Below, piece after piece: positions 1 to 64,000 of a stretch of 64,000 bases of DNA. How positions within the stretch are numbered: the first letter of the stretch is position 1; each line of letters starts with the position of its first letter. Location of the stretch: assembly GCA_008933765.1 (NCBI GenBank), contig WBUK01000017.1, positions 1 to 64,000 on the forward strand. Reading direction: 5' to 3'. A program made the translations under genes and the position numbers. The stretch comes from Ignavibacteriaceae bacterium (GTDB taxonomy: Bacteria; Bacteroidota; Ignavibacteria; Ignavibacteriales; Ignavibacteriaceae). The notes beneath the pieces are model-generated. The model ran no database searches, was not told the origin of the DNA, and was given only the letters and a program-made list of their open reading frames with translations.

Positions 1-19
1 CCACCCCCCCCAAAAAAAA

Positions 20-1627
20 TCACCGGGTTTTTGCCAGGCGGAAACCTCCTGACACATACCCTGAATTTGGCGAAAACCCAATTCGATATGAAACACGGCA
101 TTGATTTTCATCGGACTGTTCGCTGCCGCTTCTTGCAACGCGCAAGTCGCCGGTTAGGGGTCCTCTTGGGTTTCCTTGTGCCGCCGTTGAATAACCGGCA
201 TATCTGTCCCAACACCATTCCCACACATTTCCGCTCATATCGAACAAGCCCAGTTCGTTCGGTTTTTTCGTTCCTGTTTCATGGTTTTCATTGCCTGAGT
301 TCAGGTTATACCATCCAACTTCTTCCATGGTATTACTTCCGCTGAATATATAGTTTTCCGAGCTTTTGCCACCTCTCGCGGCAAACTCCCATTCGGCTTC
401 AGTCGGTAAGCGGTATCCGTTTGAGGTAAAGTCACATACGATACTGCTGCCGGTTCCGCTGTATGCTTTTTGCAACCCCTCTTTTTCACTCAACCAGTTA
501 CAAAATGCGACTGCATCAAACCAGCTTACATTAACCACAGGGCACATTCTTTCATCCTGAGGTCTGGCCTTAGCATCTGCGCCACATCGCCAGTTAACTC
601 CCTGAACTATCACCCACTTATCATCTTTCCGGATGTAACTACCGCCGGCTTTCTCAGCGTTGGTTATGTAGCCGGTTTCCTGAATAAATTCGGAAAACAA
701 CCCGAGTGTAACTTCATATTTGCTTATGTAAAAATCACCCAGAGTAACTGAATGCGCGGGCTTTTCGTTGTCGTTGCAGTTGGTTTCCCCATCCGAAGTG
801 CAGCCCATTGTGAATGTTCCGCCTTTAACTGAAACCATCCAGTCGGGAACTTCATCCCCAAATTCAAGCTTTATGGTCTCAATAGTTGTGCGATTTGCGT
901 CTATTCTTACGGTTCCGTTATATGTTTTGCGCCCCTTAGCCTTTACCGTTAAATTATACACTTCTTCGGGAAGTTGGTCAAAAGATTTCTTACCGCGCCA
1001 TCTTTCAACCACTTGCGAGTTCAGGCTGAGCACGCAGTTTGCATCCGGTGGATTTACAGAGAATTGCAGCCGCCCCATTTTTCTGACCAGACATATCTTA
1101 ATTGTATTCGTTTTCCCTAATTCTATTTCGAACGATCTTTTAACCGGATAATAGTGCTCCGCCTCAACCTCAATTTGATATATGCCCGGCGCTAAAGCCT
1201 GAATTTCTTTGTGGTTAATTATTTCGTTATTAAGGCGAACTGCAGCCGTTTTAGGCCCTATCATCAGTTTAAGCTGCCCCGGATTTTTGGAGAGCGTATA
1301 TCTGAACCGGTTCAGTTTTTTACCGGCGGTAACTTTTATTTTTGTGGTTACCGGGGTATAGCCCGCAAGAATAAGCTGAATTTTATACTCTCCCGGTGGT
1401 AAAAACAGCGTACTGTCTGTTGTTCCTTGGGAACTGTCGTCGATTATTATTTCAGCCCCCGGAGGGTCTGAAATTATTTCGACCGGTACAAGTTCGTTTT
1501 TAGTAGATTTGTTGCGAACTTTACTTTCATCTGATTCATCATTTTGTGCGTGCAGTAATGATGTTAGTAAAATTAAGAGCAAAACTGACTTTAGTAACTG
1601 ACTTTTCATTTTATCTGCTTGGTTCAT
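20..1627 (-). CDS. secreted PEGA-repeat protein with SUMF1/FGE-like domain
   Basis: 535 aa, probably exported. The hydrophobic stretch and Ala-Gln end (residues 7-28) look like a signal peptide; Met7 (base 1609) gives a more typical lysine-led signal than Met1. Three PEGA-type beta domains follow (about 47-112, 117-185, 188-260; first motif DPPGAEI), then a formylglycine-generating-enzyme fold (about 265-535) with GGTFTMGC, YEVT, RLPTEAEWEFAARGG and MSGNVWEW signatures. True FGEs use two cysteines near the C-terminus; here only the second remains (QCRVSYR) and the usual RGGSW is changed to RSGSE, so sulfatase activation is unlikely. It is paralogous to the gene at 2492-4330. PEGA domains are usually extracytoplasmic; I infer a surface binding or structural role. 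The stop lies near the window edge. Confidence 0.85.
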   Translation of the reverse strand: MNQADKMKSQLLKSVLLLILLTSLLHAQNDESDESKVRNKSTKNELVPVEIISDPPGAEIIIDDSSQGTTDSTLFLPPGEYKIQLILAGYTPVTTKIKVTAGKKLNRFRYTLSKNPGQLKLMIGPKTAAVRLNNEIINHKEIQALAPGIYQIEVEAEHYYPVKRSFEIELGKTNTIKICLVRKMGRLQFSVNPPDANCVLSLNSQVVERWRGKKSFDQLPEEVYNLTVKAKGRKTYNGTVRIDANRTTIETIKLEFGDEVPDWMVSVKGGTFTMGCTSDGETNCNDNEKPAHSVTLGDFYISKYEVTLGLFSEFIQETGYITNAEKAGGSYIRKDDKWVIVQGVNWRCGADAKARPQDERMCPVVNVSWFDAVAFCNWLSEKEGLQKAYSGTGSSIVCDFTSNGYRLPTEAEWEFAARGGKSSENYIFSGSNTMEEVGWYNLNSGNENHETGTKKPNELGLFDMSGNVWEWCWDRYAGYSTAAQGNPRGPLTGDLRVARSGSEQSDENQCRVSYRIGFSPNSGYVSGGFRLAKTR

Positions 1628-1863
1628 AAATTAAGCAATAAAATTTAAAGATATTTTGAGGAGATTTGTTGTGAGTGCAGGGCTTTTTTACCTGCGTGTT
1701 TCGCAGATTATTCGCAGGTTTTTGCAGCTTATTGCTTAACCTTGAAGCTTGGTGCCCGCCTGTGTCAGCGTTTTTTTGCAGACCATTTGCAGCTTATTGC
1801 TTAACCTTGAAGCTTAGTGCCCGCCTGAATCTGCGTTTTTCACAACCTATCTCCCCCCTGTAT

Positions 1864-1897
1864 CCCCCCTCTTTCCTTGCCTAAGGAAAGAGGGGGG
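1864..1897. repeat. perfect 15-bp inverted repeat with 4-nt loop
   Basis: Bases 1864-1878 (six C, then TCTTTCCTT) are the exact reverse complement of 1883-1897, with GCCT between. It lies between two minus-strand genes. No T-run follows on either strand, so it is not a standard terminator. The left arm also occurs without its partner at about 2469-2485. Confidence 0.85.
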
Positions 1898-1900
1898 AAC

Positions 1901-2027
1901 CGGCTGAAGTGAAAGTGCGGATTTTTCGGGCTTTACGCTAAAAGGGAAATAACTCGCTGCGCTCAAACAGATTTCCCTTTTTACGCTTCAAGCCCTCTAA
2001 ATCTTTTTCGCACTTTCACTTAGGCCG
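1901..2027. repeat. large imperfect hairpin / inverted repeat
   Basis: Bases 1901-1919 and the reverse complement of 2009-2027 match at 17 of 19 positions (core AGTGAAAGTGCG). Nested inside, AAAGGGAAAT at 1941-1950 pairs with ATTTCCCTTT at 1971-1980. Together with the adjacent 1864-1897 hairpin this makes a compact structured non-coding block of about 165 bp. It could be a small RNA or a decayed miniature element; nothing seen decides between these. Confidence 0.6.
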
Positions 2028-2491
2028 ATCTCCATCCCGAACTTCGTGCTTGTACTTTGAGCTAATTTTCGGGATCTCCATCCCGAACTTTGACCCTTCT
2101 TTCGAATTACTTATTCGGGACTGTCATTTGAAGGTTTGTGCCGTTTTTCAAACCTTTCTGACTGTTTCTCCACTTTGTGTGTGGGTGTTTCCTTTTCTGC
2201 TTTTGCCCTTCTGCTGTTTGTTTTAGGGCGTCTGTTTTAATTTTGTTATGTTATTGTTTTTTTAGCTTTTTCTAATACCGGTTTTCATCAGGATGTTTGT
2301 GCATTTTCACAAACTTTTTTTCCCTCATTCATTTTTTTGAAATTGTGCTTTCTTTTGTAAGCAGGGTGCAAAATTCAAATCAGCGTGTTTTCTCAACTTA
2401 TCGCTTAACCTTGAAGCTTGGTGCTTGCTTGAGTCAGCGTGTTTCACAACCTTTCTCCCCCCTGTATCCCCCCTCTTTCCTTGCCCCATCA

Positions 2492-4330
2492 TCATTTTGT
2501 TCTAACAAGGCGGAAGCCGACATCGGGGTGGTCGTCTTGTGAGCCGGAGCGGTTGCGGTAAGAGACTCTGCAGATTTTTGGATCGTGATACCAACTGCCG
2601 CCTCGGGCTACACGGTTTTCTCCTGCTGTCGGACCCAGCGGATTCAGTTTACCTGATGAACTGTAATATTCAAGTTCGAACCAATCCCAGCACCACTCCC
2701 ACACATTGCCGCTCATGTCGTACAATCCAAGTTCGTTCGGTTGTTTTTCGCCGACGGGGTGCGTTTTTTGTCCTGAATTTCCACTATACCAGGCAACACT
2801 ACTGATGTTGTTACTTCCGCTGTATTTTAAATTTTTTGAATTTTTCCCTCCCCGGGCAGCAAATTCCCATCCCGCTTCAGTGGGTAATCTGAAACCGTTG
2901 GTGGTGAAGTCGCAGGAAACACTTTCCCCTTTAATTTTGTAGGCAGGTTGTAAACCCGACAATTCGCTCAGTTTATTGCAAAAATAAACGGCATCAAACC
3001 AGGTAACATTCGTAACGGGCAACGCCGCACCTTTAATTTCCGATGGGTTGCCGGACATAACACTCTGCCACAATTCCTGAGTAACCTCATATTTTCCGAT
3101 ATAAAAATCGTTAAGCGTAACCTCGTGAGCGGGAGTTTCCCTCCGCTCGCACTCCGCACCCTGTTCTTCGGTGCACCCCATCCTGAACGAACCCCCGGAA
3201 ACGGGAATGAGGTTTCCCACATCGCTCCACTTCTTCATATCAATTTCAAGAACAACTATTTCCCCCTCTTTAATAGAAACGATGTCTGTGTAGTCCACAT
3301 AACCGTGTGAAGTGGCAAGAAGATCATAGTTCCCTGCCTGAATATTTTCGATTAAATTGATACCCTCCCAACTATATTTTACCTCGCCATATTGCTTTAG
3401 GGCAACTTTGGCGGAAATTGGTTTTATCGTAAACTGAAGGTTGCCCGCCTTTTTTCTCAATTCAATGCTCCGGTTCACAGTTTTACCGAATTGCACTTCA
3501 ATCATTTCCGAAAAGGGCGTGTAATGTGGCGCTTTAACCTCCAAAAGGTATTTGCCGGGGGTAATTTCGTTATTGCCGCTGTTAATCATTTTGCCGTCCA
3601 AAGTTATAACCGCGTTGGCAGGCACGACGCTGAGGGAAAGTATCCCCTTATTTTTAACCAAATTATGGCTGAAAACATTTTTGGATTTGTCGGTTGTTGG
3701 GGCTACGGATATTTTTTCACGAACGGGGAGGTAGTCCGGATGCTCAATTTGGATATCATGCACGCCGGAGAGGATGTATAAGCCAAGGTCGGTAACACCT
3801 TTCTCAACATAATCGATAAAAACAGTAGCGTTTTGAGGTGTTGATTTAACAGTAATCGGCGAAAGTGTGGCGTTACCGGGTTTGTTTTCAACGGCATTGC
3901 CGGGTGGTGAGTTTTCCGTCGATACTTCAGGCTTAACCGCCACTTCTGCGGGAGCGGGGGCTTCACCTTCGGTTTTTTCCTGCACTTCATAAAAAACAAC
4001 TTTCCCCGCCGGCAGCGAGACAATTTTTAACCCATTCGCATTATATCCCGGTGAAGCCACACTTATTGTTTGCGGTATTGGGGTTAAAATGAGGATATAT
4101 TTTTTTGTTCCGGGATTTCCCAGAATTTTAACAATATTTTCAGTGGAAGTGAAGGAAAGAATATCAAACTGCGAGTAAAAAACCACGCCGGCATGACCGG
4201 GGTAGCTCTTTAAAATTTGTTCATCGCCTCGGGAATCTGTAGGTTTTAGCGATAATTCCTTATCTTGTGGGTAAAGAAAAGAAGAAAAAACAGCCAAATA
4301 AAAGGTGATTTTGAACAACTGACAAATCAT
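2492..4330 (-). CDS. secreted PEGA-repeat protein with SUMF1/FGE-like domain
   Basis: 612 aa, paralogue of the 20-1627 gene. A signal peptide (residues 1-21, ending YPQ) precedes an N-terminal domain of about 90 aa not seen in the paralogue, a Pro/Glu/Ala-rich linker (about 120-155), three PEGA-type domains (about 157-350; SVVPANAVITLDG is typical) and an FGE-sulfatase fold (about 370-612) with GGSFRMGC, YEVTQELW, RLPTEAGWEFAARGG, MSGNVWEWCWDW and ARGGSWYHDP. Only one cysteine of the FGE active-site pair is present (ICRVSYR), so a non-enzymatic or altered role is likely. A 214-bp gap separates it from dnaX, so it may have its own promoter. Confidence 0.85.
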   Translation of the reverse strand: MICQLFKITFYLAVFSSFLYPQDKELSLKPTDSRGDEQILKSYPGHAGVVFYSQFDILSFTSTENIVKILGNPGTKKYILILTPIPQTISVASPGYNANGLKIVSLPAGKVVFYEVQEKTEGEAPAPAEVAVKPEVSTENSPPGNAVENKPGNATLSPITVKSTPQNATVFIDYVEKGVTDLGLYILSGVHDIQIEHPDYLPVREKISVAPTTDKSKNVFSHNLVKNKGILSLSVVPANAVITLDGKMINSGNNEITPGKYLLEVKAPHYTPFSEMIEVQFGKTVNRSIELRKKAGNLQFTIKPISAKVALKQYGEVKYSWEGINLIENIQAGNYDLLATSHGYVDYTDIVSIKEGEIVVLEIDMKKWSDVGNLIPVSGGSFRMGCTEEQGAECERRETPAHEVTLNDFYIGKYEVTQELWQSVMSGNPSEIKGAALPVTNVTWFDAVYFCNKLSELSGLQPAYKIKGESVSCDFTTNGFRLPTEAGWEFAARGGKNSKNLKYSGSNNISSVAWYSGNSGQKTHPVGEKQPNELGLYDMSGNVWEWCWDWFELEYYSSSGKLNPLGPTAGENRVARGGSWYHDPKICRVSYRNRSGSQDDHPDVGFRLVRTK

Positions 4331-4424
4331 TACCTTTAACCTATCTTTTTTTAAAATCGTTTCCTTTAAATTACATATATCCTGTTTAATAAAAAATATT
4401 ATTTTTTATTTATTTTTAAAATTT

Positions 4425-4446
4425 CGGGATTAATTTTACAATCCCG
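4425..4446 (-). terminator. possible dnaX-side hairpin
   Basis: CGGGATT at 4425-4431 and AATCCCG at 4440-4446 form a 7-bp stem with an 8-nt loop, 99 bases past the dnaX stop on the minus strand. The following minus-strand bases are A/T-rich but not a clean T-run, so termination is only a possibility. Confidence 0.3.
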
Positions 4447-4544
4447 TTCTCACGGTTAGATTTTGAGGAAGTGGTGGGCGGTTTTGCTTGGTGGTGGCGC
4501 GCTGAGTTAAGGGCAGAGTTGAGCGCAGGAAATGGTGCGAAATT

Positions 4545-6218
4545 TTACATTTCCAACTCTTTGCCGCCAAGTTCGTCGATTATGTAACGGATATAGGGGT
4601 TAGTTTCGGGCTTTTTAGGTACCGGAGCAGGTTTTTTCCTGGCATAAGAAGCGAAAAACTGTGATTCATTCTCGTAACTGTTTTTCCTGCCCTGAGGTTT
4701 TTGCACTGTTGCAGCAGTATTGTTATCTGTATCAGAAGTTGCGGTTTCAGATTCAACTGATGAAACAGCATTGATTTGCGCACCTGAATCAGATTCAGCA
4801 GATTGGGTATTTTGCGCTGCTGCATCCGTTTTAGCACCCGCTGATGATACCGATTTAATTTGCGCACCCGAACCCGGTTCAGCCGGTTGTGCACTTTGGG
4901 TTACTGTGCCTGTTTCATCAGCCTTAACATTTGGCTGCATTGAAGCATCAGCCGGACGGAACGAACCACCGGAACCATCGGCGTTGCCTGAAACACCCGA
5001 GCCATCAACAATTCCCGCCGCCCCCTCCTTAGCTTCCGGCTCCCCCAAGCCACTGCCTGCTTTCCCTTTAATTTCAAACTCACCCACGGTTGAATTTGCG
5101 AGAATATCGATCAAATTCGAGATAGTTTCAGAAGTTTCAAACCCTGTCAGCTGGCTGAGTGCCAGTTCGCTGCGCAATTTATGGTTCTGCGAATACCTAA
5201 GTTCCGTCAGCAGACGGCTTAGGTAGTTCATAATCCGCAGCAGATCGCCCTCGCTGAAATTTTTCGCAAGCGCTTTATACTGTTCATAATAGACCACCGA
5301 GCTTTCCAAAAGTGAAGTGTCGCTTGTGGCAGCCACCGAAAGGATATTCCTGAAGTGCTCCTGCAGCCCGTTGAAGAAATCGATAAAGCTCCACCCGTTT
5401 TTATAAACTCTGTCGCACACCAAAAACGGCATTTTGAAATCTTTTTTCAGCAGAGCGTCTGTAACTTCAAAATAGATATCCTCATCGATAAAGTTAAACA
5501 CCTTAATAACCGAGGCATACTCCACCACTTCCCCACTGAAAGCCACCGCCTGATCGAAGAAACTTTCGGCGTCGCGCATTCCTCCATCGGCTTTTTTTGC
5601 AATAAGCGTCAGCGTTTTATCGTCGATAGTGAAGTTTTCTTTTTCGGCAATTTCCCGAAGCCCTGCTTTAATAATATCAAGCGGAATGCGGCGAAAATCG
5701 TACCTTTGGCAGCGGGAAATGATGGTGATCGGAACTTTGTGCACATCCGTTGTGGCAAAAATGAAGATTGTGTTCTCGGGCGGTTCTTCCAGCGTTTTAA
5801 GAAATGCGTTGAACGACTCCTTCGTTAACATGTGCACTTCATCTATAATGTAAACTTTGTATTTTGCATTAGCCGCCGTGTAGTGAACGGAACTTGTCAG
5901 CTGCCTGACATCGTCAATTCCGCGGTTGGAAGCGGCGTCAATTTCAATCAGATCGATCGACTGCCCCGAAGAAATCGCTTTGCAGCTTGTGCACTCGTTG
6001 CACGGCTCGCCGTCGGTCGAATTAAGGCAGTTAACAGACTTTGCAATAATCCGCGCAGTGGTGGTTTTGCCGACACCTCTGGGGCCCGTAAGCAGGTAAG
6101 CGTGCGCAACCCTTCCCTTCACGATTGCGTTTTTAATCGTCACAGTTACATGCTCCTGCCCGAGCACAGTATCAAACCGTTGCGGTCTGTATTTTCTTGC
6201 GGATACCTGAAAAGTCAT
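4545..6218 (-). CDS. dnaX: DNA polymerase III subunit gamma/tau
   Basis: 557 aa clamp-loader ATPase of the replisome. The N-terminus has the DnaX signature YRPQRF, Walker A GPRGVGKTT (residues 45-53), a zinc site (Cys64, Cys73, Cys76, Cys79), Walker B with IIDEVHML, and sensor 1 IFATTDVHKVP. Conserved sequence ends near residue 380. Then comes about 150 aa of Ala/Ser/Gly/Asp-rich low complexity with an internal repeat (PGSGAQIKSVSSA and SDSGAQINAVSSV, 28 residues apart). The last 35 residues regain ordered character. It lies 24 bp after msrC, suggesting a lon-msrC-dnaX transcript. No slippery A-run for programmed frameshifting was recognised. Confidence 0.97.
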   Translation of the reverse strand: MTFQVSARKYRPQRFDTVLGQEHVTVTIKNAIVKGRVAHAYLLTGPRGVGKTTTARIIAKSVNCLNSTDGEPCNECTSCKAISSGQSIDLIEIDAASNRGIDDVRQLTSSVHYTAANAKYKVYIIDEVHMLTKESFNAFLKTLEEPPENTIFIFATTDVHKVPITIISRCQRYDFRRIPLDIIKAGLREIAEKENFTIDDKTLTLIAKKADGGMRDAESFFDQAVAFSGEVVEYASVIKVFNFIDEDIYFEVTDALLKKDFKMPFLVCDRVYKNGWSFIDFFNGLQEHFRNILSVAATSDTSLLESSVVYYEQYKALAKNFSEGDLLRIMNYLSRLLTELRYSQNHKLRSELALSQLTGFETSETISNLIDILANSTVGEFEIKGKAGSGLGEPEAKEGAAGIVDGSGVSGNADGSGGSFRPADASMQPNVKADETGTVTQSAQPAEPGSGAQIKSVSSAGAKTDAAAQNTQSAESDSGAQINAVSSVESETATSDTDNNTAATVQKPQGRKNSYENESQFFASYARKKPAPVPKKPETNPYIRYIIDELGGKELEM

Positions 6219-6242
6219 TAAAACCTCTTGAAAAAGGGAGTT

Positions 6243-7043
6243 TTACACAACAGGAAGTGTTGCTTTAGTTAATAAAATTGCGGTCAATTCTTCCAAATAA
6301 TGCTTATCCGTTTCATCGAATGCGGCCGTTTGGTAGCTATCGAGGTCAAGAACGCCGAAAAGTTCTTTTTCAGCTTTGTTACCGGTTACCTTATACTTTG
6401 CTTCAGTTCCCGCGGTTTTTGTGCCTTGCGAGTTATCATCGACCATCACAGCGGCGGCGGTTTTTGTGCCTTGCGAGTTATCATCGCCCATTTCAGCGGT
6501 GGCGGTTTGAGTGTTCATCAACCGCTTATCTTCACCTGAAAAATCCGCCCCATCCCTGCCCGATAAACCAAACGCACCGTCATCTGATAAATCTAAAGCA
6601 TTATCTTTCGATATACCGGAGACTTCACTACCTGATAAACCTAAAGCACCGTCATCCCCAACATTTCTAAAAAGTGGAACAACAATTTCGGAATTACTTC
6701 CGGAATCACAAGCGATATGCCCGGGGAAATCGTTAACATCCGGCACAATTTCAGTTTCGCCCGTCAGGCAAACTTTTCCGCAGACCCCCTTGCCCGGTTG
6801 AATCACCGTGCAGGCAAGTTTACCCTGAAAGGGGCCCAACACCAAGCGCCCCCCGGAAAGAAAATAAAAACCCACCCAGCTCACATAAGGAAGTGCTTCT
6901 TTAACTGCAGCCGTGAAATTAGAAAAAGAAGAAAGCCAATGCTCTTCCGGCGAAAAAAGGTGCTCAGCCTGTGCAAGAAGAAGCCGGTATCGCTCTTCTT
7001 TGCTTTCCGTTCCCGTAAAAGTTATTGAAGCAGCTTCGCTCAT
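6243..7043 (-). CDS. msrC: free methionine-(R)-sulfoxide reductase, GAF fold, with internal insertion
   Basis: 266 aa; the family is usually about 150-165 aa. It reduces free Met-R-sulfoxide in the cytoplasm. Family motifs are clear: YVSWVGFYFL, LVLGPFQGKLACT, GVCGKV, VPDVNDFPGHIACDS, SEIVVPLF and GVLDLDS. The three family cysteines correspond to Cys78, Cys88 and Cys112. Between the strand ending PLF (about 126) and GVLDLDS (about 230) sits a low-complexity insert of about 100 aa, including two 15-aa units ending DDNSQGTK, a 45-bp tandem repeat. The insert keeps frame and interrupts the GAF fold at a loop, so the enzyme may still fold. The start overlaps the lon stop by 4 bases (ATGA), implying translational coupling. 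Confidence 0.93.
   Translation of the reverse strand: MSEAASITFTGTESKEERYRLLLAQAEHLFSPEEHWLSSFSNFTAAVKEALPYVSWVGFYFLSGGRLVLGPFQGKLACTVIQPGKGVCGKVCLTGETEIVPDVNDFPGHIACDSGSNSEIVVPLFRNVGDDGALGLSGSEVSGISKDNALDLSDDGAFGLSGRDGADFSGEDKRLMNTQTATAEMGDDNSQGTKTAAAVMVDDNSQGTKTAGTEAKYKVTGNKAEKELFGVLDLDSYQTAAFDETDKHYLEELTAILLTKATLPVV
6413..6486. repeat. 45-bp tandem repeat inside msrC
   Basis: A 29-bp block (CGGTTTTTGTGCCTTGCGAG...) at 6413-6441 recurs exactly at 6458-6486, an offset of 45 bp or 15 codons. It lies in the low-complexity insertion of the reductase. Confidence 0.9.
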
Positions 7044-9568
7044 TTTCTCTTTGTGCTGTTGGTTGCCCGGGTTGTTGAACCGCTTTCTGTAGCAACCTCC
7101 GCGACAGAGCCGGCCTCCGGAGCATTCCTGAAACCTGCTTCTGCTTCAGAAGCGAGACCCAAAACCCCGTTATTCTTAACCGCTTTTTCCCACTCGGGGA
7201 AAACCCATTCAAAAGCTTCATCAACCGTTTCTATAGGCACGATGTTAAGGTCTTTCGTAATACTTTCCCTTATTTCTGCTGCGTCTGCGGTGTTATCTTT
7301 TGGAATAAGAACGGTTTTATAGCCGTTGCGCCTTGCCGCCAGAAGTTTTTCGTTAAGCCCTCCGATAGGCAGCACTTCACCACGAAGCGTTATTTCGCCC
7401 GTCATTGCAACCGAATCGCTCGCCGGAAGCCCAAGAAACGCCGAAAGCATCGCCATAATCATCGTTACACCCGCCGATGGACCGTCTTTCGGAATTGCGC
7501 CCTCCGGCAGATGAATGTGAATCTCTTTATTAAGCAAAAAGTCGGGCTGCAAACCAAACTTATCGGCATTTGCGCGGATGTAACTAAGCCCGGCAGTAGC
7601 CGATTCTTTCATCACATCTCCGAGCTGCCCGGTAAGCGTAAGTTTTTCTTTGCCGTGCATAACCGTAACATCCACATTCAGAATGTCGCCGCCCACGCTC
7701 GTCCACGCCAGTCCGGTTACGCTCCCGATGCGTGCTCCTTTTTCATAAATGTGCTTTTTGAACTTAGGCGCCCCCAGATATTTTTCAACCATTTGCGGGG
7801 TGATGTTTATCGTTTTTTTGTTACCGCCCGGGTTAGTGTAAACCCCGCTTACAACATCTTTTGCCACTTTTCTGAGGATCGAGGCGATCTCCCGTTCCAT
7901 GTTTCTGACACCCGATTCCCGCGTGTAGTTGGAGATAATTTCCAAAATAGCCTCATCAGAGAATTTCACTTTCGATTTCTCAAGCCCGTGCAGTTTAATC
8001 TGCTTTGGAATGATGTGTCGCTTAGCGATTTCAAGTTTATCCACTTCCAAATAGCTTGAAAGCTCAATAATCTCCATCCTGTCCTGCAGCGGCAGGGGAA
8101 TGTTGAACCGCACATTAGCCGTGGTTATGAACAAAACATGTGAAAGATCGTAGTCAACCTCCAAATAATGATCGTTGAAGGCGAAATTTTGCTCGGGGTC
8201 CAGCACTTCAAGCATCGCAGAAGAAGGGTCGCCTCTGAAATCAGAGTTCAGTTTATCAATCTCATCGAGAACTATAACCGGATTAATTGTGCCCGCCCGT
8301 TTCATCGCCTGGATTATTTTCCCCGGCATCGAGCCGATGTAAGTTTTCCGGTGCCCGCGGATTTCAGCTTCATCACGAACGCCGCCAAGGCTTATGCGGA
8401 CCGACTGTCTGCCGAGCGCCCGCGCTATAGATTTACCGAGCGAGGTTTTGCCCACCCCGGGAGGCCCCACCAAACAGAGAATCTGCCCTTTCATATTTTT
8501 AACCAAGTTAAGCACTGCAATGTGCTCTATAATGCGCTCTTTTGGTTTTTCTAGCCCGAAGTGGTCTTCATCCAGAATTTTCTGAACATGGGCAATATCC
8601 AACTTATCTTTGGTTTTTTTCTTCCAGGGAACGGCGAGCAGCCAGTCTAAGTAATTTCGGATAACCGTGTATTCGGGCGACATCGGTGGTATTTTCGAAA
8701 GTTTGTTGTACTCTTCAATCGCCTTATCCTCAACTGAGGCGGGCATACCGGCCTCTTCAATAGCTTTCAGCAGTTTTGCTTCTTCGGAAATGGCGTCGTC
8801 TTCACCCAGTTCTTCCTGCAGAATTTTAATCTGCTCCTGAATTATGAATTTTCTTTGAGTGCGGGCGATATTTTCCTGAACCTTATGGTCAATTTCCCTT
8901 TCAACTTTCAGAATTTCAATCTCGCCCCTTATCATTTTAATCAGTTCATAGTACTGGTCTTTAAGTTTAGATTTTTTCAGAATCTGAACTTTGCCGTCAA
9001 TCGCCTGGTTAACATTCGCTGCAGCAAAAAAGAGCTTCCGGTCCGGTTCACGGATATTTTCGAAAGCGACCAAAGTTTCAGCGTTAATGTTCTTGTTAAG
9101 CGAAGCGTACTCTTTGAAAGCAACCTCCGCACGGCGCATTAAAGCGGTAAGTTCAGGGTCGTTTGTAGCCTGCACTTCACGCAGCTGAATAACCGCTTCA
9201 AAATATTCCGTTTCTGCGGTAAACCGCTTAATTTTTCCCATCACTAAACCGTCAACCACAATTTTAAGCAGCCCGTTTGGCAGTTTCATCATCTGGGTTA
9301 TTTTGGCAATTGTACCCTCGCGATAGAGTTCATCGGTACCCGGTTCATCGACATTCGAGTTTTTCTGCGCCGCAAGGAAGATCAGCCGGTGATGGTTAAG
9401 TGCATAATTTGCCGCATTGATCGAAAGATCGCGCCCGACAAGCACGGGGGAAAGCATATAAGGAAATATTACAAGGTCCCTTAATGGAAGAACCGGAATT
9501 ATCTCCGGTATCTCAACCGTAATATCCTGTTCTTCCGGTGTATTTGGTGAATTTATAGTTTTAGACAT
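7040..9568 (-). CDS. lon: ATP-dependent endopeptidase La (Lon)
   Basis: 842 aa cytoplasmic AAA+ protease that degrades misfolded and regulatory proteins. The N-terminal substrate domain begins [13 protein letters not shown]; a coiled region ([16 protein letters not shown]) leads to the AAA+ module with Walker [10 protein letters not shown] and Walker [11 protein letters not shown]. The C-terminal protease domain has the catalytic Ser698 in [10 protein letters not shown] and Lys741 in [10 protein letters not shown]. The last 40 residues or so are Ala/Glu/Ser/Thr-rich, beyond the usual family end. It is first in a likely lon-msrC-dnaX operon and overlaps msrC by 4 bases. Just upstream, 9592-9601 (CCCGTAAAAA) can pair imperfectly with 9610-9621, a hairpin in the leader. 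Confidence 0.98.
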
Positions 9569-9626
9569 TTCTGTAAAATTTTTTTAAAAATAGCCCGTAA
9601 AAATACCATTTTTTAACGGGTTATTC

Positions 9627-9711
9627 AAGGCACTCTTTTTTCTTAGTGCTTGGTCAAAGTAAGCTCGTTAACAGCCGGGCGATAATCTTCGAAATTAAAG
9701 GCACTCTTTTT
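9627..9711. repeat. 71-bp-offset direct repeat upstream of lon
   Basis: AAGGCACTCTTTTT occurs at 9627-9640 and again at 9698-9711, in the 401-bp divergent gap between lon and the outer-membrane protein gene. Apart from this, the lon leader hairpin and the promoter at 9819-9846, I see nothing else in the gap. Confidence 0.7.
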
Positions 9712-9818
9712 CCTGAACCCCCACAAACCCCTGTTTTGAAGAACAAATCAGATGAACAAATCAGTTTAATACAGGGACAATTCATACCTAAAAACAACCG
9801 TCTGTGAAAAAAAATATA

Positions 9819-9846
9819 TTGAATTAATGAATCATAATTATATTTG
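9819..9846 (+). promoter_or_regulatory. Bacteroidota-type promoter for the outer-membrane protein gene
   Basis: TTG at 9819-9821 and TATATTTG at 9839-9846 (matching TAnnTTTG) are separated by 17 nt, fitting the -33/-7 promoter of the phylum. The start codon is at 9970, leaving a leader of about 115 nt. Confidence 0.6.
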
Positions 9847-9969
9847 CAGCGTCGATAATCAAGTTTTTCCTTGTTTTTCGACAATTTTTACGATGGTTTT
9901 TGAACATTTTTATATTTTTAGAGTTTAATCACTATCAATCATAATCTTTAATTCTTAGGAGTTACTATA

Positions 9970-11205
9970 ATGAAAAAATTATTTGGATTAGCAGTTGCAT
10001 TTCTGTTTCTTGCAACCGCTGTTAACGCTCAGTCGGGTATTGTACCTACCGAAAAAAGCGGTGGTTATGCAAGAATTCAGGCTATGGGCGGCAACAATCC
10101 TTTCTTTGTTGATCCTTTCAACATGACAACTAACCCGGCTTTTTCCAGATACTATGGAAATTTCCTCTGGGGCGATATCGGTGCTTCTGCTGCTGCAGTT
10201 GACGATGGCGATGGCCAGTTTGCCGGTTTTAACTTCAATGTTGATAACAAATTCACCCTCGGCGCTATCCTCGCAAGAAATGACTACAAAGGCGGCGGTA
10301 TCTCAAGTATTGGTACCACAAACTCTCTGGTTGGTACCTTCAACGGGCAACCCGGCGTTACAAGACCTGCAGTTGCACTCGATAACAACTTTGAGTTGAT
10401 CGGTTCTTATTCGGTTTCCGACGCTACAGTAATCGGTTTGGGATTAGCTTACGGCGCATCCACTAACGATATCACACCTGCTTCAGGAACTGCTGATAAA
10501 TCTTCCGCTTCACAGTTTGGAATTAACTTGGGTCTTATCCAGCACTTCAGCAAAGACAATGCAATCGATTTCTCGTTTGCTTTTGTTTCACACGGTGTTA
10601 AAAATGAAGGTGCAAAAACCAACAAACTTTCTGCTACTTCACTCGCTGTTGGCGCAAGATATTTCCATAACCTTGGTAAAGGTTTTGTTCTGGTTCCTGT
10701 TGCTTCCTATTCTTCAATGAGTGGAACAGTTGACCTCGCAGGCACAAGCGCTGACCTCACTTCTTACTCTGTTTTGAACGCGGGCGTTGGTCTTAACTAC
10801 AGAACCGGTGACCTTTTCCTCGCCGGCGGTGTTGGCTTAGGCATTCAGAGTGCTACTCAAAAAAGCACAACAAACACACCGGAACTTACAAACAGCACCT
10901 TCATTTTCCCTGCCTGGAACCTCGGTGCTGAGTTCAATGTAACCGACTGGATGAAAGCAAGGCTTGGTTATGTTGCTTCAACACGCAGCAACACAACACA
11001 GACCGCAGCAACTGCAACCACTAAAAATGAAGCCGTTGTTACATCTTACGGTCGTGAAGGCGTTACCCTTGGTCTTGGTTTCAAATTTGGAAACTTTAAC
11101 CTTGACGCAACCGTTAACGATGAAGTTTTAAGACAAGGCTTCAGAAACATCGGTACCGGTGCAGTTAACACTTTCGGTCATATTTCGGCAAGTTATAACT
11201 TCTAA
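9970..11205 (+). CDS. outer-membrane beta-barrel protein
   Basis: 411 aa. A clear signal peptide (residues 1-20, cleavage after NAQ) is followed by a PorV/FadL-like opening (GGYARIQAMGGNNPFFVDPFNMTTNPAF), then alternating strands rich in Gly, Ala, Asn and Thr, ending in SYNF; a terminal aromatic residue is typical for BAM-dependent barrels. AGGAG lies ahead of the ATG. The gene is monocistronic, with a promoter at 9819-9846 and a strong terminator at 11269-11310. Codon use is smoother than in neighbours and the protein has no low-complexity insertion, both consistent with high expression. The substrate is unknown; a PorV-like role in secretion is only a resemblance of the opening motif. Confidence 0.85.
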   Translation: MKKLFGLAVAFLFLATAVNAQSGIVPTEKSGGYARIQAMGGNNPFFVDPFNMTTNPAFSRYYGNFLWGDIGASAAAVDDGDGQFAGFNFNVDNKFTLGAILARNDYKGGGISSIGTTNSLVGTFNGQPGVTRPAVALDNNFELIGSYSVSDATVIGLGLAYGASTNDITPASGTADKSSASQFGINLGLIQHFSKDNAIDFSFAFVSHGVKNEGAKTNKLSATSLAVGARYFHNLGKGFVLVPVASYSSMSGTVDLAGTSADLTSYSVLNAGVGLNYRTGDLFLAGGVGLGIQSATQKSTTNTPELTNSTFIFPAWNLGAEFNVTDWMKARLGYVASTRSNTTQTAATATTKNEAVVTSYGREGVTLGLGFKFGNFNLDATVNDEVLRQGFRNIGTGAVNTFGHISASYNF

Positions 11206-11268
11206 GAAGTGCTGCCGGTTTTTAACGGTTTATTTGAATAACCGCAAAACACCGAAAAATACTCTTTT

Positions 11269-11310
11269 AAAAGGCTGTTCGTAAACGGACAGCCTTTTTT
11301 CTTTTTTTTG
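11269..11310 (+). terminator. intrinsic terminator after the outer-membrane protein gene
   Basis: AAAAGGCTGTTCG (11269-11281) pairs with CGGACAGCCTTTT (11286-11298) through a TAAA loop, with one G-U pair, and a long T-rich run follows. It lies 64 bases past the stop. Confidence 0.92.
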
Positions 11311-11490
11311 TACCGGTTTATGGGGGATTTGGTGCAGGGTTTTTGGCGGAGCTGTTGCCGGGTTTTTGCCGGGTTTTTAACTTTTTCTTGAAAGAAAGCC
11401 GTCGCTTTGGTTGCGGGTAATCAACTTTCTGTTTAATTTTGAACGAATCATTTTTGTTTTATTTGAATATGCAAATTGAAACTTTCTTGA

Positions 11491-11566
11491 CCGACAATTC
11501 CTTTTAACAGCGTGAACAACTGCTAATTATTTTTTCCGACAATTCCTTTTAACGGTGTGAACAATT
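11491..11566. repeat. duplicated truA translation-start region
   Basis: A 31-bp segment (CCGACAATTCCTTTTAACRG...) at 11491-11521 recurs at 11536-11566, an offset of 45 bp. Both copies contain the GTG start and next codons. In the upstream copy the GTG at 11512 opens a mini-frame of four codons ending in TAA; in the second copy the GTG at 11557 starts truA. The rest of the gap back to the terminator shows nothing recognisable. Confidence 0.85.
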
Positions 11567-12291
11567 ACAAACTGACAATCCAATACGACGGAACTGACTT
11601 TTTCGGCTGGCAAATTCAGGCGAAAGGAAAAACCATCCAGGGTGAGATCACGAACGCTTTGGAGGTGCTGCTCAAAAAGAAGGTTACGCTGATTGGTGCA
11701 GGAAGAACCGATTCGGGCGTGCATGCTCTCGGGCAGACGGCAAACTTCAAAACCTCTGAAGCGTTGGATATTTATCGCTTTCTTTTCTCACTGAACTCGC
11801 TCCTCCCCTTTTCTATCCGGATTTCTGAAATGGTTAAAGTTCACGAAAACTTCAACAGCCGTTTCGATGCCATATCAAGAACCTATTTCTACCAAATTTC
11901 TGCGAAACCATCACCTTTTAACCAAAAATTTGTGTGGGCTTATCACAAAGAGTTGGATGTGCACTTGCTAAACAACCTGACAGCACCATTGCTTGGGCGG
12001 CACGATTTTGCCGCTTTTACTAAGTTTGCTGATGATCGTGAGGAACATTTCTGCACCCTTTTTTCTGCAAAATGGAGCAGGTTTAAAAACACCGTTCTGT
12101 TTTATATCGAAGCCGACAGGTTCCTGCACGGAATGGTGCGCGCTATTGTGGGCACGGCAGTTAACATTGGAAAAGAAAACGGCTCACCAGGCGATATGGA
12201 GGCTGTGGTAAACTCGCACGACAGAAAAATTGCCTCGGCTTCAGCGCCGGCAAAAGGGCTTTTTCTGTATAAGGTGAAATATCCAATTTAA
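11557..12291 (+). CDS. truA: tRNA pseudouridine(38-40) synthase
   Basis: 244 aa, normal length. It isomerises uridines at positions 38-40 of the tRNA anticodon arm. The family opening YKLTIQYDGTDFFGWQ is present and catalytic Asp52 lies in GRTDSGVHALGQ; FHGMVR-type sequence (FLHGMVRAIVG) near residue 190 completes the fold. The start is GTG at 11557, the only start that keeps the full conserved N-terminus. No Shine-Dalgarno is seen, and the start region is a duplicate of the segment 45 bp upstream. The C-terminus ends normally. Confidence 0.97.
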   Translation: MNNYKLTIQYDGTDFFGWQIQAKGKTIQGEITNALEVLLKKKVTLIGAGRTDSGVHALGQTANFKTSEALDIYRFLFSLNSLLPFSIRISEMVKVHENFNSRFDAISRTYFYQISAKPSPFNQKFVWAYHKELDVHLLNNLTAPLLGRHDFAAFTKFADDREEHFCTLFSAKWSRFKNTVLFYIEADRFLHGMVRAIVGTAVNIGKENGSPGDMEAVVNSHDRKIASASAPAKGLFLYKVKYPI

Positions 12292-12342
12292 GGATTTTCT
12301 TATCGGATAACATAAATCTCTTCACCGGGCAAATTAAACCAC

Positions 12343-12568
12343 AATACCGGATAAAATAAATTAAAGCACAGAACAAAATAAACCACAACAACGGGCAAAA
12401 TAAATCGCAACAACGGGCAAAATAAATCGCAGCGCAGGATAACATAAATCACACATACAGCGAAATTACAGCCGGGAACTTACAATTAACATCTTTGTTT
12501 TGTATATTTAAAATTCTTTTTACAGTTTTCTGAGAAACCGGGTTTCTTTTTACAGTTTTCTGAGAAAC
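12343..12568. repeat. intergenic tandem repeats downstream of truA
   Basis: Two blocks fill most of the 327-bp gap. At about 12343-12450, units of roughly 23 bp resembling CAACAACGGGCAAAATAAAT are repeated with divergence. At 12514-12538 and 12544-12568 a 25-bp sequence (TTCTTTTTACAGTTTTCTGA...) is repeated exactly at a 30-bp offset. No gene is seen here. Confidence 0.75.
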
Positions 12569-12618
12569 ACTCTGTTTGTTACAATTTAAAATGCACTTTT
12601 TTCGAAAGGCAATACATT

Positions 12619-13107
12619 TTGGAATTTCTGGCACAGCTTCACACAACGGTAATTCATTATCCAATTGCGCTTCTGAGTATCTATCCGATTTTGATGGTCA
12701 TATACCTGTTTTATAAAAACGAACATTTGGCAAAAGGGTCGTTGATTATCCTTGCCGTTGGGGTTATAGGTGCCTTTTTTGCCCTTCTTACCGGAAATGG
12801 CGCTTTCCAACACTTTGCAGAATTGAACAAACAAAGCCCGCAGTTTCAAAGCCTTTCTGACCTGATCAGCGTACACCAAAGTTTTGCCACCTGGACGATT
12901 ATGATTTTCTCCGTGATTCTTATACTTCACTTCACATACCTTGTAAGAACCTACATGAAAAAGAGTGAACCACCCAAATTTTTCACCAATATTCCAAAGA
13001 TAATTGTAATTTTGGCTTTGGTAGGGTTGTTTTTGCTTTATCAAACGGGCAGCCACGGTGGAAAGTTGGTTTATCAGTACGGTGTGGGTACCGTAAACTT
13101 CAAATAG
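12619..13107 (+). CDS. DUF2231-family membrane protein
   Basis: 162 aa integral inner-membrane protein with four hydrophobic segments (about 13-33, 41-61, 91-113, 128-148). The opening LHTTVIHYPIAL and the closing GGKLVYQYGVG match the DUF2231 pattern, in which conserved histidines sit at membrane boundaries. Function is not established for the family; links to redox or haem have been suggested for relatives but nothing here proves one. The start is TTG at 12619, after AAGGC. It is 11 bp ahead of the next gene, so the two are probably co-transcribed. Confidence 0.75.
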   Translation: MEFLAQLHTTVIHYPIALLSIYPILMVIYLFYKNEHLAKGSLIILAVGVIGAFFALLTGNGAFQHFAELNKQSPQFQSLSDLISVHQSFATWTIMIFSVILILHFTYLVRTYMKKSEPPKFFTNIPKIIVILALVGLFLLYQTGSHGGKLVYQYGVGTVNFK

Positions 13108-13118
13108 CAGGAATTTAA

Positions 13119-13982
13119 ATGCGCAGTTTTGCTCTGTTTTTTGCCTTTCTTTTATTTCAAACCGCTTTTGCGGGCGATCCGCCGCGCGGTGCATCGTACT
13201 TTGCCCGCGGTTCAGCCGACGCGAGACTTTTGATAAAGGAAAGCCCCGCAGAACCGTTAGCAATTCCTTTTTTAGAAAAATACCGCTTAGTTAATTCAAC
13301 AAATAGCAGAGACGAAACAAGAAGAACATCATTTTATGCAGCAGAATCAGAAACAAAAGAAACAACAGAAATAAAAGAATCTGCTGCAACAACTGCAATA
13401 AACGCTACAAACTTAACAAACGCAATTACAACAACTGAAGCCCTACCAAACCCCGGTGAAAGCAAAGCAAGAGGATTTTTCGCCGCTTTTGGTGTGGGTC
13501 CCCGTGTGCCGGTCGGGAACTTCTCTTCCAAAACGATGCTTGGTTACGGCTTCAACGCTGAAATATCTTATGTGGATAACAAAATAATGCCTTATTTCTT
13601 GTTTGGAAGGCTCGGTTTCGAGCAGTTTCCGGGCAGCCAGGACTATTACCAGCTCACCGAAATAACGCACTACAGTATGCAATATCTGCCGATGTCGCTC
13701 GGGGTCAGGCACTACTTCCCGCCAATTCTTAAAAATGTATTTCTGCTTACCCCTGTTGCTGAAATTTCTGCGATAATGGTGATTTATCAGGAACTCGAAG
13801 ACTATAAAGCCGGCTCACATAAGAACAGCTTTTTAGAGGACGGCGTGCGTTTCGGTGCAAGCGCCGGCTTTGGTATTTCTGCGTTTGTGCTCGATATGAT
13901 GCTTAATTATAATATTTACCAGGATAACCAGTTCCTTTCACTCGATCTGAAGGTCAGGTTACCGCTATATGTGGCGTTTTAA
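13119..13982 (+). CDS. probable outer-membrane beta-barrel protein with Thr/Glu-rich N-terminal region
   Basis: 287 aa. A signal peptide (1-19, ending AFAG) is followed by about 85 residues of low-complexity Thr/Glu/Ala/Asn sequence (about 62-110, with ETKETTEIKESAATT). A C-terminal half then looks like a small OMP beta-barrel (from FFAAFGVGPRVPVGNF onward), with alternating strands ending LYVAF. I do not recognise a specific family. It follows the DUF2231 gene by 11 bp. The low-complexity stretch resembles the insertions found in other proteins of this window. Confidence 0.65.
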   Translation: MRSFALFFAFLLFQTAFAGDPPRGASYFARGSADARLLIKESPAEPLAIPFLEKYRLVNSTNSRDETRRTSFYAAESETKETTEIKESAATTAINATNLTNAITTTEALPNPGESKARGFFAAFGVGPRVPVGNFSSKTMLGYGFNAEISYVDNKIMPYFLFGRLGFEQFPGSQDYYQLTEITHYSMQYLPMSLGVRHYFPPILKNVFLLTPVAEISAIMVIYQELEDYKAGSHKNSFLEDGVRFGASAGFGISAFVLDMMLNYNIYQDNQFLSLDLKVRLPLYVAF

Positions 13983-13984
13983 TA

Positions 13985-14096
13985 TGAGTTGCGGAAACTT
14001 TGTTAAACAATTTGAGTTGCGGGAATTTTGTTAAACTATAAACCTGTTGCAACTGAATTGAAACGCAATAACTTTGTTAAACTATAAACCTGTTGC
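13985..14096. repeat. overlapping direct repeats between OMP and crotonase genes
   Basis: GAGTTGCGGRAAYTTTGTTAA occurs at about 13985 and 14014. GTTAAACTATAAACCTGTTGC occurs at 14031-14051 and 14076-14096. The whole 154-bp gap is built of diverged copies of these short units. Confidence 0.75.
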
Positions 14097-14136
14097 GCTT
14101 TGAATTTGTTTCACCATAAATTATAAAGGATACCAA

Positions 14137-14919
14137 ATGGAATTTCAATATCTTCTCTTTTCAGTCGAAAACAACATCGGTACAATAACAATGAACCGCC
14201 CCGATAAGCTTAATGCCTTAAACGGCGGGCTGTTGGATGAACTTGAAAGGTTAGTTGACTCAATAAAAAACAACAACGAAGTGCGGGTTGTTATAATCAC
14301 CGGTGCGGGTGAAAAATCGTTTGTTGCCGGCGCCGATATTAGCGAACTGGCGCAACTTTCGGTTACCGACGCAAAAGCCTTTGCGCTAAAAGGGCAGAGG
14401 ATATTCTCGAAAATTGAGTCACTTGGCAAACCTGTAATAGCTGCCGTTAACGGATTCGCTCTCGGTGGCGGTTGTGAGCTCGCACTCGCCTGCCACATCC
14501 GCTTTGCTTCTGCCACGGCTTCATTTGGGCAGCCTGAGGTTAACCTCGGCACCATTCCCGGCTATGGCGGAACACAACGCCTGACAAGGTTGGTGAACTC
14601 CGGAAGGGCACTCGAAATGATTCTGGGCGGCGATAGAATTTCGGCACAGGAAGCCCTGAGTATTGGCTTGGCGAACAAAGTATTCGAAAAAGAAGAACTG
14701 ATGCCAAAAACAGTTGAATTTGCACAAAAATTGGCGGCTAAGCCACCGCTTGCACTAAATTATGCGCTTGACGCCGCTCTGGCTGCCAATGACCTTAATA
14801 TCGAAGCCGGGCTTGATTTCGAAGCTGCTCTATTTGCTCTTTCAGCCGGTACCGGCGATTTCAAAGAAGGAACTTCTGCGTTTCTGGAGAAAAGAAAAGC
14901 TGAGTTCAAAGGCAATTAA
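14137..14919 (+). CDS. enoyl-CoA hydratase / crotonase
   Basis: 260 aa, the normal length of a short-chain crotonase. It probably hydrates trans-2-enoyl-CoA (or crotonyl-CoA) in fatty-acid or butyrate metabolism. The signatures are ITMNRPDKLNALN, the oxyanion-hole region GAGEKSFVAGADI, and the two catalytic glutamates: Glu114 in GGGCELALACHIR and Glu134 in FGQPEVNLGTIPGYGGTQRL, spaced 20 residues apart as in rat hydratase. AAAGGAT precedes the ATG. No other beta-oxidation gene is adjacent, so the substrate cannot be inferred from context. The next gene begins 16 bases later and may be in the same transcript. Confidence 0.93.
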   Translation: MEFQYLLFSVENNIGTITMNRPDKLNALNGGLLDELERLVDSIKNNNEVRVVIITGAGEKSFVAGADISELAQLSVTDAKAFALKGQRIFSKIESLGKPVIAAVNGFALGGGCELALACHIRFASATASFGQPEVNLGTIPGYGGTQRLTRLVNSGRALEMILGGDRISAQEALSIGLANKVFEKEELMPKTVEFAQKLAAKPPLALNYALDAALAANDLNIEAGLDFEAALFALSAGTGDFKEGTSAFLEKRKAEFKGN

Positions 14920-14934
14920 AAGGCGACCGACGGC

Positions 14935-15984
14935 TTGATAAAGTTCAAACTGTTTATTATTTTTATCCTGTTAGCTGCAGTTATATACTTATATATACAG
15001 TCGGACAGCGAAGAAAGAAGTAAGGCGGATACTGGTCATGTTGATACTCTCGTTGCGAAACGGAAACTGACCGAAAAAATTTTCGATTCTGTGATTACAG
15101 CCGTGCAAAAAGATTATGCCATCCCCGATTCTTTCTTCGTGAGAGGAAAAAAGAATAAACCGCACCGCTTTTTTGTGCCCGAAGATCTACCTCTGCCAAC
15201 TGTGGTTAATGCCTTCTGGAACATCTTTTCGCAGTTTAATGACAAATGCTCCATTGGATATGATAAAAAGGAGAAAAATACGCTGCTTTCGGTAAATATT
15301 GGCGACAAATCGTTGAAAATGCTCTTTCTGAAAAAGAAAAATTTCTCGAGAACTTACGCTGAAATCTCAATTATGATTAAAGATTATGAAAAAGCAGACG
15401 AAGAAGAAAGAAAATTTCTGGAAGAGTTCCCCGAACAGGTTATGATCTTGATTCAGCCTACTAAAAAAATGCAAATATTTGTGAAAGATTTAGAACAAAA
15501 AGGTGTACGATATTGCGTCAGCGTGGGGAGCAGCGACGCTGATTTTGAGTATAAAATTGAGGACGGGCAATCAAAAAAGAGAATTGTACAGACGGTTTCA
15601 GGGTTGGTTTCAGCTTTTCCGAAGGCTCTGTGGTTTATTACTGACGCCAATTCATCTCTGGCAAAATCCATGATTTTTCCATTTGTTCGTGAAAAATTTG
15701 AAGCAAAAAAGAAACAATTGATTGAAAGCGACCAATTTATTCAGGTTAGTGACGATAGTAAAGAAGCCGCAGTTATTTCTTTCAATGAAGGAATCAGTAA
15801 AAGCGCACGCGGGAAGAACAAAATCTTTCTGATGTCGCCCCAAGCGATTCAGTGGGTTGAGGATGAAATAGCTAAACTGCGGAAAAAAGGGTTAAAGATT
15901 ACCGCCGGCATCTCTGCGGATGACCTTTCCGCGGTCATTAATTTCAACTACACCCCGCAGCAATGGTTGGGGTATAGTTTTTAG
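14935..15984 (+). CDS. membrane-anchored protein, possibly degenerate YibQ-like (divergent polysaccharide deacetylase) fold
   Basis: 349 aa. One N-terminal membrane segment (about 4-21) is followed by a charged linker and a soluble, presumably periplasmic domain. I do not recognise it firmly. The order of elements from about residue 165 on (a predicted strand MILIQP, then CVSVGSSDADFEY, SAFPKALWFITDANSSLAKS, SFNEGISKSARGKNKIFL and a final KKGLKITAGI) recalls the YibQ/DUF610 deacetylases, but the metal-binding Asp-His-His residues of active polysaccharide deacetylases are not evident. The start is TTG at 14935. Its last 93 bases overlap the convergent M16 gene. Confidence 0.6.
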   Translation: MIKFKLFIIFILLAAVIYLYIQSDSEERSKADTGHVDTLVAKRKLTEKIFDSVITAVQKDYAIPDSFFVRGKKNKPHRFFVPEDLPLPTVVNAFWNIFSQFNDKCSIGYDKKEKNTLLSVNIGDKSLKMLFLKKKNFSRTYAEISIMIKDYEKADEEERKFLEEFPEQVMILIQPTKKMQIFVKDLEQKGVRYCVSVGSSDADFEYKIEDGQSKKRIVQTVSGLVSAFPKALWFITDANSSLAKSMIFPFVREKFEAKKKQLIESDQFIQVSDDSKEAAVISFNEGISKSARGKNKIFLMSPQAIQWVEDEIAKLRKKGLKITAGISADDLSAVINFNYTPQQWLGYSF

Positions 15985-17283
15985 AATTCCTTCCCTGTCG
16001 CCAACCAAAACAAACTGCAGATTTTCCAGCTTCAAATAATGATTAGCGGCAGAAATCGCATCTTCCATCGTTACACGGGTAAGCTCCTGCCGGCTATTTT
16101 CGAAGTAATCGAGCGGCAGTTGAAGCTCAACAATTGTGCGCAACAGTGAAGATATCATGTCATAAGTTTCAAACATAAACGGAATCCCCCGGACGCGCTG
16201 GCTGCGTGAAAACTCAAGCTCTTCATCCGAAATATTTTTCCGGACATCGTTCATCTCTTTCAGAATTTCAAGCAATGCATTCCCTGTGTTTACGGTATCA
16301 ACCGATGCTGAGATAATAAACTTTGAAGAGTCTTTCATCGAAATTAAAAATGACCCGACACCGTAAGTGTAGCCTTTTTCTTCACGAAGATTGCGCATAA
16401 GCCGGCTGTTGAAGTGCCCGCCGTATAGGTTATTAACCAACTTAAAAGCCTCATCCTCCCGGGATGAACGGAGGCTTTCTGTCGGAAAACCGCCCAAAAT
16501 CTCAGTTTGTGGCGCACCTTTTCTGTCCAAAATGAAAAACCGGAGGTCTTTTAAGGCGAAACCGGTATCCGGTTTTTCAGGTTCGTGCGCTCCCATTTTA
16601 CCGAGGAAATGTTTGTGAATTGCAGTTTCAACCTGATTATACGGCAAATCAGTTACCACAGTAAAAACAGGTTTAAGCGGTTCAATTTGCTCAGCGTGGA
16701 AGAAAGTAACATCCGAGAGAGTAATCTCTTCAATCGATTCCTCATTTGCGGATGTGAAAGTATAGCAATTAGGCCTTCCCTGAATAATTTTATCCAGCAA
16801 CTCCCACGCCATTGCCTCCGGCTGATTTTTCATCTGTTGAATCCGGTTGCGGATTTTGTCTCTCTCCCTTTCAAAATCTTCCATTCTGAAGTGCGGGTCA
16901 TAGACAACATCAGAAACGATTTTTAACATCAGGTCGATGTTTTCGGAAAGCCCGCTGATGTTTACTTCAAAATAGTCGTTGTTTGCAAACACTCGCAGCG
17001 TAAGCCCCTTGCTTTCCAGAAGTGCGCTTAGTGCAAGCGAATCAAACTCGCCGGCGCCTTCATCCAGAAGTGCAGCCGTAAGTTGCGCCAGCCCTTCACC
17101 TCCGGCGGGGTCGTACTTTGAGCCGGCTTCAACAATGAATGTGATTGTGGTTATCGGTAAACCAAGTTTTTGGTGAAATATAACACGGGAACCGTTTTGA
17201 AGGAATTTTTCCTCAAACTTAGGGAGATTAAACTCACTTTTAGCGTTTGGAAGTGGAGGTTGTGCCCTGTTTAATTCAATCAT
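15892..17283 (-). CDS. M16 (pitrilysin) family peptidase, non-catalytic subunit
   Basis: 463 aa with the two-lobed M16B fold. The N-terminal lobe begins with a beta hairpin (NGSRVIFHQKLGLPITTITFIVEAG) and the C-terminal lobe has RNLREEKGYTYGVGSF, the conserved R/Y motif. The zinc site is absent: where active enzymes have HxxEH, this one reads GLAQLTAALLDEG. It is therefore the inactive partner of the HxxEH-bearing gene just upstream, with which it overlaps by 4 bases (17280-17283), as in heterodimeric M16B peptidases. It ends convergently within the 3' end of the 14935-15984 gene. Both partners lack an obvious signal peptide. Confidence 0.9.
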   Translation of the reverse strand: MIELNRAQPPLPNAKSEFNLPKFEEKFLQNGSRVIFHQKLGLPITTITFIVEAGSKYDPAGGEGLAQLTAALLDEGAGEFDSLALSALLESKGLTLRVFANNDYFEVNISGLSENIDLMLKIVSDVVYDPHFRMEDFERERDKIRNRIQQMKNQPEAMAWELLDKIIQGRPNCYTFTSANEESIEEITLSDVTFFHAEQIEPLKPVFTVVTDLPYNQVETAIHKHFLGKMGAHEPEKPDTGFALKDLRFFILDRKGAPQTEILGGFPTESLRSSREDEAFKLVNNLYGGHFNSRLMRNLREEKGYTYGVGSFLISMKDSSKFIISASVDTVNTGNALLEILKEMNDVRKNISDEELEFSRSQRVRGIPFMFETYDMISSLLRTIVELQLPLDYFENSRQELTRVTMEDAISAANHYLKLENLQFVLVGDREGILKTIPQPLLRGVVEINDRGKVIRRDAGGNL

Positions 17284-18545
17284 GCTTCACCTCCGGGGAC
17301 AATAAGAAGGCGTGCATAATTTTCGGTAGTGTATTTCTGAATCACCGAAAGCATCTCTTCCGGTGTAATTGAATCTATTTCCTCCAGAATCACTGCCATT
17401 TGGTCGGGGTTACCGGTGTAAAAATTAAACTCGTTCATTCTCGAAGCAATTCCGTTTACGCTTTGTAAACTGTACACAGCCTGCACCTTATAATTATACT
17501 TAATTCTTTCCATCTCCTCGGGCGTAACTTCACTCCTAATCGCTTTATGGAGTTCGTCGATAATTTCTTTTTCCATCTCGGCAGGGTCAAAACCGGGTTT
17601 AACGGTAGCAGACAGAAGATTCATCCCATGATACTTCCCCGTGTAGTTTGTGAATCCTACACTTTGAAGCGATTCATCAGTGAAAACGAACTTTTTGTGC
17701 AGCCTCGAGTTTTTCGAAGAGGTTAAAAAATCACCGGCAAGTGCAAGTGCAATATCTTCCCGTGTGAAAGCAACCACAGAGGGCCAGGCAAACAGCAGTT
17801 TCGGCAAAAATACTTTATCGGTGTAAATCTCCTCATGGTTTTCACTGAGTGTAAAAGGCTCAAACTTTGCCGGAGGTGTTGGCTTCGGTGCCCCTTTAAT
17901 TTCACCGAAATATTTGTTCACAAGCCCTTTAGTTTTTTCAATTTCTAAGTCGCCGTAAACCACCAAAGTTGCGTTTGCAGGGGTATAGAAAGTGGTGAAA
18001 AACTCCCTTACATCATCCGGATTAATAGAAACAATGTCTTTCATCGCACCAATAACGGGGCTGCGGTATGGGTGCCCTTCGGGGAAAACAAGTTTCAAAA
18101 CTTTTTCAAATCCTAACCCGTAAGGTGCGTTATCGTAGCGCTCCAACCTTTCATTTTTCACCACATCAATCTGGTTGGTAAGGGTTTCCTGCACCAAAGC
18201 CGGCAAAAACCACCCCATCCTGTCAGCTTCCAACCAAAGCCCAAGCTCTAAGTGCGTAGCCGGAAGTTTATCGTAGTAAACGGTTCGGTCAAAGGTCGTG
18301 TTTGCATTCAGGCTGCCGCCGGTTTCCTGAACAAACCTGAAGTGCATCCCTTTCGGTACATTAACCGACCCCTGAAACATCATGTGCTCAAAGAGGTGAG
18401 CAAGTCCGCTTTTCCTTGCCCCTTCGTTCCCACTGCCAACATGGTAAAGCAGGTTAACGGCAATGATAGGGTTTTGCGAGTTTTTCCCGAGAATAACCTC
18501 TAAACCGTTCTCTAAAGAAAATCTTTCGTATTCAATGTGTGTCAT
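17280..18545 (-). CDS. M16 (pitrilysin) family zinc peptidase, catalytic subunit
   Basis: 421 aa. The zinc-binding motif is intact: His50, Glu53 and His54 in GLAHLFEHMMFQGS, followed by the downstream glutamate region (LWLEADRMGWF ... NERLERYDNAPYG). The second lobe begins near residue 190. In the family such proteins form heterodimers with a non-catalytic paralogue, and that partner follows directly with a 4-base overlap. No signal peptide is seen, so cytoplasmic peptide turnover is the default inference. GGAG-like purines are weak before the ATG. Confidence 0.94.
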   Translation of the reverse strand: MTHIEYERFSLENGLEVILGKNSQNPIIAVNLLYHVGSGNEGARKSGLAHLFEHMMFQGSVNVPKGMHFRFVQETGGSLNANTTFDRTVYYDKLPATHLELGLWLEADRMGWFLPALVQETLTNQIDVVKNERLERYDNAPYGLGFEKVLKLVFPEGHPYRSPVIGAMKDIVSINPDDVREFFTTFYTPANATLVVYGDLEIEKTKGLVNKYFGEIKGAPKPTPPAKFEPFTLSENHEEIYTDKVFLPKLLFAWPSVVAFTREDIALALAGDFLTSSKNSRLHKKFVFTDESLQSVGFTNYTGKYHGMNLLSATVKPGFDPAEMEKEIIDELHKAIRSEVTPEEMERIKYNYKVQAVYSLQSVNGIASRMNEFNFYTGNPDQMAVILEEIDSITPEEMLSVIQKYTTENYARLLIVPGGEA

Positions 18546-18578
18546 TGCTGTTTTTTTTGCTTCCGGTGTTTCATTTCA

Positions 18579-19430
18579 TTAATGGAGGATTTTCAATATT
18601 CTCTCGCCTCGGATTGAACCAAGCAATTTAAATATTTGACTGAATGGAATTTGGTTATCCCATGAGAAAAGAACAAAGATTGCCTCACCCACAATCATTT
18701 TGCGGGAAACAGGTCCCCAAAACCGCGAGTCTGAACTGTCATCCCGGTTATCGCCCATCATAAAGAAATAGTCTTCCTGAAACTGATACTCAGTCGTTGG
18801 CTTTCCGTTTATATAAACAACATTTCCGTCGATCTTAACCACTTCTTCTTCAAACTCTCTGTTGATAAAATTCTGCCATGCGAAAGCGGTTTTGGGGTCT
18901 AATTTAATTTTTGCCCCCTTTTTCGGCACAACGAAGGGCCCGAAATTATCCGGCGTCCAGTTTTCAGTTCCCGGGAACATATACCCGGCGAGCCTCGAAT
19001 CGGTTTGTGGCTCTTTATATTGAATATGTGCCGGCAGAGGTGCAGGTTTGCCGTTTACAAACACTACCTTGTTGCGTATTGTTATTGTGTCGCCGGGAAG
19101 ACCGATACACCTTTTTACATATTGAATATTTTCAGGATTGGGGCGGAATTCCCCCTTTTCACCGGGAAAGTCGAACACTACAATGTCCCCCCGGTCAGGG
19201 TCGGTGAAAATATCCCACCTGAAATGTGGTATTTTAACCTCAGTATAAGGAAGGAACTTCGGCGAGTTTATTCCGTAAATAAATTTATTAACGACGACAA
19301 AATCACCCACCATAATTGTGCTTTCCATCGAAGGGGTGGGTATCCGCGTATTTTGAAAGAAAAATGATATGATAAATAGTGCAGCAATAAAAGCCTGAAG
19401 CAACGACTTCAGCTCTTTCTTAACATTCAA
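18579..19430 (-). CDS. lepB: signal peptidase I
   Basis: 283 aa inner-membrane serine protease that removes signal peptides from exported proteins. One N-terminal membrane segment (about 11-26) precedes box B with catalytic Ser34 (PTPSMESTIM), box C (GDIVVFDFP), box D with the general base Lys106 (YVKRCIGLPGDT) and box E (MGDNRDDSSDSRFWGPV). Length is typical for Bacteroidota enzymes with an extended beta insertion. It lies 33 bp upstream of the M16 pair on the same strand, so co-transcription is possible, and 72 bp downstream of gatB. Confidence 0.97.
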   Translation of the reverse strand: MNVKKELKSLLQAFIAALFIISFFFQNTRIPTPSMESTIMVGDFVVVNKFIYGINSPKFLPYTEVKIPHFRWDIFTDPDRGDIVVFDFPGEKGEFRPNPENIQYVKRCIGLPGDTITIRNKVVFVNGKPAPLPAHIQYKEPQTDSRLAGYMFPGTENWTPDNFGPFVVPKKGAKIKLDPKTAFAWQNFINREFEEEVVKIDGNVVYINGKPTTEYQFQEDYFFMMGDNRDDSSDSRFWGPVSRKMIVGEAIFVLFSWDNQIPFSQIFKLLGSIRGERILKILH

Positions 19431-19502
19431 ATTTGAACTCCAATTTAAAACACAAATTTACGAAAACGAATTAAACCGTTTGGTAGCAGAATTATCCCCT
19501 TT

Positions 19503-20963
19503 TTAACCACTACTTCTTTTTAATAATGAGAGAAGTAACGAGTTCACGGTTGCCGGGTTTGCTTTCCCCTTGGTTTGTTTCATAACCTGCCCGACAAAAA
19601 AGCCGAGAATCTTCTCTTTGCCCGCAAGATATTCAGCCACCTGAGCCGGGTTATCGTTTAATATTGAGGTTATTATTTTTTCAAGCTCATCTGAATCAGA
19701 AATCTGGCTTAAACCTTCCCGTTTCACAATTTCCTCAGGTTCCGACTCGTCGGAAAGCATAATCGCAAAAACATCTTTTGCAATCTTCCCGGAAATTACG
19801 CCTGAAGTGATTAAATCGACCAACTTCGCCAATCTTTTCGGTTCAATTGCGAACTCAGCAAGCGAAATTTTCTTTTCGTTGGCAACTTTCAAAACTTCCG
19901 TCATTATCAGGTTACTCAACTCTTTTCGTGCGGAAGTAAACCCTGCCGCCTCTTCAAAATAACGGGAAGTTTCGGGTTGTTGGGTTAAAACGCCGGCGTC
20001 GTATGGGGGCAATCCAAACTCGTTAGTATATCTCTCAACTTTCCTTGCGGGCAGTTCGGGCATTTCCGATTTAATTTTTTCAAACCATTCGTTGCTTATT
20101 TCCAGTGGCGGTAAATCGGGGTCAGGGAAGTAGCGGTAGTCGTGTGAATCTTCTTTCGACCTCATGGGCGAAGCTGTTCCCTTATCTGCGTTCCACAGAA
20201 GTGTCTGTTGCACCACTTCCCTTCCCTCTTCCAAAAGATCGATCTGCCGGGCAATTTCAAAATTAATCGCTTTCTCCACATTTTTGAAAGAGTTCATGTT
20301 CTTCACTTCGGTCTTCGTTCCGAAACGGGTTTCACCGCGTAGCCTGACAGAAATGTTGGCGTCGCAACGCAGAGAGCCTTCCTCCATATTGCCGTCGCAA
20401 ATATCTAAATAGAGCAAAATTTGCCGAAGTGTGCGTAAATAAGAGGCAGCTTCTGCCCCGCTTCTTATATCCGGATGGCTCACAATTTCCAAAAGAGGCA
20501 CCCCGCTACGGTTTAGATCGACCAGTGTAGAGTCCCCCCTGTCATGTATCGATTTTCCGGCGTCCTCTTCTAAGTGAGCGCGGGTTACACCGATCTTCTT
20601 TTTTGTGCCGTCTTCAAGGGTTATTTCCAGTTCTCCCTCGCCAACAACGGGCAAACTGAACTGACTGATTTGGTATCCTTTTGGAAGATCCGGGTAAAAA
20701 TAGTTCTTTCGTGCAAATATTGAGCGCAGGTTTACACGGGAGTTCAGCGCAATCCCGAGTTTTATGGCAAATTCAACAGCGCTCTCGTTCAAAACGGGCA
20801 ATACCCCCGGATGCCCCAAACAAACAGGACATACATTGCTGTTCGGCGGTGCGGGGTACCCCGTGCTGCACGAACAAAATATCTTTGTGTTGGTCTTTAG
20901 TTGAGCATGAACCTCAAGCCCTATTACGGGTTCATACTTCTCTGTCGGAAGGAGCTCGATCAT
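19503..20963 (-). CDS. gatB: aspartyl/glutamyl-tRNA amidotransferase subunit B
   Basis: 486 aa, normal length. As part of GatCAB it converts misacylated Glu-tRNA(Gln) or Asp-tRNA(Asn) to the correct aminoacyl-tRNA. The N-terminus has the family signature YEPVIGLEVHAQLKT, a zinc-type cysteine cluster (CSCSTGYPAPPNSNVCPVC) and LPKGYQISQF. The central part contains DLNRSGVPLLEIV and DYRYFPDPDLPPL, and the C-terminal YqeY-like tail domain ends GKANPATVNSLL. gatA and gatC are not in the window. Confidence 0.98.
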   Translation of the reverse strand: MIELLPTEKYEPVIGLEVHAQLKTNTKIFCSCSTGYPAPPNSNVCPVCLGHPGVLPVLNESAVEFAIKLGIALNSRVNLRSIFARKNYFYPDLPKGYQISQFSLPVVGEGELEITLEDGTKKKIGVTRAHLEEDAGKSIHDRGDSTLVDLNRSGVPLLEIVSHPDIRSGAEAASYLRTLRQILLYLDICDGNMEEGSLRCDANISVRLRGETRFGTKTEVKNMNSFKNVEKAINFEIARQIDLLEEGREVVQQTLLWNADKGTASPMRSKEDSHDYRYFPDPDLPPLEISNEWFEKIKSEMPELPARKVERYTNEFGLPPYDAGVLTQQPETSRYFEEAAGFTSARKELSNLIMTEVLKVANEKKISLAEFAIEPKRLAKLVDLITSGVISGKIAKDVFAIMLSDESEPEEIVKREGLSQISDSDELEKIITSILNDNPAQVAEYLAGKEKILGFFVGQVMKQTKGKANPATVNSLLLSLLKRSSG

Positions 20964-21123
20964 CTGCTGATTTTGCTGATTATTTGTTAATTCTTTGCTG
21001 AATATTTGTTAATTTTTTACTAATTTTTACTAATTTTTACTAATTATTTGGCGAATTATTTAATTAATCTCTTAATTATTCTTTCTGACTAATTGTCTGA
21101 TCAATTGTTTAATAATGAATCAG

Positions 21124-21438
21124 TTAATTTTTTGAAAAGATGGCATTTCCGTATGGCGGAAGTTTTATTGTTGTTTTTGCCGCCAAAGACTTTACCTTGC
21201 CCGAAAAAGCGTCTGTATAGTCGCCCGCAAAATCTTCCAGGTTGATTTCTATTGTTTTCTCGTCACCCGATAAATTGAAGCATGCTAACACTAATTGAGA
21301 GCCTGCTTCCCGAAGAAATGCGATTACATTATTATCTAATTTATCATCTAACCTTATTAAATCACCACCCTGTATATTTGCATAAACATCAGGTTTAATT
21401 TTTTTCAGACGGCTTAAAGTCTTATACAATTCTGTCAT
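21124..21438 (-). CDS. orphan alpha-amylase-type C-terminal domain, probable GH13 remnant
   Basis: 104 aa that match only the end of GH13 alpha-amylases: a last helix with the usual pattern before KIKPDVYANIQGGD, then the C-terminal beta-sandwich (NNVIAFLREAGSQLVLACFNLSG ... DAFSGK ... IKLPPYGNAIF). No catalytic barrel, Asp/Glu catalytic residue or calcium site exists, and no amylase sequence is seen in the 333 bp upstream. An in-frame stop lies about 13 codons before the ATG, while GGAG sits 11 nt upstream of it, so it could still be translated. I read it as the surviving 3' end of a deleted gene; a stand-alone carbohydrate-binding module is the alternative. Confidence 0.6.
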   Translation of the reverse strand: MTELYKTLSRLKKIKPDVYANIQGGDLIRLDDKLDNNVIAFLREAGSQLVLACFNLSGDEKTIEINLEDFAGDYTDAFSGKVKSLAAKTTIKLPPYGNAIFSKN

Positions 21439-21771
21439 TCGTAGTATTTCTCCGAAAATATCAATTTTTACGAATTAAAAAAAAGAACGAATTAACCGCA
21501 AAACTTATCGAATAAATAAAACATTTACGGAACAATCGCGGCTCCTGCAATGTTTAGTTAGAATAGAACGGCGAATTCGAAATAACCAAACTTTAATATA
21601 CTCATTCCGGGCTTTCTAAAAAAAGTAAAAAGATTCTATCCTGTTTAGTTAACAATTTTTATCCCTTATTGTTAATAATTATTTTGTAATTAGTAATAAT
21701 TTTATATTTTTAAACATTGGAATTGCGAAAGTTTTATATCCTTCTAATTAATAATAATTTCTTTTATTCAG
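21439..21771. other. AT-rich divergent intergenic region
   Basis: This 333-bp gap separates the amylase-domain gene from the ATPase gene. It becomes strongly A/T-rich towards 21771. A TATATTTT element near 21700, upstream of the ATPase start, resembles a -7 box but its last base differs and no well-spaced TTG supports it. I see no gene, repeat or terminator. Confidence 0.5.
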
Positions 21772-23268
21772 ATGAAAATATATTTTAGAGAAAATCAACT
21801 AGCTTATTTGAACCAGATTGCCGCTAACACGGTGGGTCATTCCAATTTTACTTTGCTCGTTGGTAAAAGAAAAGTTGGAAAAACCACGCTGATTAAGCAG
21901 TTTCTGAGAACTAACGCCGGTGCTTATTTCACAATCAGCAATAAATCTTCATTTCTGCAGCTTCAGGATATTTCGGAATATCTGAAATCGTACACCTTCC
22001 CCGATAGTTTTATTCCAACTTTCCAGAGTTGGGGAAATTTCTTCGAGTTCCTGTTCTACATTGCGCGGAATCGCCCGGTAAATGTTGTTATCGATGAGTT
22101 CCACAACTTTGAACTCATCGAGCCGGAAGCGTTTGATGAACTCAAAAAAATGTGGGATACTTACTCGAAAACTTCGATGCTCAATTTGATTGTGGTTACT
22201 TCGAATATCGATTTTATGAAAAGGAAATTCGAGTCAAAGGAAAGCCCGCTCTTCAGAATTAATAACCACTTCATTAAACTGACCCCGTTCAGGCTTTCCG
22301 ATGTGATTGTTATTTTCAGAATGAACGGATCAAAACTCAGCACCAATCAAATTATTGAGCTTTACACTATTTTTGGCGGTCTGCCGAAATATTACTTCCT
22401 GATTGAACGCCACCGCCTGTGGAATAAAGACCTGGAAACAATTCTGAAAGAATTGGTGTTCGTTGATTTTGCACCGCTGGCTTATGAACTAAAAGAACTG
22501 CTGATTAACGATTTTACCCGCGGCAACAAAATATACCTTTCGATTCTGCAGGCTATTGCCGCCGGTTTCACTAAAATGTCGGATATTGCAAAAACGGTCA
22601 ATATTCCCGTTACTAACCTTACGAAATACCTCTTTGAACTCGAAAAGAAGAAGAGACTTATCGAAAGGCAGCTGCCGGTTAATACTAACGACGGGTCAAG
22701 ATCGAAATTTGGCAGATATTTTATCCGGAATTATTTCGAGAATTTCTGGTTCCGTTTTATACAACCTGATATAATTAACTTCGAAATGGGTGAGTATGAC
22801 AAAATGTTGACCAACATTTCTGAAAAATTGGGTGAATATGTTAACCACCGCCTTGGGATTTTTATCCGCGAAATTTTCCATGATTATCAGCATTCGCACT
22901 ATATTCAGTATCTTTTCCCGTTTGAGATCAATAAGGTTGGCTCCGTTTGGAACCGAAAAGATACAATAGAGATTGTTGTGGTAAGCGAATCAGCAAGGGC
23001 TGTGTTGTACGCCAATCTGGTTATTCAGGATGAACCACTTAATAAATATGATGTTAATATGGCATCAACCCAATTTTTTAAGTTCAAAACCCTTTATGCA
23101 AATTATTCGAAAAGGTATCTGTTAATCACCAAAAATGGCATAGATAGCGGCGCTGAAGCGTTCTGTAAACAGAAAAATATCGCTAACATCGATATTAATG
23201 TCTTCTTCGACGCTCTCGTTGGCGATGCAACTGAAGCAGATGCGCAAATTATTGAGGTTGAAGTTTAA
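21772..23268 (+). CDS. ATPase_2 / DUF234-type AAA ATPase
   Basis: 498 aa. Walker A is GKRKVGKT (residues 31-38) and Walker B is VNVVIDEF (Asp108, Glu109). Sensor-like IVVTSN and the PFRLSD motif follow, as in the archaeal-type ATPase_2 family. A winged-helix-like segment (about 255-300: TKMSDIAKTVNIPVTNLTKYLFELEKK) and a DUF234-type C-terminal domain (about 320-480, FENFWFRFIQP) complete the usual architecture. The cellular role of this family in bacteria is not known; the C-terminal domain resembles nuclease-like folds in some members. The gene stands alone, with a terminator at 23406-23436, and its last codons are duplicated about 70 bp downstream. Confidence 0.88.
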   Translation: MKIYFRENQLAYLNQIAANTVGHSNFTLLVGKRKVGKTTLIKQFLRTNAGAYFTISNKSSFLQLQDISEYLKSYTFPDSFIPTFQSWGNFFEFLFYIARNRPVNVVIDEFHNFELIEPEAFDELKKMWDTYSKTSMLNLIVVTSNIDFMKRKFESKESPLFRINNHFIKLTPFRLSDVIVIFRMNGSKLSTNQIIELYTIFGGLPKYYFLIERHRLWNKDLETILKELVFVDFAPLAYELKELLINDFTRGNKIYLSILQAIAAGFTKMSDIAKTVNIPVTNLTKYLFELEKKKRLIERQLPVNTNDGSRSKFGRYFIRNYFENFWFRFIQPDIINFEMGEYDKMLTNISEKLGEYVNHRLGIFIREIFHDYQHSHYIQYLFPFEINKVGSVWNRKDTIEIVVVSESARAVLYANLVIQDEPLNKYDVNMASTQFFKFKTLYANYSKRYLLITKNGIDSGAEAFCKQKNIANIDINVFFDALVGDATEADAQIIEVEV

Positions 23269-23350
23269 CCACTTTGTTTTGGCGACTTAGCAACCACTTT
23301 TTTTGATTGTGGAAGTGTTGCCGGAAGTTGAAGTTTAACCACTTTGTTTT
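23257..23350. repeat. duplicated 3' end of the ATPase gene
   Basis: The 24 bp GTTGAAGTTTAACCACTTTG plus TTTT at 23257-23280 spans the stop codon (23266-23268) and recurs exactly at 23327-23350, offset 70 bp. In the second copy the frame still reads ...PEVEV and stop. Confidence 0.9.
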
Positions 23351-23405
23351 TGGCGCTTTACAGATTGAAAAATACAGATTAGATTATAGTTGCAACAATT
23401 TTACG

Positions 23406-23436
23406 AACTGCCCCCGAACCCCCGGGGGCAGTTTTT
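23406..23436 (+). terminator. intrinsic terminator after the ATPase gene
   Basis: AACTGCCCCC (23406-23415) pairs with GGGGGCAGTT (23424-23433) across an 8-nt loop and is followed by TTTTTG. It lies about 140 bases past the stop, beyond the duplicated gene tail. Confidence 0.92.
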
Positions 23437-23560
23437 GTTTTAAATTGCCCGATTTTCTTTGCAACCTGCGGGATTTCTTTTTCAACTTGTGAGTTTGTTT
23501 TTAACCTGCGGGATTCTTTTTTATCCAACTTGAAGGATCTTTTTTAGCCTTCGAAATTAC

Positions 23561-25429
23561 TCAGAGCAAAACCAAAATAATAAGATCTGCTAAATTAACG
23601 CCCGTTTGCCCGGTTTTTATACCACAACCTAATTTTTCGACCCAGGTACCTGAGTCACTATTGTGCAAATAACTCTCGAAATTCAACCCTTTAGATATCG
23701 ATTTTTGGTAGGTTTCAGAGTCAACTATTGCTCCCGCAAATTGGGATGACCCGTCGATACCGTCACTCCCTACAGACATAAACACCATATCGCCGGACTG
23801 AATTTCTTTTGCCATTCTCATAGCAAACTCGGTGTTTCTTCCACCCTTGCCACTACCTCGCACTTGAACCCCCACTTCCCCACCTGAAATGTAAAAAAAC
23901 GGTTTAGCGTTAGGATGTATTTTGGGCGTAGTGTTGTCTTTTCCGGTAAGATTAGGAATATGATTGGGGTTAGGAACAGGGTTGGGAGTAGAAGAAAGTG
24001 CAGTATTAAAATTTGAATTAAAATCAGAAAAAGTTTGTAAAAGCTCATTTTTCTTATTAATAAGCTCTGTAACTGCGTTTTCAATCTTACCGGAGATTGG
24101 TTCCGGGTTAACCGCGACATTAAACCCGGCTTTTCTTATCAATTTTGCTATATCTTCAACCATCGCCTGATTTGAATCAATAATCCTGCGAAATACTTCG
24201 TTTCGTGCCGGCGGTTTTGTATCTCCAAATTTTTCCGCAAATTTTATTGCTTTTTGAATCGTTGGGTTCATCCCTTGGGTTTGATATGAATCCCCCCTAA
24301 ATTCTTCAGCTGATTTTATCGCTTTTGAAATAGCCTTACTTGTTACCGGTTTTTCAGAGTCAGGATTTTTGTTTTTCGTCAAATTCTCTGATGCTATTTT
24401 TTCCTCCTCCAAACCCAAAGAAAATGTCGCTGTTTTCTCTAATTCAGCGGAAGATGTTGTTACTTTTTCTAAATCAGAGGGAAATCTTGTTGCTTTCCCC
24501 CTGTTTTCAGGGGTTGAGGATGCTATTTTGCGCCTCAGGCCACCAAATGATTTTATGATTTCAACCACTCTTTTCGCTGAAATTAGGCGATACGAAAGCA
24601 TACCCGAACCGATCACACTTGGATCGTTATCCAAAACATCGGATAAAATCAGATTTATCACCGTGTCAGACTGAATAAAATTCAGCAAACCGCCGTTTTT
24701 CACCTGAGAAAAGTAGCTTCGCACAGCATTCAAATCGCCGATTTCAATCCCATTTTTCATTAAAATGCCGGAAATTTCTCCTTTTTCGGCTGTTGTCAAC
24801 GGTGGGCGCGGATAATTAACCATAGAAGAAGTGCCACCCGAAAGCAAATAGAGAAGTGTCCCCTCTTTGCTGCTTTTTTTGCAAAAGTCGAGCAGCACTT
24901 CCCCTGCATACCGGCTTTTTTCATCGGGAATCGGATGAGACGAGTACACAATCTTAAAATTCTCCGGTTCAGCAACGCACCTCTTATAAAAAGCACCGGT
25001 TCCGCCTGTTTGTTTTGTGTTTCCTTCACTCCCGCCTGTATATCCCCTGTTTCCTTCACTTTTGGTATTTTCGGAACCATATAAACTTTTTGGCTCTGCG
25101 GGGCTTGAACGAATTTCACCCTGTGAAGTTTTCACCTCCTGATTCGTAATAACAAGTCCCCTTTTTATCGAATCACCAAAAATCCTCAACGCTCCCTCTG
25201 CCATTTGGATTGCACTTTTTCCTGTGGCTACAAGGTCAATTCCACCCGAAATAAAAGTTTGCCGGGATATAGAAACAAGCTCATTTCTTTCCTTTTCGAC
25301 AACCCCCTCGGACAAATCTTCCCCTAATTCGTGCAGATAATTAAAAACAATTTTATCCGGCGAGTGAAGCACGAGTGCTTCACTGAAAATTTTTTCTAAA
25401 AATCCGCGAAATTCTTCCAAATTGTTCAC
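23561..25429 (-). CDS. glycerate 2-kinase (GckA/MOFRL family) with three low-complexity insertions
   Basis: 622 aa; relatives have about 420-450. It phosphorylates glycerate to 2-phosphoglycerate in the cytoplasm. Conserved elements are IDLVATGKSAIQMA (about 64-77), YSSHPIPDE (162-170), YLLSGGTSSM (194-203), RSYFSQVKNGGLL (237-249), LILSDVLDNDPSVIGSG (260-276) and the MOFRL end (YISGGEVGVQVRG ... GGRNTEFAMRMA ... GSDGIDG). Three inserts of low complexity lie at about 99-147, 301-405 and 470-508. The second contains two related segments (KAIKSAEEF at 369 and KAIKFAEKF at 393), 24 codons or 72 bp apart. All catalytic signatures remain, so it is probably active. The start overlaps the preceding REC-Hpt gene by 4 bases. 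Confidence 0.93.
   Translation of the reverse strand: MNNLEEFRGFLEKIFSEALVLHSPDKIVFNYLHELGEDLSEGVVEKERNELVSISRQTFISGGIDLVATGKSAIQMAEGALRIFGDSIKRGLVITNQEVKTSQGEIRSSPAEPKSLYGSENTKSEGNRGYTGGSEGNTKQTGGTGAFYKRCVAEPENFKIVYSSHPIPDEKSRYAGEVLLDFCKKSSKEGTLLYLLSGGTSSMVNYPRPPLTTAEKGEISGILMKNGIEIGDLNAVRSYFSQVKNGGLLNFIQSDTVINLILSDVLDNDPSVIGSGMLSYRLISAKRVVEIIKSFGGLRRKIASSTPENRGKATRFPSDLEKVTTSSAELEKTATFSLGLEEEKIASENLTKNKNPDSEKPVTSKAISKAIKSAEEFRGDSYQTQGMNPTIQKAIKFAEKFGDTKPPARNEVFRRIIDSNQAMVEDIAKLIRKAGFNVAVNPEPISGKIENAVTELINKKNELLQTFSDFNSNFNTALSSTPNPVPNPNHIPNLTGKDNTTPKIHPNAKPFFYISGGEVGVQVRGSGKGGRNTEFAMRMAKEIQSGDMVFMSVGSDGIDGSSQFAGAIVDSETYQKSISKGLNFESYLHNSDSGTWVEKLGCGIKTGQTGVNLADLIILVLL
24227..24333. repeat. 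72-bp in-frame duplication inside the glycerate kinase gene
   Basis: Bases from 24227 and from 24299 align at an offset of 72 bp (AAATTYTTCMGC...GATTTTATYGCTTTT). They encode the paired KAIK segments in the second low-complexity insertion. The offset equals that of the intergenic tail duplications. Confidence 0.75.
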
Positions 25430-26706
25430 AAATCACCGATAAATTTGTTCCTGATCTGATGAAGTTGATTGTACGATTCAGATATTAACTTAGTAATTTC
25501 ATCAAACATCTTCAGTTTATTTTCCCTGCTGATTCGTCTGTTCAAAATGATAGAATGAAATTGTTCCATCAAAGGTATAATCTGTTTTAGCCCCATATAC
25601 GACAGTGTTGGCTTCAGTTTATGGCTAAACTCCCGACACTTCTGAAAATCTCCCAGAAAAAGGCAATTTCGAATATTCTTGATAATAATGTCGGTATTTT
25701 GCAAAAAATCTCCGATCACTTCCGCTGCAAAACTCCGGTCACCAAGCGACACTTCCTTCAAATAAGTAAGATCGATCTTGTCATTTACCAAAAAATCATC
25801 CTTTTTTGGTTTTTGCGCCGGATGTGCCACACGAGAGATTCGTCCAACGGTATTATCTTTAGCCCTGCTCCCGTCAATGGTTTCATCAGTTTGAATCCGG
25901 GTTTCAGTTTTAATTTTCAGATAAAAAGGGAGCAGTTCGTGTTGGATATTATTCACTGTAAGTGGCTTATGAATATAACCATTAATCTCTGCAGACGCCA
26001 TTTCTTTCTCAATTTCGGTGAAGTGCGAAGCTGTTAAAACAATTATCGGCGTGCTCCGGTTAGGTTCCGGGAGCATGCTCCTGATGATTCTTGCAGTTTC
26101 AATCCCTGAAAGCCCAGGCATTGCAACATCCATTAATATCAGCGAATAATGATTCTCTGATACCCTGAAGATCGCCTCGACCCCATTTGTTGCAATCTCA
26201 GTTTGAATATTTAATTTTTCGAGCTGGTAAGTAATAATTTTATTGGAGTGCTTGTTATCGTCAACTAATAAAAATTTGACCGGAGCTTTGGGGTCAGGTT
26301 TTGGGTGGGCTTTCTCGCCGGTAATCCCGTTCTCGTCTTGCTGCTTGTTTTTGTTTCTTTTCAGAAGATCTTCGTTCGCTTGCATGCTCCGGCTTTGTTG
26401 CACGCCCCCGACTTGTTGCGGCTGTTTTTCGCTTTGTAGATATTGGTGACGGTTGAGGTTGGTTATTACAGCCATTCCGGCGTAATTATCGTTATCTTTC
26501 ATCACAACAATCATCTTAAAATTGAGTAAATCAACAGTCTTCACCAGCTGTATAATTTTCTCATTTGCTTTTTCTTCAATCCATACGGGGAAGTGCTGTT
26601 GAAACACCGCAATCGTATCAGACGAGATAAACTCCTGATCAACAAACGATATTTCCTTGCTTAGCAAACTGAAGTTAAATAACGCTACTTTTGAACCTGA
26701 TTCCAT
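25426..26706 (-). CDS. response regulator with C-terminal Hpt domain
   Basis: 426 aa. An N-terminal domain of about 90 residues has no recognised family. It is joined by a Gln/Lys/Asn-rich linker (about 91-142) to a CheY-like receiver: acidic pair Asp149/Asp150, phospho-acceptor Asp193 (LILMDVAMPGLSG), Thr225 and Lys247. A second linker leads to a histidine phosphotransfer helix bundle with His362 in EFSHKLKPTLSYMG. Such REC-Hpt proteins act as intermediates or phosphate sinks in multistep phosphorelays; there is no DNA-binding output domain. No sensor kinase is nearby. The 4-base overlap with the glycerate kinase start implies translational coupling of unknown meaning. Confidence 0.9.
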   Translation of the reverse strand: MESGSKVALFNFSLLSKEISFVDQEFISSDTIAVFQQHFPVWIEEKANEKIIQLVKTVDLLNFKMIVVMKDNDNYAGMAVITNLNRHQYLQSEKQPQQVGGVQQSRSMQANEDLLKRNKNKQQDENGITGEKAHPKPDPKAPVKFLLVDDNKHSNKIITYQLEKLNIQTEIATNGVEAIFRVSENHYSLILMDVAMPGLSGIETARIIRSMLPEPNRSTPIIVLTASHFTEIEKEMASAEINGYIHKPLTVNNIQHELLPFYLKIKTETRIQTDETIDGSRAKDNTVGRISRVAHPAQKPKKDDFLVNDKIDLTYLKEVSLGDRSFAAEVIGDFLQNTDIIIKNIRNCLFLGDFQKCREFSHKLKPTLSYMGLKQIIPLMEQFHSIILNRRISRENKLKMFDEITKLISESYNQLHQIRNKFIGDL

Positions 26707-26751
26707 CTCCGGGCAATCGGTTGTGAGGAAAGAAATTTTCTTTTGGCAAAT

Positions 26752-26782
26752 ATAAAAAAAAGGCTGCTAAATTAGCAGCCTT
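26752..26782 (-). terminator. intrinsic terminator of the ZnuD-like receptor transcript
   Basis: AAGGCTGCTA (from 26760) pairs with TAGCAGCCTT (to 26782) with a very short loop. On the minus strand it is followed by a run of T (plus-strand A-run 26753-26760). It lies about 220 bases beyond the receptor stop. Confidence 0.88.
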
Positions 26783-27000
26783 ATTGGGGGGAGTAATGTA
26801 TATCGTTATCCACTAGCAGGGATCATGAATAACGACAGTGCAAATCTAACCTTAAACTCAGGCAGATTTATTTTGTTTCGATGAAACCCCTGAATTATTC
26901 GATAAACCCCCTGTTTTCTTCGACAAATGTGAGTTAATAGTGCCCAACTCTTCTGCCTGACCATTGCATTATTGATTTTGAACCGGTAATTAACCTTACT

Positions 27001-29280
27001 CTAAATATATAATCTGACAGTTGCACGGAAGTTTCTGCCCGCCTCCGGCATAATTGATTTAACGCGCGAAAGATGGTTTCTGTATTCCACATCAAAAATG
27101 TTATCCATCCCAAGAGTAATCAATCCGGTTAATTTTCCGACAGTAACAGGCTGAAAAATATTACAGTTAACAATCCCGTAGCCTGCAGTCGCCTGCTCGA
27201 ACAGGTCTGTTCTCTCCTGGCTTGCGGCAAATTCTGCCGACACTTCAACAGATGTCCCATATTGTAATTTATACTTTAACTCCAAAAGTAACTTTGCCGG
27301 CGGCATTTGTGGCAAAGCACCACCCTCAGAAAACCAATCGGAAAAATTGGCAGCATTCGGGTTATCTAAGTTAGCGGAGGTTTCCCCCGTCACAAAATAA
27401 CCATGTGTGAAACTGAGTTTTGCAGCAACTGAAAGCCGCTCAGCCGGCTTGTATTCTACCTCAAATTCGATTCCCTCAATCACCGAATTTTTCCCGGTTG
27501 TTGCGTAAACAGGAAGAAAAGTCTGGTAGTTGATTTTACCCGTGTTGCGCGGTATTATAAATCCCGTTAAATTGTAACGATATAAATTCACAAGGGCATA
27601 AGCTTCCTCCGTTTTCCAGTATGAAAATAGCTCAATACCAATGCCGGATTCAGATTCAAGGTCCGGATTTCCGGTCTCGTATGAATAAGCCGCAAGGTGT
27701 GGACCCTCTGAATAAAGTTCTTCAATTGTGGGCACCCGCGAAGATCTGCTCAGGTTTAACCCAAGAAAGAAATTGCCGGAAAGATCATAAATCCCCGAGG
27801 CAGAAAATGACCAGGTGAAATATTTTCGCTCTCTGATCTCACCGATGCTTGAGTGTTTGGTTATCGCCGGGGTAATGATATCACCGTTGAACCGCGCTGC
27901 AAACTCAACACTTAATCGATGGTAATTAAAAGGTTGCCAGAAATAAAAAGAGAGATTTTTCGAGACAGAATTAGGAGTGAAAACGAAACCGCCCACTTCA
28001 AAATCACGGTACCTGCCTGAAATACCGACAATTCCATCCTCATTTAATCCCAAAAGGTGATGTTCGCCCGTCAGATAGAAAGAATGATCGATTATTCTGA
28101 ATTCCGCACCGATAAGGTCTTCTCTTTCAAACTCTTTATGCCGGTAGTAAGAACGGGCATAATGAAGTGTTACATTGTGAAACAAGCCGGAATTTATGTT
28201 TAACGAACCCTTTCCGGAATAGACATTTCTGTAGATTGAAATACGAACGCCGTTTGGGTGCGCCCCGATAAAACCGCCGGGGATGCCATAATCCATATTC
28301 AGTGAGCGATATGAATAGCCAATGAAACCGGGCTCACCAATGTAAGACCCTCCACCGGAATATCCCTCAATATTTGAGTAAGAATTGTTGAGCTTACCCG
28401 AAGGTGTGCTTATATCTCCGGCGGCACGGCTCGTAAAGCTCCCCTGAAATGCTAAACCTCCCGTTCCGTACTCTGCCTTGCCACCATAAAGGAAACCTCC
28501 GTTTGCACTTTCGTAATAGGAACCCAAATTGCCCGTGAACCCTTCTACAGTTTCAACGGGAATATCGTGCCGGGCAACATTTACAACACCGCCAACGGAA
28601 ACCGGTGAATAGAGCAACACCCGGGGACCTCTGATAATATCGGCTTTATTGATTGTGAAAGGCTCGATCGTAAGAGCATGGTCAGGTGATGTGCCACTAA
28701 GATCAGCCGTAACAGCACCATCTTCGGTGAACAGAACCCTGTCACCGCCCAAACCCCGTATAACCGGGCGGGCAGGAGCCGGACCCATCGACCGGATTGC
28801 AAGCCCCGTTTCGTTTTTGAGGGTTGCTGCTAAGGTTAACCCTAAGTTTTTCTGAAAATCAACACCTTCAACTAAATCACGGATGTTGCTTATCTCTTCA
28901 AATTTTGAGTGAGTATGCTGCCCCGTGATTAACACTGTTTCTAAATGAATATCTTTTGGTATAAGATAAATCACTAAGTCAGTGTTAAGTTTTTGCCCGG
29001 CGGTAAGTGTGAATGTGTAAGAATAATAACTAATGTGTGAAATCACCAAAGAAATCCTAAACTCGTTTGGCAGCACGATTCTAAATTCACCATTCGCATC
29101 TGTGATCGAGCCGCTCGTTAAATCACCATAGCTGATAGTGGCAGCAACTACAGGCTCGCGACTGAACGAGTCATACACCTTTCCGTGAAGAACTATTTTC
29201 TCTTTCTCCTGCCCCAGTAACACGAATGGGAGCATGAAGAAAAGGAAAAAAATCCTTTTCAAAATCATTTTGTTTTTCAT
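27001..29280 (-). CDS. TonB-dependent receptor, ZnuD-like subfamily
   Basis: 759 aa. A signal peptide (1-23, ending LLGQ) precedes a carboxypeptidase-regulatory-like domain (about 28-112, VYDSFSREPVVAATI) and a plug domain (about 125-240, with VIRGLGGDRVLFTEDG and IIRGPRVLLYSPVSVGGVVNV). A 22-strand type barrel ends RATVRLYI. Features shared with the zinc receptor ZnuD are YGIPGGFIGAHPNGVRI, SRVPTIEELYSEGPHLA with TGNPDLESE, and MPPAKL near the end. Substrate is thus likely a metal (zinc) or metal complex, by family resemblance only. Upstream genes encode a lipoprotein and a small His-containing protein, and a terminator follows at 26752-26782. Confidence 0.9.
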   Translation of the reverse strand: MKNKMILKRIFFLFFMLPFVLLGQEKEKIVLHGKVYDSFSREPVVAATISYGDLTSGSITDANGEFRIVLPNEFRISLVISHISYYSYTFTLTAGQKLNTDLVIYLIPKDIHLETVLITGQHTHSKFEEISNIRDLVEGVDFQKNLGLTLAATLKNETGLAIRSMGPAPARPVIRGLGGDRVLFTEDGAVTADLSGTSPDHALTIEPFTINKADIIRGPRVLLYSPVSVGGVVNVARHDIPVETVEGFTGNLGSYYESANGGFLYGGKAEYGTGGLAFQGSFTSRAAGDISTPSGKLNNSYSNIEGYSGGGSYIGEPGFIGYSYRSLNMDYGIPGGFIGAHPNGVRISIYRNVYSGKGSLNINSGLFHNVTLHYARSYYRHKEFEREDLIGAEFRIIDHSFYLTGEHHLLGLNEDGIVGISGRYRDFEVGGFVFTPNSVSKNLSFYFWQPFNYHRLSVEFAARFNGDIITPAITKHSSIGEIRERKYFTWSFSASGIYDLSGNFFLGLNLSRSSRVPTIEELYSEGPHLAAYSYETGNPDLESESGIGIELFSYWKTEEAYALVNLYRYNLTGFIIPRNTGKINYQTFLPVYATTGKNSVIEGIEFEVEYKPAERLSVAAKLSFTHGYFVTGETSANLDNPNAANFSDWFSEGGALPQMPPAKLLLELKYKLQYGTSVEVSAEFAASQERTDLFEQATAGYGIVNCNIFQPVTVGKLTGLITLGMDNIFDVEYRNHLSRVKSIMPEAGRNFRATVRLYI

Positions 29281-29373
29281 ATTTATTCAGGTAAAAATTT
29301 TAAATTTTATCTTAAAGTGTCACTTACGGTAAACCTAATAAATTATCTTTCTAAAAAAGAAGTTATATGGTTT

Positions 29374-29820
29374 TTATTCAACTGATACTTTAATATTACC
29401 TGAACGAAAATCATTATGACCATCGTGCGATATAAAAAACTCAACGGTAGTTAAACCTCTTTGTTTTCCGCGGAAATGAATTTCATATTCTTCATCGTGC
29501 CGCAGGATCTCAGTTATGTTTGTGTCTGCAATGCTCCATGCTAAGTGCTTGTTGGGATCACTTGGTGGGTTGATGATGTTCCGGTTAGAATCAAAAAACT
29601 TCACATCAATATGGTCACTCAAAGCGCCATAAGGTACTTTAATCGTATCTGAGGATTCACCCCTGAATATTGAAGCTACCGGTATGCCCGAAGTTGAAAG
29701 ATATACTCCTTCGGCTTTAAAATGCTCCTCTTTTGGTGCTAAAACATTGTCTTCTGATTTACATCCGTTAAAAAATAACAGTGTAACTATTGTAAAAGTG
29801 ATAATTAAACTCGTTTTCAT
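29374..29820 (-). CDS. small lipoprotein associated with the ZnuD-like receptor
   Basis: 148 aa. A type II signal peptide has a lipobox FFNGC (Cys20). The mature part, roughly 125 aa, is predicted to be a beta-rich domain with several His and Asp residues (HIDVKFFD, HDEEYEIHF, HDGHNDF), ending in an Ig-like strand pattern. I do not recognise a family. It lies 93 bp upstream of the receptor on the same strand and probably belongs to the same transcript. I infer a surface or periplasmic partner, possibly metal-binding through the His/Asp clusters. Confidence 0.7.
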   Translation of the reverse strand: MKTSLIITFTIVTLLFFNGCKSEDNVLAPKEEHFKAEGVYLSTSGIPVASIFRGESSDTIKVPYGALSDHIDVKFFDSNRNIINPPSDPNKHLAWSIADTNITEILRHDEEYEIHFRGKQRGLTTVEFFISHDGHNDFRSGNIKVSVE

Positions 29821-29940
29821 CTCTATAATTCCATTTTTTATAATTCTTTAATCATTCAAAAGTACTTTTATGAGTATCGTTCTTTTGGCTGTTTACATTT
29901 CGATAAAAGCGTTTAAGAATACTCTAAAAGCTCCGAAAAC

Positions 29941-30200
29941 GCCCATACACTGCAAGCCCTCTGACTGTAAGCCGGCTACCGTGTCTTAACTTCAGGTGTG
30001 CCACAGGTGCCCATGCACTGCAAGCCCTCTGCAAGTGCTATAGGTGCACGAAGAGCGCAACAAAATTGCAAAATTCGGTGAATGCTTTTGAATATTGTGC
30101 CAAAAACCAATTTCAATCACACAACTCTGTGCAAAAATTGCGTTTAATCGTGCAAATACACAATTTCGATACACAACTATGCACCGGAATTGCGTTTAAT
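29941..30200. repeat. two pairs of direct repeats in a 401-bp gap
   Basis: GCCCATRCACTGCAAGCCCT occurs at 29941 and 30009 (offset 68, 22 of 23 bases including CTG). A second pair of about 40 bp occupies 30108-30148 and 30160-30200 (offset 52), sharing ATTGCGTTTAAT and ACACAACT. I see no gene in 29821-30221. Confidence 0.8.
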
Positions 30201-30221
30201 TACAATGATATTTAGTCCGGT

Positions 30222-30578
30222 CTATGAAAGAGAACCGTTCGGGGGACCGCGGACAAGGTGTGAAGTTAAGAAGTGAAACTTTTCTGCTCTGATTTCTTTC
30301 GGGGCAATTGTTCCGTTAACCCCCAATTCAACCGACAGAAAAGTTTTTTTTGTTTCTAAATAAGAAGCACCGGCAAATACAACAATATAACAAGCTGAAT
30401 AGGGAGTGACAGCGTAGTGAGAACTTCCCGTGTTTGTGGGCTCTGCAATTTTCGCATTTGGAAGTGGGTTAACCTCATAGCCATGAATATGCACGGCGCT
30501 TTCGGTAAGCACCGATACATACAGGAGTAAAATAAATATACTCCATTTCTTAACGGCTATTTGGTTGATCTTAAACAT
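30222..30578 (-). CDS. small secreted or anchored protein, possibly DUF2946-like
   Basis: 118 aa. It has one N-terminal hydrophobic helix (about 11-27) followed by HIHGYE and a second hydrophobic stretch (CYIVVFAGASYL). It ends with RGPP plus a short tail; an R-[AG]-P-P end after a hydrophobic/His-containing body is typical of small proteins (DUF2946-like) in metal regulons. The usual paired cysteines of that group are not both present, so the assignment is weak. It is the first gene upstream of the lipoprotein and ZnuD-like receptor, separated by a 401-bp repeat-rich gap. Confidence 0.5.
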   Translation of the reverse strand: MFKINQIAVKKWSIFILLLYVSVLTESAVHIHGYEVNPLPNAKIAEPTNTGSSHYAVTPYSACYIVVFAGASYLETKKTFLSVELGVNGTIAPKEIRAEKFHFLTSHLVRGPPNGSLS

Positions 30579-30652
30579 TATAACTTAAGTTTTTTTCGCG
30601 GAATATTTTCAATCTGTTTTTTCGGTTTCAATATAATTCCCAAAAATCGGAG

Positions 30653-30759
30653 ATTCGCAAACCTAAAAATAAAAAACCTTTCTTTGAAGTCCGCTCCGGA
30701 GACCGCCCGGTGAAACTCAAGGACAAATTCGCAAACCTACAAATAAAAACCTTCTTTGA
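30653..30759. repeat. 74-bp-offset direct repeat after the rhodanese gene
   Basis: ATTCGCAAACCTAMAAATAA followed by A-rich sequence and CTTTGA occurs at 30653-30687 and 30727-30759. The second copy lies directly downstream of the rhodanese stop on the minus strand. Confidence 0.8.
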
Positions 30760-30765
30760 CGCAGT

Positions 30766-31095
30766 CTAACCTTTCTCCACCGAATATTTCCACCCGGCTA
30801 AACCACAATCAAGGTTAAACACTTTCGAAAAACCTTTTTGCGCCATAAGAAGACCCGCATGAAAACTCCTGCTGCCACTTCTGCAATATAGATAATAACA
30901 TTTATTTGTATCCATTTCCACTATTCGTCTGTGAAATTCCGGTGAAAGAATGTCAATATTTATGGCGCCGGGTATCCTTTTAACTTTAAATTCAGTTTCA
31001 GTTCTCACATCAAGCAGAACACAATCCGGGTTATCGCTTATCCCTTCTAAAAATTGAGAGGGCGAAAGATTTTTAACTCCAATCATTAGATTCAT
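30766..31095 (-). CDS. single-domain rhodanese-like sulfurtransferase
   Basis: 109 aa, cytoplasmic, no signal peptide. The fold signatures CVLLDVRTETEFKVKRIPGAINI and the active-site loop Cys71-Arg-Ser-Gly-Ser-Arg-Ser (LYCRSGSRSFHA) are intact; a six-residue loop starting with Cys is typical of GlpE/PspE-like sulfurtransferases. It transfers a sulfane sulfur via a cysteine persulfide; the donor is unknown. It lies 90 bp after the TRAP binding-protein gene on the same strand. Met4 is an alternative start. Confidence 0.92.
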   Translation of the reverse strand: MNLMIGVKNLSPSQFLEGISDNPDCVLLDVRTETEFKVKRIPGAINIDILSPEFHRRIVEMDTNKCYYLYCRSGSRSFHAGLLMAQKGFSKVFNLDCGLAGWKYSVEKG

Positions 31096-31185
31096 TATCC
31101 GTTAAATAGATTCGCAATTAACTTTAACACTACAAATATTGCAAATATTGCAAAAACCGCAATAATTTCAAAAACAATAAACCTA

Positions 31186-32286
31186 TTATATCGGCGGATA
31201 GTTCCTTTCGGCGATGTTGTAAAGCTCGTATGTCAGGCTGTGAAATTTCCTGTACGATTCATAAACCTTTTTGCTGAAAGGGTCTGCAGAAATCATTTCG
31301 TTCAGCACTTCCTTTGTTTTTTCCCTCAGTTTTTCCAATATTTCCTCAGGGAATTGCAGCAATTTTACACTTTTATCTTTCTTTATAACTTCAAGATACT
31401 CACCGTTCTTTGCTAACATTTCCGAAGTAAATCTTGCGTCAGAAGCTACCATAGCGTCCAGAACTATATTTTTCAGGTCTTCCGGAAGCTCTTCAAATGC
31501 CTTTTTGTTAATAATAAATTCAATCGAGCTGCCCGGCTCCTGCCAACCCGGATAGTAATAAAAGGGTGCAATTCTGTGAAAACCCATTTTATAGTCGTGA
31601 TAGGGTCCCACCCACTCAAGGGCGTCCAAAACACCCCTTTCAAGATTTGTGTAAAGCTCCCCACCGGGGAAAAGAAGTGCATTGGCACCCAATTTCGCCA
31701 TAACTTTTCCGCCAAATCCTGGGATTCGCATCTTTAAACCTTTGAAATCATCCACTGATTTAATCTCCTTTTTGAACCATCCGCCCATCTGCCCGCTCGT
31801 GTTGCCGGCAGGAAATCCCAAAAGCCCGTGTCGATTATACAGTTCCGTCCATAACTCTTGCCCACCGCCGTATCTGAACCATGCAGCGGTTTGGGGTGCA
31901 TTCATTCCAAAGGGTAATCCGGAGAAAAAAACAGCCGCCGGTTCCTTCCCCACCCAATAATAACTTGCCGAGTGAACCATCTCAACATTCCCCTGCTTCA
32001 CAGCGTCAAAACTTTCCATTGCCGGCACAAGTTCACCACCGGCGTAAGGTTTGATCTCCAACCTTCCGCCTGACATCTCACCCACCCGTTCGGCAAATTC
32101 AACCGCTTGACTTCCGAAAACCGGAAAGTTGGGGGGCCATGCAGTTGTTAATTTCCACTTGAACTTCTTCGAAGATAATGCTCCCGACCGGTTCTCTTTT
32201 CTCATGCACGAAGATAATGCCCCCGGGAGCATGGCGGCAGTTGATACAAAAGCCGCTTTCTTTATAAATTCTCTTCTTTTGCTCAT
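31186..32286 (-). CDS. TRAP transporter solute-binding protein (DctP/TakP type), Tat-exported
   Basis: 366 aa. The N-terminus has a twin-arginine motif (KRREFIKKA) and hydrophobic core; a Cys in LSSC gives a possible lipoprotein site. The mature protein has the DctP fold: KLTTAWPPNFPVFG, a conserved Arg in LKMRIPGFGGKV, LYTNLERGVLDALEWVGPYHD, and FHRIAPFYYYPGW. This order resembles alpha-keto-acid or monocarboxylate binders such as TakP. No dctQ or dctM membrane gene is next to it. A small in-frame duplication exists near residue 25: GALSS occurs twice, 13 codons apart (39-bp offset at 32170 and 32209). It lies 13 bp after the phosphatase gene. Confidence 0.9.
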   Translation of the reverse strand: MSKRREFIKKAAFVSTAAMLPGALSSCMRKENRSGALSSKKFKWKLTTAWPPNFPVFGSQAVEFAERVGEMSGGRLEIKPYAGGELVPAMESFDAVKQGNVEMVHSASYYWVGKEPAAVFFSGLPFGMNAPQTAAWFRYGGGQELWTELYNRHGLLGFPAGNTSGQMGGWFKKEIKSVDDFKGLKMRIPGFGGKVMAKLGANALLFPGGELYTNLERGVLDALEWVGPYHDYKMGFHRIAPFYYYPGWQEPGSSIEFIINKKAFEELPEDLKNIVLDAMVASDARFTSEMLAKNGEYLEVIKKDKSVKLLQFPEEILEKLREKTKEVLNEMISADPFSKKVYESYRKFHSLTYELYNIAERNYPPI

Positions 32287-32299
32287 AATTGTGCCGGTT

Positions 32300-33937
32300 T
32301 TACTGTTTTTCGCGTTTAATAATCATAATGGTTGCGTCGTCTTCCCATTTTGCTCCGCCGCCAAATTTATCAGCTTCTTCAAAAATTATATCGATAATTT
32401 CCGATGCTCCCAAATCCTGGTGCTCCCGGACTAATTTTATTACTTCTTTAATGGTAAAAAACTCCTCTTCCGCGCTTTGCCTCTCTACTATACCATCGCT
32501 GTATAGTAAAAGCAGATCACCTTCTTCCATGTGGGCAAACGAACCTTTAATGCTAATATCCGGAAAAGCGCCAAAAATTAGCCCGGTTGCCTGCAATTCA
32601 ACAATCGAATCTTTCTTAAAAATCAAAGGCGATGGGTGCCCGCCGTTTGCGTAAAACAGATTTCCGTTATTTTCAAACTCTGCAAAAAAGAGCGAAATAA
32701 AACTTGCGGAATATGAACCCTTGTAAATAACCTCATTAAGTTTCTTCAGTGTATAAATCATTTTCATGTGTTTTTGCACGCCCATACGCAGACCGGTTAC
32801 AACATCACGCACCATTAACGCTGCCGGAAGCCCATGCCCGCTCGCATCACCAAAGCAAATGCCGAACTCGTTGGCGTCGAATTTATAATAATCATATAAA
32901 TCACCCCCGACAAGTTCAGCAGGTTTGTATCTTGTTGCAATTTCCCATCCCTCTATTTGAAGTGGTGCAGCCGGAAGCAGCGACTGCTGTATCCGCGCTG
33001 CCTGCTGAAGTTCACCAAAAACCGCCTCGGAAAACAAACGATAATTCACCGATCTTCTTACAGCATTCAGACAAAACTCAATTTCTTCACGAACCCAACC
33101 GCTCATCAACTCGAATACAAAAAGAAATTTTTGGTCGGGGCTGTTTACAACCAAAACCGCAGGAGCTGAATATTCTTCATCCGTAAAAGCCTTAAAAGGC
33201 GTTGAAACATAAGGATCATCAAAAATATAAAGTTTCGACTGCAGCACTAACTTAATTTCCGGGGCATCACCCGAAATTCTCTCAGCGAAACCTGTTCCGC
33301 TATTTCCCTTTTCAGAGGCACCACGGTTTCCATTACCGGTGCCACCACCACTGCTAACTCCGCTTCCGTTAACAGAACTACCGCCACTGCCAACCCCCCT
33401 TACATCATCAGAACTACCATCAGCTCCGGCAACCCCTTCCCCATTTTCCTCTCCGTAAGCGGCGACAGAATCACCTTCGTGGTTTGTTCCATTGGTTGAA
33501 CCCGTTCCGTCAATTGAACCCGTTCCGTCAATTGAACCCGTTCCATTGGTTAAGCCTGTTCCATTGGTTGAAATTGCCTCCCCATTGCCGTCAACATTGC
33601 CTTCACTGCCGACACTGCCTTCACCGTCAACATTGCCTTCGCTGCCGTCACTGCCTTCACTGCCGACACTGCCTTCACCGCCAACACTGGCTTCATCACC
33701 AGCACTTCCAACTGAACTTCCGGCTGCTTCTTCCGGTTTTTCGATCACCGGATAAATCAACTCAAAGTTTCCGGCAACCCCTTCATAAATTCTGCCGCGG
33801 CTGATCTGAAGGTCTTTCCCGAAGGTGTCTTCTAATTTCATTAAAATGTTCACTAAGAAATCCTGACCCGTTTTTTCCTTGCCAATTCCGGCGAGCAGTG
33901 CGTCTAAGTTTCTGTAAAATAATTTGGGTTCTAACAT
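32300..33937 (-). CDS. SpoIIE/RsbU-type PP2C serine phosphatase with a large repeat insertion
   Basis: 545 aa. The C-terminal phosphatase (about 305-545) has the linker helix AARIQQSLLPAAP, metal-binding GGDLYDY (344-350) and GDASGHGLPAALM (363 on), and YSDGIVE near the end. The N-terminal part looks like a GAF-type sensor, but after residue 70 it is interrupted by about 155 residues of Gly/Ser/Asn/Glu/Asp repeats (units GSEG, NVDG and the 6-residue GTGSID). The sensor resumes at about 227 (KLVLQSKLYIFDDP). Family members dephosphorylate anti-anti-sigma factors; no partner is visible here. It probably shares a transcript with the downstream TRAP binding protein and rhodanese. Confidence 0.92.
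   Translation of the reverse strand: MLEPKLFYRNLDALLAGIGKEKTGQDFLVNILMKLEDTFGKDLQISRGRIYEGVAGNFELIYPVIEKPEEAAGSSVGSAGDEASVGGEGSVGSEGSDGSEGNVDGEGSVGSEGNVDGNGEAISTNGTGLTNGTGSIDGTGSIDGTGSTNGTNHEGDSVAAYGEENGEGVAGADGSSDDVRGVGSGGSSVNGSGVSSGGGTGNGNRGASEKGNSGTGFAERISGDAPEIKLVLQSKLYIFDDPYVSTPFKAFTDEEYSAPAVLVVNSPDQKFLFVFELMSGWVREEIEFCLNAVRRSVNYRLFSEAVFGELQQAARIQQSLLPAAPLQIEGWEIATRYKPAELVGGDLYDYYKFDANEFGICFGDASGHGLPAALMVRDVVTGLRMGVQKHMKMIYTLKKLNEVIYKGSYSASFISLFFAEFENNGNLFYANGGHPSPLIFKKDSIVELQATGLIFGAFPDISIKGSFAHMEEGDLLLLYSDGIVERQSAEEEFFTIKEVIKLVREHQDLGASEIIDIIFEEADKFGGGAKWEDDATIMIIKREKQ
33484..33720. repeat. minisatellite inside the SpoIIE phosphatase gene
   Basis: Two repeat families lie side by side. 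From 33490 to about 33570 an 18-bp unit (CCGTCAATTGAACCCGTT) is repeated about four times. From about 33588 to 33690 units of 12-24 bp of the form CTGCCTTCACTGCCGACA recur. All unit lengths are multiples of three and encode Gly/Ser/Asn/Glu repeats on the minus strand. Confidence 0.9.
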
Positions 33938-34106
33938 TTTATCTCGGTTTGGTTCATTAAAGGTGAATTTTCATAACTTAAAAATAGGTAATACTTACTA
34001 AATTTTATCGAAAATCACATAATTAGATGGATAATTTAGTTAATTTTTATTAGATTAATAAGTTATTTTTACCTTATTTCCCAGCAACCCAATAACCGGA
34101 ACTGAG

Positions 34107-34889
34107 TTGGCTCGCGAATCATCATTCGAACAACTGCGCAAATTTTTTGATATTATCGGATTCCTGTTCGTTTTTACACACAGATTCATGATGAATGTGT
34201 TGAAACCGCCGTATGAGTTCCGGGAAATAGCAAAACACATGTACGAATTGGGGGTCAAAACTTTTCCGATTGTAAGCGTAACCGGTTTAATTATCGGAGT
34301 TGTGCTGACGCTTCAATCGCAGCCGTTCATGGTTAAATTTGGCGCCGAGGCGTTTCTCCCATACATGGTAACGCTTTCGGTCATTCGTGAGTTGGGTCCC
34401 GTTCTCACAGCACTTATTTTCGCCGGACGAGTCTCAAGCGGAATTGGTGCCGAGCTTGGCTCGATGCGCGTAACCGAGCAAATCGATGCTATGGAAGTAT
34501 CCGCAATCGAACCTTTCAGGTTCTTAGTGGTAACCCGGGTAATCGCCTGCACTATTATGGTGCCGATCCTGACCGTATATGTCGATTTCCTTGCAATCGG
34601 CGGCGGATTTGTAACATCGCACATACTCAGCGGAACAACTTTCGACCTCTATATTTCGCAGGTTATCGATGTTGTTAAATTTGGCGATATTATTCCGGGA
34701 GTAGGTAAAACTTTTGTTTTTGGTTTCATTGTTGGTATTACAGGTTCGTTTCTCGGCTATAATGCCGACAAAGGCACCGAGGGTGTCGGTAAAGCATCCA
34801 CAACTTCGGTCGTCTATTCATCTTTGTTAATTCTTGTTTTTGACATGATTTTGGTACAAATTTCTCTCTGGATATGGCCCGTAGGTTAG
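34107..34889 (+). CDS. mlaE: MlaE-type ABC permease for lipid transport
   Basis: 260 aa inner-membrane permease (DUF140/MlaE family), part of an MCE-type lipid transporter between inner and outer membranes. It has the N-terminal amphipathic region, about five membrane helices, and the conserved stretch VIRELGPVLTALIFAGRVSSGIGAELGSMRVTEQIDAMEVSA, the family hallmark. The start is TTG at 34107; the first ATG lies after family-conserved residues, so TTG is preferred, although no strong ribosome-binding site is seen. It overlaps the ATPase gene by 16 bases. Confidence 0.95.
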   Translation: MARESSFEQLRKFFDIIGFLFVFTHRFMMNVLKPPYEFREIAKHMYELGVKTFPIVSVTGLIIGVVLTLQSQPFMVKFGAEAFLPYMVTLSVIRELGPVLTALIFAGRVSSGIGAELGSMRVTEQIDAMEVSAIEPFRFLVVTRVIACTIMVPILTVYVDFLAIGGGFVTSHILSGTTFDLYISQVIDVVKFGDIIPGVGKTFVFGFIVGITGSFLGYNADKGTEGVGKASTTSVVYSSLLILVFDMILVQISLWIWPVG

Positions 34890-35629
34890 TAGAAGTAAAA
34901 GATGTATATAAGAGCTTCGGCGAGCAGGTGGTTCTGCGAGGTGTATCACTTGATGTCATGGAAACCGAAAACTTAGTAATCTTCGGCAAATCCGGCACCG
35001 GTAAATCTGTACTGCTGAAGTGTATGGTCGGGTTGTTGGTACCGGATAAGGGAACTATTTTCATCGACGGAGTTGATGTTCTAAACCTGCCTTTGAACAA
35101 AATGAATGAACTGCGGAAAAATATCAGTTTCCTGTTCCAAAGCGCTGCGCTTTACGACTCGATGTCCGTCCGGGAAAATCTTTCTTTCCCACTGATCAGA
35201 AATTTTAAATTCACGCAAAAAGAAATAACCGCAAAAGTTGAAAGGGCGCTCGAGATGGTCTCACTTTCCGGCGCTATTGATAAAATGCCGAGCGAACTCT
35301 CCGGCGGTATGCGTAAAAGAGTCGGGTTAGCAAGGGCTATTATTACAGAGCCACAGCTGATGCTTTATGATGAACCGACTACCGGGCTTGACCCTATTAC
35401 AACAAAAGAAATTAGTAAACTGATCAGAGATTTGCAGCAGGAACTAAAAATGACTTCAATCGCTGTTACTCACGATCTGATCTGCGCACAGATAATTGCC
35501 GACCGTGCCGTTGTTCTGAACAATGGTTTAATTTTATTCGAAGGTAGTTTGCAAACCCTTACAGGAATAGACGACCCCTTTATGAAAAACTTTTTTAGCC
35601 CCGACTATATAGAGGAAGAACATGGGTGA
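34874..35629 (+). CDS. mlaF: MlaF-type ABC transporter ATP-binding protein
   Basis: 251 aa, typical length. Walker A GKSGTGKS (about 37-44), Q-loop FLFQSAALYDSMSVREN, signature LSGGMRKRVGLARA, Walker B LMLYDEPTTGLDP and a switch His in VTHDL are all present; the Q-loop sequence is characteristic of MlaF rather than importers of small solutes. It powers lipid movement with the MlaE permease and MCE protein. It overlaps mlaE by 16 bases and the MCE gene by 8, so all three are translationally coupled. Confidence 0.96.
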   Translation: MARRLVEVKDVYKSFGEQVVLRGVSLDVMETENLVIFGKSGTGKSVLLKCMVGLLVPDKGTIFIDGVDVLNLPLNKMNELRKNISFLFQSAALYDSMSVRENLSFPLIRNFKFTQKEITAKVERALEMVSLSGAIDKMPSELSGGMRKRVGLARAIITEPQLMLYDEPTTGLDPITTKEISKLIRDLQQELKMTSIAVTHDLICAQIIADRAVVLNNGLILFEGSLQTLTGIDDPFMKNFFSPDYIEEEHG

Positions 35630-36776
35630 ACCTCATAAATATGTAAGATTAGGGATCTTTGTCTCGATCGGGATCCTTTTATTGATCGTTGGAATTTTTT
35701 ACATCGGAAGCAAACAGTCACTTTTTGCCTCTACTTACACTGTAAAAGCCTACTTCAAGAATATTGAAGGTTTAAGAGTGGGTGCACCCGTCAGGCTTGC
35801 CGGTATTAATGTAGGAGCCGTGTCGCAGATTTCTCTCGCTCCCGACACTTCCGGGCAGGTGTTGGTCATTATGAACCTGCAAACCGATGTGAAAAGATTT
35901 ATCAGAAAAAACACGCAGGCATTTGTGGAAACCGAGGGACTTGTGGGAAATAAGGTGGTTAATCTGCAAAAAGGGACTGCCGACGAACCCGAAGTTGCCG
36001 ACGGAGGCTTTATTATCGGGATGAACCCGTTGGGGTTGGGCTCAATTCTTAAAGAAATTACTGAAATTCTCGGTTCAACTAAATCGATGACCGCCGACCT
36101 TGCAGGAATTATGAAAAAAGTGAACTCCGGCGAGGGAACTATCGGAAAACTTATCTCCGACGACCGCCTCTATGAAAACGCAAATGTTATTCTGCTGACT
36201 GCTAACAGAGGGCTTGAAGAAACCGTTTCAAAATATGATACCCTCACCTCAATCGTTACCGAATTAGGGCGCAACATCAACTCGGTTGTAAGAAATGCCG
36301 ACGGCGTTCTCTTCACGATGGATACTCTAATGGCGCATGTCGATGGAATTGTGTTGGATGTTAAAAGCGGAAAAGGAATTGTCGGTAAACTCCTGAAAGA
36401 CGGCAGCGAGACGGATGTTACCGTCAACTCTATGCTGAACGAACTTCTGGAAATTACAAAAGAGGTGCGTCTGGGTGCAGGCCGTTTTGCCGAAAATATG
36501 GAAGCGCTGAAAAGAAACTGGCTTTTCTCAACCTACTTTGAAGAAAGAGGTTACTACGATAAATCAGGTTATGAGATTAAACTTGAAGATTACATAGAAC
36601 AGATTAACAATAAAATTAAAGACCTTGATGAACGCATCAAAACCCTGAAAGATTTGGAAAAAAAATCAACAAAGGGACCCGATAAAAATCCATCAAAAGA
36701 TGTTACTAAGAAACCCTCTAAGGATGTTGCAAAAAAAGCTGCTAACGACACCGGAAAAAAAGCTGCTAAGAAGTAA
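35622..36776 (+). CDS. MCE (MlaD-type) periplasmic lipid-binding protein
   Basis: 384 aa. One N-terminal membrane anchor (about 10-28) precedes the MCE/MlaD domain (about 38-118: YTVKAYFKNIEGLRVGAPVRLAGINVGAVSQI) and a long helical region (about 140-300). The tail is Lys-rich with short repeats (KNPSKDVTKKPSKDVAKKA), another repeat-prone C-terminus. Family members form hexameric rings that bind lipids in the periplasm. MlaA, MlaB and MlaC equivalents are not in this operon, so it is the minimal MlaEFD type. The bidirectional terminator at 36942-36975 follows. Confidence 0.94.
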   Translation: MGEPHKYVRLGIFVSIGILLLIVGIFYIGSKQSLFASTYTVKAYFKNIEGLRVGAPVRLAGINVGAVSQISLAPDTSGQVLVIMNLQTDVKRFIRKNTQAFVETEGLVGNKVVNLQKGTADEPEVADGGFIIGMNPLGLGSILKEITEILGSTKSMTADLAGIMKKVNSGEGTIGKLISDDRLYENANVILLTANRGLEETVSKYDTLTSIVTELGRNINSVVRNADGVLFTMDTLMAHVDGIVLDVKSGKGIVGKLLKDGSETDVTVNSMLNELLEITKEVRLGAGRFAENMEALKRNWLFSTYFEERGYYDKSGYEIKLEDYIEQINNKIKDLDERIKTLKDLEKKSTKGPDKNPSKDVTKKPSKDVAKKAANDTGKKAAKK

Positions 36777-36941
36777 TAAGGGGCAAAGGGTTAAATTAGC
36801 AAGCCGGTAAATTTAACATCCACCGGGGAGTGTGATGGCGTTATCGGTTAGTTCATTAGTTGGGTAAATTAAAAACCAACTGCTCAGCAAAACATCCCAA
36901 CCTCTTCGAAAAGAAAGCTCTTCGGTTAAAACACTTAAAAC

Positions 36942-36975
36942 AAAAATAAGGGGCGCAAAAGCGCCCCTTATTTTT
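36942..36975. terminator. bidirectional intrinsic terminator
   Basis: A perfect 15-bp stem, AAAAATAAGGGGCGC (36942-36956) against GCGCCCCTTATTTTT (36961-36975), with an AAAA loop. A and T runs flank the GC core on both strands, so it can end both the convergent Mla operon (plus) and the cobalamin locus (minus). The remaining gap holds nothing I recognise. Confidence 0.95.
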
Positions 36976-37024
36976 AATCTTGTGCCCTGCTTAGTGCAGG
37001 GAGATAACAGATGAAGCTTTATCT

Positions 37025-37582
37025 TTAAATCTTACTAAGAGCGGGCACTTTCACTCTTGCGAACTCAAAGGCACCGAACATCACGGCGGTGTAGAGCAAA
37101 TCACCAAGAACGCTGTACTGATAAAATGGTATTGCAGCAACATAGCATTGGGTCAGACCGTTAAAATCGGGTGTGTACATTCCGGTTGAAGCCCAAACCG
37201 CAAAGTTCGATAAAACAAAGAAAACAACGCTCGAAACAACCGCCGCACCGACAGTTTTAAGCACACTGTTGTTCTCTCTAAGCAACATTCCGATGCCCAC
37301 AACTATAGCGAAGGCGATATAAACACCCCACATCGTACTGTGAAAACCAATTACCAAATCGGAAAGAAACATCGCTATCATCGGAATGGCAAATGCTAAT
37401 TTCTTATTCGTCAGATACGCACCACCAAACAGAGCCATAGCGGCAATCGGTGTAAAATTCGGTACATGGGGCACTATTCGCATTATTGCGGCAAGCAGAA
37501 TCATCCCAACAATCAGAAAAAGTCTGTTTTTATTCACATCTTTCATTTTTTTTCTCCAGTTCTTAGCAAAACCTTTTATCAT
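37025..37582 (-). CDS. DUF6580-type membrane protein, candidate cobalamin transporter S-component
   Basis: 185 aa as the longest frame; the likely start is Met13 (base 37546), because GGAG lies 8 nt before it, giving 173 aa. It has five to six membrane helices. The opening MRIVPHVPNFTPIAAMALFGGAYL is the conserved DUF6580 motif, and the size and helix layout resemble ECF-transporter substrate-binding subunits. It lies downstream of a riboswitch-controlled BtuB-like receptor and BtuG-like lipoprotein on the same strand, so I infer vitamin B12 (or a precursor) as the substrate across the inner membrane. No BtuCD or ECF energising genes are seen. A 237-bp gap separates it from the preceding gene. 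Confidence 0.75.
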   Translation of the reverse strand: MIKGFAKNWRKKMKDVNKNRLFLIVGMILLAAIMRIVPHVPNFTPIAAMALFGGAYLTNKKLAFAIPMIAMFLSDLVIGFHSTMWGVYIAFAIVVGIGMLLRENNSVLKTVGAAVVSSVVFFVLSNFAVWASTGMYTPDFNGLTQCYVAAIPFYQYSVLGDLLYTAVMFGAFEFARVKVPALSKI

Positions 37583-37748
37583 TAGAAGTGCAATTTAAGT
37601 TATTTCCGTCAAAAAATAAAGTCTTTTTGTTAAAATCTACCGGTTAAAATTTGCCGGTTGAAAATTATTTTCTCATATAGTTGAATTGTCGCCGGTCCGA
37701 AACTTAATACCGGTTCCGTACTTAACACTACTGCTCCGTTTACTACTG

Positions 37749-37836
37749 CCCCGCTTAATAATTAACAATCGTTATGCTTCTCTTAAACCAATACATTGGT
37801 TTCTGTTTGGTTCCCCCGCTTAATAATTAACAATCG
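37749..37836. repeat. duplicated 3' end of the beta-propeller lipoprotein gene
   Basis: CCCCGCTTAATAATTAACAA plus TCG occurs at 37814-37836, spanning the gene's stop, and exactly again at 37749-37771, 65 bp downstream of it. The extra copy still encodes ...ITIVNY and a stop on the minus strand. Confidence 0.92.
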
Positions 37837-38887
37837 CAACGCTTCCCGGGTTCAATCCGGTGTTAAAACGGCGAATTTCTCTGCCGTCAAGGTCGTACAC
37901 CACCATTTCCCCATTTTGAACGAAATCTTTCGGGTTACCGATATACAACAGCTTTGAAACGGGGTCAAACACCAACGAAAGCGGATACCCGTAAATTGTG
38001 TTAATGCTCATCCCATCAACCACCAATTCAGCAACGGGCGCCCGCTGGTTTAGGTCAACTTTTATCAAACCGAGATTGTTCAGCAAATACATAACATTAT
38101 CTGCCGTAACGATGGCGTCTTCCGGGTTTTGGGTTACGATAATCGAATCCTGCACCTGCATCGTAACCGGGTCAATCCTGTAAAGCGCACCGCCAATATC
38201 AGATGAGTCATATCTCCCCTTGCAGACGGTGTAAACAAAATTGTTTCTGTCTTTAACCAAATTGATCGGGTTAGTACCTACAGTAATAGTTTTAACAACC
38301 GCATCCGTCGCTAAATCTATAACAGAAACGGTGTTACCGCCGCCAAGCCCGCAATTTGCCACGAAAAGTTTTCCCCCGTGCTCAATAATCCCTTCGGGAA
38401 ACGAACCAACAGGAATCTCTTTTTCAATACTCAAAGTGTTGGCATTCACCTTATAAACCTTGCCCGAGTAACCTGACACATAAACCGTAACGGAATCTTT
38501 CGCCCAAATTCTGCGGGGGCTTGAGTTTTCACCGAGATCAACCGTTCCCTTTGACTTAAAGTTGTTGGTATTAAATATTTCTAATTTGTTGGAAACATTA
38601 ACGGCAACAAAGGCAGTCCTGCCGGAAATCACGATATCATTTCCTGTGTCGCCCAATTTTCTTGCGTTAGCCGCCTCAAACACATTCTGTGTAACCTGTT
38701 GAGTGGTCAGGTCATAAAAAGTAATGGTTGAGTTATTCTGGCTGAACAACCCTTCATTTAAAATATAAAGCCCTTTGTTCGCCTGCTCGATTGGAAGATC
38801 GGGTGCAATGGGATTCTCTTTACAGCCGGTAACTGTTAATAGTGTCAGAAGTGTAAAAAATGCAAATAAAATGCTGTTTCGTTTCAT
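37820..38887 (-). CDS. YncE-like seven-bladed beta-propeller lipoprotein, BtuG-like
   Basis: 355 aa. A lipobox LTVTGC (Cys22) marks it as a lipoprotein. The rest is a chain of about seven propeller blades with repeated patterns such as GNDIVISGRTAFVAV, KLFVANCGLGGGNTVSVIDLAT and VVKTITVGTNP. It is directly downstream (8 bp) of the BtuB-like receptor under the cobalamin riboswitch. In Bacteroides the surface propeller lipoprotein BtuG binds B12 and hands it to BtuB; position and fold suggest the same role here, though I cannot check binding residues. Its 3' end is duplicated 65 bp downstream. Confidence 0.85.
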   Translation of the reverse strand: MKRNSILFAFFTLLTLLTVTGCKENPIAPDLPIEQANKGLYILNEGLFSQNNSTITFYDLTTQQVTQNVFEAANARKLGDTGNDIVISGRTAFVAVNVSNKLEIFNTNNFKSKGTVDLGENSSPRRIWAKDSVTVYVSGYSGKVYKVNANTLSIEKEIPVGSFPEGIIEHGGKLFVANCGLGGGNTVSVIDLATDAVVKTITVGTNPINLVKDRNNFVYTVCKGRYDSSDIGGALYRIDPVTMQVQDSIIVTQNPEDAIVTADNVMYLLNNLGLIKVDLNQRAPVAELVVDGMSINTIYGYPLSLVFDPVSKLLYIGNPKDFVQNGEMVVYDLDGREIRRFNTGLNPGSVAIVNY

Positions 38888-38895
38888 CGTTTCTC

Positions 38896-41241
38896 TTATA
38901 TTTTAGTGGTTATTGAAAAGACAATCGACCGAAGTGGCATCGGATACGACTGGATTATTTTGTAATTCTCGTTGAAAATGTTGAAAAAAGAGAGTGAAAG
39001 AAGCTCGGTAACCGCCCCGATCTTAAAATTCCCCGCCAAGTGGAGGTCAAATACATTGTTCGGAGCTATTCTGTACTTTGGGTCATTGTCAGAAGTGTAG
39101 AAAGATTCACCCGTGAAGCGGTGATCAATCCGGATGCTCAAGCGCTCGCTTTCCCACGAGAGGGAAGAAACCACCCTTTGTTTTGGAGAGTAAATCAGCT
39201 GTTTTTCATGGCTGCCATCCGCTGTGCCAAAGGGTGAAATGTTCACTGCTTCAGAGTAGAAATATGCTGCCTCAGCTTTCAACCCCGGAACAGGCAGCGC
39301 CACTTCAACAGATGCTTCAAAACCAACCGAGCGGGTTTTTGCAACATTTCGCGGAACCTGCAACCCTATTATCGAGGGCACCCATATAATTTTTTCTTCC
39401 GTGTTCAACCGGTAATAAGTAAAATTAACAGCCTCAACAAAGATGACCGGCTTCTGAATGACAAACCCAACCTCAAAACCTGAGGAGACTTCTGGTTTAA
39501 GATTACCTACTGTGAAAAGAGAGGAATAGTAATACTCGTTGTAAGAGGGCACACGGGCACCGCGGAAGTAATTTCCTTTCAGTGAAAGGTTTTTGTAAAA
39601 ATTGGGGGTTGTCGCTACACCGGCGCTCCACGAAATTAAATTTTCTTCCCTTGAACCAATCCCTTTTTGGCTGAAAATATCGTAGTTCAGCCCGGCGTTA
39701 AGTGTGAGAGATGAAAACCCAATTCGAACCGCCTCAAATTCCTTTTCACCTTTCAGAATAAAACGGTGAACTGTTCTCTCAACCGAAGTTTCGCGCCTTT
39801 GGTTTGAAAGCACCGTTTTTATGTCGTTAAGCGAGCCAAGCTCCAAACCGTAACCACCGGTTAGTTTTACTCCGTACAAAGAGTGATCAGCGGAAAAATT
39901 CAGTGAAATGCTGTTCAAACCGGAGCGATCGTTTCCGTTTCCTTTATACCACGCAAGGTTGGGGTCATCAAGATCGATCTGCTGATAATTGTAGGCAGCG
40001 GATATTTCCAAACCGGTATTATCCGCCGGGCTTCCCTTCAGCCTGAGTATCGATAAACTTCCCTCCGTACGGTTCACAGCTTGTGAGGAAGAAGTGTTGT
40101 TGCTTACCACGAACCCCGGAATTCCCGAGTTGAAAAGGGAATAATTCGTATAAAAATCCAACGAAAACGCCGCCCATGCCTGCCCGGCAGTAAGTGAGAG
40201 AAAGCTGCGGTTAAAGTGTGAATTACTTCTTTGTAAAACCTGCCCGTTAAACTCATAATCAAATTTGTTAGAAGACCAACTTCTTTCACCACTGACACTT
40301 AACGAAAAACCACCCTCCCGAAGCCTGCCTGAACCGGCAAAAGAAATCAGCCCGGCGTTATCGGTTTTAAGAGTTAAATAAGCACCGTTTTCTTTAACAG
40401 GTCGTGTGCCCAACGAAAGCACTCCACCCGCCGAAATGCTCCCCTCTTTTGAAATGGCAGAAGAAAATCCCGCGTAAGAAAGATCAACAATATTCACACC
40501 GGAGAGGTCAAATCCACCGGTTCTTATATCGTTCACCCTAATCCCGTTGAAGAGCACCAGACTGTTTTCAGCGCTAAGCCCTCTGAATGAAATTTGTTTA
40601 AGAGCCCCTGCACCACCGTATTCTTTTAAATTCAGCGAAAAATGTTCTTTAATTAGTTCAGGTAAGCCGAGGTTACCGCCCCATGGCATCTCCGAAAGTT
40701 CAATCTCTTTATTGTAAACCGAGGTTGAAATTGGCTTTTCGCCGGAAACTAATATTTCATCCAATTCCTCAGAAAGAGGGGCGAGAAATATTACGACAGT
40801 ATCACCGGCGAAGATGTTTTTATCTTCTTGTTTTTTGTTTCCCGTGCTTTCATTGGATTGGCTTTTCCCTGATTCATTCTCTTCTGATTCTCTGATATCA
40901 CCCTTGTTCTCGTCAGGCAGATTTTTTGAATTGTTGCTGAGTAAAACCATTTTAGTCCGGTAACCCGGTGCGGAAACAACAAGCGGTTTCCCGGTATCAA
41001 AAGCGGAAATATCCGCTACGCCGCCACTTCCCGCTGTGCGATGAGTAACGCCGTCGGATACCACTGCCGCCGGGATTGGCTTTGCCGTGGTTGAATCGAT
41101 AATTTTCATTCGGCTTTGTGCATACAACGACGCAAAACCGAGCATAAATAGTAGTAAATGTTTCAAGGTTGTCAGGGGTGGAACAAGGGAGGAAGAGGTG
41201 TAAATATGCAGGAGCATCGCCGTGTCTATTGGTTTGAACAC
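38896..41241 (-). CDS. btuB: TonB-dependent cobalamin receptor (BtuB-like)
   Basis: Up to 781 aa. The longest frame starts at GTG 41241; ATG at 41217 and TTG at 41166 are alternatives, and the last gives a clean signal peptide (KHLLLFMLGFASLYAQ). A carboxypeptidase-regulatory-like domain (about 43-155) contains a Asn/Glu/Ser-rich insertion (about 105-148). A TonB-box-like ELDEILVSGEK segment is followed by a plug (FRGLSAENSLVLFNGIRVND) and a barrel ending SIVFSITTKI. The cobalamin riboswitch at 41286-41449 immediately upstream identifies B12 or a corrinoid as the substrate. The BtuG-like gene follows by 8 bp. Confidence 0.9.
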   Translation of the reverse strand: MFKPIDTAMLLHIYTSSSLVPPLTTLKHLLLFMLGFASLYAQSRMKIIDSTTAKPIPAAVVSDGVTHRTAGSGGVADISAFDTGKPLVVSAPGYRTKMVLLSNNSKNLPDENKGDIRESEENESGKSQSNESTGNKKQEDKNIFAGDTVVIFLAPLSEELDEILVSGEKPISTSVYNKEIELSEMPWGGNLGLPELIKEHFSLNLKEYGGAGALKQISFRGLSAENSLVLFNGIRVNDIRTGGFDLSGVNIVDLSYAGFSSAISKEGSISAGGVLSLGTRPVKENGAYLTLKTDNAGLISFAGSGRLREGGFSLSVSGERSWSSNKFDYEFNGQVLQRSNSHFNRSFLSLTAGQAWAAFSLDFYTNYSLFNSGIPGFVVSNNTSSSQAVNRTEGSLSILRLKGSPADNTGLEISAAYNYQQIDLDDPNLAWYKGNGNDRSGLNSISLNFSADHSLYGVKLTGGYGLELGSLNDIKTVLSNQRRETSVERTVHRFILKGEKEFEAVRIGFSSLTLNAGLNYDIFSQKGIGSREENLISWSAGVATTPNFYKNLSLKGNYFRGARVPSYNEYYYSSLFTVGNLKPEVSSGFEVGFVIQKPVIFVEAVNFTYYRLNTEEKIIWVPSIIGLQVPRNVAKTRSVGFEASVEVALPVPGLKAEAAYFYSEAVNISPFGTADGSHEKQLIYSPKQRVVSSLSWESERLSIRIDHRFTGESFYTSDNDPKYRIAPNNVFDLHLAGNFKIGAVTELLSLSFFNIFNENYKIIQSYPMPLRSIVFSITTKI

Positions 41242-41244
41242 GGC
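41219..41244 (-). promoter_or_regulatory. hairpin between cobalamin riboswitch and btuB start, possible expression platform
   Basis: GCCGTGT and ACACGGC (41219-41225 with 41238-41244) form a 7-bp stem with a 12-nt loop on the btuB leader, directly before the ATG at 41217. It has no T-run, so translational rather than transcriptional control is the likelier reading. The role is inferred. Confidence 0.4.
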
Positions 41245-41285
41245 TGTTGGATAACTACCTTTTACGCGAAGGTTTATTCCTGAAT

Positions 41286-41449
41286 ATTTACGGCAGGTCT
41301 CCTGGCTTGAGGTATTTTGCCATGCCTTCCCAAGTTTTTAGTGGCTTTTATGGCAATCTGAGTTTACTGTTTCCTCTTACAGTTGCGCGACAGCGCCGGA
41401 TTCTCACCGGCTTCCCTATTCTTTCTGCTCCTTGCAGAACACCGTAAAT
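41286..41449 (-). ncRNA. cobalamin (AdoCbl) riboswitch
   Basis: Read on the minus strand, the element has the invariant core GCCGGTGAGAATCCGGCGC, the CGCGCAACTGTAA segment, GCCACT, and the B12 box AGCCAGGAGACCTGCCGT. The P1 helix is formed by CCGTAAAT (41442-41449) and ATTTACGG (41286-41293). It lies in the leader of the BtuB-like receptor and should repress it when adenosylcobalamin is plentiful. Confidence 0.97.
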
Positions 41450-41466
41450 GTTTTAGAGAACTGTCG

Positions 41467-41498
41467 CAAATCTAATGCTTTTTTCTTTTTCCTGCAAA
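41467..41498 (-). promoter_or_regulatory. Bacteroidota-type promoter of the B12 locus
   Basis: On the minus strand TTTG (plus 41495-41498) and TAGATTTG (plus 41467-41474) are spaced 20 nt apart, matching TTTG...TAnnTTTG. A start a few bases on would place the riboswitch at the very 5' end of the transcript. Confidence 0.55.
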
Positions 41499-41701
41499 TG
41501 GTGAATTTATCGTGTGCAATTTTTGGGGGTAGTTTCTCTAAGATGAAAAAACTTAAAAGGGAGGTAAGTTTTTTGTTTTCATCAGGTTATGAAGTTTTGG
41601 TGTGCGCAGTTTTGGGTTTATTTTTAGGAAAAATTTTTTTAACCAAAATTCAATTAACAATGCCCTTTCAGTCAACAAAGCCGGTTTTAACGGAAAACTT
41701 T

Positions 41702-43612
41702 CTACCCGAGATTTTTTTTCAACTCCCCCATAATTCTTTCAATATCTCTTTTTTCTTCAATTATCGAGTTTAATTCTCCGGCTAACTCCACTGCTCGTTC
41801 ATGCCCCGGGTTCATTGCGATTTCTTTCTGAACATCTTTCAAAGCCGCTTCCAAACGCAACAAACGGAATTTTTTAACCGAATCGATCGTGTGGGTTGAA
41901 ATAGATCTCTTCAAATCAACCGGCAGAAGATCATCCAAAGGCTCACTTATTTTATATTTTTCGACAACTAACTCGTTGATATACGCCACTTCCTCAGGCG
42001 AAAAAGAAGAAGAAATGCTCATAACCGTTGGGATAATCCCTGATTCTATCTCCTCATAGACTTTTTCGGCGATAACATAGTGAAGCGGAACCGTATATTC
42101 CTCGGGCCTAATAAACTGAAAAATAAACCTTACCACATCCTCATTTCCTTCGAACATCAGCTTAATCAGTTCAATCTCATTAAGTTCCGTAGCTGATTTG
42201 CGCGCCGCTCGGGGCACCTGCACACCCCTTTGAACCACCTTTGTGGTGCTCCAAGGGTCAGGCATGGCACCTGAGATTGCCGGTGAGCTGCCGCCAACTG
42301 CCGGGCGATATTCAATCTCTTCCCTTTTTACCTTTTCAGCTTCTTCTTCCAGCAAATGCTCACGGATTTTGAATTTTTCGGCAATACTTTTTAGCAGCAT
42401 GCTTTTCCGGATTTCATCGGGGATCAAAGCAACCGGGCGCACCATTTCCTTAATTGCCGCTGTTGTTTTTTCGGGGTCCCCAAAAATACCCGTATTTTTG
42501 AAGGAAAGATACTGGTAATCAATAAACTCAAGTGCATTTGCAACCCGGTCACGAAACTGCTTACCGCCAAACTTGCGCACAAAAGAGTCGGGGTCTTCTC
42601 CTTCGGGCAGCGACATAATTTTGAGATTAAGGTTTTGTTTCATAACCACTTCAATGCTTCTCATTGCGGCTTTGTAGCCCGCAGCGTCGGCATCAAACAA
42701 GAGATAGAAATTTTTTGTGAAGCTCGAAAGCAGTTTCACCTGTTCATCAGTCAGCGCAGTTCCCGAAACCGCAACTATGTTTTTAACACCATTTTGGAAG
42801 AGTGAAATAACATCCAAATAGCCTTCAACTATTATAACATGGTCAAGTTTTCTTATTTCATCCTTAGAATGCGAAAGCCCGTATAAAACCTTTGATTTGT
42901 TGTAAATGGGGCTTTCCGGCGAGTTGATATATTTCCCCACATCGGTTCTTTTTTCGATTATTCGCCCGCCGGCACCGATTTCCCTGCCGTGATGTGAAAA
43001 AATCGGGAAGATCACCCTGCCGGCAAACCGTTCGTAAACACGCCCCTCGGATTCCCCTAAGAAACCGAGTTCAATCGCCAAACGAAGATCGAACCCCCGT
43101 TGTTTGTAAAACTCAACCAATTTTCCCTTTACCCCCGGGGCATAACCGAGCCGGAAATTTTTGATTGAAGTTTCGTTTAGCTCCCTGTTCTTCAGATATT
43201 CTAAGATGTGCTTGTTATCGGGGTTTGCTGTCAGCTGCTCGGCGAAAAAGCCGATTGTTGCTTTTGTTAAATCGTAAAGAACCTCGAACCTTTTTTGCAG
43301 TTCGTTATCTTTTGGATTCGGCGAGGGGAGATCGATTCCATACTCATTTGCGAGAACCCTTACAGCCTCAAGAAAGGGAATGTTGTTGTATTCCATCAGA
43401 AACTTAATTGCATTTCCCCCTTTATGGCACCCAAAACAGTGAAAAATCTGCTTTTTGGGCGTAACGGTGAACGAGGGGGTCTTCTCCTGATGAAACGGGC
43501 ACAGCCCTTTGTAGGTGCCGCCTGATCTTTTAAGCGGAACATATTTAGAGACGACATCTACGATGTCGGCAGCGAGTAAAACTTCCTGTATTTTTTCTTC
43601 CGGTATCTGCAT
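41702..43612 (-). CDS. dnaG: DNA primase
   Basis: 636 aa. It makes RNA primers for replication. The CHC2 zinc finger (Cys38, His41, Cys59, Cys62) lies in LCPFHQEKTPSF...FHCFGCHKGG. The catalytic core has RVIFPIF, the Toprim motif VIIVEGYLDVISL and LLFDADAAGYKAA. The C-terminal helicase-binding region (about 480-636) is helical and divergent, as usual. It stands alone on the minus strand, with CGGAAAA before the ATG. Confidence 0.97.
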   Translation of the reverse strand: MQIPEEKIQEVLLAADIVDVVSKYVPLKRSGGTYKGLCPFHQEKTPSFTVTPKKQIFHCFGCHKGGNAIKFLMEYNNIPFLEAVRVLANEYGIDLPSPNPKDNELQKRFEVLYDLTKATIGFFAEQLTANPDNKHILEYLKNRELNETSIKNFRLGYAPGVKGKLVEFYKQRGFDLRLAIELGFLGESEGRVYERFAGRVIFPIFSHHGREIGAGGRIIEKRTDVGKYINSPESPIYNKSKVLYGLSHSKDEIRKLDHVIIVEGYLDVISLFQNGVKNIVAVSGTALTDEQVKLLSSFTKNFYLLFDADAAGYKAAMRSIEVVMKQNLNLKIMSLPEGEDPDSFVRKFGGKQFRDRVANALEFIDYQYLSFKNTGIFGDPEKTTAAIKEMVRPVALIPDEIRKSMLLKSIAEKFKIREHLLEEEAEKVKREEIEYRPAVGGSSPAISGAMPDPWSTTKVVQRGVQVPRAARKSATELNEIELIKLMFEGNEDVVRFIFQFIRPEEYTVPLHYVIAEKVYEEIESGIIPTVMSISSSFSPEEVAYINELVVEKYKISEPLDDLLPVDLKRSISTHTIDSVKKFRLLRLEAALKDVQKEIAMNPGHERAVELAGELNSIIEEKRDIERIMGELKKNLG

Positions 43613-43812
43613 TTTTTCCGGTTGTCAAAGGCTATTTTTTAAAAAAGTTTTATTTGTTTTGTTCTTTTCAAACATAAAGATTAAATTAAGTGTGCAAATA
43701 TTAAGTTAAAGGTATAAATAATATCTTTCCCTTACAAATATTTAGCTGAAATGAACAAATTTTTTCTCAGTCAGTCAAAAATTGATAAGAGAAGCTAAAA
43801 ATTCGAGCGGGC

Positions 43813-43951
43813 TACACTTCCAAACCGGCGGAAAGGGGCTGATTGCTACCTGAAAGGTTTTTAACTTATGGTATCGATACACTTCCAAACCGGCGGAGAC
43901 AAGTTATATAATACCAAAAAAGATCGCTGACTTAAGGTATCCCAACACTTC
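43813..43951. repeat. three-step 65-66-bp repeat ladder between dnaG and ispG
   Basis: TACACTTCCAAACCGGCGGA occurs at 43813-43832 and 43878-43897 (offset 65). CTTATGGTATCGATACACTT at 43865 matches CTTAAGGTATCCCAACACTT at 43931 (offset 66). The gap 43613-44080 is divergent and A/T-rich; I see no gene or clear promoter in it. Confidence 0.85.
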
Positions 43952-44080
43952 TGAAAATGGATTGCCAGGCTACGGAATCGAACTTTGCACCGTTAAATTT
44001 CGTTTTTACACAAAGATAGCGATTCAACGAATATATTTAGTTTCACTTTTTTCAATTTTTCGCTTTTAAATTTACAACAA

Positions 44081-46072
44081 TTGATGATCATGTTTGACGC
44101 TAAAGTACTTCTGACCAATAATGTCTCCGCACTGAAAGAATATTGCAACTCACTGACCGCTTACTCCCGATTCAAAACAAGGGAAGTGATGGTCGGGAAT
44201 GTTGGCATCGGCGGGAACAATCCGGTCAGAGTGCAAAGTATGACTACTACCGACACGATGGACACAAAAGCAACCGTTGATGAATCGATTCGTATGATTG
44301 AAGCCGGTTGCGAAATCGTCAGAATTACCGCTCCGAGCCTCAAAGAAGCTAAAAATCTGGAAGTGATTAAAAAGGAACTCCGTGCCGCAGGGTTTGATAC
44401 TCCATTGGTTGCAGATATTCACTTCACACCTAATGCGGCGGAAATGGCGGCGCGTTTGGTTGAAAAGGTAAGGATTAACCCCGGAAACTACATCGACAGA
44501 AAAAAATTTGAGTTCATTGAATACAACGACGCCGAGTACGCTGCCGAGGTTGAAAGAATTCGGAAACGCTTCACCCCTTTGGTCAGAATATGCAAAGAAT
44601 ACGGAACCGCTATGCGGATCGGCACCAACCACGGCTCTCTTTCAGACAGAATAATGAGTTATTTTGGCGATACTCCTTTTGGGATGGTGGAATCGGCTTT
44701 GGAATTTGTGAGAATATGCCGCGACGAAAACTTCCACAACATTGTTCTTTCAATGAAGGCAAGCAACACTCAGGTGATGGTTGAAGCCTATCGCCTGCTT
44801 ATAAGCAAAATGAAGGAAGAAGGGATGAACTACCCCCTGCACCTCGGCGTTACCGAAGCGGGAGATGGCGAGGATGGGAGAATTAAATCTGCGCTCGGAA
44901 TTGGTACTTTGCTCGAAGACGGGCTTGGCGATACTATTAGAGTAAGCCTTACCGAAGACTCTGAATATGAAATTCCCGTTGCAAGAACTTTAGCCGACAG
45001 GTATGTTAAGCGGGCACCACATCCCCCCATTGAACCGATTGAAGTTAACCCGATTAACCCCTTTAGTTATAACAAGCGCGAGTCGCTTCAGGTGCTGAAC
45101 ATAGGGAATAAATCGGTTCCGGTTGTGATCGCTGATTTATCAAAATCTGATCTCTCAACACACGGGAGCCTTCTGCAAGTTGGTTACACTTACGATGAAC
45201 AATCTGATAAATGGACGATGAACAACGCAGCAGATTACCTTTATCTCGGCGAAAATTCTCCCGGCTTTGATCTTCCCGTCAGCACACGGCCGATATTTGA
45301 CTATGAATACTGGCGACAACTGCCGAACAAGGGGCGATCACTCCCTTTGCTTAATAAAAAACAATATTTAGACGGCAAAAACCCGGAAATCCTTTTTAAA
45401 TTTGTCAGGCTCTCATTGCCCGAGCTGGATGATTTCGTCCTCGAAAAATTAACAGACGATAAATATGCCGTAATTATTCTTACAACGGATAATGCACACG
45501 GGCTTGCCGAGCAAAGACGCTTTTTCTTCAAACTTATTGAAGAAGATATCCAGAATCCCGTTGTTATTCAAAGAAACTACTCCGGCATTACCGCCGAACA
45601 GTTTTTAATTTACCCTTCCACCGATTTTGGCGGTTTGTTCATCGACGGGTTTGGGGACGGCGTCTTCCTCGTTCTTGACCCCGAGCTTCGGGATGAAATA
45701 AACACCGAAACAGTTAACAGGGTGCTTTTTGGTATTCTTCAGGCGGCAAGAGTCAGAATCTCTAAAACTGAGTATATCGCCTGTCCTTCGTGCGGCAGAA
45801 CTTTATTCAATCTGCAAAAAACTACCGAAATGATCAGGAACAGAACTTCGCACCTGAAGGGGGTGAAAATCGCAATTATGGGGTGCATCGTTAATGGACC
45901 CGGCGAAATGGCTGACGCCGATTATGGATATGTAGGCAGCGGACCCGGAAAAATAACCCTTTACCGCGGCAAACAGATTGTAACAAAATCGATAGACGCC
46001 AAATTTGCGGTTGACAGACTTATTGACCTTATCAGAGAAGACGGTAAATGGGTTGAACCCGCTAATAATTAA
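44081..46072 (+). CDS. ispG: (E)-4-hydroxy-3-methylbut-2-enyl-diphosphate synthase, long form
   Basis: 663 aa. It catalyses the penultimate step of the MEP isoprenoid pathway using a [4Fe-4S] cluster. The TIM-barrel part has VRVQSMTTTDTMDTKATV, DIHFTPNAA and MRIGTNHGSLSDRI; the C-terminal cluster domain holds Cys568, Cys571 and Cys602 (CPSCGR, GCIVNGPGEMADADYGYVG). It is the long three-domain form with a central insertion (about 310-540), as in Bacteroidota, Chlamydiae and plants, not the short form of Proteobacteria. The ATG at 44081 is followed in frame by a second Met; both are plausible. Confidence 0.97.
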   Translation: MMIMFDAKVLLTNNVSALKEYCNSLTAYSRFKTREVMVGNVGIGGNNPVRVQSMTTTDTMDTKATVDESIRMIEAGCEIVRITAPSLKEAKNLEVIKKELRAAGFDTPLVADIHFTPNAAEMAARLVEKVRINPGNYIDRKKFEFIEYNDAEYAAEVERIRKRFTPLVRICKEYGTAMRIGTNHGSLSDRIMSYFGDTPFGMVESALEFVRICRDENFHNIVLSMKASNTQVMVEAYRLLISKMKEEGMNYPLHLGVTEAGDGEDGRIKSALGIGTLLEDGLGDTIRVSLTEDSEYEIPVARTLADRYVKRAPHPPIEPIEVNPINPFSYNKRESLQVLNIGNKSVPVVIADLSKSDLSTHGSLLQVGYTYDEQSDKWTMNNAADYLYLGENSPGFDLPVSTRPIFDYEYWRQLPNKGRSLPLLNKKQYLDGKNPEILFKFVRLSLPELDDFVLEKLTDDKYAVIILTTDNAHGLAEQRRFFFKLIEEDIQNPVVIQRNYSGITAEQFLIYPSTDFGGLFIDGFGDGVFLVLDPELRDEINTETVNRVLFGILQAARVRISKTEYIACPSCGRTLFNLQKTTEMIRNRTSHLKGVKIAIMGCIVNGPGEMADADYGYVGSGPGKITLYRGKQIVTKSIDAKFAVDRLIDLIREDGKWVEPANN

Positions 46073-46170
46073 TTTTTATAAGATCGATTAGCTCTTTCGG
46101 AATTGGGTAATTTTGCCGGATAAACTAATTTTTCCGCAAGCAGCTGCCAAGTTGTTTTGAAGATTGTGCC

Positions 46171-46236
46171 AATCTTCTGATTAAATTATACTAATCTTCT
46201 GATTAAACAATGCCAATCTTCTGTTTAAATTGTGCC
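46171..46236. repeat. 22-bp tandem repeat, three copies
   Basis: AATCTTCTGATTAAATTATA plus CT (46171-46192) is followed by two diverged copies at 46193-46214 and 46215-46236. It lies between ispG and the promoter of the Nif3-like gene. No gene is seen in 46073-46471. Confidence 0.9.
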
Positions 46237-46297
46237 AACAAACTAAATAAAAAAATATATTTTTTTGGTCAATTGGGGCAAATTAAAAAAAATCATT

Positions 46298-46327
46298 TTG
46301 CAGGTTTGTTCTTTTTTTTTACTTTTG
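46298..46327 (+). promoter_or_regulatory. Bacteroidota-type promoter of the Nif3-like gene
   Basis: TTTTG ending at 46300 and TACTTTTG at 46320-46327 (TAnnTTTG) are separated by 19 nt, an excellent match to the consensus spacing. The leader to the ATG at 46472 would be about 138 nt. Confidence 0.65.
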
Positions 46328-46471
46328 TATAACTTATGATTTTGTTTTCATTTTGTATGATGTCTAAAACCCGAAAAACGCCAACATTTCACTTTGTTGC
46401 AGCCACTGTTTCTTAGCCATTCATACATTTTTTTTTGCACTTCAATTAACCTTTGAAGTGTTTTTTTTTCT

Positions 46472-47587
46472 ATGAGAGTTGAAACGATAATTAAATATTT
46501 GGATAACTGGGCTCCGAAATTTATCCAATGGGAAAAAGACAACACGGGGCTGCTTGTCGGTGACGACAGAGAGGAGGTTACGGGCGTCTTCCTCTGTCTC
46601 GATGTTGATGAAGAAGCGATACAAAAAGCCCAAAAGTTACGATGTAATCTCATTTTAAGCCACCATCCTTTAATATTTTTCCCTATCAAAAGGATAACTC
46701 CTAATTCCGACAGGACTTCCAAATTAGTAACTCAACTCATTAAAAACAACATTTCACTTCTTTCTTACCATACAAACCTTGATTTCACACACGACGGAGT
46801 AAACCACCGGTTGGCAAAGCGCATTGGCGTTCAGCCGGAGGGGTTTCTGCATCCTATCGTTGGGAAATCGTTGAAGTTAGTGGTTTTCGTGCCTGCCGGT
46901 TCCCTGGATAAGGTTTCGGAAGCCATTTTTTCAGCCGGCGGTGGCGTTATAGGAAACTATTCCCGCTGCTCTTACCGCTCAGAGGGGAAAGGCACTTTCC
47001 TCGGTTCGGATGAAACTAACCCCGCCGTGGGCAGCAAAGGTAACTTCGAACAGGTCGATGAAATCAGGTTGGAAGTGTTGGTGAACGAACAGAACTTGCA
47101 CACCGTCATCAGGAAAATGCGTGAGGCTCACCCTTATGAAGAGCCCGCATTCGACATTTATCCGGTGAAAAACAGCGAAACAAATTACGGAATGGGGGTT
47201 ACCGGCACCCTTTCCGAAGAATTATCCGAGGCTGATTTCCTGCGCTCCGTTGCCGAAACTCTTGGCACCGGTTTTCTCAGACACTCAGCTTTTACCGGCA
47301 AGAAAATCAGGAAAGTCGCACTTTTTGGTGGTTCGGCTTCCGAATACCTTAGTGATGCCATAGCTGCCGGCTGCGACGCTTTCGTAACGGCGGATATAAG
47401 ATATCACACCTTCCAGGAGGCCGAGGGGAAGATCCTGTTGATCGATGCCGGGCACTTCGAAACCGAAGTTCCGGTTCTTGACGAGATTAAGCTCCGGCTG
47501 CTGCACTTCTTCGAGTCACTCGGGGAATCTTCAAACATTCACATCCACGACGGGAACCCGAACCCCGTTAAATATTTTAGTTTATAA
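46472..47587 (+). CDS. Nif3-like dinuclear metal centre protein (YqfO long form)
   Basis: 371 aa. The NIF3 fold is split by a PII/CutA-like insertion domain (about 130-240; LKLVVFVPAGSLDKVSEAIFSAGGGVIGNYSRCSYRS), as in YqfO. Metal ligands are visible: histidines in LSHHPLIFF (about residue 64), SYHTNLDFTHDGVN, and the C-terminal DAGHFETEV. The molecular function of the family is unsettled; a GTP cyclohydrolase I type 2 label is often attached without proof. It is 14 bp upstream of the zinc-ribbon gene, a common neighbour pair in many phyla. A good promoter lies at 46298-46327. Confidence 0.93.
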   Translation: MRVETIIKYLDNWAPKFIQWEKDNTGLLVGDDREEVTGVFLCLDVDEEAIQKAQKLRCNLILSHHPLIFFPIKRITPNSDRTSKLVTQLIKNNISLLSYHTNLDFTHDGVNHRLAKRIGVQPEGFLHPIVGKSLKLVVFVPAGSLDKVSEAIFSAGGGVIGNYSRCSYRSEGKGTFLGSDETNPAVGSKGNFEQVDEIRLEVLVNEQNLHTVIRKMREAHPYEEPAFDIYPVKNSETNYGMGVTGTLSEELSEADFLRSVAETLGTGFLRHSAFTGKKIRKVALFGGSASEYLSDAIAAGCDAFVTADIRYHTFQEAEGKILLIDAGHFETEVPVLDEIKLRLLHFFESLGESSNIHIHDGNPNPVKYFSL

Positions 47588-47601
47588 GAGGAGAAACCAC
47601 A

Positions 47602-48342
47602 TTGAAGGATGTACTTGTATTATTCTATAAAGTTCAACTGATCGACAGAAACATTGATAAACTCGAGGAGCAAAGGGGCGACCTGCCTCTGACCGTTGAG
47701 GCTTTGGAATCAAAACTTGAGGCTCTGCGAAACGCTATCGAAGAAAAAAGAGAGTTTAAAGTTTCTGCCGCAGCGAAAAGAGAAGAGAATAACGAGAAAA
47801 CTAAAGAACTGCTCGAGAATCAAAAAAGGGCTAAAGCGCAACTCTACAAAGTGCGTAACAATAAAGAATACGACATGATCACGAAATCAATCGATGCCGC
47901 TGACGCTGAATTCACACGGTTGGAGAAAGAAAGCGAAGCGCTTGTCGAGCAAATGGAAGCTGCTGACGAGGAAATCGCTGAACTTACTCCGCAAATTGAA
48001 GAATTAGAAGCTGACCTCGAGCACAAAAACTCTGAACTGGCGCTGATTAAAGAAAACAGCGCTAACGAAGAAAAAAGGCTGCTTGCTGAACGGGAAAAAT
48101 TGGTTGCACAAATGAAAAAGAGCGACTATTCACTCTACACCCGTGTCAGAGGCGCAAAAAGAGGGCTGGCGGTTGCAAGAATCAGAAGAAACGCCTGCTC
48201 CGGCTGCCAAACGATTATTCCCGCTCAAAGACAACTTGAAATAAGAAGAAATAACAGAATGTACACCTGTGAGTACTGCGGCAGAATTTTGGTTTCATCC
48301 GAAGTTGCCACCGAAGCAGGCGAAAAAGAAGAACACGCTTAA
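47602..48342 (+). CDS. coiled-coil protein with C-terminal C4 zinc ribbon (CT398/zf-RING_7 family)
   Basis: 246 aa. A long antiparallel coiled coil (about 10-165) ends in a zinc ribbon with Cys in CSGCQTIIP and CEYCGRIL. The family (formerly DUF164) contains chlamydial CT398; its general function is not firmly known, although CT398 binds sigma-54 and secretion components. The start is TTG at 47602, supported by GAGGAG eight bases upstream. Co-transcription with the Nif3-like gene is likely, as in many genomes. Confidence 0.92.
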   Translation: MKDVLVLFYKVQLIDRNIDKLEEQRGDLPLTVEALESKLEALRNAIEEKREFKVSAAAKREENNEKTKELLENQKRAKAQLYKVRNNKEYDMITKSIDAADAEFTRLEKESEALVEQMEAADEEIAELTPQIEELEADLEHKNSELALIKENSANEEKRLLAEREKLVAQMKKSDYSLYTRVRGAKRGLAVARIRRNACSGCQTIIPAQRQLEIRRNNRMYTCEYCGRILVSSEVATEAGEKEEHA

Positions 48343-48516
48343 GTTAATCCGCTTTTTCGAAACTTATTCTGAACATTCTTGAATAAAAAGTTTAGTGAAA
48401 AAGAGCAATCGTAAAAGGAGAACACTTAATTTTTTTATTCCATATCTCCTTGGAATTTTGTATATTTGCTCATTGTAAATAATTTTCATATAATTTAAAT
48501 AACGGAATATTTTTAT

Positions 48517-49051
48517 AGACTTGACTTGGCAATCGCTGCAGTGTTGTACACGGCAGAGGAAAGTCCGGACTCCATAGGACAGGGCGCCGGGTAACACCCG
48601 GGAGCTTAGTTATAATGGCTGGGCTACGGAAAGTGCCGCAGAAAAGATACCGCCTCGGCTTACCATTTTTGGTTACGGGGTAAGGGTGAAAAGGCAGGGT
48701 AAGAGCCTACCGCACTTGTGGCAACACCGGTGGCATGGCAAACCCCGCCCGGAGCAAAGCCAAGCAGAAGGCATGCGCAACACTTCGGAAACGGGGTGAT
48801 GCGGCTGAAGGGCTGTCCGTCCGAGGTCTTCGGGTAGGCTGCACGAGGTGTGGAGAGATCCACATCCCAGATAAATGATTGCCTTCGGTCTGTTAAAATT
48901 TTACAATGAGTTTACACAAATGATATTTTTGCTAAAAAGATTAAATCCCCGTCCGGGTAGTTGATACCCAACCAAATTTTACGCTTTTTTGTGTAGATTC
49001 TACATAGAATTTTTCTGACCGAAAACAGAATCCGGCTTATAAGTCAGGTCT
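48517..49051 (+). ncRNA. rnpB: RNase P RNA (type A-like) with enlarged P19 arm
   Basis: The catalytic RNA that matures tRNA 5' ends. The universally conserved GAGGAAAGTCCGGACTCC lies at about 48556 and AGATAAATGATTGCC ends at 48883; ACAGAATCCGGCTTAT is at 49025-49040. P1 is formed by AGACTTGACTT (48517-48527) and AAGTCAGGTCT (49041-49051), with one G-U pair. Total is 535 nt, long for the class, because P19 is expanded. Its base (TTCGGTC 48884-48890 with GACCGAA 49017-49023) encloses 126 nt, including an inner stem TACACAAA/TTTGTGTA (48913-48920 with 48988-48995) and a hairpin GGGTA-GTTGA-TACCC. A TATATTTG at 48461-48468 may be its -7 box. Confidence 0.95.
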
Positions 49052-49079
49052 ATTGTTTGTATTCCACGGTAAGTTCACT

Positions 49080-50936
49080 ATGTTAACTAAACAGTGGAAG
49101 ATCAGACCGGTTCGTGACGAACTGGAAGTACGGTTACTTGCTGACTCTTTAAACATTTCTGAAGTTCTTGCGAAGCTGTTAATTCACAGGAACATCAGAA
49201 CATTTCCTCAGGCAAAATATTTTTTCAAACCCGATCTTGAAGGCTTACACAGCCCATTCCTGATGTATGGTATGCGCACTGCCGCCCGTCGTGTTATTAA
49301 GGCTATTACTTCAAACGAGAAAATTCTTGTGTATGGCGATTATGATGTTGACGGCACATGCTCAACCGCCTTAATGTTCATGTTCCTGAAAGAACTTGGC
49401 GCAAATGTTCAGTTTTTCATCCCTAATCGTCTGCGGGATGGTTACGGAATTACAAACAGCAGCATCGATTATGTGCATGAAATGGGCGCTACGCTGATGA
49501 TTTCCGTTGATTGCGGCATCACGGCAGTTGAGGAAACTGAATACGCAAAATCGCTCGGCATTCAGATGATAATCTGCGACCATCATCAACCGGGGGAGGT
49601 GTTGCCGGAAGCCCTTGCAGTGCTCGATCCCCTGCAGCCGAATTGCAATTATCCTTTTAAATATCTCTCGGGCGCCGGTGTAGCTTTCAAACTTGCACAG
49701 GCGGTTGCTGCCCTTATCGGCAACCAGCAGTTGCCTATGAAATATCTTGACCTTGTTGCCATGGCAGGTGCGGCGGATATAGTGCCGTTGATTGACGAAA
49801 ACAGAATTTTGGTTATGTACGGGTTGGAACTCATTAATAAGGCACCCCGTCCTGGTCTGCTTGCACTTATGCGCTCCACCAGAATTGAACCCGGGCAACT
49901 GAATGCCGGGCAGGTGGTCTTTTCTATTGCTCCCAGAATTAACGCCGCCGGAAGGCTTAGTGATGCCGGAATTGCAGTTGAAATTTTAATGACAGATGAC
50001 TATAAACGCGCCGAAGAACTTTCTAAAATGCTGGAAAGTGAAAACATCGAAAGACGAAAACTTGACGAAGAAACGATGAACTCTGCTCTTGAAGAAGTGC
50101 TGCGCGTGCACGATCTTGAGCAGGATATGGCGCTTGTGCTCCACGAAGAAGAGTGGCACCCCGGCGTGATCGGAATTGTTGCCTCCCGTTTGGTGGAATT
50201 GTACTATCGCCCAACCGTTATGCTTACCACAATAGACGGTGTTGCGAAAGGCTCGGCAAGAAGCATCCCCACTTTTAATATTTACGAGGCTCTGCAACAG
50301 TGTGCCGATCTGCTGAACCATTATGGTGGTCATCAGGCGGCAGCCGGACTTTCGATAGACATTGAAAATATCCCCGAGTTTCGCAGAAGATTTAACAAGT
50401 TTGCAAGAGAAAAAATAACCGACGATGACTTGGTTCCGCAAATTGAAATTGACGCAAAAATTAAACTTTCGGAAATCACTCCGAAGTTTTTGAGGGTGCT
50501 GCACCAATTCGCTCCGTTTGGGCCTGATAACCCACGACCCGTGTTTCTTTCTCAAGGCGTGGTGTCTTCCGGGTTTGTTAAAAAAGTGGGGCATAATCAT
50601 CTTTTATTGCAGTTGCGGCAAAACGGAAGTGAGAAAATTTTTGATGCAATAGGCTTCGATCTTGGGCACTTAGAGGCAAAAGTGCGCGACCGCGGTGCGA
50701 AGTTTGACCTGGTTTACACGATTGAAAACACCGGGAAAGATTGCAAACCACATCCGCAACTGAGAATTAAGGATATTAAAATTTATTCCTCTTCCTCTTC
50801 CTCTTCATCTTTTTCTGCAGACAAAGAAGGTGAGGTTCTCACCGGCAACGGTGGTGGTATTGGTGCGGGAGATTTATCTGACAATAGTGGTGGTAATGGG
50901 GCGGGGAACATCTTAAACAGCGGGGACGAAGATTAA
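49080..50936 (+). CDS. recJ: single-stranded-DNA-specific exonuclease RecJ
   Basis: 618 aa from the ATG at 49080. A longer frame opens at TTG 49053, but that lies 2 bases after rnpB and adds nothing conserved. DHH-family motifs are intact: VYGDYDVDGTCSTALM, ISVDCGITA, IICDHHQPG, NYPFKYLSGAGVAFKL, and the DHHA1 region HYGGHQAAAGLSI. It degrades ssDNA 5'-3' in recombination and repair. The last 50 or so residues are an added low-complexity tail: a run of serines, then Gly/Asn/Asp repeats ending SGDED. It follows rnpB by 28 bp, so they may share a promoter. Confidence 0.96.
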   Translation: MLTKQWKIRPVRDELEVRLLADSLNISEVLAKLLIHRNIRTFPQAKYFFKPDLEGLHSPFLMYGMRTAARRVIKAITSNEKILVYGDYDVDGTCSTALMFMFLKELGANVQFFIPNRLRDGYGITNSSIDYVHEMGATLMISVDCGITAVEETEYAKSLGIQMIICDHHQPGEVLPEALAVLDPLQPNCNYPFKYLSGAGVAFKLAQAVAALIGNQQLPMKYLDLVAMAGAADIVPLIDENRILVMYGLELINKAPRPGLLALMRSTRIEPGQLNAGQVVFSIAPRINAAGRLSDAGIAVEILMTDDYKRAEELSKMLESENIERRKLDEETMNSALEEVLRVHDLEQDMALVLHEEEWHPGVIGIVASRLVELYYRPTVMLTTIDGVAKGSARSIPTFNIYEALQQCADLLNHYGGHQAAAGLSIDIENIPEFRRRFNKFAREKITDDDLVPQIEIDAKIKLSEITPKFLRVLHQFAPFGPDNPRPVFLSQGVVSSGFVKKVGHNHLLLQLRQNGSEKIFDAIGFDLGHLEAKVRDRGAKFDLVYTIENTGKDCKPHPQLRIKDIKIYSSSSSSSSFSADKEGEVLTGNGGGIGAGDLSDNSGGNGAGNILNSGDED

Positions 50937-51037
50937 GTGGTTGCTGTTGTAATTTTTTACCTAAGGTAGAAGTTAGGAAGCCAATTCAGCCGGCGGTTTC
51001 AGGCGATGCAACACTTCAGCCGCTATTAACGGCATGG

Positions 51038-51742
51038 TTATTTTGTAGCAATCACAATCTGAACAATCCCGAAAGTGAAAAGGTGCCTTTCCACTCGTGA
51101 GAAGCCTGCCTCTTTGAAGAGTTTCACCAAATCAACATTTCTGTCGAAATCTTCCACAGAATCTGGAAGATAATCATAAGCCATCGGGTGCCCCGAAACT
51201 ACCTTCCCTACCCACGGCAGAACATTCTTGAAATAAAATTTATATATCGCCTTGAACAAACCGTTTTTGGGCATTGCAAACTCGAGAACTGTAGCTTTGC
51301 CCCCCGGTTTTATCACACGGTTGAACTCGCGGAAAGCCTGCGGTATGTCGTAAAAATTCCGTACCCCAAAAGCAACCGTGATATTTGTTACGGTTTCTTC
51401 CTTAAGGGGGATAAACTCAGCCGCCGTTTGGAAGTTTTTCCCCTTAATCCAGTCCACTTTTTTATTGAAGAGTTCCAACATGTTAAACGAAAAATCAGCG
51501 CCGAAAATCTTTGTCACGCCATATTTTCGCGCTTTTATCGCCACATCACCCGTTCCGCACGCAATATCCAACAGAACGGTATCCTTCCCCACACTGCTTA
51601 GCTTCAGTGCTTTTTTCCGCCAGTGGTTATCAACACCCATGCTAAGCACCCGATTCAATAAATCGTAGCGCGGGGCTATTGAATCGAACATTCTTTTAAC
51701 TTCAGTTTTTTTCTCTTCTTTTGCGAACAACGAGTTTGACAT
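51038..51742 (-). CDS. ubiE: demethylmenaquinone methyltransferase
   Basis: 234 aa, normal length. It C-methylates demethylmenaquinone with SAM in the last step of menaquinone synthesis; menaquinone is the usual quinone of this phylum. The family opening (VKRMFDSIAPRYDLLNRVLSMGVD), SAM-binding LLDIACGTGDVA (57-68) and the second UbiE signature (FGVRNFYDIPQAFREFNRVIKPGG) are all present. GAGAAAAA precedes the ATG. No other men genes are nearby. Confidence 0.96.
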   Translation of the reverse strand: MSNSLFAKEEKKTEVKRMFDSIAPRYDLLNRVLSMGVDNHWRKKALKLSSVGKDTVLLDIACGTGDVAIKARKYGVTKIFGADFSFNMLELFNKKVDWIKGKNFQTAAEFIPLKEETVTNITVAFGVRNFYDIPQAFREFNRVIKPGGKATVLEFAMPKNGLFKAIYKFYFKNVLPWVGKVVSGHPMAYDYLPDSVEDFDRNVDLVKLFKEAGFSRVERHLFTFGIVQIVIATK

Positions 51743-51942
51743 TTTTTCTCTATTCTTTACTCAAATTTTATAAAACTATTTTTTAATTTAATGACAATTT
51801 TTCATTTGATTTTATTTTTTCACGAAGTGGTTTGAAGTGTTGTGAAGTGTTGCGCTTCTGAGGCACACTTGCAGTTTTTTCCTGTAATCTAACCGGTTTT
51901 ACTTCTTTCCCGCTCTACTTTACTTTTCACTTTGCAGTTTTT

Positions 51943-52860
51943 TCACTTTGAACCAAATTCAGTGATGGAGTTTGAAAGGGAAACAAATTCCTCAGGCGTT
52001 AACTGTTCAGCCCTTTTTTTTAAATCCACGGGTAATTTTGACCCATCAGGCAACCTTTCTATAATTGAAGCAAGCGCATTACGCAAAGTTTTTCGCCGTT
52101 GATTGAAAGCTGTTCTCACTACATTTCTGAAAATTTTATGGTCACTAATTCCTGCAGTGTCTTTATCGAACACTATACTTAAAAATGCCGAATCAACTTT
52201 CGGTTTCGGGAAAAACACGCTCGCCGGAATCTTAAAATGAAATTTTAGTGTTGCGTAAACACTCAGCACCACACTTAGTATGCCGTAGTCTTTGTTTCCC
52301 GGAGTTGCAGTTATCCTTTTTGCCACTTCATACTGAAGAATAAGTCCCGCATCCCGGACAATTTCCCTCTCGTTCAGCAAACGGAAAACAATAGGTGAGG
52401 TCAAATGAAAAGGGATGTTTCCAATAACTCGTAGTTTTTCATCGCTTCCGTCGCCTCTACTGAGAATTTCACACAAACTTAGCTGCATGAAATCACCCTC
52501 AAAAATCTTTAACCCGGGGAATTTCTCCTTCAACAATTCAATGGCTCTCGTATCAATCTCAACAACAGACAAGTTTTTTGAAAGAGTTACCGGTTCTCCT
52601 CCGGAAATTGTTGAAAATTCTTTCCCCCTCCCCTGAGCCTTTAAGTTTTCGTGTGCAACGGGTTCTGCCATCCGCTCGTGATGCTCTTTCACATTCCTTT
52701 CAACCTCTAAGCTTCTCAAAATCTGCTCTGTAATCGCCCCTTTGCCGGCACCAATTTCCAGAATCTTATCACCCGGCTTTGGTGCAAAAGCTTCAACTAC
52801 CTTTTCAAGATAATAGCGATCAGTGAGGAAATTCTGCCCGAATTTTTTGAGTGGCTTCAA
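51943..52860 (-). CDS. rsmA: 16S rRNA (adenine-N6) dimethyltransferase with internal insertion
   Basis: 305 aa; the family is about 260-270. It dimethylates A1518 and A1519 in the 16S 3' hairpin. Conserved parts are KKFGQNFLTD, ILEIGAGKGAITEQIL, VVEIDTRAIELL, the catalytic loop GNIPFHLTSPIV (Asn148) and the C-terminal FNQRRKTLRNAL. Between the first SAM motif and the acidic VVEID strand, where relatives have about 5-8 residues, there is an insert of some 45 residues (about 51-96; rich in Glu, His, Gly, Lys). It would extend a loop near the SAM pocket. Frame is kept on both sides, so the enzyme should remain active. Confidence 0.95.
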   Translation of the reverse strand: MKPLKKFGQNFLTDRYYLEKVVEAFAPKPGDKILEIGAGKGAITEQILRSLEVERNVKEHHERMAEPVAHENLKAQGRGKEFSTISGGEPVTLSKNLSVVEIDTRAIELLKEKFPGLKIFEGDFMQLSLCEILSRGDGSDEKLRVIGNIPFHLTSPIVFRLLNEREIVRDAGLILQYEVAKRITATPGNKDYGILSVVLSVYATLKFHFKIPASVFFPKPKVDSAFLSIVFDKDTAGISDHKIFRNVVRTAFNQRRKTLRNALASIIERLPDGSKLPVDLKKRAEQLTPEEFVSLSNSITEFGSK

Positions 52861-53016
52861 GTTTTTACGGCTTCTGTGGCTTTGGTGGCGCTAAAAGTTT
52901 GTTTCGTTGATCCGTTTTTATATTTTACAGATCGGAATTTTATAAAATCAGTCCGAAATTTACGAATAATAGTCGATTCTAAGTTGATTGGCAAAAATGT
53001 TGGAAGATTAATCCCT

Positions 53017-53225
53017 GATTTTAAGCTTTTCAAAAGGAAAAAAATACAACCAATCATAGATTTTAAGCTTTTCAAAAGGAAAAAAATACAACCAATCATA
53101 GATTTTAAGCTATTCAAACGGAGAAAAAATACATCTAATCATAGATTTTAAGCTATTCAAACGGGGAAAAATACAACCAATCATCGATTTTAAGTAATTC
53201 AAACGGATAGAAAACGCTGATTATA
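53017..53225. repeat. 42-bp minisatellite upstream of the ROK gene
   Basis: Five head-to-tail units beginning GATTTTAAGC lie at 53017, 53059, 53101, 53144 and 53186, 42 or 43 bp each; the first two differ by nothing visible and later ones drift. Immediately after, GGTCAACTWTAAAAGGAAT occurs twice (near 53238 and 53261), and a third related AAAAGGAAGGAAG forms the ROK ribosome-binding site. In the 454-bp gap 52861-53314 I see no gene. Confidence 0.95.
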
Positions 53226-53314
53226 GCCGATTTTCTGTTGGTCAACTATAAAAGGAATTTGATGGTCAACTTTAAAAGGAATCATTTACCCAACCCCAAA
53301 AGGAAGGAAGTATC

Positions 53315-54289
53315 GTGGAACCAAAATTTGTAGTAAGCCTCGATGTTGGCGGAACAAAACAGCTCGCCGCCGTTGTAAACTCTGAAAGCGGTGTGCGCGT
53401 TCGTCTGAAAAAACAGACAACTGCAGGGCACTCCCACGAAGCCTTCTCCCGTGCTTTGGTTGAACTTACAAACGAAGTTATTTCGCTCGCCGAAATTAAG
53501 CCCGAACAGGTTGCCGCTGTTGCCGTCGGCATTCCCGGCTCCGTGAACATGGAAACGGGGGTAATCGGTCTGGCGCCAAATTTAGGACTTAAAAACTACC
53601 GCGTTCGCGAACATCTTAAAGACCTGCTCCCCTACCCTGTTTTGGTGGAAAATGATGTTAATCTTGCCGCTGCGGGTGAACTTGCATTCGGTGCCGCAAT
53701 CAGTAAAAAAAATGCGTTGGTAGTTTTTGTGGGAACCGGAATCGGAAGTGGCTTGATAATCGACGGGAAAATTTACCGCGGTTCCGGGTGGGTTGCAGGC
53801 GAAATTGGGCACATAAAAGTGGCTGAAAAGGGCCCGAAGTGCGGCTGTGGACAGGTCGGGTGCTTCGAGGCAGTGGCAAGCAGAACTGCAATAGTCCGCG
53901 ACATTTCAGAACTCGTAAAATCAGGAAAGCCAAGTACTTTAAAAAGCAAAATCGAGAAAAACAAGGAGATTAAAAGCAAAGTGCTGATGAAAGCGCTGAA
54001 CAGTGGTGATAAAGTTACGATTGGCGTCTTCGAAAGTGCGTGCAAAACCATCGGGCGGGTACTTGCCGGCGTGAATAACCTGATGAATTTTGAAACCATT
54101 ATTCTCGGAGGGGGCGTGATGGAAGCCAACGAAACTTTTATGCTGCCGCGAATTGTCTCCGCTTTTAAAAAATATTCGTTGGATGACGCCGCAAAATCTG
54201 TGGAAGTGGTGGGCACTGACCTTCGGGATGACGCCGCAATCTACGGAGGAATTGCTCTTACCGAAGAGTTCCTCGGTGTGAAGGTTTAA
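53315..54289 (+). CDS. ROK-family sugar kinase (glucokinase-like)
   Basis: 324 aa, normal length. The ATP motif DVGGTKQLAAV (about 10-20), substrate-side ENDVNLAAAGE with GTGIGSGLIIDG and EIGH, and the ROK zinc motif KCGCGQVGCFEA are intact. Bacterial relatives phosphorylate glucose or act on N-acetyl sugars; specificity is not decided. The start is GTG at 53315 with GGAAGG seven bases upstream. The final 70 bp are duplicated just downstream, so a second in-frame C-terminus (IYG..AITEEFLGVKV, stop) follows the real one. Confidence 0.95.
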   Translation: MEPKFVVSLDVGGTKQLAAVVNSESGVRVRLKKQTTAGHSHEAFSRALVELTNEVISLAEIKPEQVAAVAVGIPGSVNMETGVIGLAPNLGLKNYRVREHLKDLLPYPVLVENDVNLAAAGELAFGAAISKKNALVVFVGTGIGSGLIIDGKIYRGSGWVAGEIGHIKVAEKGPKCGCGQVGCFEAVASRTAIVRDISELVKSGKPSTLKSKIEKNKEIKSKVLMKALNSGDKVTIGVFESACKTIGRVLAGVNNLMNFETIILGGGVMEANETFMLPRIVSAFKKYSLDDAAKSVEVVGTDLRDDAAIYGGIALTEEFLGVKV

Positions 54290-54366
54290 CGGGGTTCCCT
54301 TTCGGGACGCCATCATCTACGGCAGATGTGCCATTACCGAAGAGTTCCTCGGTGTGAAGGTTTAAC
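54221..54366. repeat. duplicated 3' end of the ROK kinase gene
   Basis: Bases 54221-54290 (including the stop at 54287-54289) recur diverged at 54301-54366. The last 33 bp are identical (54258-54290 and 54334-54366, offset 76). The copy reads in frame with conservative changes: DAAIYGGIALTEEFLGVKV against DAIIYGRCAITEEFLGVKV. Confidence 0.95.
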
Positions 54367-54374
54367 AAGTCCCA

Positions 54375-56549
54375 CTACGAAATACTGTCTAAAATTTTTT
54401 GCAGTTCTTCCTGAAGTTCAGCCCATTTCTCCATCTTTTGTTCGGTTTCATCTTTAAGGGCTTGGTAGTGGCGCGTTTTCTCCCCCGCTGCGATGGGGTT
54501 GTCAAAAAACTCAGGTGATTCCATTTGCTTTTCCAATTCTGTGGTTCTTTCCTCTAAATCGGAAATCTCAGTTTCAATATTTGCAATTTTTTCATTTATT
54601 TCTTTTGTGGCTTTGTAGCGTCGGTTTCGAAGTTCAGCTTCTAATCTCTTTTGCTCTTTTCGATTCAGCGTTTCTTCAGAGCCGACGGTTTCTTTTCTTT
54701 CCCCCTCATTCACGGAACCCGGTGAAACAATTCCTAAAGCCCCACTCAGGCCGCCGCCTGATCCACTGCCGGGGCTGCCTTCTAAACAGCCACCCGAAAC
54801 ATCGCCGGCAATATTGTTCAATCCGCCACTTCTGCCACTAAATCCACCGCCTCCGCCGGACAAACTCCCGCTGCCACCTCCGCTAAATCCACCGCCTCCG
54901 CCGGGCAAACTCCCACCGCCACCTCCACCCGCGAACCCGGCAATTTCTTCCTCCCGCTTTCGCAGGTAATATTCAATCGTTCCGGGGAAAATTCTGAACG
55001 AACCTTTTCTTATCTCAACCACCTTATTCACAATCGGCTGCAAAAAATCGACATCGTGCGAAACAATCACCAACGAACCCTTAAAATTCATTAACGCCTT
55101 TTGCAGTACTAACTTACTGTTATAGTCCAGGTGGTTTGTTGGTTCATCCATTACTAACAAATTAGCCTTTTGAAGCAGAAGCAGCGCCAGTGAAACCCTG
55201 CTTTTTTCACCTCCGGAGAGCACACCGACTTTCTTAAACACATCATCACCAGAAAAGAGAAATGAACCCGCCAGTGCTCTGATTTGAGGCACCGTCATAT
55301 CGCCCGCTTCCTGTGCGATTGTTTCAAAAACATCAAGGTCGGGGTCTAAAACCTCGCTCTGCTCCTGTGAAAAATAAGCAACTGAAGTGTTGTACCCCGT
55401 AATTTTTTCGCCCGAAGTAGGCGCCAACTCCGAAGCAATTATTTTTGAAAGTGTCGATTTCCCCGCTCCGTTGGGCCCCACAAAGGCTATTTTATCCCCT
55501 TTTTCGATTCGGAGGTTCACCCTGTCAAGCACTAAATTATCACCGAAAACCTTTGTTAAATCTTTAATTTCAAACACAATTTCTGCAGATTTTGGCGGTT
55601 CCGGAAACCTGAAAGCAATCCCTTTTTCAAAATCCGGCAGTTCAATTTTATCGAATCTCTCAAGCATTTTAACGCGGCTTTGCACCTGTTTCGCCTTGGT
55701 TGCTTTGTACCTGAAACGCTCGATAAACCGTTCTATATCCTTTATTTTTCTCTGCTGGTGCTCAAATTCATGTTCTAACCGTTCATCTCGCTCAGCTTTT
55801 GCCCGAAGATAGTGGTCAAAATTTCCGTTAAACACCGTGAATTTTCTGTTGAAAATCTCAAGTGTTTTGTTTGTAACATCGTTCACGAAACGGCGGTCGT
55901 GCGAAACAAGCAACAGCGCACCTTTGTATGTTTTCAGAAAGCCGGTCAGCCATTGAAGTGAATCGATATCCAAATGATTTGTCGGCTCATCCATCATCAG
56001 AAGGTCGTTTTCGGCGATTAGCATCTTCGCCAGCGCGATTCTCATCTGCCAGCCGCCGGAGAAATGGTCGGTCAATTTCTCAAAATCACCGATTGAAAAG
56101 CCCAGCCCCAGCAGCACCTTTTCTACGCGTGCTTCGGCGCTGTAGGAATCAGTTTCCTCCAATCGCAAATGAATTTCACCAAGTTGTTCAATTAACCCGG
56201 AGCGTTCCCCCTCTTCAAGATTGGGATCATTAAGAAGTGTTGTTATTTCGTTTTCTTTCCCCTGCAATTCTTTAAGACCGGGCACCCCTGCAAGTGCCTC
56301 TTCAATCAACGGGCGCCCTTTGTGGGTTACATTTTCCTGAGGCAAATAACCGATTGCCATCCCCTTCCGTTTGAAAATATCCCCTTTTTCAGGCTCAATC
56401 ATTCCGGCAATCATCTTCAATAACGACGATTTTCCCGTTCCGTTAGAACCCACAAGCGAGATTTTATCTCCCGCATTTATCTTAAAATTTACATCACGGT
56501 ATAAATAATTCCCTCCAAACTGAAGGGATAGGTTTACAATATCAATCAT
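54375..56549 (-). CDS. ABC-F family ATPase with Gly/Ser-rich insertion
   Basis: 724 aa; relatives are about 620-650. Two ABC domains without membrane segments: the first has GSNGTGKSS, SGGWQMRIALAKML and LLMMDEPTNHLD; the second has GPNGAGKST, LSGGEKSRVSLALLLL and LLVMDEPTNHLD. The linker between them holds the coiled PtIM region (RKIKDIERFIERFRYKATKAKQVQSR). Members act on ribosomes in translation. Between the second ABC domain and the C-terminal coiled coil (about 630-724) lies an insertion of about 80 residues, Gly/Ser-rich, with a 15-residue tandem unit (SLPGGGGGFSG and SLSGGGGGFSG). The exact subfamily (Uup, YdiF or other) is not decided. Confidence 0.94.
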   Translation of the reverse strand: MIDIVNLSLQFGGNYLYRDVNFKINAGDKISLVGSNGTGKSSLLKMIAGMIEPEKGDIFKRKGMAIGYLPQENVTHKGRPLIEEALAGVPGLKELQGKENEITTLLNDPNLEEGERSGLIEQLGEIHLRLEETDSYSAEARVEKVLLGLGFSIGDFEKLTDHFSGGWQMRIALAKMLIAENDLLMMDEPTNHLDIDSLQWLTGFLKTYKGALLLVSHDRRFVNDVTNKTLEIFNRKFTVFNGNFDHYLRAKAERDERLEHEFEHQQRKIKDIERFIERFRYKATKAKQVQSRVKMLERFDKIELPDFEKGIAFRFPEPPKSAEIVFEIKDLTKVFGDNLVLDRVNLRIEKGDKIAFVGPNGAGKSTLSKIIASELAPTSGEKITGYNTSVAYFSQEQSEVLDPDLDVFETIAQEAGDMTVPQIRALAGSFLFSGDDVFKKVGVLSGGEKSRVSLALLLLQKANLLVMDEPTNHLDYNSKLVLQKALMNFKGSLVIVSHDVDFLQPIVNKVVEIRKGSFRIFPGTIEYYLRKREEEIAGFAGGGGGGSLPGGGGGFSGGGSGSLSGGGGGFSGRSGGLNNIAGDVSGGCLEGSPGSGSGGGLSGALGIVSPGSVNEGERKETVGSEETLNRKEQKRLEAELRNRRYKATKEINEKIANIETEISDLEERTTELEKQMESPEFFDNPIAAGEKTRHYQALKDETEQKMEKWAELQEELQKILDSIS
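54675..54935. repeat. Gly/Ser-coding repeat inside the ABC-F gene
   Basis: Units of 45 bp encoding SL(P/S)GGGGGFSG and further GSGS/GGG-coding repeats. G-runs on the coding strand may favour polymerase slippage. Confidence 0.8.
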
Positions 56550-56588
56550 TAATTACTTTTTTATTCAACAATTTAGTGGGTTTTTCTT

Positions 56589-56806
56589 CTACAATTACTA
56601 CACTCGTGCTTGTTTCAGTTTCAAAAAAGGATTTCCCTTGTTTCGTTTCTTTCCTACAATTACTACACTCGTGCATGAAGAAGCGAACACTATAACCTTA
56701 GTTTATGCGATTTCTACTTGTTAGCGAACACGAAGGCACCTAAAAAGACAATGACTACAACCTTAGTTTATGCGACTATTACCTTTCAACCAACACGAAT
56801 GCTCCC
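56589..56806. repeat. duplicated 3' end of the TPR-CHAT gene and flanking 65-bp ladder
   Basis: CTACAATTACTACACTCGTG plus C occurs at 56589 and 56654 (offset 65). Bases 56694-56741 align with 56759-56806 (offset 65), both starting AACCTTAGTTTATGCGA; the second spans the CHAT gene stop. On the minus strand the extra copy reads LGAFVFANK and stop, against WGAFVLVER and stop in the gene. Confidence 0.85.
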
Positions 56807-59800
56807 CAATAGTAAGGTTTCGGGTATTTTTTCATCAGTGTAAGTTGCGCCTTTCTCAACGAACCCTGTTTATCGAATGTTGTGCTGTAGTTCTTCATAA
56901 ACTCAATCATAAGTTCTTTAGTGGCTGCATCATTCACTTTCCAGAGGCTCATAAGTACCGAATTGGCGCCTGCGCCGAAAAACCCCCGCTGCAAACCAAA
57001 TACCCCTTCCCCGTTGTTCACTTTTCCCAATCCCGTTTCGCACGCTGAAAGGATAACCACATCCGTACCGAATAAATTCAACTGCGCCGCCTCTGCCCCC
57101 GTGAAAATTCCGTTTTCAGGGAGTTTTTCTCTCTCTTCCGGGGTTGAGTTTTGGTAGGTTTGCGCACCGGTTAACAACAGCCCGCTTCTGAGCAAAGGAT
57201 TATAGAAAGCCACACTGTTATCTATACCGCCCATTATTTCATCCTCCCGGCTGTAATCGGGATTTCCCTGAAAATAACCGTGCGTGGCAACCGATAAAAT
57301 GCCCGGTGCTTTCACCTTTTTTAAGTTCGTTTCCGTGGCTTCATCGTAAAGCAGAGTTTTTACAGCCCAGCCCGCACTTCTGAGAATTGAACCAGTTTCT
57401 TTCGTCTCCTCCATTGTTCCGGAAAGAGGCTGAAAATAGAATTGCCGGCTCTCCGACATTTCGAAGGTAACATCCCGTTGTGAATCACGGTCTCTTTGAT
57501 TTTGAACAAGCGGGATGAATTTATCCGAGGAAAGATTGTAGTTAGGATAACCCATCAACACTGCAGTTTTATTCTGTTTCGTGCTTTTTGTACCTCTTAC
57601 AATATCGTTGCCGCTCGTTATGTAATTTATTTCATATTCTTCTATCAGGTATTTGCCCGTTTTCGGGTTCTTAATTGTGTTGAAATTTACTTTGTAAAAC
57701 TCACCATCGGGGCTTATATACACCTTTTTAATCCCCTTTAAATGCTCAGCAATTTGGGCAAAAAGTTCGTTGTAAATTGTCTTTTCCGATATAACACCGC
57801 CGTTGTCTTCATCATTCCCCGCGCCCTTTTCCTCATTATTCCCCGTGCTGTTTCCGTCATCTACAGCTTCGTAGGCTAATGGGTTTTTATTTCTTTCATT
57901 CAGCTCAGGGATGATGAGTCTGTCCAATTTGTTACCGTCTTTCAGTTCAATAAAAATAGGTTCATTTTGGCCCGATTTGGTTATATACACACCGTATCTT
58001 GTTTCATCCGTAGCCTCTTTGGACTCTATGTAGAAATTAACAAACTCGACCAAAGCTTCACCCGGTTTCATCTTTTTTTGAACATCTTCCCATTTATAGT
58101 TTGGAATCAGCACAAAATCTTTAAATTCCGAGGACATCTGAGAAAGCTCTTTCTCAAGCAATTCCGCTTTCTCTTGGGCTGCTTTCAGGTCAAACCCTGC
58201 CATTTCTCTTTGTTCCGGTGTTTTCGAGATCATCTGGTTTATCTCAGCCAGTAATGACTGCCATCCTTCATACTTTTCTTTCAACTTTTTATTATCCGAA
58301 TTGGCAATAAACTCCCTGATGTTCGCCGATGAGTTAAGCACAAGCCCCTTTCGAAACAAATAATAATCATACACAATTTTCGATTTTGTATTCCCCAGAG
58401 AAGAATTTACTGAAAAAAGTGTCTGATAGTTGAAATTAATTAATCTAATCTCTTTTTCTTCTTCGCTTAATGCAGGAAAACGATCTATTATTTTTCTTTT
58501 AGCATCTTTAAGCGCTTTTTCTATCCAATAAAAAGCTTTTTCATATTGCTTAGTGTAGATATAAAGTTGACCAAAGTTTTCCAATACTGTTTCATTTATT
58601 TCCTTATTTTTATCTATTTTATTAGCTAATTCAAAAGCCTCAACATACAAAGATTCTGCTTTGGCATATTCACCTTTCATTTTATATACCGAGGCCAAAT
58701 TAAATAAAATAGTTGGATAATCAGAAAAATTTTTACCGACAAGTTTTTCCGATAAACTGAGACATCTGTTATAATATTCTTCGGCTTTCTCTAAGTTCCG
58801 TTGATTGTAATAAAACAATCCAAAATTATGAAGAAAGATTGTGTAATCAATATTTAATGTATCCCTTGTTTCTGAAAAGACTTTCTGAATTTCGGAATAA
58901 TATTTATCAGCTTCATTGTAAATTTTCATTTGAGCATACGCGGTGGCAATTAAATCACATGTTATCACATAATCAAGTGGATATTCTTGGCGATAAATCT
59001 TCCTTATTTCTAAAGCGCGTTTTAGATAATTAATGGCTTGGGGGTAATTCTTTTCATTAAAATAAAAACTACCAAAATTGTGTAAAACCATTCCATAATT
59101 TTGACTCTTAGATTCTCCGGTTTCCTCAAAAATTTTTATCGTTTGCAAATAATATAATTCAGCTTTGGAAGGTTCATTCTTAACTAAGGCAATTTCCTTC
59201 AGATAATGAAAAATTAGAGCGTTAAACAATTGATTATTTTCAAATTTAGTACTATTGAATTTCAACAAATCCAAAAAGGTTGATTCGGCTTTCTCAAACT
59301 TACCCAGAGAAAAATATACCCGCCCAAGTGAGTACCAAGAACCAAGTGTTTCAATATTATTCGGCATATTTTCTTTTAACCATGCAGTTGCTTCTATTAA
59401 TAGCGGTTCTGCTTCAGCGTCTTTCCCTGTTTCCCAATAATATTCACCCAAAGTTTTTAAATTCAAAAAGTATTCGTTACCCTTTAACCCCAGCTCATTG
59501 TAAATTGAGTCTGCCTCTAATAGCAAAGATTCAGTATGTACTGAATCAATAGCAATAAAATAATAATACCCTAGAGTTCCGTATAAATCTGCTTTTATTT
59601 TCGTACTACCTCGGGTATATCTTGATTTTGCTTTTTCGAGAATTTCAATCGCTTTTGACAAACTATCAAGCGCAGAATATCCACTTGCAGCAATTAGGGA
59701 GGCTTGACAATATTTATCATTAAATATCTGTTTTTTTTCAAAAAGTTTAATCGCTTTTTCCGCGTATTCAATTTTGTTTAATATATTACCCGTTTGGTGG

Positions 59801-59895
59801 GCTAATAACGCCATTCCCAAATATTCTTCTGCGGATTGGGAAAAAAGGGGGAGTGAGAAAATTGTTGAAATAACAATCAGTGTGAAAAGTTTCAT
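56779..59895 (-). CDS. secreted TPR-CHAT protein (caspase-like protease fold)
   Basis: 1038 aa. A signal peptide (1-19, ending LFSQ) is followed by about ten TPR units (about 20-470; ALEIRKIY and AEEYYNRCL type), a helical connector with coiled character (about 490-620) and a C-terminal CHAT domain (about 700-1038). The CHAT catalytic dyad is intact: His872 in SVATHGYF and Cys952 in VVILSACETGLG; the end WGAFVLVER is typical. A short Asn/Gly/Glu insertion (about 708-730) precedes it. Family members cut partner proteins, but substrates of secreted ones are unknown. GGAG lies before the ATG. A possible promoter, TATTTTTG on the minus strand at plus 59979-59986, lies upstream. Confidence 0.92.
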   Translation of the reverse strand: MKLFTLIVISTIFSLPLFSQSAEEYLGMALLAHQTGNILNKIEYAEKAIKLFEKKQIFNDKYCQASLIAASGYSALDSLSKAIEILEKAKSRYTRGSTKIKADLYGTLGYYYFIAIDSVHTESLLLEADSIYNELGLKGNEYFLNLKTLGEYYWETGKDAEAEPLLIEATAWLKENMPNNIETLGSWYSLGRVYFSLGKFEKAESTFLDLLKFNSTKFENNQLFNALIFHYLKEIALVKNEPSKAELYYLQTIKIFEETGESKSQNYGMVLHNFGSFYFNEKNYPQAINYLKRALEIRKIYRQEYPLDYVITCDLIATAYAQMKIYNEADKYYSEIQKVFSETRDTLNIDYTIFLHNFGLFYYNQRNLEKAEEYYNRCLSLSEKLVGKNFSDYPTILFNLASVYKMKGEYAKAESLYVEAFELANKIDKNKEINETVLENFGQLYIYTKQYEKAFYWIEKALKDAKRKIIDRFPALSEEEKEIRLINFNYQTLFSVNSSLGNTKSKIVYDYYLFRKGLVLNSSANIREFIANSDNKKLKEKYEGWQSLLAEINQMISKTPEQREMAGFDLKAAQEKAELLEKELSQMSSEFKDFVLIPNYKWEDVQKKMKPGEALVEFVNFYIESKEATDETRYGVYITKSGQNEPIFIELKDGNKLDRLIIPELNERNKNPLAYEAVDDGNSTGNNEEKGAGNDEDNGGVISEKTIYNELFAQIAEHLKGIKKVYISPDGEFYKVNFNTIKNPKTGKYLIEEYEINYITSGNDIVRGTKSTKQNKTAVLMGYPNYNLSSDKFIPLVQNQRDRDSQRDVTFEMSESRQFYFQPLSGTMEETKETGSILRSAGWAVKTLLYDEATETNLKKVKAPGILSVATHGYFQGNPDYSREDEIMGGIDNSVAFYNPLLRSGLLLTGAQTYQNSTPEEREKLPENGIFTGAEAAQLNLFGTDVVILSACETGLGKVNNGEGVFGLQRGFFGAGANSVLMSLWKVNDAATKELMIEFMKNYSTTFDKQGSLRKAQLTLMKKYPKPYYWGAFVLVER

Positions 59896-60129
59896 TTATT
59901 ACTCCGGTTTTGTTGGTTTAGGTGAAACGAAACAGTCGCAAACAAATTATTCACTTGGCAAAATATTGATTAATGGCACAAAAATAATAAAAATATCTTT
60001 AAGTAGATTCAATTAAAAATTTATCTCGAGTTAGGAGTAAAAAGATTCTTGATTTTGGGGAGTGAGCGACTTAATTTGAAAGGAATTCGATGACTGATAG
60101 GGTTCAAAGTTAGGATTAAAAGTCACTTT

Positions 60130-60220
60130 GCCTGCAAAGATACCAATGTCTTAAAAGCAAAAATTATACAAAGAATGCAATTCCAAATCTATAATAGCTT
60201 CGCCTGCAAAGATACCAATG
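60130..60220. repeat. 72-bp-offset direct repeat between isomerase and CHAT genes
   Basis: GCCTGCAAAGATACCAATG occurs at 60130-60148 and 60202-60220, followed in both copies by CTTAAAA and A-rich sequence. The rest of 59896-60343 is A/T-rich and holds, as far as I see, only the possible CHAT promoter. Confidence 0.85.
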
Positions 60221-60343
60221 CCTTAAAAAGCAAAATTAGCCAAAAGAACAAAAATAGTGCAGCACCACGATTATTCTATTAAACTAAGTTATCATATAAA
60301 GGGTAACTGCACTATTAAACAAGAAAAACCTAAACACTCTTTT

Positions 60344-61459
60344 CTAACTAATCCTCTTCTTCAGCAGATGGATGTAATCGATCTCAACGGGGTCCTTGTC
60401 CCAGACGATGGCGCGGTAATAGGTGATCCAATCTAAGAAATAGATCATGTCGAAAAGGCGTTCCTGATATGTCGGCAGACTGCTTGAAATTTTGTATAAA
60501 GATACATTCTTTTCAGCAAGGATTTCGTTGAAAACATCGAAACGCTTCTTAACCTGCGGGTGTATCGTTTCATCCAGAAGCTCGAAAACAGCCCAGTTTT
60601 CGTTCATACTGCCGTAAGTTTCCCAGCCGATTATCTCGTTGTGGTTCATCTCGGGGAAAACATTGTGAAAAGCGTGCGTTTTTCCGTTTTCGTTGAACTG
60701 CCCTTTAAATCGGGTGCCGATCGAATCGGTAACGCCAACTGCAGAATAAATAATGGGCAGTTTTCCGTTAATTTCCTGCGCAATTTGATATGCACGATTG
60801 CCCGGCTGCGAATATTTTTCACCAAGTGAGCGAAGATTTGCAACAATTCTGCGCAGCAATTCATCATCCCTTTTCAACAGCTCCAACTTGCTGAACAGAT
60901 TCAAAATATTGAAAAAAGAAGTGTAGAGCGCATACCTTGGCTGAAACCCCGGCATCAGAGGAACCACAGTAACACCATCCCGCCCGGCAAGCTCCTTAAG
61001 CGTTCCGCCGGTGGTGAGGCATATCCGCTTTGCACCTCTTTCGCCCGCAGCGTGATATGCTGAAAGCGTCTCTTCCGTCGTTCCGGAATATGAAGAAAGC
61101 ACGACCAAAGAATCGGACGAAACAAAGTTCGGAACCCCGTAATTGCGGTTAATATAAAGAGGAACTTTTAACTCCTCTTTTCCCCACAGCGCAAGTATGT
61201 CACCCGCAATGGCTGAGCCGCCCAACCCGCAGATCACTATGTTTTTTATACCGGCAGTCTCACTATTTTTTCCGGTATCGGTACCGTTGTCAGCCTCCCC
61301 GAGCGATGAAGAACCCAACCTACCGGCAGAAGAAACCCCACCGCCATCCCCAAGCCTCAGATCAAAATGATTGTTAAGGGCATCCTCCACCTGATCGGCA
61401 GATTTTTTGAGAACTTCAAACTGCCCGGTCGGGTCTAATTTTTTAATTTTATCAAACAT
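60344..61459 (-). CDS. bifunctional phosphoglucose/phosphomannose isomerase, SIS domain
   Basis: 371 aa. The first SIS domain has IVICGLGGSAIAGDIL (about 74-89) and SSYSGTTEETLSAY; the second contains the KGQFNENGK and FPEMNHNEIIGWE motifs typical of the bifunctional PGI/PMI family (catalytic Glu/His). It interconverts fructose-6-phosphate with glucose-6- and mannose-6-phosphate. A low-complexity insert of about 33 residues (about 37-70, Gly/Ser/Asp-rich) precedes the first SIS strand. AGGAAAA lies before the ATG. It may feed nucleotide-sugar supply for the glycosyltransferase upstream, an inference from position only. Confidence 0.92.
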   Translation of the reverse strand: MFDKIKKLDPTGQFEVLKKSADQVEDALNNHFDLRLGDGGGVSSAGRLGSSSLGEADNGTDTGKNSETAGIKNIVICGLGGSAIAGDILALWGKEELKVPLYINRNYGVPNFVSSDSLVVLSSYSGTTEETLSAYHAAGERGAKRICLTTGGTLKELAGRDGVTVVPLMPGFQPRYALYTSFFNILNLFSKLELLKRDDELLRRIVANLRSLGEKYSQPGNRAYQIAQEINGKLPIIYSAVGVTDSIGTRFKGQFNENGKTHAFHNVFPEMNHNEIIGWETYGSMNENWAVFELLDETIHPQVKKRFDVFNEILAEKNVSLYKISSSLPTYQERLFDMIYFLDWITYYRAIVWDKDPVEIDYIHLLKKRIS

Positions 61460-61531
61460 TTTCTTTTTCCTGTTATCTAAATATTAATCATCTGTTTAAA
61501 TTGCCCTGTTTAGGGGGTTTTGCTTTTTTTC

Positions 61532-61562
61532 CCGTAAATGGGATCTGCAATCCCATAAACGG
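61532..61562. repeat. inverted repeat in the isomerase leader
   Basis: ATGGGAT (61538-61544) pairs with ATCCCAT (61550-61556), extended by CCGT/ACGG outside an AA/AA mismatch. It lies between the DUF2723 gene and the isomerase, without a T-run on the transcribed strand, so its role is open. Confidence 0.5.
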
Positions 61563-61638
61563 AACCTTTGGCACGAAATCGTGTCTCTGCACCCCAAAAT
61601 CGGGAATTTTCGAAATTCTTACTTACACTATTAAGGTT

Positions 61639-61745
61639 ACTATCTAACCTTCTCTAAAATTTCAGGCGGAACATAGTACCTGAAAGCCGGGCGAAGCAGG
61701 ACGCCTAATTACTATTTCACCTTCTCCAAAATTTCAGGCGGAACA
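61639..61745. repeat. duplicated 3' end of the DUF2723 gene
   Basis: The 35 bp at 61711-61745, which contain the stop of the DUF2723 gene, recur at 61639-61673 with three mismatches (offset 72). The extra copy still encodes VPPEILEKVR and a stop on the minus strand; the gene encodes VPPEILEKVK. Confidence 0.92.
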
Positions 61746-63826
61746 ACTGTCTCCGGGAAATCCTGTTTAATTTTATCCAGATATACTTTTGCTCTGTCAT
61801 GTTTGTTAAATGCCAATTCATACCTAACCCGCTTAAGCAACATGGTGCCGACAATATTTTGCAGTTGATCGGTGTAAATATTCCTCACACCGCCGGTCTC
61901 AAAGTGAAAATCGGGATCGGGTGCTGGGATATAATCTTTCGAATCGCTCAACCGATACATAAACATATAAGGTACCAACTGAAGGCTATCCGGCAGCTCA
62001 ATTTCCCTGTTCGCCAATTCCTTATCAACCAATTCGGGCCCAATGAAAACGGGTTTATCCTTCAGATTATTCAGAAGTATAGCCGAGATAACATTTCTGT
62101 AAGCCCTGTCAATCACCATCCCATCGTAGGGAATCTCTCTCTCGAAAGGCACCACTTCCTTTTTGAAAATCTCCGCTTCCCGCCTGAAAGAAGACAAAAA
62201 TGAAGGGTAGCAGGTCTCCAACTGACCGTAATACCACGAACGACGCAGAAGCTCTTTATCAACAACCACCACATCTTTCCGTTGCCCCTCAACAAACTGA
62301 AAATAATATGAAGCCGATAGCCAAAAATCCCACTGATACGATAAAATAATGCTGTGTTTGGGCGATTTATCCAAAATTTCTTTGGTGTATTGCTCGAAAA
62401 TCAGGTTATTGCTTTGGTTCGTTTCAGCATAAAGAGCGCCAACCTGAACCAAAACTAAAGCCGCAAAAGCAACCGCCGTTCCGGCAAAATTTCTCCCTTT
62501 TTCATAGATAAACTGCAAACCAAACACCGCAAGAAGCGCAAGACCAAAATATGCAAGGAGAAAATATGAGTCAAGGTCAACGATATCATAGTTGATTGAA
62601 TATAACACCGTTCCAAAAATCAGAAGCAGTGCAAACACCAAAAGTCTGCCTGAGCGCACCCACAAGTAGAACACCCCTAACAACACCGGAATTAGCGAGA
62701 GATAAAACTCGCCCGGCAACCCTTTGAAGAAATTCCCAAAATTCTTTGCCGCAGCCTGCGAAGAACTAAAAAGCCAAACCTGATATTGCTTACCAAGAAA
62801 ATGTCGCATGAAGTGTTCTAAATCTGTCGGGTTTCCCCAGTTTAGAAGTGGTTTCATCTCTGCGCGGATTGGAAGATACAGGTAAATAAGTATCAAAACA
62901 GGAAAAAAAAGCGCCAGCATTTTTACCAAAGTGATCCATCCTTCCCGCTTGAATCCAAACCTAAGGAAGAAAAGCAGCGCCGTTGCCGGGATTATCAAAA
63001 TTGTTGTAAGATGATTGCTGAACGCCAACGCCAGCACAAATGCAAAAAGGAGCCACCCCGCTATCGGAGAGTTAACATTAAAAAGCCCGGAATTAATCCT
63101 GTTTCCACCGGAAAAGTCGGAAGACCCTCCCTCAACCAACTGAGATGCCAAAGAATCTTTTTTCGCACGCACACCAACATAAGCACGAATCAGTGTATAT
63201 AACGCCGCAGAAATCAACGCTAAATGAAGCGAATATACCTCAACGGATGTGCTTTGAAACCAGAATGTTTTACTGAAACCCAAAATCAAGCCGCCCGCAA
63301 CGGAAAACAAAATGTTTATGTTTGAAACCTCTCCTGCACTTGTTGAGACCGCACTTATTGAACCCCCGCTTATTGAACCCCCGCTCGTTGAACCCGCACT
63401 TGTTGAACCCGCACTTGTTGAACCCCCGCTTATTGAACCCGCATTTCGTTCGGTTTTACTCTGTTTATGCGTTTTTTTAACCCCGGCTTTCTTTTTTACA
63501 TGTTTTGGTGCTCCTTGAAATTCGGCAAAATTTTCGAGGATAAAGGCAACCGTTTTAATGAAAAAATATACCCCAACAGCGGTAGTAAGTGAGGCAAAAA
63601 TGTTCAGATTATAGATAACGGTAAACGGCAAAGGCAACAACGAAAAGAGATAACCCAACATCGTAAAAAGCGGGTACCCCGTCGGGTGAGCAATCCCAAG
63701 AACTGCCTGCGCAGTTGCCAGTTCACCCGTATCAATCTGCAGCACCGAGGGCGCCATAGTTGAAAAATAGACGAAAAACACCACAATTGTGGTTAAACCG
63801 GCGTAGTATTTTTTTACGAAATCCAT
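61712..63826 (-). CDS. DUF2723 membrane protein, PMT-like glycosyltransferase
   Basis: 704 aa. Ten or more hydrophobic helices are followed by a soluble C-terminal region (about 470-704). The start region TMAPSVLQIDTGELATAQAVLGIAHPTGYPLF is the DUF2723 hallmark; the Asp32/Glu35 pair corresponds to the acidic catalytic loop of protein O-mannosyltransferase-like GT-C enzymes. It probably transfers a sugar from a lipid carrier at the periplasmic face. Two low-complexity inserts lie in cytoplasmic loops: about 108-168 (Lys-rich, then five-residue units like STSAG) and about 215-245. Its ATG overlaps the previous stop by one base (TAATG). The 3' end is duplicated downstream. Confidence 0.92.
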   Translation of the reverse strand: MDFVKKYYAGLTTIVVFFVYFSTMAPSVLQIDTGELATAQAVLGIAHPTGYPLFTMLGYLFSLLPLPFTVIYNLNIFASLTTAVGVYFFIKTVAFILENFAEFQGAPKHVKKKAGVKKTHKQSKTERNAGSISGGSTSAGSTSAGSTSGGSISGGSISAVSTSAGEVSNINILFSVAGGLILGFSKTFWFQSTSVEVYSLHLALISAALYTLIRAYVGVRAKKDSLASQLVEGGSSDFSGGNRINSGLFNVNSPIAGWLLFAFVLALAFSNHLTTILIIPATALLFFLRFGFKREGWITLVKMLALFFPVLILIYLYLPIRAEMKPLLNWGNPTDLEHFMRHFLGKQYQVWLFSSSQAAAKNFGNFFKGLPGEFYLSLIPVLLGVFYLWVRSGRLLVFALLLIFGTVLYSINYDIVDLDSYFLLAYFGLALLAVFGLQFIYEKGRNFAGTAVAFAALVLVQVGALYAETNQSNNLIFEQYTKEILDKSPKHSIILSYQWDFWLSASYYFQFVEGQRKDVVVVDKELLRRSWYYGQLETCYPSFLSSFRREAEIFKKEVVPFEREIPYDGMVIDRAYRNVISAILLNNLKDKPVFIGPELVDKELANREIELPDSLQLVPYMFMYRLSDSKDYIPAPDPDFHFETGGVRNIYTDQLQNIVGTMLLKRVRYELAFNKHDRAKVYLDKIKQDFPETVVPPEILEKVK
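63340..63450. repeat. 15-bp minisatellite inside the DUF2723 gene
   Basis: About seven units of 15 bp (GAACCCCCGCTTATT and GAACCCGCACTTGTT variants) run head to tail, coding five-residue Gly/Ser/Thr/Ala repeats on the minus strand. Confidence 0.92.
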
Positions 63827-64000
63827 TATCCTCTAAGTTTCTGTTGGAAAAATTTATTGTTTTTTTTCATTGTTTCTATCACCGTTTCTGCCATTTCCTC
63901 GTAGGAGGCGAATCCTAAAAAGCGGAAGAGTGGCTCACCTTTCTGCCGGGTGGGCAGATAAGTATTCGAGTTGTTGTAAACAGTCTGAATACTTAATCTA
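63826..64000 (-). CDS. 3' end of an unidentified gene, truncated by the window edge
   Basis: The last 57 codons of a minus-strand gene enter from the right edge: ...YNNSNTYLPTRQKGEPLFRFLGF, then a helical stretch with EEMAETVIETMKKNNKFF, ending QQKLRG and TAA. The stop overlaps the DUF2723 start by one base (TAATG), so the two are translationally coupled. The fragment is too short for me to name a family; context suggests envelope glycosylation. Confidence 0.7.
   Translation of the reverse strand, partial: RLSIQTVYNNSNTYLPTRQKGEPLFRFLGFASYEEMAETVIETMKKNNKFFQQKLRG

Follow-up and report, generated by a model that had tools for sequence, protein, structure and literature searches.

The window analysed here is a stretch of 64,000 nt from an Ignavibacteriaceae bacterium (assembly GCA_008933765.1, contig WBUK01000017.1), and coordinates are given as window positions unless another locus is named. 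On its minus strand lies a locus headed by a cobalamin riboswitch, with the following features in the direction of transcription:

41467–41498, minus strand: Bacteroidota-type promoter TTTG-N20-TAGATTTG, an exact pattern match ahead of the riboswitch
41275–41461, minus strand: cobalamin riboswitch aptamer (RF00174; 112.5 bits in a covariance model search against a gathering cut-off of 31.5, covering the full model 1–189)
38896–41241, minus strand: BtuB-like TonB-dependent corrinoid receptor (plug domain, TIGR01779, 8blw_A)
37820–38887, minus strand: BtuG-like beta-propeller surface lipoprotein (BtuG chains, DUF5074, lipobox VTGC)
37583–37819, minus strand: gap of 237 bp before DUF6580, without strong promoter or terminator
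37025–37582, minus strand: DUF6580 membrane protein, a predicted solitary S-component-like corrinoid importer (PF20221, E 1e-57)
36941–36976, minus strand: intrinsic terminator after DUF6580, lying in the convergent gap, with a stem of 16 pairs and a T-run

No other cobalamin riboswitch was found in the window's genome. The promoter ahead of it reaches a score of 10/10, as do 13 of 300 random 280-base stretches, and the window as a whole contains seven perfect matches to the pattern where 3.3 are expected by chance. A search of the gap before DUF6580 for a terminator or structured RNA found none, nor any special fold, and the only strong terminator is the one placed after DUF6580. A promoter of its own for DUF6580 was also considered, but the best match in the gap (8/10) does not rise above background level. 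Given a gap without convincing promoter, terminator or RNA fold and a strong terminator only behind DUF6580, we think it likely, though it has not been shown, that receptor, propeller and DUF6580 share one transcript. An earlier note, made without database searches, had described a canonical riboswitch with a phylum-type promoter, a TonB receptor followed 8 bp later by a propeller lipoprotein, and DUF6580 ahead of a shared terminator; the computed anatomy of the operon bears out this description.

In G002 and G003, which are close relatives, the matching gap measures only 84 bp. In the window it contains one copy (37749–37780) of a 32-bp direct repeat (91%) whose other copy lies at 37814–37845, 65 bp apart, and the copy inside the gap is a duplicated 3' end of the BtuG-like gene. 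Elsewhere in the window, a class A RNase P RNA on the plus strand (48517–49055) spans 539 nt compared to 367 in the model, making sizeable insertions probable.

The receptor's match to the plug domain falls just under the cut-off in a profile search, and its match to the TonB-B12 model TIGR01779 is weak (E 4e-11, far below the model cut-off). Its best solved relative is BtuB1 of Bacteroides (8blw_A, E 2.7e-23), and it meets the BtuB criterion of homology to solved B12 TonB-dependent receptors. The propeller gene begins 8 bp past the receptor gene, and the best solved relatives of its product include the BtuG chains 8blw_B, 8p97_B and 8okv_B (E 4.5e-36, for 8blw_B, to 2.3e-31), whose entries have been identified as BtuBG or BtuG (PMC10404256). 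By this homology and its place beside BtuB it meets the criteria for a BtuG, with corrinoid binding at the cell surface being inferred. Both proteins thus match solved chains of the Bacteroides BtuB-BtuG systems, in which a receptor and a propeller lipoprotein likewise stand under a cobalamin riboswitch, but those loci carry inner-membrane ABC transporters where the window has DUF6580 (Nat Commun 2023, PMC10404256).

The window's organism very likely uses B12, as its genome codes for B12-binding proteins that correspond in size to MetH (1237 aa) and methylmalonyl-CoA mutase (732 aa). Genome-wide family searches detected neither a FecCD-type (BtuC-type) permease nor a BtuF-type binding protein (PF01497) in this genome (G000) or in its congeners G002 and G003, and EcfT was found in none of the three; the window's genome is 90% complete and both congeners are rated 100%. 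The absence of btuF, btuC and btuD claimed in the earlier note therefore holds locally and, for BtuC-type permeases and BtuF-type proteins only, across the genome.

DUF6580 itself matches the PF20221 profile with 195.3 bits (curated cut-off 27). Its open reading frame begins at 37582, but homologues favor an ATG at 37546 behind a GGAG, which is likely the true start. AlphaFold models of the window protein (pLDDT 92.6) and of a distant member of about 29% identity (pLDDT 92.7) were used for fold searches, which returned FolT (probability 1.00, TM-scores 0.60/0.64) followed by ThiT, PanT and RibU for the former and ThiT (1.00), FolT (0.97) and RibU (0.96) for the latter. In either search, every match whose TM-score came near 0.5 or exceeded it was an S-component, supporting the resemblance that the earlier note had suspected, and CbiM appeared as a weak match in the search with the distant member. 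Foldseek E-values are weak (0.04–2), though the best-match probabilities are high (0.96–1.00), and sequence searches of the PDB, started from the single DUF6580 protein or from a profile, matched no chain, in the profile search up to E 10. The six-helix S-component fold is a model-based prediction for these two members.

Positive charge suggests that the N-terminus lies inside, which would place most conserved polar residues on the periplasmic face, the side on which S-components bind their substrates. These residues are found mostly in L1, L3 and the adjoining helix ends, and the conserved set comprises R35, H39, N42, D75, H81, Y88, N126 and W130, with His81 of the L3 loop being replaced by Tyr or Ser in some members. 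In a deep-branching subfamily the R, N, D and Y are retained, whereas H39 and H81 are not both kept; its riboswitch-linked loci with longer L1 and L3 loops are L157, L161, L162, L163, L165, L169 and L175. Some genomes (e.g., G118) hold a deep-branching copy together with an unlinked copy of the main group.

The predicted fold and the outward-facing conserved residues are shared with ECF S-components such as FolT, ThiT, RibU and CbrT, and DUF6580 might accordingly be an S-component sharing an ECF module whose genes lie at another place in the genome. Besides the fold, the presence of EcfT in 10 of 165 DUF6580 genomes speaks for this first alternative. Against it stand the lack of EcfT in the window's genome, in the near-complete G002 and G003 and in the remaining 155 of the 165, as well as the AxxxA docking motif of helix 1, which is found in only 18 of 105 members. 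With module and docking motif missing and no detectable sequence similarity, DUF6580 is not a classical ECF S-component, and we reject a shared module on the absence of EcfT as very unlikely. Separately, three EcfT-like matches (G276:C72:3525-4100, G165:C12:40727-41299 and G211:C6:541608-542159) each read through one in-frame TGA and could possibly be decayed genes or cases of recoding.

The closest functional parallel is BtuM, a protein of about 20 kDa with six helices and both ends predicted to be cytosolic that is linked to BtuB, is found mainly where the genome lacks an ECF module and substitutes for BtuCDF (Rempel et al. 2018, PMC6072759); DUF6580 is alike in these respects. Residues H28, D67, C80 and Y85 of BtuM and H39, D75, H81 and Y88 of DUF6580 follow one another in the same order (PMC6072759), a parallel that is inferred. 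Yet DUF6580 shows no sequence similarity to BtuM in a search of its profile against all PDB chains, and it lacks the invariant L3 cysteine of BtuM, with the main group mostly having His. We therefore do not file DUF6580 as BtuM, which is known mostly from Proteobacteria, whereas DUF6580 was found here mostly in Bacteroidota.

The earlier note had asked whether DUF6580 genes elsewhere lie near cobalamin riboswitches or B12 genes and had named a lack of such association as what would refute it. Our survey found the opposite. In the window's own family (f1), a riboswitch lies 2.1–4.0 kb upstream on the same strand in 27 of 34 DUF6580 genomes, and the upstream region of one further genome is cut by a contig end. 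Outside this family, counting one genome per genus, a riboswitch within 5.5 kb upstream was found in 26 of 69 genera from 13 further families (0.08 expected), so that the linkage spans 14 families of the phylum in all; in eight of these 26 genera the riboswitch sits 60–173 bp before DUF6580 itself. Two SAR324 loci likewise have a riboswitch upstream of DUF6580. Neighbors of DUF6580 include BtuF-type proteins, CobU and DUF71, the last of which has an earlier predicted role in B12 salvage and is frequently found beside B12 transporter genes (PMC3541065). Three loci, all from genomes without full-length FecCD, illustrate these arrangements:

L157, 2739–6150: riboswitch, DUF6580, BtuF, CobU, DUF71
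L168, 2350–7180: riboswitch, DUF71, receptor, BtuF, DUF6580
L175, 1439–5354: riboswitch, receptor, DUF6580, BtuF

A bolder reading, no more than possible at present, is that in some lineages a BtuF-type protein feeds a lone S-component-like DUF6580 without FecCD and without a dedicated ATPase.

Cobalamin riboswitches also control the uptake of cobalt and of precursors. As a second alternative, DUF6580 could import, under B12 control, not cobalamin but a related substrate, for instance cobinamide or another precursor, or cobalt. This is favored by the operon with CobU, a cobinamide salvage enzyme, and by the weak fold match to CbiM. However, cobalt would leave both the near-exclusion of BtuC-type permeases described below and the pairing with BtuB, BtuG and BtuF unexplained, and cobinamide is itself a corrinoid and as such compatible with our main reading. 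We consider this alternative very improbable.

DUF6580 and BtuCDF share operon neighbors (riboswitch, BtuB, BtuF and DUF71) and are here proposed for the same step, but they are unrelated proteins that seldom meet in one genome. Scoring FecCD as full-length at E-values below 1e-40, and treating the 30 genomes whose matches were all weak and partial as lacking it, we found among 392 Bacteroidota genomes 140 with DUF6580 only, 225 with full-length FecCD only, 25 with both and two with neither. The exclusion is strong (Fisher p 5.5e-77), though this value ignores kinship, and shared descent makes the counts non-independent. Families f4, f23, f26, f31, f33 and f43 each contain both states, indicating that DUF6580 and FecCD have likely been exchanged repeatedly. 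G410 shows this most clearly: it is the sole FecCD-free genome among 47 in f31, and its DUF6580 lies beside a riboswitch-led receptor gene. Among 59 relatives of the window's organism, nearly all members of its family have DUF6580 and no full-length FecCD, and every DUF6580 genome of this family lacks full-length FecCD except G029, which has both. FecCD is present in the sister families f2 and f3, in which nothing passes the DUF6580 cut-off, and in G020, a member of the window's family without DUF6580, the riboswitch precedes DUF71-BtuF-BtuC instead. FecCD permeases also serve iron and heme uptake, so their presence does not prove a BtuC, and the true BtuC count may possibly fall below the FecCD count.

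The distribution also bears on a third alternative, in which DUF6580 plays only an accessory part in B12 salvage at the membrane (as a receptor, anchor or processing factor) and another, unrecognized inner-membrane transporter does the work. In its favor, the S-component fold is also known from receptors and MreD (PMC11109136), and many DUF6580 copies are not linked to B12 genes. But DUF6580 has no extra domain and replaces BtuC in operons, and 390 of the 392 genomes have DUF6580, full-length FecCD or both, leaving this alternative with very little probability.

Most DUF6580 copies of Bacteroidales and Chitinophaga-like bacteria have no riboswitch nearby, and in a tree the unlinked copies form mainly one clade that is nested among the linked ones. 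With so many copies unlinked, some members may act otherwise or be constitutively expressed. The whole-genome exclusion with FecCD extends over linked and unlinked cases alike, and the corrinoid role of the unlinked copies remains open. At several loci (L052, L057, L060, L078, L092 and similar) an unlinked DUF6580 immediately follows the gene for a carboxyl transferase (542 aa), possibly a propionyl-CoA carboxylase feeding a B12-dependent mutase. One genome has a second, riboswitch-less copy (G028:C1:3213279-3213773, L145) in addition to a first one in a B12 operon.

Our preferred reading, at a probability of roughly 0.8, is that DUF6580 acts alone as an S-component-like importer of corrinoids, working as BtuM does and without an ECF module, although there are no transport or binding data and the 25 genomes with both DUF6580 and full-length FecCD count against it. 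The earlier note had proposed a solitary or ECF-linked corrinoid transporter; the first half of this proposal is supported, short of a demonstration of transport, and the second is disfavored by the absence of EcfT. With the survey's riboswitches, BtuF, CobU and DUF71 neighbors and near-exclusion of BtuC-type permeases, the outcome that would have refuted it did not materialize. Under this main reading, the locus would be a riboswitch-controlled corrinoid uptake operon, presumably repressed by B12, in which BtuB and the BtuG lipoprotein would catch the corrinoid and pass it through the outer membrane before DUF6580, standing in for BtuCDF, moves it across the inner membrane. The corrinoid may be bound from the periplasm by the conserved residues of L1, L3 and the helix ends, perhaps with His81 or His39 as cobalt ligand, and may be released inside by toppling or a similar movement of DUF6580. 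Substrate, transport itself, binding site, movement and energy source are inferred only.

Neither the name DUF6580 nor PF20221 occurs in any paper of the literature searched, and searches on BtuM, ECF transporters and missing BtuCDF, judged from the titles and abstracts they returned, gave no prior claim of this kind; a plasmid search found nothing. The NCBI annotation pipeline labels the family "putative transport protein".

Many B12-dependent Gram-negatives have BtuB without BtuCDF, and their inner-membrane step is mostly unassigned (PMC6072759). If our reading is true, DUF6580 would assign this step in 140 of the 392 sampled Bacteroidota genomes, i.e., in over a third. It would also stand beside BtuM as a second family of solitary, S-component-like importers of B12, with no similarity detectable between the two in sequence, and would bear on the question of how a very large vitamin can be moved without a dedicated ATPase.
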